Source of the DNA: Erwinia sp. E_sp_B01_1
GTDB lineage: Bacteria; Pseudomonadota; Gammaproteobacteria; Enterobacterales; Enterobacteriaceae
Length of the DNA: 64,000 bases
Reading direction: 5' to 3'
NCBI RefSeq assembly: GCF_036865545.1
Contig: NZ_CP142208.1
Location: 372,001-436,000, forward strand
Shown here: one piece after another, positions 1-64,000 of the stretch
Position numbering within the stretch: position 1 is the stretch's first letter
Layout of the letters: every line of letters begins with the position of its first letter
Notes under the pieces: generated by a model
The model's database searches: none
Told to the model about the DNA's origin: nothing
What the model saw: only the letters and a program-made list of their open reading frames with translations
Translations under genes and position numbers: made by a program

Positions 1-872
1 AACATCAGGTACATCACCAGCAGGAAAATCGGCAGCCCCAGCCAGCGGTTCAGAGCCAGGCTGTCGAGCCGGGCTGAGAGGCGATGCGGGATGGCGTGGT
101 GGGGAAGGGTGACGGCCTGGCAAATTTCATCTATTGCCTGATAGCGGGCGGCGGCGATCTGTAACGGCTTGTCAGACAACCCCGTAAGTGAGGGCAATAT
201 TTTGGCGGCTTCCGGAGCCTGGGAGCGGCTGTATATATCGCCTTCCAGCATCTGAAGCGCCAGCCAGTGGCGCTGCTGTGCGGTACGATCTGCAGGCATG
301 ACTTTATACAGCGTGGCGACCTGATCCAGCACTTCTGACGGGTAGCGGACCTCATAATGAGCTGGCTGGTGGGAGTGATCGTCTATGGCCTGCTTCAGGA
401 GATCTATCCCCTGACCGCGACTGGATACCAGCGGCACAACCGGACAGCCAAGTAGCCCCTCAAGCGCTGCCACATTGATATCGATCTGCTGAGCGGCAGC
501 GATATCCAGCATATTCAGCGCAACGATGCAGGGAATGCCCAGCCCCTGTAGCTGCAATGTCAGCCAGAGATTACGGGTCAGATTACTGGCATCCACCACG
601 TTGATCACCAGGTCTGCTTCACCGCTCAGCATGTAATGGCAGGCTATCTGCTCATCCAGAGAGCTGGTGGCAGAAATGGTGGTGAGGGAATAGGTGCCGG
701 GAAGGTCGACGAGCTCCACGCGGGCATGACCTGTGGAAAAATGGCCCACCTTACGCTCTACCGTAACGCCTGCCCAGTTGCCCACTCGCTGCCTGGCGCC
801 TGTGAGCTGATTAAACAACGTGGTTTTTCCGGAATTAGGGTTTCCAATCAGGCCAATGGTGCAGGTTTTCAT
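1..872 (-). CDS. feoB: FeoB ferrous iron transporter, N-terminal part (cut by window edge)
   Basis: FeoB is the inner-membrane ferrous iron permease with a cytoplasmic G domain. Translating the minus strand from the ATG at 872-870 gives 290 residues with no stop before the left edge. The protein opens with a G1 P-loop (GNPNSGKTT, residues 10-18), then G2 (VTVE), G3 (DLPG) and G4 (NMLD), then a helical linker, and the first membrane segment begins just before the edge ([11 protein letters not shown]). The full protein is usually about 770 residues, so over half is missing. Its ATG overlaps the feoA stop as ATGA, so the two are co-translated. Identification is very safe. Confidence 0.97.
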
Positions 873-1105
873 CTTGCAGCCCCTTGCAGATGCTCAAGTT
901 GCAGAAAGGCAAGGTCTTTTTTCCGTAACATCAGGCTGACGTGGCGCGTTTGGATCTGTACCGGATCGCCCAGTGGGGCAACACGTTTGACCAGAAAACT
1001 GGCACCGGGCAGCAGCCCTAATGCGAGAAGTTTCTGCCGGAAGGCGGCACTGACAGAAGGCGAGAAGCTGAGAATTTTATAGTGTTGCTGGGGAATAATT
1101 TGCAT
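869..1105 (-). CDS. feoA: FeoA, small SH3-like partner of FeoB
   Basis: FeoA is a small cytoplasmic SH3-like protein needed for FeoB-driven ferrous iron uptake. The ATG at 1105 gives 78 residues, close to the family length of about 75. An open frame extends further upstream to 1240, but that would run through the Fur box and adds unrelated residues, so I reject it. The segment with [16 protein letters not shown] is typical of the FeoA beta-barrel. It overlaps feoB by four bases and lies 164 bases after tex on the same strand. Regulation is expected from Fur at the upstream box. Confidence 0.95.
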
Positions 1106-1156
1106 GGTTCCACCCGGGCGACATAGATGCGCACTGTGATAATCAACGGCGGAAAT

Positions 1157-1175
1157 TATAATGAGAACTATTATC
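1157..1175. promoter_or_regulatory. Fur box upstream of feoAB
   Basis: TATAATGAGAACTATTATC matches the 19-base Fur consensus (GATAATGATAATCATTATC) at 15 positions by my count. It sits about 50 bases upstream of the feoA start, where Fur-iron would block transcription. The site is read directly; binding is inferred. Confidence 0.75.
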
Positions 1176-1269
1176 GCTAATATTGATATAGAACAAGCTT
1201 GGGGCAGGCTTGAGCAGGGGGAGAAGGAGGGAAGGGGCAAGAGGCGGACCCGGAGGCCCGCCCTGTACT

Positions 1270-3603
1270 TTAACGCTTTTTGCCGAAGGCAGCGGCCAGC
1301 GCATCGCCCATCGCGCTGTTATTGCTGCCTGCCGGCTGAGCCGCCGGACGAGGACGCGGTTTGCCCTGAGCCGGTTTTGCATTGTCACGGCCAGGATTGC
1401 CACCGCCACGACGGGCATTGGTTTCCCCTGGCTGTTCGTCAAGGCGCATCGTCATCGCAATTCGCTTACGCTGCAGATCCACTTCCATCACTTTCACTTT
1501 AACGATATCGCCCGCTTTGACCACTTTATGCGGGTCATCAACGAACTTGTCAGAAAGTGAAGAAATATGCACCAGGCCGTCCTGATGCACGCCGATATCG
1601 ACGAAGGCACCAAAGTTAGTCACGTTAGTCACTGCACCTTCCAGCACCATGCCTGGCAGCAGATCCTTCATCGTCTCAATGCCTTCAGCAAACTGGGCAG
1701 TTTTGAACTCAGGACGCGGATCGCGGCCCGGTTTTTCCAGTTCTTTGATGATATCGGTGACGGTAGGGACACCGAATTTCTCATCGGTGAAATCTACAGC
1801 ACGCAGATTACGCAGCTCGGAAGGATTACCCATCACTTCATTTAGCGCCTGCTGCGTTGCGGCCAGAATGCGCTGAACCACGGGATAGGCTTCCGGGTGA
1901 ACGGTGGAAGCATCCAGCGGGTTGTCGCCCTGGTTAATCCGCAGGAACCCCGCGCACTGTTCAAAGGCTTTAGGCCCCAGGCGGCTGACTTTCAACAGCT
2001 GCTGGCGGTTCTGGAAGCGGCCATTTTCGTCACGCCAGCTGACAATGTTCTGTGCCATCATTTTGCTCAGCCCTGCGACGCGGGTCAGCAGCGGCACTGA
2101 CGCGGTATTCAGATCGACCCCCACGCCATTCACACAATCTTCCACGACTGCATCCAGCTTTTTCGCCAGCTGGCTCTGACTGACGTCATGCTGATACTGG
2201 CCTACACCGATCGATTTAGGATCGATTTTCACCAGCTCAGACAGCGGATCCTGCAGGCGGCGGGCGATCGACACGGCACCACGGATGGAAACATCCAGGT
2301 CAGGGAATTCCAGCGCGGCCAGCTCGGAAGCGGAGTAAACCGACGCGCCAGCTTCACTGACAATCACTTTCTGCGCCTGCACTTCAGGGAACTGTTTCTG
2401 GATATCCAGATAGAAGCGCTCGGTTTCCCGTGAGGCTGTTCCGTTACCAATAGCCACCAGTTCGACATTATGTTTGATGCACAAGGCCGCAACGGCGGCT
2501 GCCGCTTTGGCTGTCTGGCCTGTATGGGGATAAATGGTATCCGTCGCGACAAGTTTGCCGGTGGCATCTACAATCGCCACTTTCACCCCGGTCCGCAGGC
2601 CCGGATCGAGGCCCATAGTCGCGCGCATCCCTGCCGGAGCAGCCATCAGCAGGTCGTGCAGGTTACGGGCGAAGACGTTGATCGCCTCATCTTCCGCACG
2701 TTCACGCACGGTGCCCATCAGTTCGGTTTCAAGGTGCAGCAGCACTTTGATGCGCCAGGTCCAGCTGACCACGGCTTTGCGCCAGGCATCCGCCGGGGCA
2801 TTGTTCAGGCGCAGTTGCAGGTGATCGATAATAATCTGCTCGCCGTGGCTTTCGCGCGGCGGCTCATCAAACTGCGGGTCTGCATTCAGAGAGAGCTGTA
2901 ACACGCCTTCGTTACGGCCACGGAACATTGCCAGCGCGCGGTGTGAAGGCACGGTAGCCAGCGCTTCGTGATGATCAAAGTAGTCGCGGAATTTCGCGCC
3001 TTCCTCCTCTTTCCCGTCCATCATACGGGAGACCAGATGGGCATTTTTCCACAAATAATCGCGGACTTTTGCCAGCAGCGTGGCGTCTTCAGCGAAGCGC
3101 TCCATCAGGATGTAGCGTGCGCCATCCAGTGCCGCTTTGGTATCGGCCACGCCTTTATCAGCATCCACGAATCCGGCAGCAAGCTGCTCTGGATTGTTCG
3201 ACGGATCCTGCCACAGCGTGTTGGCCAGCGGTTCCAGACCGGCTTCAATAGCGATCATGCCACGCGTGCGACGCTTTGGTTTATAGGGCAGATAGAGATC
3301 TTCGAGTTCGGTTTTACTCAGGGTATTGGTGATGGCACTGGAAAGCTCATCAGTTAACTTGCCCTGATCGCCGATGGATTTCAGGATCGACTGGCGGCGT
3401 TCTTCAAGCTCCCGGAGATAACCCAGGCGGGTTTCCAGCTGGCGCAGCTGGGTATCATCCAGACCGCCAGTCACTTCCTTACGGTAACGTGCGATAAACG
3501 GCACGGTGTTCCCTTCATCCAGCAGACGAACAGCGGCATCAACCTGTTCTGCTCGCGCCTGCAGCTCACTTGCAATTATGCGGCTCAGCGAATCTTTCAT
3601 CAT
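1270..3603 (-). CDS. tex: Tex/YhgF, S1-domain RNA-binding transcription accessory protein
   Basis: Tex is a conserved cytoplasmic nucleic-acid-binding protein linked to transcription and RNA metabolism; its exact role is unsettled. The 777 residues match the E. coli YhgF length (773) and carry the whole domain order: N-terminal helical region, YqgF-like fold with [10 protein letters not shown], helix-hairpin-helix ([17 protein letters not shown]), and a C-terminal S1 domain ([18 protein letters not shown]). The tail after the S1 domain is rich in Gly, Arg and Pro and ends in KKR. Two adjacent ATG codons start the gene (3603 and 3600); the E. coli protein also begins Met-Met. It precedes feoA as in E. 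coli. Confidence 0.97.
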
Positions 3604-3696
3604 CGGTTACTTTATGGCTCAAAGACCGTCAGTTATACGGATTGCAGGCGAAAAATGCCAGTCATCGGGCCGATCCAGGCGCCTGCATCCGCGTGA

Positions 3697-4176
3697 TTAG
3701 GATTGTTTAACGTAGTCGATAGCTACCACGTACCAGTGGGCTTCTCCGGCTGGCGTCTGTACCGTAGCCAGATCGCCCACCTCTTTTTTCAACAGTGCGC
3801 GGGCCATCGGAGAGTCGATGGAGATATAGTCGTTGCGGCCAAAGATCTCGTCATAGCCCGCAATGCGGAAGCGTTTTACCTCGCCCTCATCATTTTCAAT
3901 CTCTACCCAGGCACCGAAGAAGACTTTACCTTCCTGCTGTGGAGAGTGATCGACAATGCGCAACTGCTCCAGGCATTTGGTGAGATAACGCACGCGGCGA
4001 TCGATCTCACGCAGGCGCTTTTTGTTGTACTGGTAATCGGCGTTTTCACTGCGGTCGCCGAGGCTGGCAGCCCAGGTCACCTTTTTGGTGACTTCTGGCC
4101 GCTCTTCACGCCAGAGGAAGTCCAGTTCCTGCTTCAGCTTGTCGTAACCTTCACGGGTGATCAGTTGAGTTTTCAT
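3697..4176 (-). CDS. greB: GreB transcript cleavage factor
   Basis: GreB enters the RNA polymerase secondary channel and stimulates cleavage of backtracked RNA of up to several bases. The start at 4176 gives 159 residues, matching E. coli (158). The N-terminal coiled coil carries the acidic tip residues Asp41 and Glu44 in SLGDRSENADY, followed by the FKBP-like C-terminal domain. The frame is open further upstream to 4239, but those residues have no counterpart in GreB. It is divergent from ompR with about 290 bases between them. Confidence 0.97.
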   Translation of the reverse strand: MKTQLITREGYDKLKQELDFLWREERPEVTKKVTWAASLGDRSENADYQYNKKRLREIDRRVRYLTKCLEQLRIVDHSPQQEGKVFFGAWVEIENDEGEVKRFRIAGYDEIFGRNDYISIDSPMARALLKKEVGDLATVQTPAGEAHWYVVAIDYVKQS

Positions 4177-4466
4177 CGTAATCCAGTTCTTACTGCGAAA
4201 TGCTGCGCTTATTTTGTTGTGCGACGCGCACTGATGCAAATCTCTTCTGCAGTTTTCTGCCCGACCTTACTGTTTGTTTGTCCTGACTATTCGGCTGTGA
4301 AATAGTGTGCACCAGCGCGTTTTTTTGCCGCAAAATTAAAGATAAGCTGCTGTTTAATATGCTTTGTAACAATTTCGGCTAGAATATAAACCATTATTGA
4401 CTGTTACATTCAGGCATCTTTTTTAAGAATAATGACTCAGGCAATAGCGCCTTTGGGAGTATCGAC
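4177..4466. promoter_or_regulatory. Divergent greB / ompR control region
   Basis: No gene is seen in these 290 AT-rich bases. They must hold the promoters of greB (minus) and ompR-envZ (plus). A weak candidate for ompR is TTGTAA near 4365-4370 with TATAAA about 15 bases later; I do not trust the spacing. The CTTTGGGAGTA just before the ompR ATG supplies a Shine-Dalgarno (GGGAG) and matches what I remember of the E. coli ompR leader. Confidence 0.5.
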
Positions 4467-6532
<2,066 letters not shown>

Positions 6533-6576
6533 TACGCTGAGAGGGGGCGGAAACACCGTTCTCCCATAACATTGCA

Positions 6577-6609
6577 GAAAAGGGCCACTCTTTCGACTGG
6601 CCCTTTTTT
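6577..6609. terminator. Bidirectional terminator between envZ and pckA
   Basis: AGGGCCA (6581-6587) pairs with TGGCCCT (6598-6604), with A residues on the left and a T run on the right. It can end envZ on the plus strand and pckA on the minus strand, which are convergent. Confidence 0.85.
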
Positions 6610-6619
6610 ATGGCAGGCG

Positions 6620-8233
6620 TCAGAGTTGCGGACCGGCTTTGACCAGGGCCGCCCCTGCAGGCGTGTCGGTATATTTATCGAAGTTGTCGATAAAGCGTTG
6701 AGCCAGGTCACGGGCTTTGCTTTCCCATCCTGCTTCATCAGCATAGGTATTACGCGGGTCCAGAATGTGGCTGTCCACGCCCGGGAGTGAGGCAGGCATT
6801 TCAAGGTTGAAAAGCGGGAGCGTCACCGTTTCCGCCTCTGATAAATCGTCATTGAGGATGGCATTAATAATCGCCCGCGTATCCTTGATTGAGATGCGCT
6901 TGCCGCTGCCGTTCCAGCCGGTATTGACCAGATAAGCTTCAGTGCCTGCCGCTTCCATTCGTTTAACCAGAACCTCAGCATACTGCGTCGGGTGCAGGGT
7001 CAGGAAAGCGGCACCAAAACAGGCTGAAAAGGTCGGTGTGGGTTCGGTAACGCCCCGCTCAGTGCCAGCCAGTTTGGCGGTAAAGCCGGAAAGAAAGTGA
7101 TACTGCGTTTGATCCGGAGTCAGACGGGAAACCGGTGGCAGCACGCCAAAAGCATCAGCGGTCAGGAAGATGACCTTACGCGCATGGCCCGCTTTAGACA
7201 CCGGCTTAACGATATTGTCGATATGCTCAATCGGGTAAGAAACGCGGGTGTTTTCGGTTTTGCTGCCGTCATCATAATCTACCGTTCCGTCGGCACGCAC
7301 CACCACGTTTTCCAGCAATGCATTGCGACGGATAGCGTGGTAAATTTCCGGTTCAGCCTGCTCAGAAAGCTTGATGGTTTTGGCGTAGCAACCCCCTTCG
7401 AAATTAAACACGCCGTCATCATCCCAGCCATGCTCATCATCACCGATTAACTGACGTTGCGGATCGGTAGAGAGCGTGGTTTTTCCAGTGCCGGAGAGGC
7501 CAAAGAAGGCCGCCACGTCGCCATTCTTACCGACGTTAGCCGAGCAGTGCATTGCCGCAATGCCCCGCAACGGAAGCAGGTAATTCATGATGGCGAACAA
7601 ACCTTTTTTCATTTCGCCGCCGTACCAGGTTCCACCTATCAGCTGAATACGTTCGGTCAGATTGAAGGCCACAAAGTTTTCGGAGTGCAGACCCTGCTGT
7701 TGCCAGTTTGGGTTAGTGCATTTGGCTCCGTTCATCACCACAAAATCCGGGACAAAGCTTGCCAGCGACTCTTCATCAGGACGGATAAACATATTTTTAA
7801 CGAAATGGGCCTGCCAGGCGACTTCGGTGATAAAGCGCACGCAGAGGCGGGTATCCGGGTTTGCACCGCACCAGGCATCCACCACAAACAGACGTTTTGC
7901 AGAGAGTTGTCGGGTTACCTGAGACTTAAGTGCCTGCCAGGTTTCCACTGAAAGGGGCTGATTATCGTTCTTGCCTTTGCCCTGATCGTTCCACCACAGC
8001 GTGTCGCGGGTAGTCTCATCACGGACAATATATTTATCTTTGGGTGAGCGCCCGGTAAAAATGCCGGTATCAACGGCGATAGCGCCGGATTTCGTCTCAA
8101 TGCCGCGTTCATAGCCGGTCAGTCCCGGCCGGGTTTCTTCTTTATACAGCGTGTCATAATCCGGATTATGAACGATCTCAACCGTATCCGTGATGCCATA
8201 AGCGACGAGGTCCTGCGGGGTCAAATCACGCAT
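6620..8233 (-). CDS. pckA: Phosphoenolpyruvate carboxykinase (ATP)
   Basis: PckA makes phosphoenolpyruvate from oxaloacetate and ATP, the first committed step of gluconeogenesis, in the cytoplasm. Starting at 8233 gives 537 residues (E. coli 540). Visible motifs include the P-loop GLSGTGKT (245-252), metal-site residues Asp265-Asp266, and the arginine-containing [10 protein letters not shown] segment. I chose 8233 because AAGGAG stands seven bases before the ATG; a longer frame to 8266 would swallow this ribosome site. Convergent with envZ and downstream of hslO, as in E. coli. Confidence 0.97.
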
Positions 8234-8420
8234 GTTACTGCTCCTTAATCGGCTCTTTGCTGCCACGTAGTGTAGGGTAATGGAAGACCATTAACCGTGA
8301 CGATCCGCATATCCGTCATGGTGCGGAAATCACGATCGCGCGCAGTGTACACGTGTGAGAAGTCAGCGAAAGGCATAAGCCGTAGAAATGAGAGGCGACG
8401 CGTAAAGAGATTGGGAAGTA

Positions 8421-8446
8421 TGGCCAGACCGGTTAAGGCCTGACCA
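8421..8446 (-). terminator. Stem-loop after hslO
   Basis: TGGCCAGACC (8421-8430) pairs over ten positions (two G-U) with GGCCTGACCA (8437-8446), just past the hslO stop. The following minus-strand bases are only mildly T-rich, so termination strength is uncertain. Confidence 0.45.
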
Positions 8447-8454
8447 TTGGGCGA

Positions 8455-9333
8455 TCAGTGAAGCTGGTCGTTACTGGTTGCGGAGCCCGTGCGGATGGCC
8501 GCAATATCTACCGCGTCATAGATATAGTGACTGCCACAGTAGTCACAATGCATATCAATTTTGCCATCTTCAGCCAGGATCTGATCCACTTCTTCCTCCG
8601 GCAGCGTCACCAGAACTTCCCCACAGCGCTCATGCGAGCAGGTGCAGCGGAAACAGACTTCCTGCGGATCGTAAAGGGTCACTTCTTCCTGATGGTAGAG
8701 GCGCCACAGGACGTCGTGGGCTGGCAGGCCAAGCAGCTCTTCTGTCTTGATCGTTTCTGTCAGTGTAGCCAGATGGCTGAAGTCGTCCGGACTGGCATCC
8801 TGAGCCGGGAGCACCTGCAACAGGATCCCACCAGCACCCGGTACACCTTCGGTTTCACCGGTACGGATAAACAAACGGGTTGGCAACTGCTCTGAACGCA
8901 TGAAGTAATCTTCCAGGCATTCCGCCAGCGTTTCACCTTCCAGCCCGACCACGCCCTGATAGCGCTCACCTTCGGCAGGAGAGATGGTGATCACCAGATA
9001 GCCATTGCCTACCATCTCTTTCAGGGTGCTTTCAGGGGCAATGTCACCCTGCATGCGGGCCACACCGCGCATCTCCTGGCGGTTGTTACCGTTAATCACT
9101 GCCAGGTTCAACGGACCATCACCCTGCAACTGCACGGTAATATCGCCATCGAACTTCAGCGTAGCGGTCAGCAGGCTGGTGGCAACCAGCAGTTCCCCAA
9201 GTACTTTTTGTACCGGCAGCGGATAGTCGTGGCCGCTGATGATTTCGCGCCAGGTGTCAGAAACAGTCACCAGTTCGCCACGCACGGCGTAGTTTTCGAA
9301 CAGGTAGCGATGCAGTTGGTCTTGATGAGCCAT
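8455..9333 (-). CDS. hslO: Hsp33 redox-regulated chaperone
   Basis: Hsp33 is a cytoplasmic holdase that becomes active when oxidants strip its zinc. The 292-residue protein matches E. coli HslO. The C-terminal redox switch is intact: Cys230 and Cys232 (CxC) and Cys263 and Cys266 (CxxC), with extra Cys at 227 and 237. The N-terminal chaperone domain contains the conserved [19 protein letters not shown] region. It lies 22 bases downstream of hslR, and the two heat-shock genes are probably one unit. Confidence 0.97.
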
Positions 9334-9355
9334 AATTCTCTCTCTTTTAGGCGGG

Positions 9356-9757
9356 TTACTCTTCGCCAGAATTTTTAAATTTCATTAAGTCCCGTCGCTC
9401 TTTTTTGTCAGGGCGGCGGTCAGGATGTGGCATCGTCAGCGCGTTCATCTTTCGCGCCTGTGCCATCTTTTCCCGTTTCTCAATACTTTGTGCCGTTTCC
9501 GTGTACAACTGTTGTGCTTCCACGGCTGGACGGCGCTGGTCGCTGATGGCCTGGATAATGACCGTGCGCTCATCGTTGCCCTGGCGCAGGGTCAGTTCTG
9601 CATTGAGTTCAACGATTTTTCCAGGTTTGCTGCGCTGACCGTTGTAGTGAACTTTGCCACCCTCAATCATCTCGCGCGCGGCAGAGCGGGTTTTATAGAA
9701 GCGAGCGGCCCACAGCCACTTATCGAGCCGAACCGCCTCTGCGGATTTCTCTTTCAT
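9356..9757 (-). CDS. hslR: Hsp15, S4-domain ribosome-associated heat-shock protein
   Basis: Hsp15 binds stalled 50S subunits that still carry peptidyl-tRNA and helps recycle them. The 133 residues match E. coli HslR in length. An S4 RNA-binding domain fills about residues 9-70 ([25 protein letters not shown]), followed by a basic, mostly helical tail ([14 protein letters not shown]). It precedes hslO. In E. coli yrfG lies directly upstream; here the 138 bases upstream hold no gene before igaA. Confidence 0.95.
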
Positions 9758-9895
9758 CGCTGCTCCTTGGTGGGAATACCCCTATGTGTGGGTGAAATAC
9801 TGGAATTCAAGGCGCTTCGCCACAGGATAATCAGGGGGCAGGCAGGGAGACCACTGGCCTTGTCAGCCTTAAAAATAGCATAAAAACTGACAGGC

Positions 9896-12033
9896 TCAGA
9901 ATAAAGGGCGGATGCTCTGGGTAGTGCTCAGCGAGGGGTTGAAGCACTTATCATAATAGTTCTGAATGGCCTGAATACGCAGGCGATTACGGTGGATGCG
10001 CTTCAGCGCTAACAGGCTGTTAAAGATAAAGCTCAGGCTGACAATCAGCAGCAGCAGACTGGTGCCCAGATAACGCCACAGCGTCAGCGTATCCGGCGCA
10101 CTGTGCAGGGCGATATGGTGCGTCCCGTTAGCATCAACGCTGATATTGGTCACTATGCCGTTGGCGGTGAACGGCGTGTGTAGCAGCATGCCAGCCAGCC
10201 GTTGCAACTCAGGCCACTGATCCGGCGCATTATAATCAAACAGGGAAACAGCCGGAGCCTGCTGATTCACCAGCTGGCGTCCCTCATCACTCAGGATCAG
10301 GAAACCGCCCGGCGGTGGGCTGTTCAGAGCTTCCGCAGCGCGCCTTGTTTCACGATAGAAGAAAGAGGAGGTGGCGGTGTTCACCAGATTTTCCAGCGCT
10401 TCTGCGCTCACCGGGCGCAACAGCACGTTCATGCCATTCAGCGCGCCTGAATCGGCACGGCGCACCAGCGCTTCCCAGTCTTTAGCATTGCCCAGATTGA
10501 CCAGCGCATTCTTGAGTCTGACGCAATCCTGCTCCTGGCTGCAAAGCTCCTGCGTTCTCAGGACGATGTCGGAGAAATCATCCAGCAGGATCATCCCCGA
10601 TTTCTGAATCGCCGTAGCCAGTTGAGGATTGAGCTTGGGATCGGTGCTGGTCTGCGGATGAAGCTGCTGGCTGGTAGTGCTTAACAGCGCAGTAGCTTTA
10701 TCAATAATATCAGACTGCGGCTGGGGCAGGGGAGCGGCATTATTCCAGTACACCGCTGAACAGTCGAACGGCATAAAAGCATATGAGCGATTGCCCTGAT
10801 AGGTGGCGGGGATGGAACACATACCCTCACCCTTTACTTTCAGACTGTCACCTACGTGCAGCGGCATTTTTTCAAGATCGTTCACTGACTGCACCTGAAC
10901 GCTTTCCGTGCCTTTCAGCCAGGCCATACTCAGTTTCAGTGGCATGCTTAACGGGATCCACGCAATCAGCAAAACCAGCACCAGCAGTGAACCTGCAGCC
11001 AGCACCAGATTTTTTTCCAGCGCTGGACAGGGAAATTACGCACTTCATCCTGCAGGGAAAGGTAACGGCCCTGACGGACAACCTGACGATTCAGGTAGAT
11101 ATCCACTTCGGTGGGCTGTCCCAGATCGTGGGAAACGTAGGGTTGCCAGTGAGGAGGATAAATCAGATCGATAATGCCCAGGGAGATATTGCTGACCTGC
11201 CCCTGGTTGGATTCGCCAAAAAGACCCCAGCGTTTTGGCGCACCACGCAGGCAATGAATTTCGCGCAGTGATTTATTGCCCGGAGGGCGATAGAGGAACC
11301 AGCAGCTGACCACAATCATGGCGGTAGCCGCCAGGATCAGCCAGGGCATCAGCAGTTCAGGGCCGACCAGGCTGATAAAGATCAGCAGGAAAGCAAGGCC
11401 AATAGCTGTCGCTTCCCGTGTGCCATCAGGACGGCTGAGCGCATACTCTTCAGCTGTTTCCTTACGTACGCTGACCAGCTCAATGTTTTCGCTCTCTTCT
11501 TTCCTGATCGAGGCATTCTGCGACACGGGGCGAACGACCGGAGCCAGAGCGGGCTGCTCATAAACATAGTTCACCAGCGAATGGCCGTTGAGCGAAATGA
11601 CCAGGGGGATCGTTTGCGTTTTAATCAGCTCAACAAAATTTTCATCCGCGATGTATTGCTCCCATAACGGCGGCAAATGGACTTCCACCGCATCCAGGTA
11701 ATAACGCCATTTGTGGGGTTCATCAGTGGAAAGGCCGTAGCGCGTAATGGAGCGGGTGACAGGATAGACGTTGCTGCTTTGTGAGGTCAGAACCAGCGGG
11801 TCGGCAGATCTGTTTATACCTCCGGGCAATGTGGCTTCCCGGTGTTTTTCCAGCAGGCTGAGATAGCGCTCTACGGCTTTACGCTCGTCGTCGCTAAGTT
11901 TACGAAAAGGGGGACTTATAAATGGCAGTGGTTTCGCCAACGGCGGGCGATGCCGCATAGCGTACCAAAAGAAACAACCCGCCCCAATCGAGCAGGTCAG
12001 CATCACAGCCAATATAATGACTATTGTGCTCAT
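9896..12033 (-). pseudogene. igaA: IgaA (YrfF/MucM) Rcs-pathway inhibitor, split by a one-base frameshift
   Basis: IgaA is an inner-membrane protein that restrains the Rcs phosphorelay and is essential in E. coli and Salmonella. From the ATG at 12033 the reading is IgaA-like to Trp339, then an A7 run (plus-strand T at 11010-11016) shifts the frame and a stop comes at 10966. The IgaA sequence goes on without loss in the -1 frame from about 11014 to the stop at 9896. Adding one A restores W-K-K-N-L-V-L and gives 712 residues (E. coli 711). Both halves are well conserved (CFWYAM membrane segment, LREIHCLRGAPKRWGLFGE, later KSGMILLDDFSDIVL). It may be a sequencing error in the homopolymer, slippage-rescued, or a true lesion. 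Confidence 0.9.
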
Positions 12034-12444
12034 GCTTCCCTCATTCCTGCCACGATGCTCCCGTCGTTATTATGTTGATACCCGGCCATGCTCATATCGT
12101 TATCGACATTGTGGCGGGTTTAGACGGCTCTGGCAATCCGCTGTGCATACAAAAATAGCGCGCAAAATCATAAAATTAGATTATTAGTATATGAATCCCT
12201 TTCCGAATGTTATCAAGCAAAATGGGATGTCAGTATCGGCATATTCCTATTTTTTATGGCCCTGATTGACATTACTTAAAACTTTTAATGCTGAACCGGA
12301 CGGAATTGTTATAACGGCGTAAAAATAAACCATGCGATGATTGGCATCCCCTGCTGGGTACCGCACAATGGGGTAACGACGGCCAGCGTGCCGCGACTTA
12401 CGGGCTGTGATGCTCATTTTTTTGGCTTTTTTCCTGGGGCCGCC
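12034..12444. promoter_or_regulatory. Divergent igaA / nudE spacer (411 bases, no gene)
   Basis: This AT-rich spacer lies between igaA (minus) and nudE (plus). No convincing protein is encoded. A TTGACA at 12266-12271 is a candidate -35 for nudE, but no good -10 sits at 16-18 bases. The nudE ATG lacks a clear Shine-Dalgarno. Nothing else stands out. Confidence 0.4.
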
Positions 12445-13011
12445 ATGACCAGACAACTGCAGAAACCCACCATTCTTAACGTTGAAACCGTGGCGCGTTC
12501 ACGCCTTTTTACCGTTGAGGCCGTAGACCTGGCATTCAGTAATGGTGCCCGGCGGGTCTACGAACGAATGAAACCCTCAGATCGTGAGGCGGTAATGATC
12601 GTGCCAATAATCGATAACCACATTGTGCTGATTCAGGAGTACGCGGTAGGGCTTGAAAGTTATGAACTGGGTTTTCCTAAAGGATTGATCGATCCTGGCG
12701 AATCGCCGTTTGAAGCCGCCAACCGCGAACTCAAGGAAGAGGTAGGATTTGGGGCTGAAAAGCTCGAAACTCTGGCTAAGCTGACGATGGCACCCTCCTA
12801 TTTTTCCAGCAAAATGAACATCGTCGTAGCGGAAAACCTCTATGCGGAGCAGCTGGAAGGGGATGAACCTGAGCCGTTACCTCAGTTACGCTGGCCGCTG
12901 GATAATCTGCTGGGGTTGTTAGAGGAGCCGGATTTCCGTGAGGCGCGTAACGTCAGTGCGCTGTTTCTGGTACGCGAATGGCTGGTGAAACAAGGCCGCC
13001 TGAGCTATTAA
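12445..13011 (+). CDS. nudE: NudE ADP-compounds hydrolase (Nudix)
   Basis: NudE cleaves ADP-ribose, NADH and related adenosine diphosphate compounds to AMP plus the other half. The protein has 188 residues (E. coli 186) and a complete Nudix box at about 80-102 (GLIDPGESPFEAANRELKEE then VGF). I use the ATG at 12445 because homology begins there (LQKPTILNVETVARSRLF); the frame is open upstream to 12337 but without similarity. It is convergent with mrcA across two stem-loops. Confidence 0.96.
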   Translation: MTRQLQKPTILNVETVARSRLFTVEAVDLAFSNGARRVYERMKPSDREAVMIVPIIDNHIVLIQEYAVGLESYELGFPKGLIDPGESPFEAANRELKEEVGFGAEKLETLAKLTMAPSYFSSKMNIVVAENLYAEQLEGDEPEPLPQLRWPLDNLLGLLEEPDFREARNVSALFLVREWLVKQGRLSY

Positions 13012-13015
13012 AAAA

Positions 13016-13077
13016 GCGGGCCTGAGCCCGCCTTGATAATTTAAGGGGACGCATCGCCTGCCGGTGCGTCCCTTTTT
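13016..13077. terminator. Double stem-loop between nudE and mrcA
   Basis: The first hairpin is GCGGGC (13016-13021) with GCCCGC (13026-13031). The second is GGGACGCA (13046-13053) with TGCGTCCC (13065-13072) followed by TTTTT, a standard intrinsic terminator for nudE. The A run before the first hairpin may serve mrcA on the minus strand. Confidence 0.8.
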
Positions 13078-13091
13078 GTTACTGTGAATAA

Positions 13092-15635
13092 TCAGAACAG
13101 TTCGTGGCTCTCACCGTTATCCATCAGCGTAGTCCCCACGTCATGAACGGAATATTCAGTAGGCTGGGTGCCATTGATGAAGTATTCCTGACGGGTATTG
13201 CCACCGCCATTAGCCAGCTTGCCAGTGTTACGATCGATAGTGACGGTCACCACACCTTCTGGCGGCGTCAGCGGTTGTACCGGTACGCCATCCAGCGCGG
13301 CCTTCATATACTCATCCCAGGCTGGCTGAGCACTTTTAGCGCCGCCCTCATACCCTGAGATCTGATCTTTGATGGCACCAGATGCGGTGGTTCGCCCTAA
13401 ATCACGACGATGATCGTCAAAGCCAATCCAGACTGAGGTCACCACACCGGGGCCATAGCCAGAGAACCAGGCATCTTTCGAGCTGTTGGTGGTGCCTGTT
13501 TTACCGCCAATATCATTACGGCCTAAATCGCGGCCAGCGCGCCAGCCGGTTCCCATCCAGCCGGGCTCGCCAAAGATGTTGGTGTTCATTGCGCTTTTAA
13601 TCAGGAACGAAAGCGGCGTATTGATCACATGCGGAGCGTACTGCTGCTCGCCACCCTGCTGCGAAACCTGCCCAAGCTGAGGCTGCGGTACGGCTGTTTT
13701 GTCGCCTTCCTGCGAGACGGCAACGTTTTCCACGCTGTCTTCACTCAGGGCAACCGCTTTTTTGGTGTCGCCGTAAATCACCGGCAAATTGCAATCGGGG
13801 CAGGCAATCCTGGGTTTCTCTTCGAACAGCGTATTGCCCTGTTCATCTTGAATTTTGCTGATGAAGTAAGGATCAACCAGGAATCCGCCGTTGGCCATCA
13901 CTGAATAGCCACGCACCATTTGCAATGGAGTAAAGGAGGCGGAACCCAGTGCCAGCGATTCGGTATGCACAATGTTCTGCGCAGGGAAACCAAAGCGTTG
14001 TAAATATTCTGCCGCGTAATCGACGCCCATGGCACGCATAGCCCGGACCATGACCACGTTCTTTGACTGTCCCAGCCCCTGGCGCAGACGGATTGGGCCA
14101 TCATAGGTTGGCGGGGAGTTTTTAGGACGCCAGTCGGAACCGGCACCCGCATCCCAGCGCGAAATGGGCACATCGTTAAGGATGGAAGCCAGCGTCAGAC
14201 CGCGATCCATTGCTGCCGTGTACAGGAAAGGTTTGATATTGGAACCTACCTGACGCAGAGCCTGAGTAGCGCGGTTGAATTTGCTCTGATTAAAGTCAAA
14301 TCCACCCACCAGAGCACGAACTGCGCCGTTTTGAGGATCCAACGAAACCAGTGAAGAGTTTACGTCAGGCACTTGTCCCAGCCACCAGTCTGTCCCCACC
14401 TGGCGGACCCAAATCTGCTGACCAGGCTGCACAACTTCGGTCACAGATTTTGGCGTTCTACCCTGTGCGGTATCGGACTTGTAGGGACGAGCCCAGCGCA
14501 TGCCAGCGAGATTCAGTGTGACGCTGGTTCCGTCACGCATAGTCGCTGTGGCTTCTTCACTGTTGGCTTCGGTAATCACCGCCGGGAACAGCGGGCCATA
14601 CACCGGCAGCGCCTTCAGACTCTTCAGGATTTCAGTGCGACCCCACGGATTCTGGCCCACTTTCCACAGCACGGCAGACGGCCCACGGTAGCCGTGACGC
14701 ATGTCGTAGTTCATCACATTGTCCTGCACCGACTTCTGGGCAGCCAGTTGCAGCTTACGGGTGATGGTGGTGGTGACTTTGAAACCGTCGTTATAGGCGT
14801 TATCCCCGTAACGTTTCACCATCTGCTGGCGAACCATTTCCGTCAGATAAGGGGCGGAGAAGGCGATTTCAGGGGCATGATAGTTCGCTTCAAGCGGTGC
14901 ATTGCGCGCTTCTTCATACTGCGACTGAGAGATGTAATTCTGATCAAGCATACGGCCCAGCACCACGTTACGGCGCATAACGGCCCGTTCGTGGGAATAG
15001 AGCGGATTAAAAGTTGAGGGTGCTTTAGGCAGACCGGCAATCATTGCCATTTCGCTCAGCGAAAGCTGATCGACATTTTTGCCGAAGTAAACCTGAGCGG
15101 CGGCACCCACACCATAGGCACGGTAGCCGAGGTAAATTTTGTTCAGGTAGAGCTCAAGGATCTCATCTTTACTCATCATCTGCTCGATGCGGATAGCAAG
15201 AAAAGCTTCCTTGATCTTACGCATCAGCGTGCGTTCCGGGCTGAGGAAGAAGTTACGCGCCAGCTGCTGGGTAATGGTGCTGGCACCCTGCGAAGCATGA
15301 CCGGAAACCAGCGCGATGCTGGCAGCACGGAAGATCCCGATAGGATCAACGCCGTGGTGCTCGTAGAAACGGCTGTCTTCAGTGGCAATAAACGCTTTTA
15401 CCATCTCAGGCGGGATCTGCGGCAGCTTAAGCGGGATACGGCGTTTCTCACCATACTGAGCAATCAGCTCATTATCGGCACTGTACACCTGCATAGGCGT
15501 CTGAAGACGCACATCTTTCAGCGTGGCTACGTCTGGCAGCTGGGGTTCTATGTATTTGTATAAACCATAGACCGAGCCGGCTCCCAGCAAAATGCAACAC
15601 ACTGCAAGGATCAAAAAATACTTTACGAACTTCAC
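13092..15635 (-). CDS. mrcA: Penicillin-binding protein 1A
   Basis: PBP1A is the bifunctional inner-membrane enzyme that polymerises and cross-links peptidoglycan. The 847 residues (E. coli 850) show an N-terminal membrane anchor (about 8-26), a GT51 glycosyltransferase domain with catalytic Glu86 in ATEDSRFYEHHGVD, an OB-like insert, and a transpeptidase domain with the SxxK serine in GSNIKPFLY, the SxN motif SKN, and KTGTT. It is divergent from the hof operon as in E. coli. Confidence 0.98.
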   Translation of the reverse strand: MKFVKYFLILAVCCILLGAGSVYGLYKYIEPQLPDVATLKDVRLQTPMQVYSADNELIAQYGEKRRIPLKLPQIPPEMVKAFIATEDSRFYEHHGVDPIGIFRAASIALVSGHASQGASTITQQLARNFFLSPERTLMRKIKEAFLAIRIEQMMSKDEILELYLNKIYLGYRAYGVGAAAQVYFGKNVDQLSLSEMAMIAGLPKAPSTFNPLYSHERAVMRRNVVLGRMLDQNYISQSQYEEARNAPLEANYHAPEIAFSAPYLTEMVRQQMVKRYGDNAYNDGFKVTTTITRKLQLAAQKSVQDNVMNYDMRHGYRGPSAVLWKVGQNPWGRTEILKSLKALPVYGPLFPAVITEANSEEATATMRDGTSVTLNLAGMRWARPYKSDTAQGRTPKSVTEVVQPGQQIWVRQVGTDWWLGQVPDVNSSLVSLDPQNGAVRALVGGFDFNQSKFNRATQALRQVGSNIKPFLYTAAMDRGLTLASILNDVPISRWDAGAGSDWRPKNSPPTYDGPIRLRQGLGQSKNVVMVRAMRAMGVDYAAEYLQRFGFPAQNIVHTESLALGSASFTPLQMVRGYSVMANGGFLVDPYFISKIQDEQGNTLFEEKPRIACPDCNLPVIYGDTKKAVALSEDSVENVAVSQEGDKTAVPQPQLGQVSQQGGEQQYAPHVINTPLSFLIKSAMNTNIFGEPGWMGTGWRAGRDLGRNDIGGKTGTTNSSKDAWFSGYGPGVVTSVWIGFDDHRRDLGRTTASGAIKDQISGYEGGAKSAQPAWDEYMKAALDGVPVQPLTPPEGVVTVTIDRNTGKLANGGGNTRQEYFINGTQPTEYSVHDVGTTLMDNGESHELF

Positions 15636-15754
15636 CTGATATTTTCCATTCTGAGTCGATTGGGCAGTTTATAAACAATCGCGCGGTAGTATAAAGGCTA
15701 GCCAGAAGCTTGGATACGTCCTTTTGATGACTGACGATATGGAGATCGCGCTAA

Positions 15755-16582
15755 ATGGCATTTCAGACATGGCAAGTAGGCCTGGATATTCAGAATGGGC
15801 AACTTTGTGCCCTTGGCATCCAGCGCCGTCGTAACGGCTGGCAACTTCGCCACTGGTGGCAACATGCGTTGCCGCAAGATACGTTAGTTAACGGGCTGCT
15901 GCAACGTCCCGAGCCGGTGATCGCACTCCTGCAACGCTGGCGCAGGCAGCTGCCTTACCGTATCTCACTGCGCGTGGGTTTTCCTCCTCAGCTGGTTCTG
16001 CAACGGCAGGTTGAGCTTCCGGGAACCCAGTTACGCGAGCCTGAGCGTAGCAGGTACATCACCGCAGCGGCGAGGCGATTTTTCCCAATTGAGCCCGAGA
16101 CGCTGGCGCTGGACTACCGCGAAGGCGCTCAGGAGGCCAGGGCGCTCTACATTACGGCCGCAAAGCGTGATGTTCTTGCCAGCTGGATGGACTGCCTCGA
16201 ACAGGCAAGGCTGAAACCTGAAGTGCTGGAACTGACGCCTGCCGCCTTGTTTGCCCTCTCAACATCGCTCTCCCTCGATCCTTCCGCGGCGATGGTACAC
16301 CGGTTGCAGGATCACTGGCTGTGGTATTCGGCCCTGCCTGCCCGGCCTGAATGGGGCTGGTGCTCCCTTCAGGATGCCCCAGATTTCTCCACGCTACGGC
16401 AAAAGCAGCTGCCTGACTTTAACGCCTTCTATTACAGCTCACAGCTGAAGGAGCCTCTGCCGAAATCGGCACAGTGGCTCGATCCCTTTGCAGCCTTTGC
16501 CCTGAGGCAACCCCCGCTGCCAGGGCTGTCCGGGGCTTTTACCCTGGCTGCAGGGTTAGCATTGCGTCCGGGGGATGCCTGA
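15755..16582 (+). CDS. hofM: HofM, PilM-like actin-fold protein for DNA utilisation
   Basis: HofM is related to the type IV pilus protein PilM. In E. coli the hofMNOPQ genes are needed to use external DNA as a nutrient. The 275-residue protein begins with an actin-fold strand (WQVGLDIQNGQLCALGIQRR) and has a conserved TAAARRFFPI region. It opens a five-gene operon and its TGA overlaps the hofN ATG as TGATG. Operon context makes the call firm although the family diverges quickly. Confidence 0.88.
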   Translation: MAFQTWQVGLDIQNGQLCALGIQRRRNGWQLRHWWQHALPQDTLVNGLLQRPEPVIALLQRWRRQLPYRISLRVGFPPQLVLQRQVELPGTQLREPERSRYITAAARRFFPIEPETLALDYREGAQEARALYITAAKRDVLASWMDCLEQARLKPEVLELTPAALFALSTSLSLDPSAAMVHRLQDHWLWYSALPARPEWGWCSLQDAPDFSTLRQKQLPDFNAFYYSSQLKEPLPKSAQWLDPFAAFALRQPPLPGLSGAFTLAAGLALRPGDA

Positions 16583-17127
16583 TGGTGTGGGTCAATTTGC
16601 TGCCCTGGCGGCGGCGGCAGAGACGAAAGGCATGCCAGCGCTGGTCTGTTGTCCTGATGCTACTGGCATTAACGCTGATGGTGGCTGGCTTACCCACGCT
16701 GGGGCAACAGAAGCTGAACCGACTTAATGAAAAAGGGATCCGGCAGCGGCAGGGGCTTGACCACCAGCTTGAAAAACAGCTTCAGCAGGTCACTCTGTCA
16801 GACAGGGAAAGAGAGGCTCTCAAACAGCAACTGATAGAACGGCAGAGGAGACAGCAAGGACTCGTCCGGTGGTCCTCTTTTCTGTCCGGCCTGGTAAAGG
16901 CGATGCCTGAAACGCTCTGGTTGAGCAGCATCAGTAAAAGCGCCAGTACTTTGACGCTGGCGGGTTTTTGCAAGGGGGTGGGCGATCTGGACGCGTTCAG
17001 CCTGCAACTGCGAAAACAGGGGCTGGTCGGGCAGATAACAGCGGGCACGTTAAGCCGGGTTGCTCAGGGCAGAATGGCATTTAATTTATTGATTACGTTA
17101 AAACCAGAGGCAGATTTAGATGGATAA
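16582..17127 (+). CDS. hofN: HofN, PilN-like membrane protein
   Basis: HofN is the PilN-type inner-membrane partner of HofM. The 181 residues start with VNLLPWRRRQRR, the short PilN motif that in type IV pilus systems binds PilM, then a single membrane segment (SVVLMLLALTLMVAGL) and a coiled coil rich in Gln, Arg and Glu. The ATG at 16582 overlaps the hofM stop, which fixes the start. It overlaps hofO by eight bases. Confidence 0.87.
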   Translation: MVWVNLLPWRRRQRRKACQRWSVVLMLLALTLMVAGLPTLGQQKLNRLNEKGIRQRQGLDHQLEKQLQQVTLSDREREALKQQLIERQRRQQGLVRWSSFLSGLVKAMPETLWLSSISKSASTLTLAGFCKGVGDLDAFSLQLRKQGLVGQITAGTLSRVAQGRMAFNLLITLKPEADLDG

Positions 17128-17620
17128 TTTTATTTCGCGCTGGCTGGGTTTTCCGCTCTGGTTACAGGCTATTTTTCTTTGCCTCCCGGTAGCTGTAATA
17201 GTCCTGGTCACATGGTGGCTCTGGTCTTCGCCGGTGTTCCGGCAGTCCACTCTCCTGCAATCTCAGCAGCAGCAGCAGAGCGGCCAGTATCAACAGCGGA
17301 TTCAGCGTTTGCTGGCGATGAGGTCGTTAGCCAGTCTGAACCATGAGATAGCGCAGCTACGACAGAGCCTGCACCCGGATAAGGTAAAAACCTTCTCCCT
17401 GCTGGACATGGCTCAGGCTTCCGGAGGGGAAATCGCGGTCTGGCAACCCGCCGGGCAGGGCGGAAATCTTACGCTGGCCCTTAACTGGCCTCAGGTGCAT
17501 AGCGTGTTCGACTATTTCGGTTCGCTGCAAACCGGGGTGGAGCTGCCTCATTTTAGCCTGAAACCGGAACAGGCACATTTACGATTCCAGCTGACGCTGG
17601 CCCTGAACCATGAGGGCTGA
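17120..17620 (+). CDS. hofO: HofO, PilO-like protein
   Basis: HofO sits where PilO sits in pilus operons. The 166 residues have one N-terminal membrane segment (LQAIFLCLPVAVIVLVTWWLW), a Gln-rich coiled coil (QSQQQQQSGQYQQRIQRL) and a small C-terminal alpha-beta domain. Sequence identity to named proteins is modest; the call rests on topology and position. Confidence 0.83.
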   Translation: MDNFISRWLGFPLWLQAIFLCLPVAVIVLVTWWLWSSPVFRQSTLLQSQQQQQSGQYQQRIQRLLAMRSLASLNHEIAQLRQSLHPDKVKTFSLLDMAQASGGEIAVWQPAGQGGNLTLALNWPQVHSVFDYFGSLQTGVELPHFSLKPEQAHLRFQLTLALNHEG

Positions 17621-18017
17621 ACGGGGGCGCGGGTATCAACAGCCAGTATTGCACTGGTTGTTGCTGTTACTGCTGATAACGGCAGGATGCCGGGCAGAGA
17701 AAGATCCTTTTCAGCCTCCCGGGACGGTATGTGAAACAGCGCAGTCTGCCCCGTTCAACTGGCGGCTGAAAGGCATTATTGGGCGGGCTGACGATTACCA
17801 TGCCTGGCTGACCCCGGAAAAAGGTAAAGGTATGCCACGCAGTCAGGGCCAGCAAATTGATCAACGCTGGCAGTTGATAAAGGTAGAGGCGATGAGCATT
17901 ACGCTGGCGGATGTGAAGGGTTGTCTTTCACCGCTGAAAAGGAATTTAAAAGGAAGCATTTATGAAAAGGATCTTCTGCCTGTTATGCCTGCTGTACCTG
18001 GCGCCACTTCAGGCTAG
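17610..18017 (+). CDS. hofP: HofP, PilP-like small protein
   Basis: HofP corresponds to PilP, the periplasmic link between the inner-membrane complex and the secretin. The 135 residues have an N-terminal hydrophobic stretch (VLHWLLLLLLITAGC) whose Cys could be lipidated, although the lipobox is not ideal, then a PilP-like core (FNWRLKGIIGRADDYHAWL). Its 3' end overlaps the hofQ start by 56 bases in another frame, an unusually long overlap for this operon. Confidence 0.82.
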   Translation: MRAERGRGYQQPVLHWLLLLLLITAGCRAEKDPFQPPGTVCETAQSAPFNWRLKGIIGRADDYHAWLTPEKGKGMPRSQGQQIDQRWQLIKVEAMSITLADVKGCLSPLKRNLKGSIYEKDLLPVMPAVPGATSG

Positions 18018-19209
18018 ACAGGGGCCGCTGTCTCTGGCTTTTGACGATGCGCCAGTGGCCCAGGTATTGCAGGCGCTGGCGAACTGGCAGCAACTCAACC
18101 TGATGGTTGCGCCGGGAGTGGAAGGGGTACTGTCGCTGAGATTAGAGAGTGTTCCCTGGCAGCAGGCGCTCACGCTGGTTGCCAGAATGGCAAAACTGAG
18201 TATCGAAACGGAAGGCAATGTCCTGCTGGTCTGGCCGCAGAGCTGGCAGCAGGAGAAGCAGCGTCAGGAGGAAAATCAGCGGGAAAAAGAGCAGAAAGCC
18301 CTGCCGCTGATCGCTGAAGTATTAACGCTTGCTCATGCGGATGCCACCACGGTGAATACCAGCCTGCAGGCCGAAAGGGCAAAATTAATGACCGAAAGAG
18401 GCAGTGTGACGGTCGATACCAGAACCAACAGTCTGCTGATCCGGGATACGAGCCCTGCTCTGAAAGCTACCAGCCACTGGATACGCGCGCTGGATGTTCC
18501 CCTTGAGCAGATTGAGCTGTCGGCACAAATCGTCACCATCAATGAAGAGAGCCTTAGGGAGTTAGGGGTTCGCTGGGGATTGAGTGGCGATGAGCAGATT
18601 ACCCATGCGCTTCGCGCCAGCCAGCTTAGCGTTAATCTTCCGGTGACGGATGCCGCTTTATCCGCTGGCTTCACGCTGGCCAGGCTTGACGGGAAATTAC
18701 TGGACCTGGAACTCAGCGCACTTGAGCAGGAGAACAAGCTGGAGATTATCGCCAGCCCGCGTCTGTTTACCTCCCATCAGCAGGCTGCCAGCATCAAGCA
18801 GGGGACAGAAATTCCCTACGAAGTTTCCAGCGGCGGCAACGGGACCACTACCGTCGAATTTAAAGAGGCGGTGCTGGGAATGGAAGTGACGCCAGTGGTG
18901 CAACCGAATGGTCGGATTTTGCTGAAACTGCATTTGTCGCAAAACGTTCCCGGCAGAACGATGCGCAGCGGGGAGGGTGAATATCTGGCCATCGACACTC
19001 AGGAAATTCAGACCCAGGTGACGCTAAAGGATGGCCAGACGCTGGCACTGGGAGGGATTTTCCAGCGGCAAAACGCCAGCGGACAGCGCAAAGTCCCGCT
19101 GCTGGGCGATATCCCGGGCCTGGGAAAGCTGTTTCGTTATGATATTCATGAACAAAAAAGACGAGAATTAGTGATCTTCATCACGCCCCGATTGATCCGT
19201 GACGAGTAA
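17962..19209 (+). CDS. hofQ: HofQ outer-membrane secretin
   Basis: HofQ is a PilQ/ComE-type secretin expected to form the outer-membrane pore for DNA uptake as a nutrient. The 415-residue protein has a signal peptide (cut near LQA-RQ, residue 18), an N-terminal STN-like fold (VAQVLQALANWQQLNLMVAPGVEG), N domains and the C-terminal secretin barrel (VPLLGDIPGLGKLFRY, ELVIFITPRLI). GGAAG precedes the ATG. It ends the hof operon; a 386-base spacer follows before aroK. Confidence 0.93.
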   Translation: MKRIFCLLCLLYLAPLQARQGPLSLAFDDAPVAQVLQALANWQQLNLMVAPGVEGVLSLRLESVPWQQALTLVARMAKLSIETEGNVLLVWPQSWQQEKQRQEENQREKEQKALPLIAEVLTLAHADATTVNTSLQAERAKLMTERGSVTVDTRTNSLLIRDTSPALKATSHWIRALDVPLEQIELSAQIVTINEESLRELGVRWGLSGDEQITHALRASQLSVNLPVTDAALSAGFTLARLDGKLLDLELSALEQENKLEIIASPRLFTSHQQAASIKQGTEIPYEVSSGGNGTTTVEFKEAVLGMEVTPVVQPNGRILLKLHLSQNVPGRTMRSGEGEYLAIDTQEIQTQVTLKDGQTLALGGIFQRQNASGQRKVPLLGDIPGLGKLFRYDIHEQKRRELVIFITPRLIRDE

Positions 19210-19595
19210 TGCTTTTTTTAGGCCAAACTGAGAAACCGGAGGTTTTTTTCCGGCATTGAAGCCATATGCGTTTGACGCAAGGGCCGAATTAGCTTACAAG
19301 GTTTAGCGATTTTGATTTATGAGCCTTGGTTTGGCTTCAAAGAATACACAGAACCCGTTTTTTATCGTGCGCAACCGGCGTAGCCGATGCAGTGACATCG
19401 GGCTGATAAATGAAGCGGACTGAAACGCGCCCTGAGTGCGCAATGGGCAAGGTCAATTTAATCGGTTGCCAAAACACCTTCAGTGTTGAGATAATTTTCA
19501 TCTGACTCTCGCACTATCGCTCATGAGGTTTCAGTTCATGTCCTGTCCGGTTGGACGGGGTATCATTAACGAATTGTCTTAGTAATACCGAAAAA
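19210..19595. promoter_or_regulatory. hofQ-aroK spacer with aroK promoter and leader (386 bases)
   Basis: No gene is seen. A sigma-70 candidate for the aroK-aroB-damX-dam operon is TTGCCA (19466-19471) and GATAAT (19490-19495) with an 18-base spacer, giving a leader near 94 bases. Two small hairpins are visible: CCGATG/CATCGG around 19383-19400, and a GTCC/GGAC stem around 19543-19557 close to the aroK start. In E. coli aroK also has a long untranslated upstream region. Confidence 0.5.
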
Positions 19596-20117
19596 ATGGC
19601 AGAGAAACGCAATATCTTTCTGGTTGGGCCTATGGGTGCCGGCAAAAGCACTATTGGGCGTCAGTTAGCTCAGCAACTCAATATGGAATTTTTCGATTCC
19701 GATCAAGAAATTGAGCGACGTACCGGAGCGGATGTGGGTTGGGTGTTCGACGTCGAAGGCGAAGAAGGCTTCCGCGATCGCGAAGAAAAAATCATCAATG
19801 AACTCACCGAGAAGCAAGGCATAGTGCTGGCTACCGGTGGCGGTTCAGTGAAATCACGCGAAACCCGCAACCGTCTTTCGGCTCGTGGCGTCGTGGTGTA
19901 TCTGGAAACCACCATCGAGAAACAATTAGCTCGCACGCAGCGTGATAAAAAGCGTCCTCTGTTGCAGGTGGAATCTCCGCCTCGAGAGGTGCTGGAAGCG
20001 CTGGCTGCCGAGCGTAATCCGCTCTATGAAGAGATCGCCGACGTGACGATCCGGACCGACGACCAGAGCGCTAAAGTGGTCGCGAACCAGATCATCAACA
20101 TGTTGGAGAAGAGCTGA
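19596..20117 (+). CDS. aroK: Shikimate kinase I
   Basis: AroK phosphorylates shikimate with ATP in the chorismate pathway. The 173 residues are nearly those of E. coli AroK: P-loop GPMGAGKST (11-19), shikimate-binding DSD and FRDREE, GGGSV, and the lid [11 protein letters not shown]. The ATG at 19596 is chosen by homology; the upstream in-frame start at 19551 has no support. First gene of the aroKB-damX-dam-rpe-gph-trpS run. Confidence 0.98.
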
Positions 20118-20169
20118 ACCCAGCTCTGACCGCCTGCGGGCCAAAGTAATAAAAAGGTGATAACGCTTC

Positions 20170-21258
20170 ATGGAGAAGATTACCGTCACTTTGGGGGAAC
20201 GAAGTTACCCCATTACCATCGCTGCCGGACTGTTTACGGATCCGGCTTCTTTTTGGCCGCTTAAGGCGGGCGATCGTGCCATGCTGGTCACTAACCAGAC
20301 CCTGGCACCTCTTTACCTGGCACCTGTTCGTCAACTGCTGGAAGGCGCTGGCGTTGAGGTGGACCAGGTTATTCTCCCCGACGGCGAGCAGTATAAAACG
20401 CTGGCGGTGATGGATCAGGTCTTTACCGCTCTGCTGGAAAAACCTCACGGTCGTGATACTACCCTGGTCGCTTTAGGCGGTGGGGTTATTGGCGATCTGA
20501 CCGGTTTTGCCGCCGCAAGTTATCAGCGCGGTGTGCGCTTTATTCAGGTTCCTACCACGCTGCTGTCGCAGGTTGATTCTTCTGTGGGAGGAAAAACCGC
20601 TGTCAATCACCCCCTGGGCAAGAACATGATCGGCGCGTTCTATCAGCCTGCTTCGGTGGTCATTGATATCAATTGTCTCAGTACCCTGCCGCCGCGTGAG
20701 CTGGCGTCTGGTCTGGCTGAAGTGATCAAGTACGGTATTATTCTGGACGGCGATTTCTTCAGCTGGCTTGAGGATAATCTTGATGCGTTGCTGGCCCTTG
20801 ACGGGGAAGCGATGGCTTACTGCATTCGCCGCTGTTGCGAGCTGAAAGCAGAGGTTGTTGCCGCCGACGAGCGTGAAATGGGGCAGCGTGCTTTGTTGAA
20901 CCTTGGTCATACGTATGGCCATGCCATTGAAGCCCATATGGGCTACGGTAACTGGCTCCACGGTGAAGCTGTGGCTGCCGGAATGGTGATGGCAGCCCGG
21001 ACGGCAGAACGTTCAGGTCAATTTACTGCGCAGGATACTGACAGGATTATCACGTTATTAAAACGTGCAGGCCTGCCGGTAACCGGGCCAGAGAGTATGA
21101 CTGCGGAAGCATACCTGCCGCATATGATGCGTGATAAGAAAGTGCTGGCCGGTGAACTTCGCCTTGTCCTGCCTCTCGCAATCGGTAAAGCCGAAGTGCG
21201 CAGCGGCGTAGCACATGATACGGTACTGGCTGCGATCAACGACTGTCAGCCTGCCTGA
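20170..21258 (+). CDS. aroB: 3-dehydroquinate synthase
   Basis: AroB converts DAHP to 3-dehydroquinate, the second chorismate step, using NAD and a divalent metal. The 362 residues match E. coli. Key regions are the NAD-binding [14 protein letters not shown], the [21 protein letters not shown] active-site segment, the metal ligands in EVIKYGII and the histidines in [13 protein letters not shown] and LHGEAVA. It lies 52 bases after aroK. Confidence 0.98.
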
Positions 21259-21337
21259 TACCGTTTCGGCCCAAATGATAGTAATCCGCCGCTCACAGGA
21301 TGTTGAGGGGCGTTGCTGCTCTACAGTAGGAGGTTGA

Positions 21338-22354
21338 ATGGACGAGTTTAAACCGGAAGACGAGTTGAAACCTGACACCAGTGACCGCCGCCCGCAGCGG
21401 TCCCGCAAGACGTCTTCTGCCCCTAAAGTGCCGGTTTCCCGTCAGCATATGATGATGGGTATTGGTATTCTGGTCCTGCTGCTCCTGGTGATTGGTATTG
21501 GCTCTGCGCTGAATTCGCCGGACGACAAACCCACCGGCAGTAGTCAAAAATCCGCTGCTCCTTCTGGCGCGGCAAACACTGGCAGCAATAAAGATATCGA
21601 CCTCTCAGGCTCTTCGTCAATGAGTGGACAGTCTGGCTCACAGCCTGCCCCGGATGCGACAGCGGGTAGCCCGTCTCAGAACAGTAATGGTCCCCAGGAG
21701 CTCAGCGCACCGCCTGTTTCCTCCACGCCTACGCAGGCTGAGCCAGTTCAGGCTCCGGCCAGTCAGCAGCGTGTTGAATTGCCCGGTGATTTGAATAATG
21801 CGCTGACCAGCCAGCAGGGTCAGGTAGATGCTGCGGCCCAGGGCGCTCAGGATAACGGCAGCACTTTACCTACCGGGCCTGCAACTGTAGCCCCTGGCGG
21901 TAATGCTTCGACACCTGCTGAGACGACTTCTCCGGCCAGTCAGCCACGCCAGGCAGCTACGCATAAAAATCAGCCTGCCGTAACGCATAAACCTGCCGCC
22001 ACTAAGCCGGTAGCGAAAGAGAGCAAGCCGAAAAGCACTGCGTCAACCAGTAGCCATGCTTCTTCGGGAGCCGCAGCAGCGTCCTCTTCAGCGCCGGGTG
22101 GAAATTACACGCTGCAGCTGAGCAGTGCGTCAAGGTCAGACACGCTGAACGCCTGGGCTAAGAAACAGAACCTCAGCGGGTATCATGTCTACAAAACGAC
22201 CCGGAATGGTCAACCCTGGTACGTGCTGATCAGCGGCTCTTATGCCACGCCGGCAGAAGCGAAGCGCGCCGTAGCTTCACTTCCGGCAGACGTCCGGTCG
22301 CAAAACCCCTGGGTGAAGCCTGTCAGTCAGGTTAAGAAAGAATCGACTAATTAA
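21338..22354 (+). CDS. damX: DamX cell-division SPOR protein
   Basis: DamX is an inner-membrane protein that gathers at the division ring through its SPOR domain, which binds denuded glycan. The 338 residues have a charged cytoplasmic head, one membrane segment (about 38-58, MMMGIGILVLLLLVIGIG), a long low-complexity linker rich in Ser, Pro, Ala, Gln and Thr, and a C-terminal SPOR domain (about 252-335, NYTLQLSSASRSDTLNAWA, WYVLISGSY). E. coli DamX is longer (428), so the linker is shorter here. A hairpin follows at 22391. Confidence 0.94.
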   Translation: MDEFKPEDELKPDTSDRRPQRSRKTSSAPKVPVSRQHMMMGIGILVLLLLVIGIGSALNSPDDKPTGSSQKSAAPSGAANTGSNKDIDLSGSSSMSGQSGSQPAPDATAGSPSQNSNGPQELSAPPVSSTPTQAEPVQAPASQQRVELPGDLNNALTSQQGQVDAAAQGAQDNGSTLPTGPATVAPGGNASTPAETTSPASQPRQAATHKNQPAVTHKPAATKPVAKESKPKSTASTSSHASSGAAAASSSAPGGNYTLQLSSASRSDTLNAWAKKQNLSGYHVYKTTRNGQPWYVLISGSYATPAEAKRAVASLPADVRSQNPWVKPVSQVKKESTN

Positions 22355-22390
22355 GAAGTCAGCTTAAGCCTGATTTAAGATGAAACTGTC

Positions 22391-22408
22391 AGCCCTCTTC
22401 GGAGGGCT
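22391..22408 (+). terminator. UUCG stem-loop between damX and dam
   Basis: AGCCCTC (22391-22397), a TTCG tetraloop, and GAGGGCT (22402-22408) form a stable hairpin. No T run follows, so it may be an RNA-stability or partial-termination element inside the operon rather than a full terminator. Confidence 0.45.
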
Positions 22409-22479
22409 TACTATTCAAAGCGCAGATATGCTGTCGGTGTAACCGCAGCCAGAAGAGTAAGTGTAATAAAAACGACGGC

Positions 22480-23298
22480 ATGAAAAAAAATCGCGCTTTT
22501 TTGAAATGGGCGGGTGGCAAATACCCGCTGCTTGATGATATCCAGCGTCATCTGCCAGAAGGAGATTGTTTAATCGAACCTTTTGTCGGGGCGGGATCCG
22601 TGTTCCTTAATACCCATTTTGCCAGCTACATCCTGGCGGATATCAACAGCGATCTGATTAACCTCTACGGTATTGTCAAAACCCGTGTCGGTGAGTTCGT
22701 CACTGATGCCCGCGAGCTGTTCACCAGTGAAAGCAACGACGCGGATTTTTACTACGCCCGTCGCGCTGAATTCAACAGCTGTAAAGATCCTTATCGTCGC
22801 GGCCTGCTGTTTTTGTACCTCAATCGCCATTGCTACAATGGACTCTGTCGTTACAATCTCAGCGGCGAGTTTAACGTGCCCTTTGGCCGTTACCGTAAAC
22901 CCTATTTCCCAGAGGATGAGCTTTACTGGTTCTCTGAGCGGTCACAGAATGCGACCTTTGTCTGTGAATCGTACGATGTTACCCTGAACCGTGCGCCACA
23001 AGGGGCCGTCGTCTATTGCGATCCCCCTTATGCCCCGCTGTCAGCAACGGCTAATTTTACGGCTTACCACACTAACAGCTTCAGTCTGCTGCAACAGCAG
23101 CATCTGGCCGAACTGGCTCAGAAACTGGCCGTTGAGAACCGTATCCCGGTGCTGATCTCAAATCATGATACGCCTCTGACAAGGGAGTGGTATCAGGCCG
23201 CCATGCTGCATCAGATCAAGGCACGGCGTTCAATCAGTCGCAACAGTAACGGACGTAATCAGGTGGATGAACTGCTGGCGTTGTTCGTGAGCAGATAA
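22480..23298 (+). CDS. dam: DNA adenine methyltransferase (GATC)
   Basis: Dam methylates adenine in GATC and guides mismatch repair, replication timing and gene control. The 272 residues (E. coli 278) contain the AdoMet motif FVGAGSVF (35-42), the N-terminal [11 protein letters not shown] with Lys14, and catalytic DPPY at 181-184 in [12 protein letters not shown]. It sits in the same operon position as in E. coli, between damX and rpe. Confidence 0.98.
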
Positions 23299-23350
23299 CC
23301 CTCAACTGCGGTACGTGCCTGGCGTCAGGCGCGCTTATTGGGAGAAATGG

Positions 23351-24037
23351 ATGAAACAGTTTTTACTAGCCCCATCAATTCTGTCTGCGGATTTTGCCCG
23401 TCTGGGTGAAGATACAGCGAAAGCGTTGGCCGCCGGTGGCGATGTCGTGCATTTCGATGTAATGGATAATCACTACGTACCCAATCTGACGATGGGTCCG
23501 ATGGTGCTTAAGGCGCTACGCGATTATGGCATTACCGCCCCGATTGATGTGCATCTGATGGTCAAACCTGTGGATCGCCTGATCCCGGACTTTGCTAAAG
23601 CGGGTGCCAGCTACATTACCTTCCATCCTGAAGCTTCAGAGCACGTTGACCGTTCGCTGCAGTTGATTAAAGAACACGGCTGCAAGGCTGGTCTGGTTTT
23701 CAATCCGGCCACCTCGCTGAGCCACCTTGAATATGTGATGGATAAAGTCGATGTCATTCTGTTGATGTCGGTGAACCCAGGCTTTGGCGGGCAATCCTTT
23801 ATCCCAGGGACGCTGGATAAACTGCGTCAGGCCCGTAAGCTGATTGACGAAAGCGGCTACGACATTCGTCTGGAAGTGGATGGCGGCGTGAAGGTAGAGA
23901 ATATTGCGGAGATTGCTGCGGCTGGTGCGGATATGTTTGTCGCCGGTTCTGCCATCTTCGGTAAACCCGATTACAAAAAAGTGATCGACGACATGCGCAC
24001 TGAACTGGAGAAATCTCGCCATGGCTCATTTCACTAA
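23351..24037 (+). CDS. rpe: Ribulose-phosphate 3-epimerase
   Basis: Rpe interconverts ribulose 5-phosphate and xylulose 5-phosphate in the pentose phosphate pathway. The TIM-barrel protein has 228 residues with metal and acid-base residues in [12 protein letters not shown] (His34, Asp36), HLMVKP (His68), [10 protein letters not shown] and LEVDGGV. Start at 23351 follows GGGAGAAATGG; a preceding ATG at 23347 is out of frame. The 3' end overlaps gph by 17 bases. Confidence 0.98.
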
Positions 24038-24698
24038 AGTTCGCGCGCTGGCTTTCGATCTGGACGGCACGCTGATTGACAGTGCTCCCGGCTTGACCAG
24101 TGCCGTAGATGCGGCGCTGACCTCTCTGAGTCTGCCAGCCGCGGGCATAGAGCGCGTCTCGACCTGGATTGGCAACGGCGCGGATATTTTGATTGAGCGT
24201 GCGCTGACCTGGGCACTGGGCCACCAGCCAGGCAGCGACCTGATCCGCGATGCGCGTGTTCTGCTTGATACGCACTACGCAACCACCATAGAAAGCGGCA
24301 GCAAGCTGTTCCCCGGTGTGAAAGAGGGGCTGGCTGCTCTGGCGGCTACGGGCTTGCCGATGGCGGTAGTGACGAATAAACCCACGCCTTTCGTCGCGCC
24401 GTTGCTCGCTTCACTGGGCATCGCTGATTACTTCTCGCTGATTATCGGTGGCGATGATGTGGTGGCAAAAAAACCGCATCCGGCACCGTTATTCCTCGTA
24501 CTGGGCAAGTTTGGCCTGCTACAGGAAGAGCTGGTATTCGTGGGCGACTCCCGGAATGATATTCTTGCTGCCAGGGCGGCAGGGTGCCCCAGCATTGGCA
24601 TGACTTTCGGCTACAACTACGGTGAGCCGATTGCTGCCAGTCAGCCCACTCTGGTGCTGGACCATTTTAACGATTTGTTGCCCGCCTTAGGGCTGTAA
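24021..24698 (+). CDS. gph: Phosphoglycolate phosphatase (HAD family)
   Basis: Gph hydrolyses 2-phosphoglycolate, which arises during repair of 3' ends damaged by oxidants. The 225-residue protein has HAD motif [10 protein letters not shown] (nucleophile Asp13, acid Asp15), motif II (VVTNKP), motif III Lys (KKPHPAP) and motif IV (FVGDSRND). It starts inside the end of rpe, so the two are coupled, and trpS follows 18 bases later. Confidence 0.97.
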
Positions 24699-24716
24699 TT
24701 ATCAGGACGAAAAAAC

Positions 24717-25721
24717 ATGAGCAAACCCATCGTATTTAGCGGCGCACAGCCATCCGGCGAACTGACCATCGGTAACTATTTGGGTGCGCTGCGTCAGTGG
24801 GTAAATATGCAGGATGACTACCACTGCATTTACTGTATTGTCGATTTACATGCGATTACCGTCCGTCAGGACCCAACCGCGCTGCGTAAAGCCACGCTGG
24901 ATACGCTGGCGCTTTATCTGGCCTGCGGTATCGATCCTGAAAAGAGCACCATTTTTGTTCAGTCTCACGTCCCTGAACACACCCAGCTGAGCTGGATCCT
25001 GAACTGCTACACCTATTTCGGCGAGCTGAGCCGTATGACCCAGTTCAAAGATAAATCAGCCCGTTATGAGGAGAACATCAATGCCGGTCTGTTTGACTAT
25101 CCGGTACTGATGGCTGCCGATATTCTGCTGTACCAGACTACTCAGGTTCCGGTAGGCGAAGATCAGAAACAGCATCTGGAGCTGAGCCGTGATGTGGCGG
25201 CACGCTTTAACGCGCTGTATGGCGAGGTGTTCAAAGTCCCTGAGCCGTTTATCCCGAAATCTGGCGCGCGCGTGATGTCCCTGCTGGAGCCGACGAAGAA
25301 GATGTCCAAGTCTGACGATAACCGCAATAACGTTATCGGCCTGCTGGAAGATCCTAAGTCAGTGGTGAAGAAGATCAAACGTGCCATGACTGATGGCGAT
25401 GAGCCACCCGTTGTGCGTTACGACGTTAAAAAGAAGGCTGGGGTTTCTAACCTGCTGGATATTCTCGCTGGCGTGACCGGTGAGAGCATTGCAGAGTTGG
25501 AACAGAAGTTTGAAGGCCAGATGTATGGTCATCTGAAAGGGGCGGTTGCTGAAGCTGTTTCTGGCATGCTCACAGACCTGCAGGCGCGTTACAGCCATTT
25601 CCGTAATGATGAAGCCCTGCTTGAGCAGATCATGCGTGATGGTGCGACCAAAGCCCGTGCACAGGCTCAGGAAACGTTGAAGAAAGTCTATGAAGCCGTG
25701 GGCTTTGTTGCTCAACCCTGA
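24717..25721 (+). CDS. trpS: Tryptophanyl-tRNA synthetase
   Basis: TrpS charges tRNA-Trp. The 334 residues match E. coli TrpS exactly in length. The class I signature appears as TIGN (17-20) in [14 protein letters not shown] and as KMSKS in [12 protein letters not shown]. Last gene of the dam superoperon; a perfect 12-base-pair hairpin follows. Confidence 0.99.
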
Positions 25722-25732
25722 TTAGCGACACA

Positions 25733-25760
25733 GTCAGAAGCAGGAATACCTGCTTCTGAC
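25733..25760. terminator. Perfect 12-bp hairpin between trpS and cysG
   Basis: GTCAGAAGCAGG (25733-25744) and CCTGCTTCTGAC (25749-25760) form a perfect inverted repeat with the loop AATA. It ends trpS and faces the convergent cysG. No T run follows on either strand, which is unusual for such a perfect stem. Confidence 0.65.
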
Positions 25761-25843
25761 TCATCATCGAAACCCTGTCGCCCTCCGGTACCCTCCATTC
25801 ATCAGGCAACACCCCTTCAGGCCTGTACATCTCCCGATTAATT

Positions 25844-27208
25844 TTAAAACCAGCGAAGCTTTTCTCTCAGAGCAACCACCCGTCCGACAATAATCAGCGA
25901 AGGACTTTCAACTTCTGCCGCCAGGCGGGCCAACTGATGTAATTCCCCGGTCACCACGCGTTGCTGCACCGACGTTCCTCTTTCCACCAAGGCTACCGGC
26001 ATATCCGCTGCCATGCCGTGATCGGACAGCTGCTTCTGAATCTCAGCCGCCTGCGACAGCCCCATATAGAACACCAGCGTTTGCTGTTCTGCTGCCAGAT
26101 TTTTCCAGTCCAGTGCCCCTTCACTCTGCACATGACCGGTTACCAGCCGGACGCTTTGCGCATAATCGCGATGGGTCAGGGGAATGCCGCTGTAGGCTGA
26201 ACAGCCGGAAGCCGCAGTGATACCGGGGACCACAGAAAAAGGAATATCCGCGCCCAGCAATGCTTCCAGCTCTTCAGCACCCCGCCCGAAAATAAAGGGA
26301 TCGCCGCCTTTAAGGCGGACCACGCGTTTACCCTGACTGGCCTGTTCAAGCAGCAACTGGTTGATGGACTGCTGGGGCACGCAGTGATGTCCCGCCCGTT
26401 TGCCAACGAAGATACGCTCTGCATCGCGCCGTACCAGCTCCATAACTTCATCAGAAACCAGCCGGTCATAGACCACCACATCAGCCTGCTGAATTTGCTG
26501 AAGGCCTTTCAGCGTCAGTAAGCCGGCATCCCCCGGACCCGCGCCGACCAGCACCACTTCGCCTTTATCTGCCAGCGGTGCCCGAAACAGCGCTTCCGTC
26601 AGCTGTTCAACCCGGGCGGTCTGATTGTTGGCCAGCGACTGTGCCAGGCGATCGTGATGGAAAACTTTCTCCCAAAAAAGTCGCCTTTGCCCCATTTCAG
26701 CAAAGTGGTTTTTGACCCGCTGACGAAGCGACCCGGCGTAGGCCGCAATTTTACCGAGATGCTGAGGCAGTAACGCCTCAATTTTTTCTCTTAGCAGCCT
26801 CGCCATCACTGGCGCCCGGCCACCGCTGGAGATCGCCACCATCAGCGGGGAGCGATCAACAACAGAAGGCATGATCACGCTGGCCTGCTCTGGTGCATCC
26901 ACCAGATTGCAAAATACCTGCCTTGCTTCCGCGCAGGCGCTGACCTGCTGATTCACTTTGTCGTCATCTGTTGCCGCAATCACCAGCCAGCAGCCCTCAA
27001 GCATCTCTGCTGTAAACGACCGATCGAGCAGGGTAACTTCTCCGGCCTGCTGCCAGAGATGGAACTGGGACGAGAAATGGGTTGAACAGACTCGCAGGTC
27101 TGCACCCGCCTTCAGGAGAAGACGGGCTTTGCGCTCTGCCACCTCGCCACCTCCCACCAGCAGGCAGGCTCTGTTACGAAGCTGGCAGAACAGGGGAAGA
27201 TAATCCAT
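25844..27208 (-). CDS. cysG: Siroheme synthase (three activities)
   Basis: CysG makes siroheme from uroporphyrinogen III by two methylations, an NAD-dependent oxidation and iron insertion. The 454 residues (E. coli 457) have the N-terminal dehydrogenase-chelatase part ([22 protein letters not shown]) and the C-terminal methyltransferase ([37 protein letters not shown]). I choose the ATG at 27208; a GTG at 27226 is in frame but adds residues not seen in the family. It follows nirBD, whose product NirB needs siroheme. Confidence 0.97.
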
Positions 27209-27282
27209 ACGGGGTTCACCACTCACAGAAAAAAAGGGCCGCAGAAGGGCGGCCAGGAAGGATTTTATCAGTCAATCCACGC

Positions 27283-27609
27283 TCAGACAGCTATCTCTAT
27301 CATTCCGTCACAGACGCGGATGGGATAGCTGGTGACCGAACGGCTTTCATCTTCCATACAAAGCCCATCCTGCAAGCGAAAACGCTGTTTTTTCAGCGGG
27401 CTGGCGACCCATAAAGCCTGCTGATGCTCTGCTATCAGGCCACGGGAAAGCACGCTTGCCTGGGCAAAGGGATCGATATTGCTGAGCGCAAAAACAGTGT
27501 CGTCAGCGTAAGGGCGAAATACCGCAACCTGCTGATTGTTCACCAGCGCACAAACGCCGGTGGCGGGGATAATGCTCTCCAGAGAACAGACCGGATACCA
27601 GTGACTCAT
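27283..27609 (-). CDS. nirD: Nitrite reductase small subunit
   Basis: NirD is the small Rieske-like subunit of the cytoplasmic NADH-nitrite reductase. The 108 residues match E. coli NirD and keep its fold (WYPVCSLESIIPATGVCALV, VFALSNIDPF). Like E. coli NirD it lacks the Rieske cluster ligands. It overlaps the nirB stop by four bases. In E. coli nirC follows; here cysG follows after 74 bases. Confidence 0.96.
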   Translation of the reverse strand: MSHWYPVCSLESIIPATGVCALVNNQQVAVFRPYADDTVFALSNIDPFAQASVLSRGLIAEHQQALWVASPLKKQRFRLQDGLCMEDESRSVTSYPIRVCDGMIEIAV

Positions 27610-30140
27610 GATTGTTCCTCCAGCACGACAACAGAAATACGTTCATCCGGGCGGGCAGGACGATGCTGTTCACGTTCGGCAACCACCTGTACCAGCGGGT
27701 CACGCTGTGAATCATTGATAAAGTGAGCAAAGCGGGCATGCTGGCGCGGATCCCCGACGGTCTCTTTCCATTCACAGATAAACTGTTCACGAAGCCGGCC
27801 CAGTTCCGTTTCCAGTTGGGTATTGATCTTCAGCTTGTCGTTGACGATCACCTGTTTGAGATAGTCGATGCCGCCTTCAAGGCTCTCCAGCCACAGCGAG
27901 GTGCGCTGCAATTTATCCGCAGTGCGGATGTAGAACATCATAAAGCGGTCCAGGTAACGAATCAGCGTCTCCCGATCCAGATCGGCTGCCAGTAAATCTG
28001 CATGGCGCGGCTTCATACCGCCGTTGCCCGCGACGTAAAGATTCCAGCCTTTTTCTGTGGCGATGATGCCCACATCTTTGCCCTGAGCTTCCGCGCATTC
28101 ACGGGTACAGCCGGAGACGCCAAATTTCATCTTGTGCGGAGTGCGAATGCCCTTGTAGCGATTTTCCAGCTCGACCCCAAGGCTGACGCTGTCCCCGACG
28201 CCAAAACGGCACCAGCTACTGCCCACGCAGGTTTTTGCCATACGCAACGCTTTGGCATACGCATGACCTGTTTCAAAACCAGCGGCAATCAGCTGTGACC
28301 AGATAGCGGGCAGATCGTCTTTCTGCGCACCAAACAGCCCGATACGCTGTGAGCCGGTGATTTTGGTATAGAGGTTATAGCGTCGGCCAATCTCTCCAAT
28401 GGCTACCAGGCCCTCAGGAGTGATTTCGCCGCCGGCAGAGCGGGGGATCACTGAATAGGTGCCATCTTTCTGAATATTGCCGAGGAAGAGATCGTTACTG
28501 TCCTGCAGTGACGTGTGCTGGGGCTTAAGAACATATTCGTTCCAGCAGGATGCCAGCAGGGAGCCGACGGTAGGTTTGCAGACTTCGCAGCCATACCCTT
28601 TACCGTATTTCTCAAGCAGCTGCTCAAAGGTTTTAATCTCTTCCACGCGGATCAGATGATAAAGCTCCTGACGTGAATAACTGAAGTGTTCACAAAGGTG
28701 ATGATTAACTTCAATGCCCTGGCGGCTGAGTTCAGCATTCAGTACCTGGGTCATCAGCGGCACACATCCTCCGCAACCGGTGCCTGCTTTGGTTTCGGCT
28801 TTCAGCGCTGCTACGGTATGGCATCCGGCCTGGATCGCACTGACCAGGTCGCCTTTGGTGACGTCAAAGCAGGAACAAATCTGCGCCGTGTCGGGCAGAG
28901 ACTCCACCCCAATCGCCGGTTTGCTGCCCGCATGAGCTGGCAGAATAAGGGCATCCGGGTTGTCGGGCAGTTCGATGGCATTCAGCATCAGCTGGAGCAG
29001 GTTGCCAAAGTCGCTGGTATCCCCTACAAGCACGGCCCCCAGCAGGGTTTTGTTATCAGCACTGACCACCAGACGCTTGTAGATTTCTTTGCTTTCGTCG
29101 AGGTATACGTAACTTCTGGCGCCCTGGGTACGGCCATGCGCATCGCCAATGCCGCCCACGTCCACGCCCAGCAGCTTGAGTTTGGCGCTCATGTCCGCGC
29201 CGGAGAAAGCATTGTCATTGCCAAGCAGACGATCGCAGGTGACCTGCGCCATTTTATAGCCCGGCGCGACAAGCCCGTAAATCCGGTTCTGCCAGGCAGC
29301 ACATTCGCCAATGGCATAAATATCGGTATCGGCGGTCTGGCAATGGTCATCAATCAGCACGCCGCCGCGTGGACCCACGGGCAGCTCGCTCTGCCTGGCC
29401 AGTTTGTCCTGGGGACGAATCCCGGTGGAGAAGACGATAAAGTCGATCTCCAGTTCGCTGCCATCGGCAAACTGCATGGTTTTGCCACCTGCCGGGCGGT
29501 CGATAATTTTTCGGGTGTTTTTACTGGTGTGGACTTTCACGCCCATACGCTCAATCTTCTGACGCAGCTGATCGCCCCCCATAGGGTCGAGCTGTTCAGC
29601 CATCAACACCGGAGCAAATTCCACCACATGGGTTTCAATGCCCAGATTTTTCAGCGCGCCGGCCGCTTCCAGACCCAGCAATCCGCCGCCCACAACCGCA
29701 CCGCGTTTGCTGCGGCGTGCGCAGGCTTCAATCGCATTGAGGTCCTCAATGGTGCGATAGACGAAGCAGTCCTGACCGCTGGCGCCTTCAATTGGAGGGA
29801 CCCAGGGATATGAACCTGTGGCGATCACCAGCTTGTCGTAATGCACTGCACGTCCGGTACTGGAGTGGATGACTTTTTCACGGCGGTTAAGCGTAATGGC
29901 CCGCTCACCAATCAGCACTTCAACATGGTTTTTTTGATAGAAGTCGTTACGGACCAGCGACAGTTCTTCAGCGGTATGATGGGAGAAATAAGCGGAGAGG
30001 TGGACACGGTCATAGGCCACGCGGGGTTCTTCGCAGAAAACGGTGATGGCAAACTGGCCGGGCGCGGCTTTTTCAACCAGTTCTTCAATCAGGCGGTGGC
30101 CTACCATGCCGTTGCCAATAATGACGAGTCGGGTGCTCAT
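27606..30140 (-). CDS. nirB: Nitrite reductase (NADH) large subunit
   Basis: NirB reduces nitrite to ammonium with electrons from NADH through FAD, iron-sulfur and siroheme centres. The 844 residues have an N-terminal FAD/NADH part (VIIGNGMVGHRLIEEL, GGGLLGLEAAGALKNLG), a BFD-like [2Fe-2S] region (CSCFDV, GCGGCVP) and a C-terminal siroheme and 4Fe-4S half (CVGSSWC, GCTRECAEA). Start at 30140 is set by homology (MSTRLVIIGN). FNR and NarL/NarP sites stand upstream. Confidence 0.97.
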   Translation of the reverse strand: MSTRLVIIGNGMVGHRLIEELVEKAAPGQFAITVFCEEPRVAYDRVHLSAYFSHHTAEELSLVRNDFYQKNHVEVLIGERAITLNRREKVIHSSTGRAVHYDKLVIATGSYPWVPPIEGASGQDCFVYRTIEDLNAIEACARRSKRGAVVGGGLLGLEAAGALKNLGIETHVVEFAPVLMAEQLDPMGGDQLRQKIERMGVKVHTSKNTRKIIDRPAGGKTMQFADGSELEIDFIVFSTGIRPQDKLARQSELPVGPRGGVLIDDHCQTADTDIYAIGECAAWQNRIYGLVAPGYKMAQVTCDRLLGNDNAFSGADMSAKLKLLGVDVGGIGDAHGRTQGARSYVYLDESKEIYKRLVVSADNKTLLGAVLVGDTSDFGNLLQLMLNAIELPDNPDALILPAHAGSKPAIGVESLPDTAQICSCFDVTKGDLVSAIQAGCHTVAALKAETKAGTGCGGCVPLMTQVLNAELSRQGIEVNHHLCEHFSYSRQELYHLIRVEEIKTFEQLLEKYGKGYGCEVCKPTVGSLLASCWNEYVLKPQHTSLQDSNDLFLGNIQKDGTYSVIPRSAGGEITPEGLVAIGEIGRRYNLYTKITGSQRIGLFGAQKDDLPAIWSQLIAAGFETGHAYAKALRMAKTCVGSSWCRFGVGDSVSLGVELENRYKGIRTPHKMKFGVSGCTRECAEAQGKDVGIIATEKGWNLYVAGNGGMKPRHADLLAADLDRETLIRYLDRFMMFYIRTADKLQRTSLWLESLEGGIDYLKQVIVNDKLKINTQLETELGRLREQFICEWKETVGDPRQHARFAHFINDSQRDPLVQVVAEREQHRPARPDERISVVVLEEQS

Positions 30141-30197
30141 TTTTGCCTCACAATGCAATTTATTATCGCTACAATACCGCGCAGGCATGTGCACTTA

Positions 30198-30211
30198 TTG
30201 ATGTACATCAA
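30198..30211 (-). promoter_or_regulatory. FNR site of the nirB promoter
   Basis: TTGATGTACATCAA is a perfect FNR consensus (TTGAT-N4-ATCAA). Its centre is 64.5 bases before the nirB ATG. Placing it at -41.5, as in E. coli nirB, puts the transcript start near 30163. Confidence 0.9.
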
Positions 30212-30224
30212 TCCGCTTTTTAAA

Positions 30225-30240
30225 TACTCCTTTATGAGTA
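30225..30240 (-). promoter_or_regulatory. NarL/NarP 7-2-7 site of the nirB promoter
   Basis: TACTCCT and ATGAGTA, separated by TT, form the inverted heptamer pair of a NarL/NarP site. Its centre lies 28 bases upstream of the FNR site centre, the same distance as -69.5 to -41.5 in E. coli nirB. Confidence 0.85.
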
Positions 30241-30389
30241 GGTCGCTGATTTAACGCCTTTTTCTGTAAGTCCCGGAAAATACGACAGTTAAACTGAATC
30301 GTATCAGCTACGGGTTTGGTGCCTTGCGTACAGCCTGTAAAAACAATGCTATGGTAAATGACAGACCAACGACCTTCAGGAGCGTTTGC

Positions 30390-31670
30390 ATGCAGGCTGG
30401 TAATGTGAAATGGATAAATCATCTTCGTTTGCCCTGGCGTGAAGGGCTGTGGCAAATCGAAATCAACGACGGCAGGATTGCCCGAATCTCACCTCAGACC
30501 CAATCCCGGCCCACCACGGACTCGCTGGATGCGGAAGGCGGCCTGGCTTTTCCACCGTTCATTGAACCTCATATCCATCTTGATACCACCCAGACCGCCG
30601 GTGAACCCGCCTGGAATGAGTCCGGTACGCTGTTTGAAGGCATTGAGCGCTGGGCAGAGCGCAAGGCGTTGCTGAGCCATGAAGATGTTAAGCAGCGGGC
30701 AAAGCAGACGCTTAAATGGCAGATTGCCAACGGCATTCAGCATGTGCGTACCCATATCGACGTGTCAGATCCCACACTGACGGCGCTTAAAGCGATGCTG
30801 GAAGTGAAAGCAGAGATGGCACCCTGGGTGGATATTCAGCTGGTGGCTTTCCCACAGGAGGGCATCCTCTCTTATCCGGACGGTGAAGCCCTGCTGGAAG
30901 AGGCATTGAAGCTGGGGGCAGATGTGGTGGGGGCGATCCCACATTTCGAGTTCACGCGCGAATATGGCGTGGAGTCCCTGCATAAAACCTTCGCGCTGGC
31001 GCAAAAATACCAGCGGATGGTGGATGTGCACTGCGATGAGATTGATGATGAGCAGTCCAGGTTTGTTGAAACGGTAGCGGCCCTGGCGCTGCGCGAGAAA
31101 ATGGGCGAGCGGGTGACGGCCAGCCATACCACCGCCATGCACTCCTATAACGGGGCTTATACCTCGCGCCTGTTCAGACTTCTGAAGCTTTCTGGCATTA
31201 ACTTTGTCGCTAATCCGCTGGTCAATATCCATCTGCAAGGCCGTTTTGACACCTATCCAAAGCGCCGGGGGATCACCAGGGTCAAAGAGATGCTTGAAGC
31301 GGATATTAATGTCTGCTTTGGTCACGATGACGTGTTTGATCCCTGGTACCCGTTGGGAACGGCGAACATGTTGCAGGTTCTGCATATGGGGCTGCACGTC
31401 TGTCAGCTGATGGGGTATGGGCAGATCGACGCCGGTATTAACCTGATTACCCATAACAGTGCCCGGACACTGCAACTTAAGGATTACGGCATTCAAACCG
31501 GGAACAGTGCCAACCTGATTATTCTGCCTGCTGAAAACGGCTTTGATGCTCTCCGGCGTCAGGTTCCGGTGCGGTACTCAATCCGCCAGGGGAGGGTGAT
31601 AGCCGAAACGCAGCCGGCAGAAACGCTGATCCACTTACAGGAAAGTGAGAAGGTAGATTTTAAAAGGTAA
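30390..31670 (+). CDS. codA: Cytosine deaminase
   Basis: CodA turns cytosine into uracil and ammonia for pyrimidine salvage, in the cytoplasm. The 426 residues (E. coli 427) keep the metal and catalytic residues: HIHLD (His61, His63), HCDEIDDE (His214, Glu217) and [15 protein letters not shown] precedes the chosen ATG by seven bases; the frame is open upstream to 30324 without homology. In E. coli codA follows codB far away; here it stands alone, reversed, between nirB and tsgA. Confidence 0.96.
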
Positions 31671-31700
31671 TTTTCCGTGCTCTGTACAGAGCCATGAAGA

Positions 31701-31731
31701 AATAAAAAAGGCCGGTGTTCCCGGCCTTTTT
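31701..31731. terminator. Bidirectional terminator between codA and tsgA
   Basis: GGCCGG (31710-31715) and CCGGCC (31721-31726) form a hairpin flanked by an A run on the left and T on the right, suitable for both convergent genes. Confidence 0.85.
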
Positions 31732-31735
31732 ATGT

Positions 31736-32920
31736 TTAGTGCGAAGACATATGTCCCGGCAATTTGTGTTTGCTGACGAAGCCCAGCAGCAGACACATCA
31801 CAAAGACGACCGCATAGAGGCCGTTAGCCGTCATCAGCGCTGCGTGGGCACCTCCTTTTTCCACAATCGGCCCGGTGACCACAAAGGTCAGCATGGTGCC
31901 TACCGTGCCGCAGGTCAGGATAAAGTTCACCAGCTTCGGTGAAGAGACTTTGGTCTGCAGAGAGCCCAGGGTGATGATAGTGGTGTAGATAGCGCTGGAG
32001 CCAAAGCCCAGACCGATCATAATCCACTTCAGCATTGAGGCGTCAGGAGTGGAGACAAACCAGTACATCATCGCCGTTGCCAGCAGGGCCAGCAGGGTAA
32101 GAATACGTTGAGGATCGAAGAAGCGCAGGATGGCGCTGAAGGCCCACATGCCGATCATATAGGATGTCCAGAAGTTGCCTACCAGCCCACCGGCCTGGCT
32201 GATATCCATCCCCATGGTTTTGGTGGCATACAGCGGCACCCAGCCGATAAAGCCAAGCTGTCCAAGGATGTAGCACAGGGCAGCGATCGACAGGAACAGC
32301 ACGCCGACACCCCATTTTTCTTTTTCTCCGGCTGGTTGATTTGGCGCTTTCTTGCCCAGAACCGGGAACTCAAAGCACAGTGCCAGCACGAAGATAGCCA
32401 CATAGATCACACCGATGCAGGCATAAACCCAATACCATGGCAGGGAGCGCGCGAGGATAGCGGCGGCAATAATCGGAAAGACAGTTCCTGCCATGCTGAA
32501 GAAGGAGTCGGTAAACAGCAGGCGCGAACCGCGCTGACGCCCCTGGTACAGATGAGTGATCAGGAAGGTACCAATCGACATGGTGATGCCGCTGACCACG
32601 CCCAGTACGAACATACACAGCGAGAAGACGTTCAGGTTATGGCTGGTCATCAGCCCCAGCACCGCAAGCACCATCAGCACGAATCCGAATACCAGCTGAC
32701 GCTTCAGAGGAATAATTTCCATCAGCCAGGCATTCAGGAACACCGCAACCAGAATACCGGCATTCAGAAAGGTAAAGGTGTTGCTCATTTGAGCGACGGG
32801 TAACTGAAAATACTCAGCAATATTTTCCAGTACCATACCGGTGACGATTACTACCGCGCCGGTAAGCGCATATGAGAAGAAACTGATCCAGGTAAGCCCG
32901 ATGCGATCGCGATTAGTCAT
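31736..32920 (-). CDS. tsgA: TsgA, major facilitator family transporter
   Basis: TsgA is an inner-membrane MFS protein first noted in Salmonella for a tellurite/selenite link; the substrate is unknown. The 394 residues (E. coli 393) have about twelve hydrophobic segments, for example [20 protein letters not shown] and [16 protein letters not shown] stretches, and a cytoplasmic loop rich in Lys between the halves. Start at 32920 is chosen by homology ([15 protein letters not shown]); the open frame upstream to 33022 overlaps the control region. Confidence 0.93.
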
Positions 32921-33041
32921 AGTTGAGGCCTGTGAGTAAAAGGGAACGTGGCGCAGGAAGGCCACGGTAACCCGCAGGAGTGTAACGATATTCGTGATCG
33001 GCTTAAACGAATAATGAAACATTTAATTTCATTTTCATGAA

Positions 33042-33063
33042 TTTCGTGACTTAAGTCACTGTT
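33042..33063. promoter_or_regulatory. CRP site between tsgA and ppiA
   Basis: GTGA (33046-33049), six bases, and TCAC (33056-33059) form a perfect CRP core in a palindromic setting (GTGACTTAAGTCAC). E. coli ppiA is known to be under CRP and CytR. The site lies about 135 bases before the ppiA ATG. Confidence 0.65.
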
Positions 33064-33194
33064 TATCGGGGTCCGCAAGCGATTGCCTGCCGCAGTTCGC
33101 GAGTAAATAAAAGTAAAACGCTGGCGCGTTGTTAAGCGCCTCTTTACAATCATTTTTATTGTTCAGGCTCACAGCCCTTAGTAAGGAATCTTTC

Positions 33195-33767
33195 ATGTTA
33201 AAACGTACTTTGACAGCCGTTGCTACCCTTCTCGCGCTGTCCACAGTCTCCGCTTCTGCACTGGCAGCAAAAGGGGATACTCATGTGTTATTGACGACTT
33301 CAGCTGGCAATATCGAACTGGAACTTAATAATCAAAAGGCCCCTGTTTCGACAAAGAATTTCGTTGATTACGTCAATAACGGCTTCTACAACAACACCAC
33401 TTTCCACCGCGTCATCCCGGGCTTTATGGTCCAGGGCGGCGGCTTTACCACGGATATGCAGCAGAAGCCCACTAACGCGCCGATCAAAAATGAAGCGGAC
33501 AATGGTCTGTTGAATAAGCGCGGCACGATTTCTATGGCCCGTACGGCGGACAAAGACAGCGCTACCAGCCAGTTCTTTATCAACGTAGCGGACAATGCTT
33601 TCCTCGATCACGGACAGCGTGACTTCGGCTATGCCGTCTTCGGCAAAGTGGTAAAAGGGCAGGAGATTGCCGACAAAATCTCTCAGGTTCAGTCGCAGAA
33701 CGTCGGCCCTTACCAGAATGTTCCGGTTAAGCCGGTGGTGATCCTTTCCGCAAAAGTCCTGCCTTAA
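33195..33767 (+). CDS. ppiA: Periplasmic peptidyl-prolyl isomerase A (cyclophilin)
   Basis: PpiA speeds proline isomerisation during folding in the periplasm. The 190 residues match E. coli. A signal peptide ends near Ala24 (ALA-AKG), followed by the cyclophilin core with [29 protein letters not shown] and the C-terminal strand. The ATG at 33195 follows AAGGAATC; the upstream open frame is not homologous. Confidence 0.97.
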
Positions 33768-33790
33768 TCTCCCAACGGGTGATTGCTGCT

Positions 33791-33796
33791 TATAAT
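33791..33796 (+). promoter_or_regulatory. Candidate -10 element for fic
   Basis: TATAAT occurs 69 bases before the fic ATG, without a good -35 at 16-18 bases. A small hairpin GCGACC/GGTCGC (33815-33830) lies between it and the gene. Both are read from sequence; function is a guess. Confidence 0.3.
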
Positions 33797-33864
33797 AAGT
33801 GCAGTAACTTGCACGCGACCTGGAGGTCGCATTTCGCAGCAGTCACCACGTTCCGGGAGTCAGC

Positions 33865-34425
33865 ATGTCCAAAAAGTTCACCGATAAGCAAAAACTAGCC
33901 CTCTGGCAGCAAAGGCAGGAAGCCAATTTCTTTGCCAGTTTCGCCCTGAGCGGTGCCACGCTGGATCCGGGTAATGGACATCCAGGTTTACCTCATTTAC
34001 GTGCACTCCATCGCGCACTGTTCCATGACGTCCTGGAGGATGCCGGAGAACTGCGTCGGGTTGATATCGTGCTTGGCGACACCCCCTGCTGCCATTTCGA
34101 ATATATCGAAAAAGAGGGCAATTCACTGATGCAGGCGCTGGAAGATGAAAATGGTCTGGCCGATCTGCCTCTGGATAAATTCACTGAACGCCTGGCCTGG
34201 TATTATTGCGAGCTGACGGTGCTGCATCCTTTCCTGCGTGGCAATGGCCGCACGCAACGTTTGCTGTTTGAGCAGATCGTTATTCAGGCCGGTTATGATA
34301 TTCAGTGGAAGAAAACAGACAGCGACAGTTGGAAAGAGGCTAACCGCGCCAGCCTGGAAGGGGATCTGAGTTTACTCACCGCCGCGTTTGGCAAAGTGGT
34401 AAGCGAACGGCAGGAAAATGCGTAG
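33865..34425 (+). CDS. fic: Fic-domain protein with a YhfG-like N-terminus (apparent YhfG-Fic fusion)
   Basis: Fic proteins usually transfer AMP from ATP to target proteins, and YhfG is the small antitoxin encoded just before Fic in E. coli. Here one 186-residue protein starts SKKFTDKQKLALW..NFFAS, which resembles remembered YhfG (KKLTDKQKSRLW..NFQAS), and passes after about residue 40 into the Fic core (GLPHLRALH, TPCCHFEYIEKEGNSLMQ). The first 50 or so Fic residues and the YhfG tail are absent. The inhibitory SxxxE(G/N) motif reads SFALSG (25-30), so Glu is Ser. The Fic motif is HPFLRGNGRTQR (121-132): His and GNGRxxR are kept, but the usual metal-binding Asp/Glu is Arg. The upstream motif reads EDAG where WAG is common. 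No separate yhfG is seen. pabA follows after 33 bases, as in E. coli. Confidence 0.85.
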   Translation: MSKKFTDKQKLALWQQRQEANFFASFALSGATLDPGNGHPGLPHLRALHRALFHDVLEDAGELRRVDIVLGDTPCCHFEYIEKEGNSLMQALEDENGLADLPLDKFTERLAWYYCELTVLHPFLRGNGRTQRLLFEQIVIQAGYDIQWKKTDSDSWKEANRASLEGDLSLLTAAFGKVVSERQENA

Positions 34426-34458
34426 AATGGCGGCGTCCCAGATCATCCCGGAGCCAAC

Positions 34459-35034
34459 ATGCTACTGCTTATCGATAACTACGACTCTTTTACCTGGAAT
34501 CTTTACCAGTATTTTTGCGAGCTGGGGGCTGAGGTAGAGGTTCACCGTAACGATGAAATTTCGCTGGCGCAGATTGCGGATTTACAGCCGGAGCGGCTGG
34601 TGATTTCACCCGGGCCTTGCACGCCAGATGAGGCGGGGATTTCTCTGGCCGCTGTCCGTGAGTTTGCCGGGAAGATGCCCATTCTGGGCGTTTGTCTTGG
34701 ACATCAGGCCATCGCACAGGCTTTCGGCGCTCGTGTAGTGCGTGCGCGTCAGGTGATGCACGGGAAAGTGTCGGCTATTGAACATAACGATCGTGGCGTG
34801 TTTGCTGGCCTGAACCATCCGCTAACCGTTACCCGTTATCATTCGTTGATAGTGGAAACGGCCTCGCTGCCGGAAGCGTTCGAGGTCACGGCATGGACAC
34901 TCTCCAACGGAGAACCGGATGAGATCATGGGCTTTCGTCACCGTCATTTACCGCTGGAAGGCGTACAGTTTCATCCTGAAAGCATCCTCAGCGAGCAGGG
35001 GCATCAACTCCTCGGTAATTTCCTGAAAGCGTGA
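34459..35034 (+). CDS. pabA: Aminodeoxychorismate synthase, glutaminase subunit
   Basis: PabA supplies ammonia from glutamine to PabB for 4-aminobenzoate and folate. The 191-residue class I amidotransferase (E. coli 187) has the nucleophile Cys79 in [14 protein letters not shown], the [12 protein letters not shown] loop and the His-Glu pair in VQFHPESIL. It lies 33 bases after fic and 84 before argD, the order seen in E. coli. Confusion with TrpG is unlikely because of the context. Confidence 0.95.
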
Positions 35035-35048
35035 AATAATTGCAATTC

Positions 35049-35087
35049 AGTGATTTTTTATGCATATTTTGTGATTATAATTTCACT
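35049..35087 (+). promoter_or_regulatory. Tandem ARG boxes (ArgR operator) of argD
   Basis: Two 18-base ARG-box-like sequences at 35049-35066 and 35070-35087 are separated by three bases, the usual ArgR arrangement. Against TNTGAATWWWWATTCANW I count about 13 of 16 and 14 of 16 informative matches. The second is TGTGATTATAATTTCACT. Arginine repression of argD is inferred. Confidence 0.8.
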
Positions 35088-35115
35088 CTCTGACAACGAA
35101 AAAAACATGAGGTAG

Positions 35116-36336
<1,221 letters not shown>

Positions 36337-36344
36337 CAGACCGA

Positions 36345-36371
36345 CAGGGAGCTGAGCTGCTCAGCTCCCTG
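36345..36371 (+). terminator. Perfect hairpin after argD
   Basis: CAGGGAGCTGAG (36345-36356) and CTCAGCTCCCTG (36360-36371) with a three-base loop stand nine bases after the argD stop. No T run follows. Confidence 0.6.
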
Positions 36372-36513
36372 GGGATTTCCCATCAGCTCAAATTTTGCAT
36401 CAGATCCCTTTCCACGCCATGCCGCTCTCTCACACCTGCATTCGTACCGCCCCCTGCAGACCGGCTGTCAGGCCCTCTTTCATCTCACCGTACAGGCAGC
36501 ACAGGATAAGCAG

Positions 36514-38592
36514 TCAGGACGATTTTCTTAACTTGCGTGAGAGCCAGCGTCCGTGGTGCGGACGTGAACTCCAGGCGAGTGAGGAGATGGTATGCATCAC
36601 GCTCAGATGCCCCAGAATACGCTTCACATGCCTTTCAAGAATGGTGACCGGCCCCTGATGAAACTCCACCTGTGAATCCAGCACGTTAGCTTCAGAGCTG
36701 GGGCCATCATATTCCAGTCGCTGCTGACAGCGTTGCAGTGCCACCTCGCAGGATTGCAAATAGCGCTCTGCCAGCGAAGAGGTCAGCATGGTGTGCTCGC
36801 GCGCCAGCGTGGTCATGGCATTGATATGCTCAACGATAAACTGACTGTGCGTTACCCAGAGTTTCATATCGGAAAGATAACTGGGATCAAATCCCGGCTC
36901 CTGCATCGCCTGATTCAGCGAGTTATACAGCGCGTTGTGAGCCTGATTTACTTTTATGCGCTGGTAAGCCAGCTTCACCGGATCCTGCTCATTCCCCAGT
37001 AAAAGCTGTAACGCATCCTGATAAGTGCCCAACGCATCGTGCGCATTCTGTCGCAGCAGACCGCTTTGCCACTGTGGCCATAACCAGACCATGCCGGCAA
37101 AGGCAATCAGACAGCCCATCAACGTATCCAGCAACCGGGGCAGCAGGAAATCTGCCCCATTCAGCGAGAGGAGCTGTAAAGAGTAAACGGCGGTGACGGT
37201 AAAACCGATCATGGCAAAGCCGTAGAACTTACGGATAAACAGATAGCTGATCAGGGTGATCGCCAGCATCACCAGCAGGACGATCGATTCCGGTGCCTGA
37301 AGTCGCAGGGTTATAGCCGCAATAACCAACCCGGCAAGCGTGCCAAGCGCACGGTGCTGGATCCTTACCCGGGTGGCACTGTAGCCATTCTGACTGACGA
37401 ACATCACCGTCATCAGGATCCAGTAAGGTTTTGGCAGATTAAAGAACAGCGCCAGGGAGCTGGCAAAGGTCAGCATCACGGCGAACCGGCCTGCGGTTCG
37501 CAGGGCTGCGGATTTCAACGACAGATAGCTTTTGATGGCGGGCAGCAGAGGCAGCCGGCGTTGCCGATCGGCCATTAAGTCCCGCTGATAGAGAGGGCGC
37601 TGCGTGCGCAACACCCGTCCGATACGGCTGAAATGGTAATAGCAAAAGGTCCCAACCGGATTATCCGGATTCTGACGCGAAATTTTCTCCAGCGCCTGCA
37701 ACTGTTTTTCCATGGTGAAACGGTTGGGCAGCTTGTGATAGAGGATATCGTCGGCCAGTTCACGCAGCCTGGCAGCTATAGTCTGAGCATTCCAGCGAAT
37801 GACCGCTTCAGCATGGCTCTGCTCAACCAGTTTTTGCACCTCCTCCGGCTGATGCAGACTGACTGAGATATGTTCCTGCAAATCCAGCGCCACCTGAAAT
37901 GCCCGGGTTAGCCGTTTATGATGGTTATAACGGGTAGCTGACAGCATGTGCATTTGCTGATAGCAGGTGGTGATCAGGTCGACAGCTTTCTGCTGTCGTA
38001 TCAGCAGCGGAGGCAGGGCCTTTTCAGGATCGGTAAGCCGGGTCAGCAGGGTATATTTGGCTTCGCAATAGCCCGCCAGCTCCCGGTAGAGCAGGCTGAG
38101 AGTTTCGCGCATCGGCTGCTCTTTCCACAGCCAGAACCAGAACCAGTTAAAGACTCCGTACCAGATTGTGCCCAAAATATAGAGCATCGGCGGTTCCCAG
38201 ACGGGCATACGTCCGGCCAGACTCAGCGTAAAAATTGCAGCAATCAGCGAGCCTGGCAGCAAACGCCCATGCAGCGGGCTTAGCTCCCCGGTAATGCCCA
38301 GCAGCATCGCCATCGTAAAGAGAATAACCGGCAGGGGAACGGCATGGCCGCCAAGGTACTGGATCAGGAAGCTGCTGAAGGCAAACAGGCTTCCGCCGAC
38401 AATCAGGCGTTTGAAAAAACGTTTATGAGGCGTATCGAGACCAGCAATATTGCAACAGGCAGGCACTAAGGAAAAGAGTAAACCTCTCTGCAAATCGCCC
38501 AGCAGCCATCCTGTAGCCACGGGTAAACAGAGCACCAGCGTCTGGCGCAGTGCGTAATTAACTTCTGGGTGATAAATGATTCGACGCCACAT
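36514..38592 (-). CDS. yhfK: YhfK, FUSC-like inner-membrane protein
   Basis: YhfK belongs to the YccS/FUSC family of membrane proteins of unknown function, distantly like aromatic acid exporters. The 692 residues (E. coli about 696) have two clusters of hydrophobic segments (LRQTLVLCLPVATGWLLG, PYWILMTVMFVSQNGYSATR, LIAFAGMVWLWPQW) separated by long helical cytoplasmic parts. Start at 38592 is chosen because GGAG lies four bases before it and because an earlier start would fall in the crp terminator. It follows crp on the same strand. Confidence 0.9.
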   Translation of the reverse strand: MWRRIIYHPEVNYALRQTLVLCLPVATGWLLGDLQRGLLFSLVPACCNIAGLDTPHKRFFKRLIVGGSLFAFSSFLIQYLGGHAVPLPVILFTMAMLLGITGELSPLHGRLLPGSLIAAIFTLSLAGRMPVWEPPMLYILGTIWYGVFNWFWFWLWKEQPMRETLSLLYRELAGYCEAKYTLLTRLTDPEKALPPLLIRQQKAVDLITTCYQQMHMLSATRYNHHKRLTRAFQVALDLQEHISVSLHQPEEVQKLVEQSHAEAVIRWNAQTIAARLRELADDILYHKLPNRFTMEKQLQALEKISRQNPDNPVGTFCYYHFSRIGRVLRTQRPLYQRDLMADRQRRLPLLPAIKSYLSLKSAALRTAGRFAVMLTFASSLALFFNLPKPYWILMTVMFVSQNGYSATRVRIQHRALGTLAGLVIAAITLRLQAPESIVLLVMLAITLISYLFIRKFYGFAMIGFTVTAVYSLQLLSLNGADFLLPRLLDTLMGCLIAFAGMVWLWPQWQSGLLRQNAHDALGTYQDALQLLLGNEQDPVKLAYQRIKVNQAHNALYNSLNQAMQEPGFDPSYLSDMKLWVTHSQFIVEHINAMTTLAREHTMLTSSLAERYLQSCEVALQRCQQRLEYDGPSSEANVLDSQVEFHQGPVTILERHVKRILGHLSVMHTISSLAWSSRPHHGRWLSRKLRKSS

Positions 38593-38604
38593 CACTCCGT
38601 ACCA

Positions 38605-38636
38605 AATAAAACGGCGCAACAGTAACTGTTGCGCCG
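38605..38636 (-). terminator. crp terminator
   Basis: CGGCGCAACAG (38612-38622) and CTGTTGCGCCG (38626-38636) make a perfect 11-bp stem with a three-base loop, followed on the minus strand by TTTTATTT. It stands 15 bases after crp and just before yhfK. Confidence 0.9.
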
Positions 38637-38650
38637 TGGATCAGAGCCGA

Positions 38651-39283
38651 TTAGCGAGTGCCGTAGACAACGATCGTTTTACCGTGTGCCGAGATCAGGT
38701 TTTGATCTTCCAGCATTTTCAGAATACGCCCTACCGTTTCACGTGAGCAGCCAACGATCTGCCCAATTTCCTGGCGGGTGATTTTGATCTGCATGCCGTC
38801 CGGATGCGTCATGGCGTCGGGTTGCTTCGCCAGGTTCAGCAGGGTTTGCGCGATGCGACCTGTCACATCGAGGAAAGCTAAATTGCCCACTTTCTCAGAA
38901 GTCACCTGCAGACGACGCGCCATCTGTGAAGAGAGACGCATCAGAATGTCAGGGTTAACCTGAATCAGCTGACGGAATTTTTTGTAGGAGATCTCAGCCA
39001 CTTCACAGGCTGTCTTCGCACGTACCCACGCGCTGCGTTCCTGACCCTCTTCGAACAGGCCAAGCTCGCCAATGAAGTCACCCTGATTGAGGTAAGAGAG
39101 GATCATCTCTTTGCCTTCTTCATCCTTGATAAGTACCGCTACTGCGCCTTTGACGATGTAGTAGAGCGTTTCCGCCTTTTCACCCTGATGAATCAGCGTG
39201 CTTTTGGAGGGATACTTATGAATATGGCAATGTGACAGGAACCATTCAAGTGTCGGGTCTGTTTGCGGTTTGCCGAGAACCAT
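38651..39283 (-). CDS. crp: cAMP receptor protein (catabolite activator)
   Basis: CRP binds cAMP and controls hundreds of genes, mostly for carbon use. The 210 residues are almost identical to E. coli: cAMP pocket with [19 protein letters not shown], the hinge helix ([15 protein letters not shown]) and the C-terminal helix-turn-helix with recognition residues CSRETVGR. Length and both domains are complete. The gene has a long leader of about 160 bases and is divergent from yhfA. Confidence 0.99.
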
Positions 39284-39591
39284 TCGCTGTTATCCTCTGT
39301 TGTAATCGTGCCTAAATACAGGGGCAGAGTTCCCTGCCAGGCGTTGAAATAGTCAAGCGTTTCCCATCAGGAAATTTATTCGGGCCTCTGTCAAAAGCCT
39401 GGCTCGTTATGTCGTCCCGTTTCGTCATGCATGTAGAGTACTGACGAATATATTACAGCTTTGTTTGTAGCACAGCTTTCAATGGGTGTCTTCTGTTGTC
39501 TCGCTTCAGCATAGTGCGAAAACTGCCGCATTGCCGTTTTTCAGGGTAAAGCGTAATCTGAGGTTAACTGAATGAATTAGAGGAACTTGTT
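39284..39591. promoter_or_regulatory. Divergent crp / yhfA control region (308 bases)
   Basis: No gene is seen. Read on the minus strand, much of the outer part resembles the remembered E. coli crp upstream sequence (AAGCGAGACA, AAAGCT, GTAATA). A TAATAT at 39455-39450 (minus) is a candidate -10 that would give a crp leader of about 160 bases, as in E. coli (about 167). CRP autoregulation is expected, but no clean CRP palindrome is visible. Confidence 0.55.
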
Positions 39592-39993
39592 ATGCAGGCT
39601 CGGGTAAAGTGGGTAGAAGGGTTAACGTTTTTGGGAGAATCCTCATCGGGACATCAGGTGTTGATGGATGGGAATTCAGGCGATAAGGCACCAAGCCCGA
39701 TGGAAATGGTGCTGATGGCCGCGGGCGGATGCAGCGCAATAGATGTGGTTTCCATCCTGCAGAAGGGCCGTCATAACGTCAGGGATTGCGAGGTTAAGCT
39801 AACTTCAGAGCGCCGTGAGGAAGCACCCCGCCTGTTTACCCATATCAATATGCACTTTATTGTCAGCGGTGCAGCGCTGGCTGATAAGGCCGTAGCGCGT
39901 GCTGTGGATCTCTCCGCTGAGAAATATTGCTCTGTTGCGCTGATGTTAGGAAAGGGCGTGGAGATCACCCACAGTTATGAAGTGATTGAATAA
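39592..39993 (+). CDS. yhfA: YhfA, OsmC-like protein
   Basis: YhfA belongs to the OsmC/Ohr fold, which includes thiol peroxidases, but its own substrate is not known. The 133 residues (E. coli 134) keep both family cysteines: Cys47 in AAGGCSAIDV and Cys113 in SAEKYCSVALM. AGAGGAAC stands before the ATG. It is divergent from crp and convergent with prkB, only nine bases apart. Confidence 0.92.
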   Translation: MQARVKWVEGLTFLGESSSGHQVLMDGNSGDKAPSPMEMVLMAAGGCSAIDVVSILQKGRHNVRDCEVKLTSERREEAPRLFTHINMHFIVSGAALADKAVARAVDLSAEKYCSVALMLGKGVEITHSYEVIE

Positions 39994-40002
39994 CAGGATA
40001 AG

Positions 40003-40914
40003 TCACTGCATCACCGTTTTGCTGCTGCCCCGCACTGTCGGGGCATCACTCAATTTTTTCCCCTGGATCAGCCGTTTCACCAGCGGCCCCATGATCAATT
40101 CCATCGCCAGCCCCATTTTTCCACCCGGCACCACTAATGTATTGATGTGGGAGATAAAAGACCCCTGTAGCATCGACAACAGGTAGGGGAAATCAATATC
40201 CTCCAGCGCCTGGAAGTGGATCACTACAAAGCTCTCATCCAGCGAGGGAATGGCTCGCGCAGCGAAGGGGTTAGAGGTATCTACAGTGGGGACGCGCTGG
40301 AAGTTGATGTGTGTGCGCGAGAACTGTGGGGTGATGAAATTAATGTAATCTTCCATAGAGCGCACTACCGAATCCATTACCGCCTCGCGGGAGTGCCCCC
40401 GTTCACTGGTGTCGCGCACTAATTTCTGGATCCACTCCAGGTTAACGATGGGGACCACGCCGACCAGCAGGTCAACATGCTGTGAAACGTTATCGGTAGG
40501 CGTCACGACACCGCCGTGCAGGCCTTCATAAAACAAAACGTCGGTAGGTTCAGGCAGGGGTTGCCACGGCGTAAAGGTGCCCGGAACCTGGTTCCACGGC
40601 ACAGCTTCATCATAAGTGTGAAGGTATTTACGCGATTTGCCGCTGCCGCTACGGCCATATTCAGCAAAGGTGTGTTCCAGTAGCGCGAAGTCATTGGCTT
40701 CGGGACCGAAATAGCTGATATGCCGGCCCATATCGCGCGCCTTACGGATGGCCATGTCCATCTCAGGACGGGTGTAGCGATGAAAGCTGTCACCTTCGAC
40801 TTCTGCAGCATGCAGATTCAGCTGCTGGAAAATTTTTCTGAAAGCCAGGCTGGTGGTAGTGGTTCCCGCTCCGCTGGAACCGGTCACCGCGATGACCGGA
40901 TGTTTGGCTGACAT
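40003..40914 (-). CDS. prkB: PrkB, phosphoribulokinase-like protein
   Basis: PrkB is a P-loop kinase related to phosphoribulokinase; its substrate in heterotrophic enterics is unknown. The 303 residues include the P-loop GSSGAGTT (12-19), VEGDSFHRYTR and the FYEGLHGG strand. The protein agrees with E. coli PrkB up to about residue 289 and then carries about 14 extra C-terminal residues. It follows yheU by 89 bases on the same strand. Confidence 0.93.
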   Translation of the reverse strand: MSAKHPVIAVTGSSGAGTTTTSLAFRKIFQQLNLHAAEVEGDSFHRYTRPEMDMAIRKARDMGRHISYFGPEANDFALLEHTFAEYGRSGSGKSRKYLHTYDEAVPWNQVPGTFTPWQPLPEPTDVLFYEGLHGGVVTPTDNVSQHVDLLVGVVPIVNLEWIQKLVRDTSERGHSREAVMDSVVRSMEDYINFITPQFSRTHINFQRVPTVDTSNPFAARAIPSLDESFVVIHFQALEDIDFPYLLSMLQGSFISHINTLVVPGGKMGLAMELIMGPLVKRLIQGKKLSDAPTVRGSSKTVMQ

Positions 40915-41003
40915 GGCATACCTCCCTGAAAAAAATCACATCGATCCAGCATTGGTACCATGTTTAACGCACAGGTGTCATCTCTGTGCATTAAACCGCC
41001 TTG

Positions 41004-41222
41004 TTAACCGGTCACCTGGCCACGAGGCATAATATTTACTGTTTCATGCAGTTCTGACCACACCAGCACTACTTCGCCGCTGTTTAGCAGGCGGCGAACG
41101 TCTGCAACTTTTTGTTCAAGGGTCTTTTCCTGCTCGCCATAGTCAGTGCCCTCCCGCAGCACAAAGGCTTCCAGCAGGTTATCGAGAGTTTCAGCGTCTA
41201 AATCTTTCCAGGGAATAATCAC
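41004..41222 (-). CDS. yheU: YheU, small conserved protein (UPF0270)
   Basis: YheU is a 72-residue acidic protein of unknown function, found in the same place in E. coli with the same length. The start is GTG at 41222, one base after the yheT TAA (TAAcGTG), so translation is probably coupled. Conserved blocks are [22 protein letters not shown] and [14 protein letters not shown] longer frame starts inside yheT and is rejected. Confidence 0.9.
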
Positions 41223-41223
41223 G

Positions 41224-42216
41224 TTAGTTGTCCAGCCAGGTTGAAAGCCATTGAGGTATACGTTGCTCAAGCCACATTTGCGGTTTCCGCAGGGTGCCGC
41301 CGACAAATCCTACGTGGCCGCCATACTCCGTCAGCTGATAAGTGACGCTGGAAGGCAGCAGGCCGGCAGCGGGTATGACCTCGCTGGTCATAAAGGGATC
41401 GTCTTTAGCATGGATGATCAGCAAAGGTTTTGCCACGCCGGGCAGTAAAGGCATCGCGCTACAGCGGCGATAATAGTCTGTTGCATCCAGAAATCCGTGC
41501 GCTCTGGCCGTAATAACGTCATCAAAATCCCGCAGTTTTTTCAACGCCCGGAGCTGCGGAAGGTCGATGGGCAGCGTTCCGGGCCAGGCGAGTAATTTAC
41601 GCTCGGCATTCTGCTTGAGCAGGCTGAGGAGATAGCGCTGGTAGAAACGGGAAAATCCCTGTTCCAGCTTCAGGCTACAGGGTTCAAGCATCAGTGGGGC
41701 AGAAACCACCACTCCGGCATCAAGCAGGCAGGCATTCCCCTGTTCACCCATCAGACAGGCCAGCATATTTCCCCCAAGAGAGAAACCCACAGCAGCGGTA
41801 GGCACCGCTCCCCATTCCTCCCTTAGCCACTGAAGAAAGAAGCGGGCATCGCTGGTTTCGCCGGAGTGATAAATTCGCCGCAGCCGGTTCGGTTCGCCGC
41901 TGCACCCACGGAAATGCATCACCACGCCCAGCCAGCCCCGCGCTTTACAGACCTGCAGCAGTCCGTGCGCGTAGGGACTGTGGAAGCTTCCCTCCAGCCC
42001 GTGAAAGAGCACAACCCTGGGCTTATGTTTAGCGCCAGCGGGATCTTCACTCCAGGCCAGATCGACAAAATCCGTATCCGGAAGCGTCAGGCGCTGCCAG
42101 TGAGGTTGCAGCTCAATCCGGCGGCGAATCAGCCGTGGCAAAATCGTTTGCAGATGGGCATTGCTCATGCCAGCCAGCGGCCTGAAAGGCAGGGCTGTTC
42201 CGTGATTAAAATTCAT
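41224..42216 (-). CDS. yheT: YheT, AB-hydrolase-fold esterase-like protein
   Basis: YheT is an alpha/beta hydrolase of the EMB8/YheT family with a presumed esterase role; the substrate is unknown. The 330 residues (E. coli 340) show the nucleophile elbow GFSLGGN, the oxyanion region VLFHGLEGS, an Asp in IHAKDDPF and the His in EYGGHVGF. I use the ATG at 42216; a TTG at 42222 is also in frame. It precedes yheU and prkB as one unit. In E. coli yheS lies directly upstream; here lysE-tauABCD intervenes. Confidence 0.92.
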
Positions 42217-42301
42217 GTTCAAAATGCTTGTAGGATCCCTGTCACATTGCTAGCTTCGACAAGTTCGTTTCTGGTCAGGGGGTGAGGAGCACCCGTTTCA
42301 T

Positions 42302-42904
42302 ATGGAACTGAGTTTATTTTTATCAATGTTGGGCTTTTTATGGGTCGCAGCCATTACGCCAGGCCCTAATAATATGTTACTCACCGCCTCCGGCGCCAAT
42401 TTTGGTTTTTTGCGCTCATTGTGGCTGTTGATCGGCATCATGCTCGGTATGCAGGTGATGCTGCTGATGGTCGCCTTTGGGATTGGCGGCTTGATTCTGC
42501 TCTATCCTTCGCTGCATCTCTTTTTGAAAATAGCTGGCAGTGTCTATCTCCTCTGGCTGGCGTGGAAAATAGCCACGGCAACCTATGAGAAACTGGAAAC
42601 CAGTAGCGCACCTGCCGCACCGATGCCGTTCTGGCAGGGCGGGTTGCTGCAGCTTATTAATCCCAAAGCCTGGCTAATGGCGCTGGGTGCCGTCGCCAGC
42701 TTCAGCCTGGCAGGGGATGAGTATCGCCATTCCGTCATGGCCATCAGCATCGGTATGGCGCTGGTTAACGTGGTTTCAGGCCTGATCTGGCTGGGCTTCG
42801 GTTCGCTGATTGGCCGCATTTTGCGGAGCCGTCGCGCCTGGACCGTTTTTAACCTCTCAATGGGTCTCCTGACTGCCGCCTGCGTCCTGTTGATTTGGCG
42901 CTGA
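42302..42904 (+). CDS. LysE/RhtB-family amino acid exporter
   Basis: This is an inner-membrane exporter of the LysE superfamily, whose members expel amino acids such as cysteine, threonine or lysine; the substrate here is unknown. The 200 residues hold six hydrophobic segments and the family signature TPGPNNMLLTASGANFG near the N-terminus and the second half motif NPKAWLMALG. AGGAG lies upstream of the ATG. It begins the block inserted between yheT and yheS and is closed by a terminator. A link to cysteine or sulfur export is possible given tauABCD next to it, but unproved. Confidence 0.88.
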   Translation: MELSLFLSMLGFLWVAAITPGPNNMLLTASGANFGFLRSLWLLIGIMLGMQVMLLMVAFGIGGLILLYPSLHLFLKIAGSVYLLWLAWKIATATYEKLETSSAPAAPMPFWQGGLLQLINPKAWLMALGAVASFSLAGDEYRHSVMAISIGMALVNVVSGLIWLGFGSLIGRILRSRRAWTVFNLSMGLLTAACVLLIWR

Positions 42905-42920
42905 AGACGCTTTCTGAAAG

Positions 42921-42947
42921 AACCATCGCCACGCGGTGGTTTTTTTA
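42921..42947 (+). terminator. Terminator after the LysE-family gene
   Basis: AACCATCGC and GCGGTGGTT pair over nine positions (one G-U) around a CAC loop, followed by seven T in all. A strong intrinsic terminator that separates the exporter from tauABCD. Confidence 0.85.
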
Positions 42948-43098
42948 TGGCTTAAATCCGCTTTTAAGCTTTGGTTTCCAGTGATTGTTCTAAGGATGAA
43001 TGGTTATAAAAGATAATTTTTAATTACTTTATCGCGATGATTGCTCTCGGTTACAAAGGCGTTATTCAGACAATAACGATCACTTACCGGGGCAGGTT

Positions 43099-44076
43099 AT
43101 GGCGGGAAAATTCACTCTTACAATTATTGCGGCGGCACTTTCATTGTCGGCACTCAGCGCACAAGCGGTGGATGTCACCGTCGCTTATCAAACTTCTGCG
43201 GAGCCGGCCAAGATCGCTCAGGCTGATGATACCTTCGCCAAAGAGAGCGGGGCGAAAGTGGACTGGCGCAAGTTTGACAGTGGAGCCAGCGTGGTGCGCG
43301 CGTTAGCTTCCGGGGACGTGCAGATTGGCAATATCGGATCCAGTCCTCTGGCGGTGGCCGCCAGTCAGCAGGTGCCCATAGAGGTCTTCCTGCTGGCCTC
43401 TCAGCTGGGAAATTCTGAAGCGCTGGTAGTGAAGAAAACTATCAGCAGTCCGCAAGATCTGCTCGGCAAACGCATTGCGGTGCCGTTCATCTCCACCACG
43501 CATTACAGCCTGCTGTCAGCGCTTAAACACTGGGGCATCCGTCCCGATCAACTTCAAATTGTTAATCTTCAGCCCCCTGCAATTATTGCTGCCTGGCAAC
43601 GGGGCGACATTGATGGCGCTTACGTCTGGGCGCCAGCGGTGAATGAACTGGAGAAGGAGGGCAAAGTCCTGACCGATTCAGCACGGGTTGGCGAGTGGGG
43701 TTCACCGACGCTGGATGTGTGGGTAGTACGCAAAGATTTTGCGCAGCAGCATCCTGAAGTGGTCACCGCATTTGCCCGTAGTGCGTTAACGGCGCAAAAA
43801 GGCTATCTCGACAATCCGGAACAGTGGCTGAAAGACGGTAATAACCTCAGCAAGCTGTCGCGTCTGAGCGGTGTTCCGGAAGACCAGGTTCCGGGTCTGG
43901 TTAAGGGCAATACCTATCTCACCGCCCGGCAACAGGTGGAGCAACTGGGGAAACCCGTGGATCAGGCCATTATCGATACCGCTAAATTCCTCAAAGCTCA
44001 GGGCAAGGTGCTTCAGGCGGCCAGTGATTACAGCGACTATGTTACCGATCGCTTTGTTAAGCAAATTGCTGAGTGA
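43099..44076 (+). CDS. tauA: TauA, taurine-binding periplasmic protein
   Basis: TauA captures taurine for the TauABC transporter during sulfur starvation. The 325 residues carry a signal peptide (cut near AQA-VDV, residue 23) and the SsuA/TauA fold (FDSGASVVRALASGDVQIGNIGSSP, GAYVWAPAVNE). GGGGCAGG precedes the ATG. The AT-rich 190 bases upstream likely hold the promoter and a Cbl site, but I cannot point to one with confidence. First gene of tauABCD. Confidence 0.95.
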   Translation: MAGKFTLTIIAAALSLSALSAQAVDVTVAYQTSAEPAKIAQADDTFAKESGAKVDWRKFDSGASVVRALASGDVQIGNIGSSPLAVAASQQVPIEVFLLASQLGNSEALVVKKTISSPQDLLGKRIAVPFISTTHYSLLSALKHWGIRPDQLQIVNLQPPAIIAAWQRGDIDGAYVWAPAVNELEKEGKVLTDSARVGEWGSPTLDVWVVRKDFAQQHPEVVTAFARSALTAQKGYLDNPEQWLKDGNNLSKLSRLSGVPEDQVPGLVKGNTYLTARQQVEQLGKPVDQAIIDTAKFLKAQGKVLQAASDYSDYVTDRFVKQIAE

Positions 44077-44089
44077 TTAAGGGGATCCC

Positions 44090-44857
44090 ATGCTGACAGT
44101 TTCGCATCTGACGGCCCGCTATGAAGGGCACCTCGCGCTGCAGGATATCAATTTGTCGATCGACAGCGGCGAACTGCTGGTGGTATTAGGCCCTTCAGGC
44201 TGCGGCAAAACCACGTTGCTTAATCTGATTGCCGGTTTTCTGCCTGCGGAATCCGGCAGCATTCTCCTCGATGGCAAAGCCGTAAACGGACCTGGTGCAG
44301 AACGTGGCGTGGTCTTCCAGCATGAAGGGTTATTGCCCTGGCGAAACGTGCTGGATAACGTCGCGCTGGGTTTGCAGCTGGCGGGGATGGTGAAAGAGCC
44401 TCGCCGGGATATTGCCCGGAAGATGCTGAGGAAAGTCGGGCTGGAAGGAGCAGAAAAGCGCTTTATCTGGCAGTTATCCGGCGGCATGCGCCAGCGCGTC
44501 GGGATCGCCCGTGCGCTGGCAGCCGATCCTCAACTGCTGTTACTGGACGAGCCTTTTGGCGCACTGGATGCGTTTACCCGTGAACAGATGCAGGAGCTGT
44601 TGCTGACGTTATGGCGGGAAAGTGGCAAACAGATCCTGCTGATTACCCACGATATTGAAGAAGCTATTTTCCTGGCCAGCGAGCTGATCTTGCTGTCACC
44701 GGGGCCGGGTACCGTCATTGAGCGGATCCCGCTTGATTTTGGCCGCCGCTACGCAGCCGGGGAATCCTGCCGGGCGATCAAATCCGACCCCGCTTTTATT
44801 GAGCGTCGGGAGTACGTTCTGAGCCAGGTCTTTCAGCAGCGTGAGGTATTTTCATGA
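44090..44857 (+). CDS. tauB: TauB, taurine ABC transporter ATPase
   Basis: TauB powers taurine import. The 255 residues have Walker [10 protein letters not shown] (34-42), Q-loop [11 protein letters not shown], signature LSGGMRQR, Walker [13 protein letters not shown] and the switch His in [10 protein letters not shown]. Its stop overlaps tauC as ATGA, and tauA ends 13 bases before it. Confidence 0.96.
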
Positions 44858-45675
44858 GCCTGTTATCGACGGAAAAAACCGTGCAGCGCAGTCTGAGCTG
44901 GCCTTTCAGCAGGCAGTTTACGCTGAGCACGGCAACACTACTGGTCCTGCTTGCCATCTGGTGGGGAGTGACTGAACTGCAGCTGATTGCACCGCTTTTT
45001 CTGCCTGCGCCGCAGCAGGTTTTTCATCAGCTGCTGACTATTGCCGGTTCCCAGGGATTTATGGATGCCACGCTGTGGCAGCATCTGGCCGCCAGTCTGA
45101 GCCGAATTTTAATAGCGCTGCTGGCTGCGGTGTTGATTGGCGTGCCAGTTGGCATTTTGATGGGCCTGAGTCAGACGGCTCGCGGCATTCTTGATCCCCT
45201 GATTGAGCTTTACCGGCCTGTGCCTCCGCTGGCGTATCTGCCGCTGATGGTGATCTGGTTCGGCATTGGCGAGACCTCAAAAATCCTGCTGATCTATCTG
45301 GCGATTTTCGCACCTGTCGCCATGTCCGCGCTGGCGGGGGTGAAGAGTGCTCAGCAGGTTCGTATTCGCGCCGCACAGTCTCTTGGAGGCAACCGCTGGC
45401 AGGTGTTGTGGCTGGTGATCTTGCCGGGAGCTTTGCCGGAAATCCTCACCGGACTGCGCATCGGGCTGGGCGTGGGCTGGTCAACACTGGTCGCTGCCGA
45501 ACTGATTGCTGCCACCCGTGGACTGGGCTTTATGGTGCAGTCTGCCGGAGAATTTTTAGCGACGGATGTGGTACTGGCCGGGATCGCCGTTATCGCCCTG
45601 ATCGCTTTCACCCTTGAACTGGGTTTGCGTGCTTTACAACGCCGTCTGACCCCCTGGCATGGAGTACATTCATGA
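44854..45675 (+). CDS. tauC: TauC, taurine ABC transporter permease
   Basis: TauC is the inner-membrane permease of the taurine transporter. The 273 residues hold about six membrane segments and the EAA loop contacting TauB ([23 protein letters not shown]). It overlaps tauB and tauD by four bases each, so the three are coupled. Confidence 0.95.
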
Positions 45676-46520
45676 ACGAACGTCTGACTATTACCGCGCT
45701 TGGCCCCTATATCGGTGCTCAGGTTTCCGACATTAATCTAAGCCGTCCGCTGAGCGATGCGCAGTTTGAACAGCTCTGGCATGCATTGATCCGTCACCAG
45801 GTGCTGTTTTTCCGCGATCAGCCTGTCACGCCTCAGCAGCAGCGTGCGCTGGCCACCAGATTTGGCGATCTGCATATTCATCCGGTTTACCCACACGCGC
45901 CGGATGTGGAAGAGATTATCGTGCTGGATACCCATGATAATAATCCACCTGACAATGATAACTGGCACACCGACGTCACCTTTATCACTACCCCACCAGC
46001 GGGTGCGATTCTGGCGGCCAAACAGTTGCCGGAGACGGGTGGAGATACATTATGGGCCAGTGGAATAGCGGCTTATGAGGCTTTGTCCGAACCTTTTAAA
46101 GTGCTGTTAAGCGGGCTCCGGGCGGAGCATGATTTCACCAAATCTTTCCAGGAATTCAAACACCGTGGCAGTGAAGAAGAACATGCGCGCTGGAAGCTGG
46201 CAGTAGAAAAGAATCCTCCGCTGCAACACCCCGTTATCCGCACGCATCCGGTCAGTGGCAAACAGGCGCTGTTTGTGAACGAGGGCTTCACTACCCGCAT
46301 TGTGGATTTGAGTCAGAAGGAGAGTGATGCGCTGCTGAACTTCCTGTTTGCCCATATCACCAAACCGGAGTTTCAGGTTCGCTGGCGCTGGCAGGAGAAT
46401 GATATTGCTATCTGGGATAACCGGGTGACGCAGCATTATGCCAATGCCGACTACATGCCGCAGCGCAGGATCATGCATCGCGCAACAATTCTGGGGGATC
46501 AGCCATTTTATCGGGCGTGA
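45672..46520 (+). CDS. tauD: TauD, taurine dioxygenase
   Basis: TauD is the cytoplasmic iron(II)/2-oxoglutarate dioxygenase that releases sulfite from taurine. The 282 residues (E. coli 283) keep the iron ligands His99 and Asp101 in NWHTDVTF and a distal His in [10 protein letters not shown], plus the 2-oxoglutarate arginine region near the end (RRIMHRATI). Ends the tau operon; a hairpin at 46616 lies before convergent yheS. Confidence 0.97.
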
Positions 46521-46615
46521 TGTGGCAGGCGGAGGGGGTTAACGGCACTAAGGATAACTGACTGGGGGGAAATGAACCTTAGACGCTGGTAAAGAGGGTA
46601 CGGCAGAATTGTAGT

Positions 46616-46637
46616 GGGAGAGCCGTCCTGCTCTCCC
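46616..46637. terminator. Hairpin between tauD and yheS
   Basis: GGGAGAGC (46616-46623) pairs with GCTCTCCC (46630-46637). No clear T run follows, so termination strength is uncertain. It separates two convergent genes. Confidence 0.4.
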
Positions 46638-46647
46638 GCCTGTCTCA

Positions 46648-48546
46648 TCAGGAAGCCAGCATAGTTTCAAGTTGTTCCTGAATATCCAGCCACGCCATTT
46701 CACACTCTTCCAGCGCCGATTTCGCCGTGGCCTGCTGTTGCAGAGCTGCGGTAAGGTCGGCCTTACGGCTCTGGTCGTAGAGGGCGGTGTCGCCCAGTTT
46801 TGACTCTGCTTCGGCCAGCTGTACGTTCAGCTTTTCCATCTGCTTTTCCAGCTTTTCAATCTGCTTACGTAAAGGCTGAGTCTGCGTGCGCAACTCCGCT
46901 TCACGACGCTTCTGATCTTTACGAGCCTGGGCGCTGTTAGCCCCTTCCTGTTTTGGCTCCGCGTCGCTGCTCTGCTTCTGCAAATCGCTCAGCCATTGCT
47001 GGTAATCTTCCAGATCGCCATCAAAGGGCTCGACCTGGCCATCATGGACCAGATACAGATCATCGGTAGTGGAACGCAGCAGATGACGATCGTGCGATAC
47101 CACAACCAGCGCCCCCTCGAAATCAATCAGGGCTTCAGTCAGCGCCTGACGCATATCTAAATCAAGGTGGTTAGTCGGTTCATCCAGCAACAGCAGATTA
47201 GGGCGCTGCCAGACAATCAGCGCCAGCACCAGGCGGGCTTTCTCACCGCCTGAGAAACGTTCGGTGTTTTCGGAGACTTTATCGTTCTGGAAACCAAAAC
47301 TGCCCAGATAATCCCGTAACTGCTGCTCAAGCACTTTTGGCGCCAGTCGTGCCATGTGCTGAAGCGGGGATTCATCAGCCCGTAAGAATTCAAGTTGATG
47401 CTGGGCGAAGTAACCCAGCTTGATGCCTTTCGCCAGACCAATATCGCCTTTCAGCGGAGCCAGATCGCCCGCCAGCATTTTGATCAGCGTTGACTTACCG
47501 GCACCGTTCCGGCCCAGCAAACCAATACGCGAACCAGGAACCAGATTCAGCTTGATCGAATTCAGGATGATTTTATCGCCGTAACCCGCAGTGACTTTTT
47601 CCATTTTAAGCAGCGGATTGGGCAGGCTTTCCGGCTCGCGGAAGCTGAAGGTAAACGGATTGTCTACGTGCGCTGGCGCGATTTTTTCCATCCGTTCCAG
47701 CATTTTGATACGGCTTTGCGCCTGTTTCGCCTTGCTGGCTTTGGCTTTGAACCGGTCAATAAAGCTTTGCAGGTGCGCCACTTTTTGCTGCTGGTTCTCG
47801 AACATTGACTGCTGTTGCGCCAGCTTTGTCGCGCGCTGGATTTCGAACGAGCTGTAGTTGCCGGTGTATTCATACATCGACTGCTGTTCAATATGTAAAA
47901 TTTTATCCACAACCGGGTCAAGGAAGTCCCGGTCATGCGAGATCAAAATCAGTGTCCCCTGGTAGCTGTTCAGCCAGCGTTCCAGCCAGATAACAGCATC
48001 CAGATCCAGGTGGTTGGTGGGCTCATCAAGCAGCAGCAGATCGGAACGGCAGATCAGCGCCTGCGCAAGGTTCAGGCGCATACGCCAACCGCCGGAGAAA
48101 TCGCTTACCGGACGTTGCAGTTGCTCCTGAGAAAAGCCCAAACCGTTAAGCAGGCTGGCGGCACGTGGCTGTATTGTCCATGCCTGAATAGCGTCCAGCT
48201 TGCCATGCAGTGTGGCGATGGCATGACCATCATTGATCTCATTAGCATGGGCCAGTTCGGCCTCAAGCTGGCGAAACTCCCTGTCGCCATCGATAACGTA
48301 ATCAATGGCCGGAACAGAAAGCGCCGGCGTTTCCTGATTAACCCAGGCCAGAGACCAGTTGCCAGGATAGCTGAAATTACCTGCATCGGCGCTTATCTCG
48401 TTCTTAAGCAGCGACAGCAGCGTGGATTTACCGCAGCCATTTTTTCCCACCAGACCCACTTTTTGTCCCGGGTTGATGGTGGCTGTGGCATTGTCCAGCA
48501 GTACGCGAACACCGCGTCGGATTTGTAACGAAGAGAAGACAATCAT
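46648..48546 (-). CDS. yheS: YheS, ABC-F ribosome-associated ATPase
   Basis: YheS is an ABC-F protein; family members bind the ribosomal E site and act in translation, and they are not membrane transporters. The 632 residues (E. coli 637) contain two ABC domains with Walker A GKNGCGKST and GRNGAGKST, signatures FSGGWRMR and FSGGEKAR, Walker B LLLLDEPTNHLD twice, and a linker with many Lys and Gln between. The C-terminal tail is a predicted coiled coil (KQIEKLEKQMEKLN). In E. coli it is followed by yheT. Confidence 0.96.
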   Translation of the reverse strand: MIVFSSLQIRRGVRVLLDNATATINPGQKVGLVGKNGCGKSTLLSLLKNEISADAGNFSYPGNWSLAWVNQETPALSVPAIDYVIDGDREFRQLEAELAHANEINDGHAIATLHGKLDAIQAWTIQPRAASLLNGLGFSQEQLQRPVSDFSGGWRMRLNLAQALICRSDLLLLDEPTNHLDLDAVIWLERWLNSYQGTLILISHDRDFLDPVVDKILHIEQQSMYEYTGNYSSFEIQRATKLAQQQSMFENQQQKVAHLQSFIDRFKAKASKAKQAQSRIKMLERMEKIAPAHVDNPFTFSFREPESLPNPLLKMEKVTAGYGDKIILNSIKLNLVPGSRIGLLGRNGAGKSTLIKMLAGDLAPLKGDIGLAKGIKLGYFAQHQLEFLRADESPLQHMARLAPKVLEQQLRDYLGSFGFQNDKVSENTERFSGGEKARLVLALIVWQRPNLLLLDEPTNHLDLDMRQALTEALIDFEGALVVVSHDRHLLRSTTDDLYLVHDGQVEPFDGDLEDYQQWLSDLQKQSSDAEPKQEGANSAQARKDQKRREAELRTQTQPLRKQIEKLEKQMEKLNVQLAEAESKLGDTALYDQSRKADLTAALQQQATAKSALEECEMAWLDIQEQLETMLAS

Positions 48547-48666
48547 AAGCGCCGTAATAGTCAGAATATGTTAAATTAAACCGTCAATTTTATATCGGAA
48601 TCTTAAATTCCGTTGCGTCGTGCATGGTAGCGGAATTTCCCCGCCGTGACGATGATTTGGAGGGGA

Positions 48667-49221
48667 ATGATGTCACAGACGCCTAAAGTTTTGCTGCTTT
48701 ACGCCCATCCGGAATCACAGGACTCGTTAGCTAACAGGGTTTTACTGAAACCGGCTTATGATTTGCCGCATGTCACCGTGCACGATCTCTACGCGCACTA
48801 TCCTGATTTCTTTATTGATATCCACCACGAACAGCAACTGTTGCGTGAACATGACGTCATCGTTTTCCAGCATCCTCTTTATACTTACAGTTGCCCGGCT
48901 CTGTTGAAAGAGTGGCTCGATCGTGTGCTGTCGCGCGGGTTTGCCAGTGGGCCAGGCGGTAACGTACTGGAAGGAAAGTACTGGCGCAGCGTGATCACTA
49001 CCGGCGAGCCCGAAGCGGCTTACCATCAGGAAGGGCTGAACCGCTATCCGATGTCAGAGATCATGCGCCCGTTTGAGCTGACGGCGCAGATGTGCCGGAT
49101 GCACTGGCTGACCCCGATGATCATTTACTGGGCCAGGCGTCAAACCCCTGAGGTTATGAAAAATTATTCGCGAGCCTACAGTGACTGGCTCGCATCCCCT
49201 TTGCCTTACGGAGGTATTTGA
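48667..49221 (+). CDS. kefG: KefG, accessory subunit of the KefB potassium efflux system
   Basis: KefG is an NQO1-like flavodoxin-fold protein needed for full KefB activity and itself able to reduce quinones in the related KefF. The 184 residues match E. coli KefG (starts MMSQ). FMN-site residues appear in [31 protein letters not shown] and [16 protein letters not shown] precedes the ATG at 48667. The TGA directly abuts the kefB ATG. Confidence 0.96.
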
Positions 49222-51027
49222 ATGGAAGGACAGACCCTCCTGACGGCTGGTGTGGTGTATTTGTTTGCGGCGGTGATTGCCGTGCCGATTGCCGCCCGAT
49301 TAGGCATCGGTGCGGTGCTGGGCTATTTGCTGGCCGGTATTGCTATCGGTCCCTGGGGACTGGGCTTTATCAGCGATGTGGAAGAGATCCTGCATTTCTC
49401 TGAGCTGGGCGTTGTGTTCCTGATGTTCATTATCGGACTGGAACTGAAACCTTCAAAACTGTGGGAACTTCGCCGCTCCATTTTTGGCGTCGGGGCGGCT
49501 CAGGTTATTTTTAGTGCTGCCATTTTAGGTGGGCTGCTCTTTCTGACGGACTTCTCCTGGCAGGCAGCAACGATTGGCGGGATTGGGCTGGCGATGTCTT
49601 CAACCGCGATGGCGCTTCAGCTGATGCGGGACAAAGGCATGAACCGCAACGAATCGGGGCAGCTGGGCTTTTCAGTTCTGTTATTCCAGGACCTGGCGGT
49701 GATTCCTGCACTGGCCCTGGTCCCGCTACTGGCGGGTGGCGACAGTGGCCACACCGACTGGATGAAGGTGGGCATGAAGGTGCTGGCCTTTGCCGGCATG
49801 TTAATCGGTGGACGCTATTTACTGCGGCCCATTTTCCGCTTTATTGCTGCTTCGGGCGTGCGGGAAGTTTTCACCGCTGCGGCGCTGTTACTGGTGCTGG
49901 GATCCGCATTATTTATGGATGCACTTGGGCTTTCTATGGCGCTTGGCACCTTTATCGCCGGGATCCTGTTGGCGGAAAGTGAATACCGCCACGAGCTTGA
50001 GATCGCTATCGATCCCTTTAAAGGATTACTGCTGGGCCTGTTCTTTATCTCAGTAGGAATGGCGTTGAATCTGGGCGTGCTTTACACCCATATCGTGGAA
50101 ATCCTGATTGGCGTGGTGGCACTGGTCTCCATTAAAGCTGGCGTACTCTATTTACTATCACGCATTTTCGGCCTGCGCAGTTCAGAACGTCTGCAATTTT
50201 CGGGCGTGCTGAGCCAGGGCGGAGAGTTTGCTTTTGTGCTGTTCTCGGCGGCTTCTTCAGCAAAATTATTCAGTGGCGACCAGATGCCGTTGCTGTTAGT
50301 GACGGTTACGCTGTCGATGATGACTACGCCATTGCTGATGCAGGGCGTGGACAAAATCCTTGAGCGCCGTTTCAATGAGCCAGATGAAAACGAAGAAAAG
50401 CCCTGGGTTGAAGATGATAAACCTCAGGTTATTGTGGTGGGGTTTGGCCGCTTTGGTCAGGTTGTTGCGCGCCTGCTGATGGCCAATGAGAAACGGGTCA
50501 CGGTACTGGAGCGCGATATCAGCGCAGTCAGCCTGATGCGAAAGTACGGTTACAAAGTATACTATGGAGATGCCACCGAATTAGAGCTGCTGAGGGCTGC
50601 GGGGGCGGAAACAGCGCAGTCAATTGTAATTACCTGCAACGGCCCGGAAGCCTCGATGGAAATTGTGCATCTTTGTCAGCATCATTTCCCCCATCTGCAG
50701 ATCCTTGCCAGAGCAAGGGGGCGTGTGGAAGCTCATGAACTGCTCCAGGCCGGCGTCACGCAATTTTCCCGTGAGACCTTCTCCAGTGCGCTGGAGCTGG
50801 GACGTAAATCCCTTATTACACTGGGGATGCACCCGCATCAGGCATTCCGCGCCCAACAACATTTCCGCCGGTTGGATATGCGAATGCTTCGCGAAATGTT
50901 ACCTAACCATTCGGACAGCCAGCAAATCTCCCGGGTGAAAGAGGCTCGCCGCGAGCTGGAAGAGATTTTTCAGGCTGAGATGCAGCATGAAAAACGCCAG
51001 TTCGACGGCTGGGATGAATTTGAATAG
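49222..51027 (+). CDS. kefB: KefB glutathione-gated potassium/proton antiporter
   Basis: KefB lets K+ leave and protons enter when electrophiles form glutathione adducts, protecting the cell by acidification. The 601 residues match E. coli (601). The first part is a CPA2 membrane domain of about twelve segments ([36 protein letters not shown]); the last part is a RCK/KTN domain ([17 protein letters not shown]). The yheV start follows nine bases later. Confidence 0.97.
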
Positions 51028-51035
51028 GAAAAGTT

Positions 51036-51230
51036 ATGCGTAAAAGATTTATTGCAGGGGCTACCTGCCCCAGCTGTAAAGCGCAGGATACCCTGGCTTT
51101 ATGGCAGGAAAATAATATTGATGTGGTTGAATGTGTTAAGTGCGGCCATCAGATGCGTGAAGCGGATAAGCAGGTCCGCGATCGGGTCCGCGATAACGAA
51201 CAAGTGATTGGAATTTTCCATCCTGAGTAG
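51036..51230 (+). CDS. yheV: YheV, small zinc-ribbon protein (DUF2387)
   Basis: YheV is a 64-residue protein of unknown function. Two CxxC pairs (Cys11, Cys14 and Cys33, Cys36) suggest a zinc ribbon, as in rubredoxin-like or RNA-associated folds. E. coli YheV has about the same length and place. It ends before a 138-base spacer leading to slyD. Confidence 0.92.
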   Translation: MRKRFIAGATCPSCKAQDTLALWQENNIDVVECVKCGHQMREADKQVRDRVRDNEQVIGIFHPE

Positions 51231-51368
51231 CGTTATGGCTCAGCTTTTTTAAGCTGTAACACACAGCGGCATTGAAAGTCGTTACAATCGGCCCAATTTC
51301 GAGTCTTTCCTGTTGGCAAACCGGTCAACATACAAAGGACTCAACGTTCTCAACGGTTAGGAGTAATC

Positions 51369-51914
51369 ATGAAAGTAGCTAAAGACCTGGTGGTCAGCCT
51401 GGCATATCAGGTACGTACAGAAGACGGCGTGTTGGTCGATGAGTCTCCGGTGAGCGCACCGCTGGACTACCTGCACGGTCATGGTTCTCTGATCTCAGGT
51501 CTGGAAAAAGCCCTGGAAGACCACGAGGCCGGTGACAAATTCGAAGTGAACATCGCTGCCAACGACGCATACGGTCAGTATGACGACAACCTGGTCCAGC
51601 GTGTCCCTAAAGACGTATTTATGGGCGTTGATGAACTGCAGGTAGGCATGCGCTTCCTGGCAGAAACCGATCAGGGCCCTGTCCCGGTCGAAATTACCGA
51701 AGTAGAAGACGAGCATGTAGTGGTTGATGGTAACCATATGCTGGCTGGTCAGAACCTGAACTTTAATGTTGAAGTGGTTGCAATTCGTGAAGCCACTGAA
51801 GAAGAACTTGCCCATGGCCACGTTCACGGTGAGCACGACCATCACCACGATCACGAACATGACCATGAAGATGGCAAAGGCGGTTGCGGCACCGGCGGCT
51901 GTGGTTGCCACTAA
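51369..51914 (+). CDS. slyD: SlyD, FKBP-type prolyl isomerase and nickel chaperone
   Basis: SlyD is a cytoplasmic FKBP isomerase with a chaperone insert and a His-rich tail that binds nickel, helping hydrogenase maturation. The 181 residues (E. coli 196) have the FKBP core (MKVAKDLVVSLAYQVRTEDG, GHGSLISGLEKALEDHEAGD), the insert-in-flap domain (QRVPKDVFMG to MRFLAETD) and a metal-binding tail (HGEHDHHHDHEHDHED, then GGCGTGGCGCH). The tail is shorter than in E. coli. A TTCG-loop terminator follows. Confidence 0.97.
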   Translation: MKVAKDLVVSLAYQVRTEDGVLVDESPVSAPLDYLHGHGSLISGLEKALEDHEAGDKFEVNIAANDAYGQYDDNLVQRVPKDVFMGVDELQVGMRFLAETDQGPVPVEITEVEDEHVVVDGNHMLAGQNLNFNVEVVAIREATEEELAHGHVHGEHDHHHDHEHDHEDGKGGCGTGGCGCH

Positions 51915-51925
51915 GTGTCAGCAGT

Positions 51926-51952
51926 AAAAAAGGGGCTTCGGCCCCTTTTTTT
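51926..51952. terminator. Bidirectional terminator between slyD and slyX
   Basis: GGGGC-TTCG-GCCCC (51932-51945) with A on the left and T on the right forms a strong terminator for both convergent genes. Confidence 0.92.
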
Positions 51953-51971
51953 ATGCGTCAAAAACGTGTTG

Positions 51972-52190
51972 TCAGTAGTGCGGTGGCGGCGTCTCTTCAG
52001 ACTGCGAGGCAATCATGGAAGGTGCGGCCGATTTCAACTTGTCGGTCAGCAGGCGCATTTGCTCACGCAGACGAGCCATTTCAAGTTCATGATGAATCAC
52101 CGTTTGGTTAAGCTCTTCAAGGGTGTGTTCCTGAAAAGCCAGACGACTCTCCAGCATCTCCATCCGCTCTTCAAACAATGATTGTTGCAT
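51972..52190 (-). CDS. slyX: SlyX coiled-coil protein
   Basis: SlyX is a 72-residue coiled-coil protein of unknown role found beside slyD in E. coli (also 72 residues). The heptad-like stretch [18 protein letters not shown] and [10 protein letters not shown] shows the coil; the tail ends in PPPHY. Start at 52190 is set by homology and the AGGAAAGAG site just upstream; the frame extends further without support. Confidence 0.92.
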
Positions 52191-52334
52191 ACTCTTTCCT
52201 CTTGTTACTGCGGCGACAGGTATACTTGCCGAATTGTCTGATTCTAGCGATAAACAGCGGGCTGAAACAGGGATATTGAGGTTAATTTCGGTCCGGCGGT
52301 TGAAAAAGCGATTGTGCGTCTGCATCTCTGTTTT

Positions 52335-52362
52335 GAAACTTTCGGATGGAAAAGAGGTCGGA
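52335..52362 (+). promoter_or_regulatory. Candidate sigma-E promoter of fkpA
   Basis: GAAACTT (52335-52341) and GTCGGA (52357-52362), separated by 15 bases, fit the sigma-E pattern (GGAACTT, N15-16, GTCTGA/GTCAAA). E. coli fkpA is a known sigma-E target. It predicts a leader of about 107 bases. Confidence 0.65.
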
Positions 52363-52474
52363 AGTTAACTTAGTTTTCATTGCGGGTTATGCAGTTTTCT
52401 CGCACACAGTTATAGTACAGGCCCTGTTCTGTACACGATGTCCGAGGTGAGAGACTTCGGTTTTGGAGAAATGG

Positions 52475-53311
52475 ATGAAATCACTGTTTAAAGTCACACT
52501 GTTAGCCACCACCATGGCCGTCGCGCTGAATGCGCCACTGGCAATGGCTGCCGAAACTTCTCCGGCAGCAGCACCGGCTCAGCAGGCACCACAGCAGGCA
52601 CCGAAGAACGCAGCCTTTAAAAATGATGACCAGCAGTCCGCTTATGCGCTGGGTGCATCACTGGGCCGCTACATGGAAAACTCTCTCAAAGAGCAGGAGA
52701 AACTGGGCATCAAACTGGATAAAGATCAGCTGATCTCTGGTGTTCAGGATGCTTTCGCGGGTAAGAGCAAACTCTCTGACCAGGAAATCGAACAGACCCT
52801 GCAAGCATTTGAAGGCCGCGTGAAAGGCGCTGCCCAGGCGAAGATGGAAAAAGACGCAAAAGAGAACACCCAGAAGGGTGACGCTTATGCCACCAAATTT
52901 GCCAAAGAAAAAGGCGTGAAGAAAACAGAATCCGGTCTGCTTTATCAGGTTGAGAAAGAAGGTACCGGTGATGCACCAAAAGACAGCGATACCGTAGTAG
53001 TGAACTACAAAGGTACGCTGATTGACGGTACTGAATTTGACAACTCTTACACGCGCGGTGAGCCTCTCTCCTTCCGTCTGGATGGCGTAATCCCAGGCTG
53101 GACTGAAGGTCTGAAGCATGTGAAGAAGGGCGGCAAGATCAAGCTGGTCATTCCACCACAGCTGGCTTACGGCAAAAACGGTGTTCCGGGTATCCCGGCT
53201 AACTCCACGCTGGTGTTTGATGTGGAGCTCCTCGACATCAAACCTGCTGCAAAAGCAGATGCTGATGCCCCTAAACCTGCAGAAGCCCCTGCCGCTCCTC
53301 AGGCGAAGTAA
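52475..53311 (+). CDS. fkpA: FkpA periplasmic FKBP-type prolyl isomerase and chaperone
   Basis: FkpA folds envelope proteins in the periplasm. The 278 residues start at the ATG 52475 (TTTGGAG just upstream) with a signal peptide cut near AMA-AET (residue 25), an Ala/Pro/Gln-rich stretch, the helical dimer domain (YALGASLGRYMENSLKEQEKLG) and the C-terminal FKBP domain (VVVNYKGTLIDGTEFDNSY, VIPGWTEGL, IPANSTLVFDVELLDI). Longer Ala/Gln-rich spacer than in E. coli (270). Confidence 0.97.
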   Translation: MKSLFKVTLLATTMAVALNAPLAMAAETSPAAAPAQQAPQQAPKNAAFKNDDQQSAYALGASLGRYMENSLKEQEKLGIKLDKDQLISGVQDAFAGKSKLSDQEIEQTLQAFEGRVKGAAQAKMEKDAKENTQKGDAYATKFAKEKGVKKTESGLLYQVEKEGTGDAPKDSDTVVVNYKGTLIDGTEFDNSYTRGEPLSFRLDGVIPGWTEGLKHVKKGGKIKLVIPPQLAYGKNGVPGIPANSTLVFDVELLDIKPAAKADADAPKPAEAPAAPQAK

Positions 53312-53320
53312 CACCCTCAG

Positions 53321-53348
53321 CCGCCACACCCTGTGTGGCGGTTTGCTT
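53321..53348 (+). terminator. fkpA terminator
   Basis: CCGCCACAC (53321-53329) and GTGTGGCGG (53333-53341) with a CCT loop, then TTTGCTTT. It lies ten bases after fkpA. Confidence 0.8.
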
Positions 53349-53508
53349 TCCCCCTCTCTTTTCCTTCAGACTTTGCGTTCCCCGGCATTTCATGACAAAG
53401 GTCAGGACAGGCGTTTCGGATATTTGATAGACTGTGCTTCACGCATTTTCTTCCGAACGAGTCTGCCCTTGCGCCGTGCGACAGGCTCTTTAAAAGGGTG
53501 GTGTCTTA

Positions 53509-54231
53509 ATGTCTGGTTCAATTTTTACCGGTGATGTGGCCGATCTGGAATTACTGGAACAGCATCCCTTCGTGCAAACTGACTTCGATATCCTCAAATC
53601 CTATGAAGCCGTGGTTGATGGGCTGGCGATGTTGATTGGCTCACACTGTGAAATTGTTCTGCATTCACTGGAAGATTTGAAGTGTTCAGCCGTCAGGATT
53701 GCTAATGGCGAGCATACCGGCCGCAAGATTGGGTCACCCATCACCGACCTTGCGCTGCGTATGCTGCATGATATGACCGGGGCAGACAGTAATGTCTCTA
53801 AGGCCTACTTCACGCGTGCCAAAAGCGGTGTTCTGATGAAGTCGGTCACGATTGCCATCCGTAATGGCGATCAACGTGTGATTGGCCTGCTTTGTATCAA
53901 CATGAACCTGGATGTTCCTTTCTCGCAGATTATGGCGACGTTTATGCCGCCTGAGACCCAGGATGCGGCCTCCTCAGTGAATTTCGCTTCTTCGGTTGAT
54001 GACCTGGTGATGCAAACGCTGGAGTTCACCATTGAAGAGGTCAGTGGCGACCGTAACGTTTCCAATAACGCCAAGAATCGTCAGATTGTGCTCAATCTGT
54101 ATGAGAAGGGGATCTTCGATATCAAAGATGCCATTAATCAGGTTGCTGATCGGCTCAACATTTCCAAGCACACCGTCTATCTCTACATCCGCCAGTTTAA
54201 AAGTGGAGATCTTCAGGGGCATGAACGCTGA
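53509..54231 (+). CDS. yheO: YheO, PAS/HTH transcription regulator family
   Basis: YheO carries a PAS-like N-terminal region ([18 protein letters not shown]) and a C-terminal helix-turn-helix ([19 protein letters not shown]). It is a likely DNA-binding regulator; its targets are unknown. The 240 residues match E. coli YheO in size, with a changed first 20 residues. The TGA overlaps the tusD ATG as TGATG, so it heads the tusDCB unit as in E. coli. Confidence 0.93.
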
Positions 54232-54617
54232 TGCGTTACACCTTACTGGTCACCGGCCCCGCTTACGGAACTCAGCATTCGAGCAGCGCGTATCTTTTTG
54301 CGCAGGCTTTGCTGGCTGCCGGGCATGAACTGGAAAGTGTTTTTTTCTATCGTGAAGGGGTGCTCAATGCCAGCCAGTTAACCTCACCGGCCAGCGATGA
54401 GTTTAATCTGAGCAAAGCCTGGCAGCGTCTTCATCAGGAGCAGGGTGTCATCCTGAACATCTGTGTGGCAGCGGCACTTCGCCGTGGCATCACCGATCAG
54501 CAGGAAGCCAATAATCTGAACCTGCCTTCGGCCAATCTGGCTGAGGGGTTTCAACTGTCAGGATTAGGGGCGCTGGCAGAAGCAGCCCTGACATGTGAAC
54601 GTTTGGTGCAGTTCTGA
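54231..54617 (+). CDS. tusD: TusD, sulfur relay protein
   Basis: TusD takes sulfur from TusA and passes it to TusE for 2-thiouridine at tRNA position 34. The 128 residues match E. coli; the acceptor is Cys78 in [12 protein letters not shown]. Other conserved parts are [15 protein letters not shown] and FFYREGV. It shares one base with tusC (TGATG). Confidence 0.97.
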
Positions 54618-54976
54618 TGAATAAGGTGGCTTTTATTTTCAGTCAGGCTCCTCACGGCACCAGTGCCGGACGCGAAGGGCTGGATGCGGTGTTAGCGATA
54701 TCCGCGCTGAGTGAAGAGGTGGGGCTATTTTTTGTGAGTGATGGCGTCCTGCAGCTTATTTCTGGTCAGGATCCTGAACAGGTGCTTTCCCGTAACTACA
54801 TAGCGACTTTCGGCGTGCTGCCACTCTACGATCTTGAGCGTTTTTATGTTTGTGCTGCCTCCCTGGCCGAACGGGGTATCAGCGCTGAAATGGCAGAGGT
54901 TCTGCCGGTCGAAGTTTTAACGCCTTTGGCACTGCGTGCCGAGCTGGAAAAATACGATCGTATCATTACATTTTGA
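54617..54976 (+). CDS. tusC: TusC, sulfur relay complex subunit
   Basis: TusC forms the TusBCD hexamer with TusB and TusD. The 119 residues (E. coli 119) start [22 protein letters not shown], a DsrE-fold signature, and have no catalytic cysteine comparable with TusD. It is coupled to tusD by TGATG. Confidence 0.95.
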
Positions 54977-54983
54977 GGAAATT

Positions 54984-55271
54984 ATGCTGTATACCCTGAT
55001 CACCTCTCCTTATAAATGTGATTTAACCGCATTGATGCGAATTATTTCTCAGGGCGACGATCTGCTGCTGCTTCAGGACGGCGTGCTGGCCGCCCTGGAA
55101 GGGAGTCGGGCCCTTGAAATCTTGCTGAAAGCCCCTATATCACTGTATGTGCTGCAAGAAGATATTGTCGCTCGCGGACTTTCTGCTCAAATTTCAACCA
55201 GTGCGACCAGGGTAAGCTATACTGATTTCGTCGCGCTGACGGTAAAAAATCCGCAACAAATGACCTGGTAA
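54984..55271 (+). CDS. tusB: TusB, sulfur relay complex subunit
   Basis: TusB is the third member of TusBCD. The 95 residues match E. coli TusB in length (MLYTLITSPYKCDL, DDLLLLQDGVLAAL, VSYTDFVALTVKNPQQMTW). TGAGGAAA before the ATG at 54984 provides a ribosome site; the in-frame ATG at 54936 lies inside tusC and is rejected. It ends 22 bases before the str promoter. Confidence 0.95.
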   Translation: MLYTLITSPYKCDLTALMRIISQGDDLLLLQDGVLAALEGSRALEILLKAPISLYVLQEDIVARGLSAQISTSATRVSYTDFVALTVKNPQQMTW

Positions 55272-55293
55272 CTCACGATATCCTGGTTATTTC

Positions 55294-55771
<478 letters not shown>

Positions 55772-55852
55772 TGGTTCTCCGTTAAGTAAGGCCAAACGTT
55801 TTATCTTAAATGTCATAATAAACTCGTAGAGTTTTGGACAATCCTGAATTAA

Positions 55853-56338
<486 letters not shown>

Positions 56339-56349
56339 CAGCTTCGTAG

Positions 56350-58548
<2,199 letters not shown>

Positions 58549-58561
58549 GCTACAGTTTTAA

Positions 58562-59803
<1,242 letters not shown>

Positions 59804-59818
59804 TTGCTGATAGCCTGA

Positions 59819-59873
59819 GGCGGAGCTTGCTCCGCCATAGCAAATAAAGAGAGCACTCAGGTGCTCTTTTTTT
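59819..59873 (+). terminator. Double hairpin after tufA
   Basis: GGCGGAGC/GCTCCGCC (59819-59836) is followed by AGAGCAC/GTGCTCT (59850-59867) with a T run. The second is the main terminator. Confidence 0.88.
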
Positions 59874-59911
59874 ATGTCCGCAATCCGGACAGATTCGCCA
59901 GGCATTGTAAT

Positions 59912-59930
59912 AAAAACGATTCGCATTTAC
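59912..59930. promoter_or_regulatory. Fur-like site upstream of bfd
   Basis: Read on the minus strand, GTAAATGCGAATCGTTTTT matches the Fur consensus at about 12 of 19 positions by my count. bfd is Fur-repressed in related bacteria. It lies 33 bases before the bfd ATG. Confidence 0.5.
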
Positions 59931-59962
59931 ACTATGATCAGAAATTGTACTGGAGTGGCAAA

Positions 59963-60157
59963 ATGTACGTCTGTTTGTGTAATGCTGTGAGTGACAAAAC
60001 CATCCGCGAAGTGGTCCGCCGTTATCAACCCAAATCCATACAGCATCTCCGTCAACTGGTCCCGGTTGGCAAGCAATGCGGTAAATGTATCCGCGCCGCA
60101 CGCGAAATCATGGATGAAGAATTACAGCATGTTCCGCAGTACAAAGAGATCGCCTGA
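59963..60157 (+). CDS. bfd: Bacterioferritin-associated ferredoxin
   Basis: Bfd gives electrons to bacterioferritin so that stored iron is released. The 64 residues (E. coli 64) hold the [2Fe-2S] ligands Cys4, Cys6, Cys39 and Cys42 (CLC, CGKC). TGGAGTGG supplies a ribosome site, and the open frame upstream to 59861 has no homology. It lies 84 bases before bfr. Confidence 0.97.
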   Translation: MYVCLCNAVSDKTIREVVRRYQPKSIQHLRQLVPVGKQCGKCIRAAREIMDEELQHVPQYKEIA

Positions 60158-60241
60158 TAATCTCCCTATATTTAGTCATGGTTTTTTGACTTCCCTCATT
60201 CCGCGTCTACGATTTGATTAACTGGAAGCGGAGGAAGCAAA

Positions 60242-60718
60242 ATGAAGGGCGATATAAAAATCATAAGTCATCTTAATAAACTGCTTGGAAATGAGCTGGT
60301 TGCCATCAATCAGTATTTCCTGCATGCGCGGATGTTCAAAAACTGGGGACTGATGCGTCTGAACGACATTGAGTATCATGAGTCGATCGATGAAATGAAA
60401 CATGCTGATAAATATATTGAACGCATATTATTTCTCGAGGGGCTCCCAAATCTGCAAGATCTTGGCAGGTTACGCATTGGAGAAGATGTGGAAGAGATGT
60501 TGCAATCCGATCTGCAACTGGAGCTTGAAGGCGCAAAAGATTTGCGCGAAGCCATCTCTTATGCGGATAAGGTTCATGATTACGTCAGCAGGGATATGAT
60601 GATTAAGATTCTGGAAGATGAAGAGCAGCATATCGATTTTCTTGAAACCGAGCTTGAGCTGATCGGTAAGATAGGTACGCAAAATTATCTGCAGTCACAA
60701 ATAAAAGTAGAAGAGTAG
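60242..60718 (+). CDS. bfr: Bacterioferritin
   Basis: Bfr forms a 24-mer that stores iron, with heme between subunits. The 158 residues match E. coli. The heme ligand Met52 is in DEMKHADKY; ferroxidase residues Glu18, Glu51, His54, Glu94, Glu127 and His130 all appear. A hairpin with a T run follows at 60753-60791. Confidence 0.98.
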
Positions 60719-61366
<648 letters not shown>

Positions 61367-61386
61367 TCAGGTCATTGAGCGATTGA

Positions 61387-63782
<2,396 letters not shown>

Positions 63783-63795
63783 TTTTAGAGGATAA

Positions 63796-64000
<205 letters not shown>

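Follow-up and report, generated by a model that had tools for sequence, protein, structure and literature searches.

In E. coli, the toxin Fic (EcFicT) and its antitoxin YhfG (EcFicA) are the products of two genes. In the window, by which we mean the whole stretch of 64,000 nucleotides of Erwinia sp. E_sp_B01_1 that was analysed, a single open reading frame begins like YhfG and continues as Fic. This arrangement raises the questions of whether the frame encodes a working protein and what has become of the inhibitory role of the antitoxin part.

Identification of the fused gene

The frame occupies positions 33865–34425 and, like all features given with coordinates below, lies on the plus strand. 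It encodes 186 aa plus stop, with an ATG start and GGGAG upstream. Two Pfam families matched it above their cut-offs, YhfG at residues 3–46 (PF10832; 31.2 bits, cut-off 22.6) and Fic at residues 44–138 (PF02661; 54 bits, cut-off 24), and PF10832 matched residues 1–42 alone with 33.8 bits. Among the NCBIfam models, PRK10347 (Fic) scored 209.8 bits against a cut-off of 181, while PRK10204 (YhfG) matched over model positions 2–31 of 55 with 30.6 bits, under the full-length cut-off of 77, as is expected of a truncated YhfG copy. EcFicA matched residues 3–33 weakly (E 0.03), and the top solved relative of the protein was EcFicT (5jfz_A, 185.6 bits). The fusion suggested by the original prediction was thus borne out, including the YhfG similarity of the N-terminus. 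The Fic core, placed there from about residue 40, proved to start earlier: residues 1–30 (33865–33954) derive from YhfG/EcFicA and correspond to the antitoxin inhibitory helix, and residues 31–186 (33955–34422) correspond to EcFicT from residue 45 onward, without the DPY segment and helix alpha-1. From about residue 31, residue n equals EcFicT n+14. A whole-genome family search of the single 4.8 Mb contig yielded one YhfG and one Fic match, both in the fused frame, and no second match of either family elsewhere in the genome.

The upstream neighbour is ppiA (33195–33767; NCBIfam PRK10903, 387 bits) and the downstream neighbour pabA (34459–35034; NCBIfam PRK06774, 364 bits). The fused frame therefore holds the place typical of class I FicTA, as enterobacterial ficTA usually sits between these two genes (PMC5033356). 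Upstream of the frame lies a candidate -10-like box (GATTGCTGCTTATAATAAG, 33781–33799). Among the aligned loci, the corresponding GCTTATA[A/C]T box is present in 8 of the 9 that are fused and in 2 of the 3 that are not, and a sigma-70 scan of the upstream region found no promoter, this box included. Elsewhere in the window, a cytosine deaminase gene (30324–31670; NCBIfam PRK09230, 869 bits) is located between tsgA and a gene that we take to be nirB. In E. coli, nirB and tsgA adjoin each other.

Origin of the Erwinia-type fusion

Among 35 other genomes of the genus, five have a separate yhfG (56 aa) at the same place, overlapping a fic of 196–197 aa (L011–L015). Together with unfused outgroups, these relatives identify separate genes as the older state. 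When the fusion was compared with L011, L013 and L015, YhfG residues 1–30 were found joined to Fic from residue 45 onward with a net loss of 202 nt in each comparison, a loss that also makes up for the two overlapping genes being in different frames. Relative to these three unfused loci, the YhfG second helix, the Fic DPY segment and Fic helix alpha-1 are lost. Since the antitoxin docks mainly on alpha-1 in solved class I complexes (PMC8401265), the deletion took away the antitoxin's own docking helix. As the sequence comparison shows, an in-frame deletion in an ancestor of the Erwinia lineage joined the YhfG antitoxin helix to the Fic core, and the merged chain has since been maintained by purifying selection. 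The former antitoxin helix would now belong to the structure of the Fic domain, where it would cover the surface that alpha-1 has vacated; having lost its Glu, it would presumably no longer inhibit.

Structure prediction, which the original prediction had proposed for judging whether the helix reaches the ATP site, left the helix position unsure. The better AlphaFold model, whose alignment also contained unfused rows, has a pLDDT of 57 at residues 21–30, and a model from fusion rows only was poor (63), with the N-terminal helix aligned along alpha-1 (5jff_C, 17–196). The model of the window protein aligns to FICD over its whole length.

Fusions in other genera

Genome searches returned YhfG matches in 158 of the 392 genomes searched for the family and in 33 of the 394 searched for the order. 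Fused status was assigned only to loci read directly; the length of the open frame (open_frame_aa) was dropped as a sign of fusion, because several long frames turned out to be separate genes when read. Twelve fused loci of other genera, those read directly and thus a part of all YhfG matches, all lie in the ppiA-pabA place or adjoin pabA. Apart from the Erwinia type (F1), four fusion types were distinguished: F2 (194 aa) in Enterobacter, by source names hormaechei, bugandensis, huaxiensis and chengduensis; F3 (199–200 aa) in Buttiauxella, Dryocola and Scandinavium; F4 (212 aa) in P0051 and in P0200, which carries the label Erwinia sp. CPCC 100877; and F5 (195 aa) in P0148. The Fic part starts at about the same residue in all types, just ahead of the equivalent of EcFicT TIELGP, and the length of the YhfG side is variable. 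Genus g168 comprises F2 and unfused members, and genus g66 comprises F2, F3 and unfused members; in the latter (L041, L047, L093, L094), two fusion types and separate genes were all observed at one place. In two sequences of E. coli type, P0022 and P0023, YhfG continues into a Fic that is almost complete, giving proteins of 233 and 252 aa, and these read-throughs look like recent strain-level events.

A Fic-core tree was calculated from 73 rows and 144 columns after removal of the R0, metal and R1 columns. The unfused sequences that grouped with the fusions were Erwiniaceae for F1 (97/91), P0144–P0149 for F3 (100/98; F3 alone 78/81), and L054 and L071 for F4 (100/88, 100/93). The fewest changes on the best tree were five. 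With p-AU values that are somewhat too strong, since the groups were named after the tree was seen, one origin for all five types was rejected (0.0019), F3 and F4 as one clade gave 0.043, and F2 and F3 as one clade was not rejected (0.194), all on 73 rows; in the first sample of 79 rows, to which the 73-row sample added nearer unfused relatives and two more fusion types, neither a single origin of F1, F2 and F3 (0.245) nor F2 and F3 together (0.52) was rejected. F2 and F3 could thus share one origin.

Subgroup 2 of FicT has been described as lacking five N-terminal residues and being hydrophobic at R1, and an Enterobacter subgroup as having a distinctive N-terminus in which the usual tyrosine is missing (PMC5033356). 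By genus, length and R1, these proteins fit F2, although the available part of that text does not recognise the subgroup N-terminus as antitoxin sequence. A literature search of titles and abstracts found no description of a YhfG-Fic fusion. The category itself is not new, since antitoxin-Fic fusions are known from Bartonella Bep3 and Bep4 (PMC8401265).

Conservation and selection

The Erwinia-type fusion is full length with an open frame in nine genomes of the genus including the source, the other eight copies being 70–82% identical. Carriers are Erwinia sp. 198, Pantoea sp. BAV 3049, Pantoea sp. IMH, E. oleae and E. phyllosphaerae and, by source name, E. billingiae and Erwinia sp. P7711. No orthologous match was found at the locus in 22 of the 35 other same-genus genomes, indicating that the gene is dispensable. 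In a tree of pabA, obtained from 19 of 30 loci, the nine fused loci cluster (82/84) and fall on the Erwinia side (100/99).

Selection was estimated as omega under the codon model GY+F3X4, which was preferred over pairwise pN/pS because pS is near saturation in F1. Omega was 0.118 for F1 (9 rows), with 0.156 for the N-terminal part and 0.105 for the core. The corresponding values were 0.099 for unfused Erwiniaceae (8 rows), 0.085 for unfused Enterobacteriaceae (11 rows), 0.115 for F3 (7 rows) and 0.135 for F2 (4 rows; N-terminal part 0.272). The YhfG-invariant residues K4, T6, K8, Q9, W14 and S25 are retained in 13 of 13 Erwinia-type rows, and Ser25 and Trp14 are present in 36 of 36 rows of the three main fusion types. 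Column entropy of the helix correlated significantly with that of separate YhfG in F3 (rho 0.63), but not in F1 (0.28, p 0.15) or F2 (0.28, p 0.14).

Judged from these comparisons, the Erwinia-type fusion is unlikely to represent decay. The original prediction had named a decaying deletion product as one possibility and conservation with low dN/dS as a check; presence in nine same-genus genomes rather than in one strain, an omega of about 0.12 and the lineage-fixed substitutions described below all disfavour decay. Relatives with a separate yhfG and a full-length fic in the same place, which it had counted against a functional fusion, do exist in five of the 35 other genomes, but they are no proof of decay, since the fused state is itself common to several genomes and constrained.

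Inhibitory motif and active site

For the comparison of active-site residues, distinct sequences were tallied (18 Erwinia-type, 26 F2, 31 F3, 2 F4, 1 F5 and 193 unfused). Kept apart were 20 rows that were unplaced or came from outgroups, 11 that were partial or of other kinds, the two E. coli read-throughs and Izhakiella P0017. In the window protein the antitoxin motif (S/T)xxxE(G/N) is degenerate (SFALSG, residues 25–30, 33937–33954), with Ser29 at the Glu position. The inhibitory Glu is present in none of the 18 Erwinia-type rows versus 34 of 35 separate YhfG. Of the 26 F2 rows, 25 have Glu followed by Lys and one has Lys-Lys; F3 has Asp (31/31), F4 Glu-Ile (2/2) and F5 Asp-Pro (1/1), so that E(G/N) is retained in none of the five types.

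The Fic motif of the window protein, HPFLRGNGRTQR (residues 121–132, 34225–34260), comprises His121, Leu124 (R0), Arg125 (metal position), Arg129 (R1) and Arg132 (R2). Measured against the AMP transferase motif HxFx(D/E)GNGRxxR, it has the His, GNGR and the final Arg, and Arg replaces D/E. His, R1, R2 and the loop Asn are each conserved in 18 of 18 Erwinia-type rows. The metal position is Arg in 13, Lys in 2, His in 2 and Thr in one, hence basic in 17/18 and never Asp or Glu (0/18). Three pocket positions differ between the Erwinia-type and the unfused rows of the tally. Thr118 (34216–34218) stands three residues before the His in 18/18 Erwinia-type rows, where 192/193 unfused rows have Asn (exception P0114); the equivalent Asn of VbhT, N133, forms a hydrogen bond with adenine N3 (PMC3667792). 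Cys75 (34087–34089; 18/18) stands where 192/193 unfused rows (exception P0097) have the flap Phe, a residue that packs against adenine (PMC8401265). Leu57 (34033–34035; 18/18) corresponds to EcFicT F71, a position with Phe or Tyr in 193/193 unfused rows. Hence, both residue changes named in the original prediction, Ser for the inhibitory Glu and Arg for the metal-binding Asp/Glu, were confirmed. Its term "worse metal site" holds for the change itself and less for its direction, since the position may rather have turned basic, as it is in BepC, and the "better nucleotide-binding end" holds for R1 and R2 but not for the two replaced adenine contacts.

Several rows differ from this pattern. F3 (L078, L093, L103 and others) combines Asp at the antitoxin Glu position with a metal site that is Val and a GSGR in which R1 is retained, an active-site make-up of a third kind. 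In P0017 (Izhakiella australiensis by source name), a relative of the Erwinia-type fusion on a long branch beside it, the catalytic His is replaced by Ser (SPFRRGNGRTLR). Loss of R0 as an obligatory partner of fusion was rejected, because F4, F5 and Izhakiella keep R0 as Arg; the loss occurred in three of five independent pairs (p 0.25), a number with which significance is out of reach. The unfused locus L077 encodes a separate YhfG with SCRLAG and a Fic with HPFRAGNGRVQR; Glu, metal ligand and both adenine contacts are all lost there, with Tyr at the flap Phe and Phe at the adenine-contact Asn, indicating that such losses do not need fusion.

Discussion

We tentatively favour, with a probability of roughly 45%, a reading in which the Erwinia-type protein is a neofunctionalised single-chain Fic, neither a toxin-antitoxin switch nor a canonical AMPylase, that would grip phosphate but not adenine or Mg. 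Its site has kept the catalytic His and the phosphate grip (GNG loop, R1 and R2), whereas two of the adenine contacts are lost and a basic residue has taken the place of the Mg ligand. The ligand would most likely be phosphate-bearing and not Mg-ATP, bound probably without metal, and part of it might be transferred or cleaved. The more far-reaching version is doubtful: that the antitoxin inhibitory helix was captured as a core element replacing alpha-1, that the Erwinia pocket was rebuilt for a metal-free, non-adenine phosphate ligand, and that the merger took place up to five times at one chromosomal place.

The main rival, possible although we rate it as rather unlikely, is a pseudoenzyme, that is, a folded, non-catalytic Fic which binds a partner protein or a nucleotide like BepC. 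The protein has a basic residue at the metal position, as does BepC, for which catalysis was not found according to the available part of PMC8401265. Joint loss of Glu, metal ligand and adenine contacts may mark loss of catalysis; the Erwinia type has lost its adenine contacts, unfused L077 shows the same set of losses, and Izhakiella P0017 lacks the His. Retention of His, R1 and R2 in all 18 Erwinia-type rows argues against this explanation. That the fused chain acts as a Fic-antitoxin deAMPylase is improbable. Fusion would fit a toxin-antitoxin complex working as one enzyme, and a Pseudomonas complex has this activity, but AntF Glu28 is essential there (PMC13327609), its equivalent is missing in 18/18 Erwinia-type rows, and the adenine contacts are altered; the idea is more open for F2 and F3 with Glu (25/26) and Asp (31/31), respectively. 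We likewise give little credence to a decaying deletion product without function. The degenerate motifs, the 22 of 35 genomes without an orthologous match, the His-less Izhakiella protein and the similar losses in L077 would agree with decay, but omega is about 0.12 (9 rows) with the frame open in all nine, substitutions are fixed in the Erwinia type, and comparable fusions are retained in other genera. Least probable would be a de-repressed AMPylase that is always on after loss of Glu, for which Glu-to-Gly mutants active in all three Fic classes (PMC3667792) and the retained His, R1 and R2 speak, but against which stand the lost Mg ligand and adenine contacts, magnesium being reported as indispensable to Fic AMP transfer (PMC3667792).

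In some Erwinia-related bacteria, a toxin and an antitoxin once encoded by two genes are now joined in a single conserved protein, in which the inhibitory role of the antitoxin part seems lost. On sequence grounds the antitoxin-toxin merger is both conserved and recurrent, and its repetition in nature suggests that Fic and antitoxin work as one unit. If the merger did take place up to five times at this one place, the physiological enterobacterial Fic would be a toxin-antitoxin unit and not a free toxin. The fusions also reveal which parts are removable (DPY lock, alpha-1, inhibitory Glu) and which are retained (His, R2, loop). E. coli Fic founded the Fic family, and its activity is described as unknown in the available part of PMC5033356. 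The fused proteins offer a new handle on its job: being single chains, they lend themselves to ligand screening and structure determination, through which this old question could become open to testing.

Comparison with known Fic systems

One of the closest known systems is EcFicT-EcFicA (E. coli Fic-YhfG, class I; PDB 5jff, 5jfz), with homologous parts, the same ppiA-pabA place and the Fic fold, which profile (PF02661) and fold matches also assign to the window protein. EcFicT-EcFicA, however, consists of two genes with a complete antitoxin carrying SRRLEG, the DPY segment and alpha-1, whereas one frame carries both parts in the window; the residues at the metal position and at R1 are hydrophobic in EcFicT and both Arg in the window protein. 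Class II Fic proteins (FICD, SoFic) likewise carry inhibitory-helix sequence N-terminally in the same chain, but the window protein has no inhibitory Glu, has Fic residues 1–44 including alpha-1 deleted, and is class I-derived. The Fic-1-AntF deAMPylase complex (PMC13327609; PDB 8wt0) depends on AntF Glu28, a catalytic Glu from the antitoxin without equivalent in the window protein. In Bartonella Bep3/1, Bep3/2 and Bep4, antitoxin sequence is also N-terminal on a class I-derived Fic (PMC8401265), but these are secreted effectors of another lineage, to which the window protein does not belong. BepC (PDB 4wgj) resembles it in combining a basic metal-position residue with retained phosphate-binding residues R1 and R2; its Lys touches the alpha-phosphate, and a divalent cation is apparently absent (PMC8401265). 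BepC is a separate lineage and the window protein has an antitoxin helix and the lineage-fixed Thr118 and Cys75, and the likeness is a common feature, not common descent.
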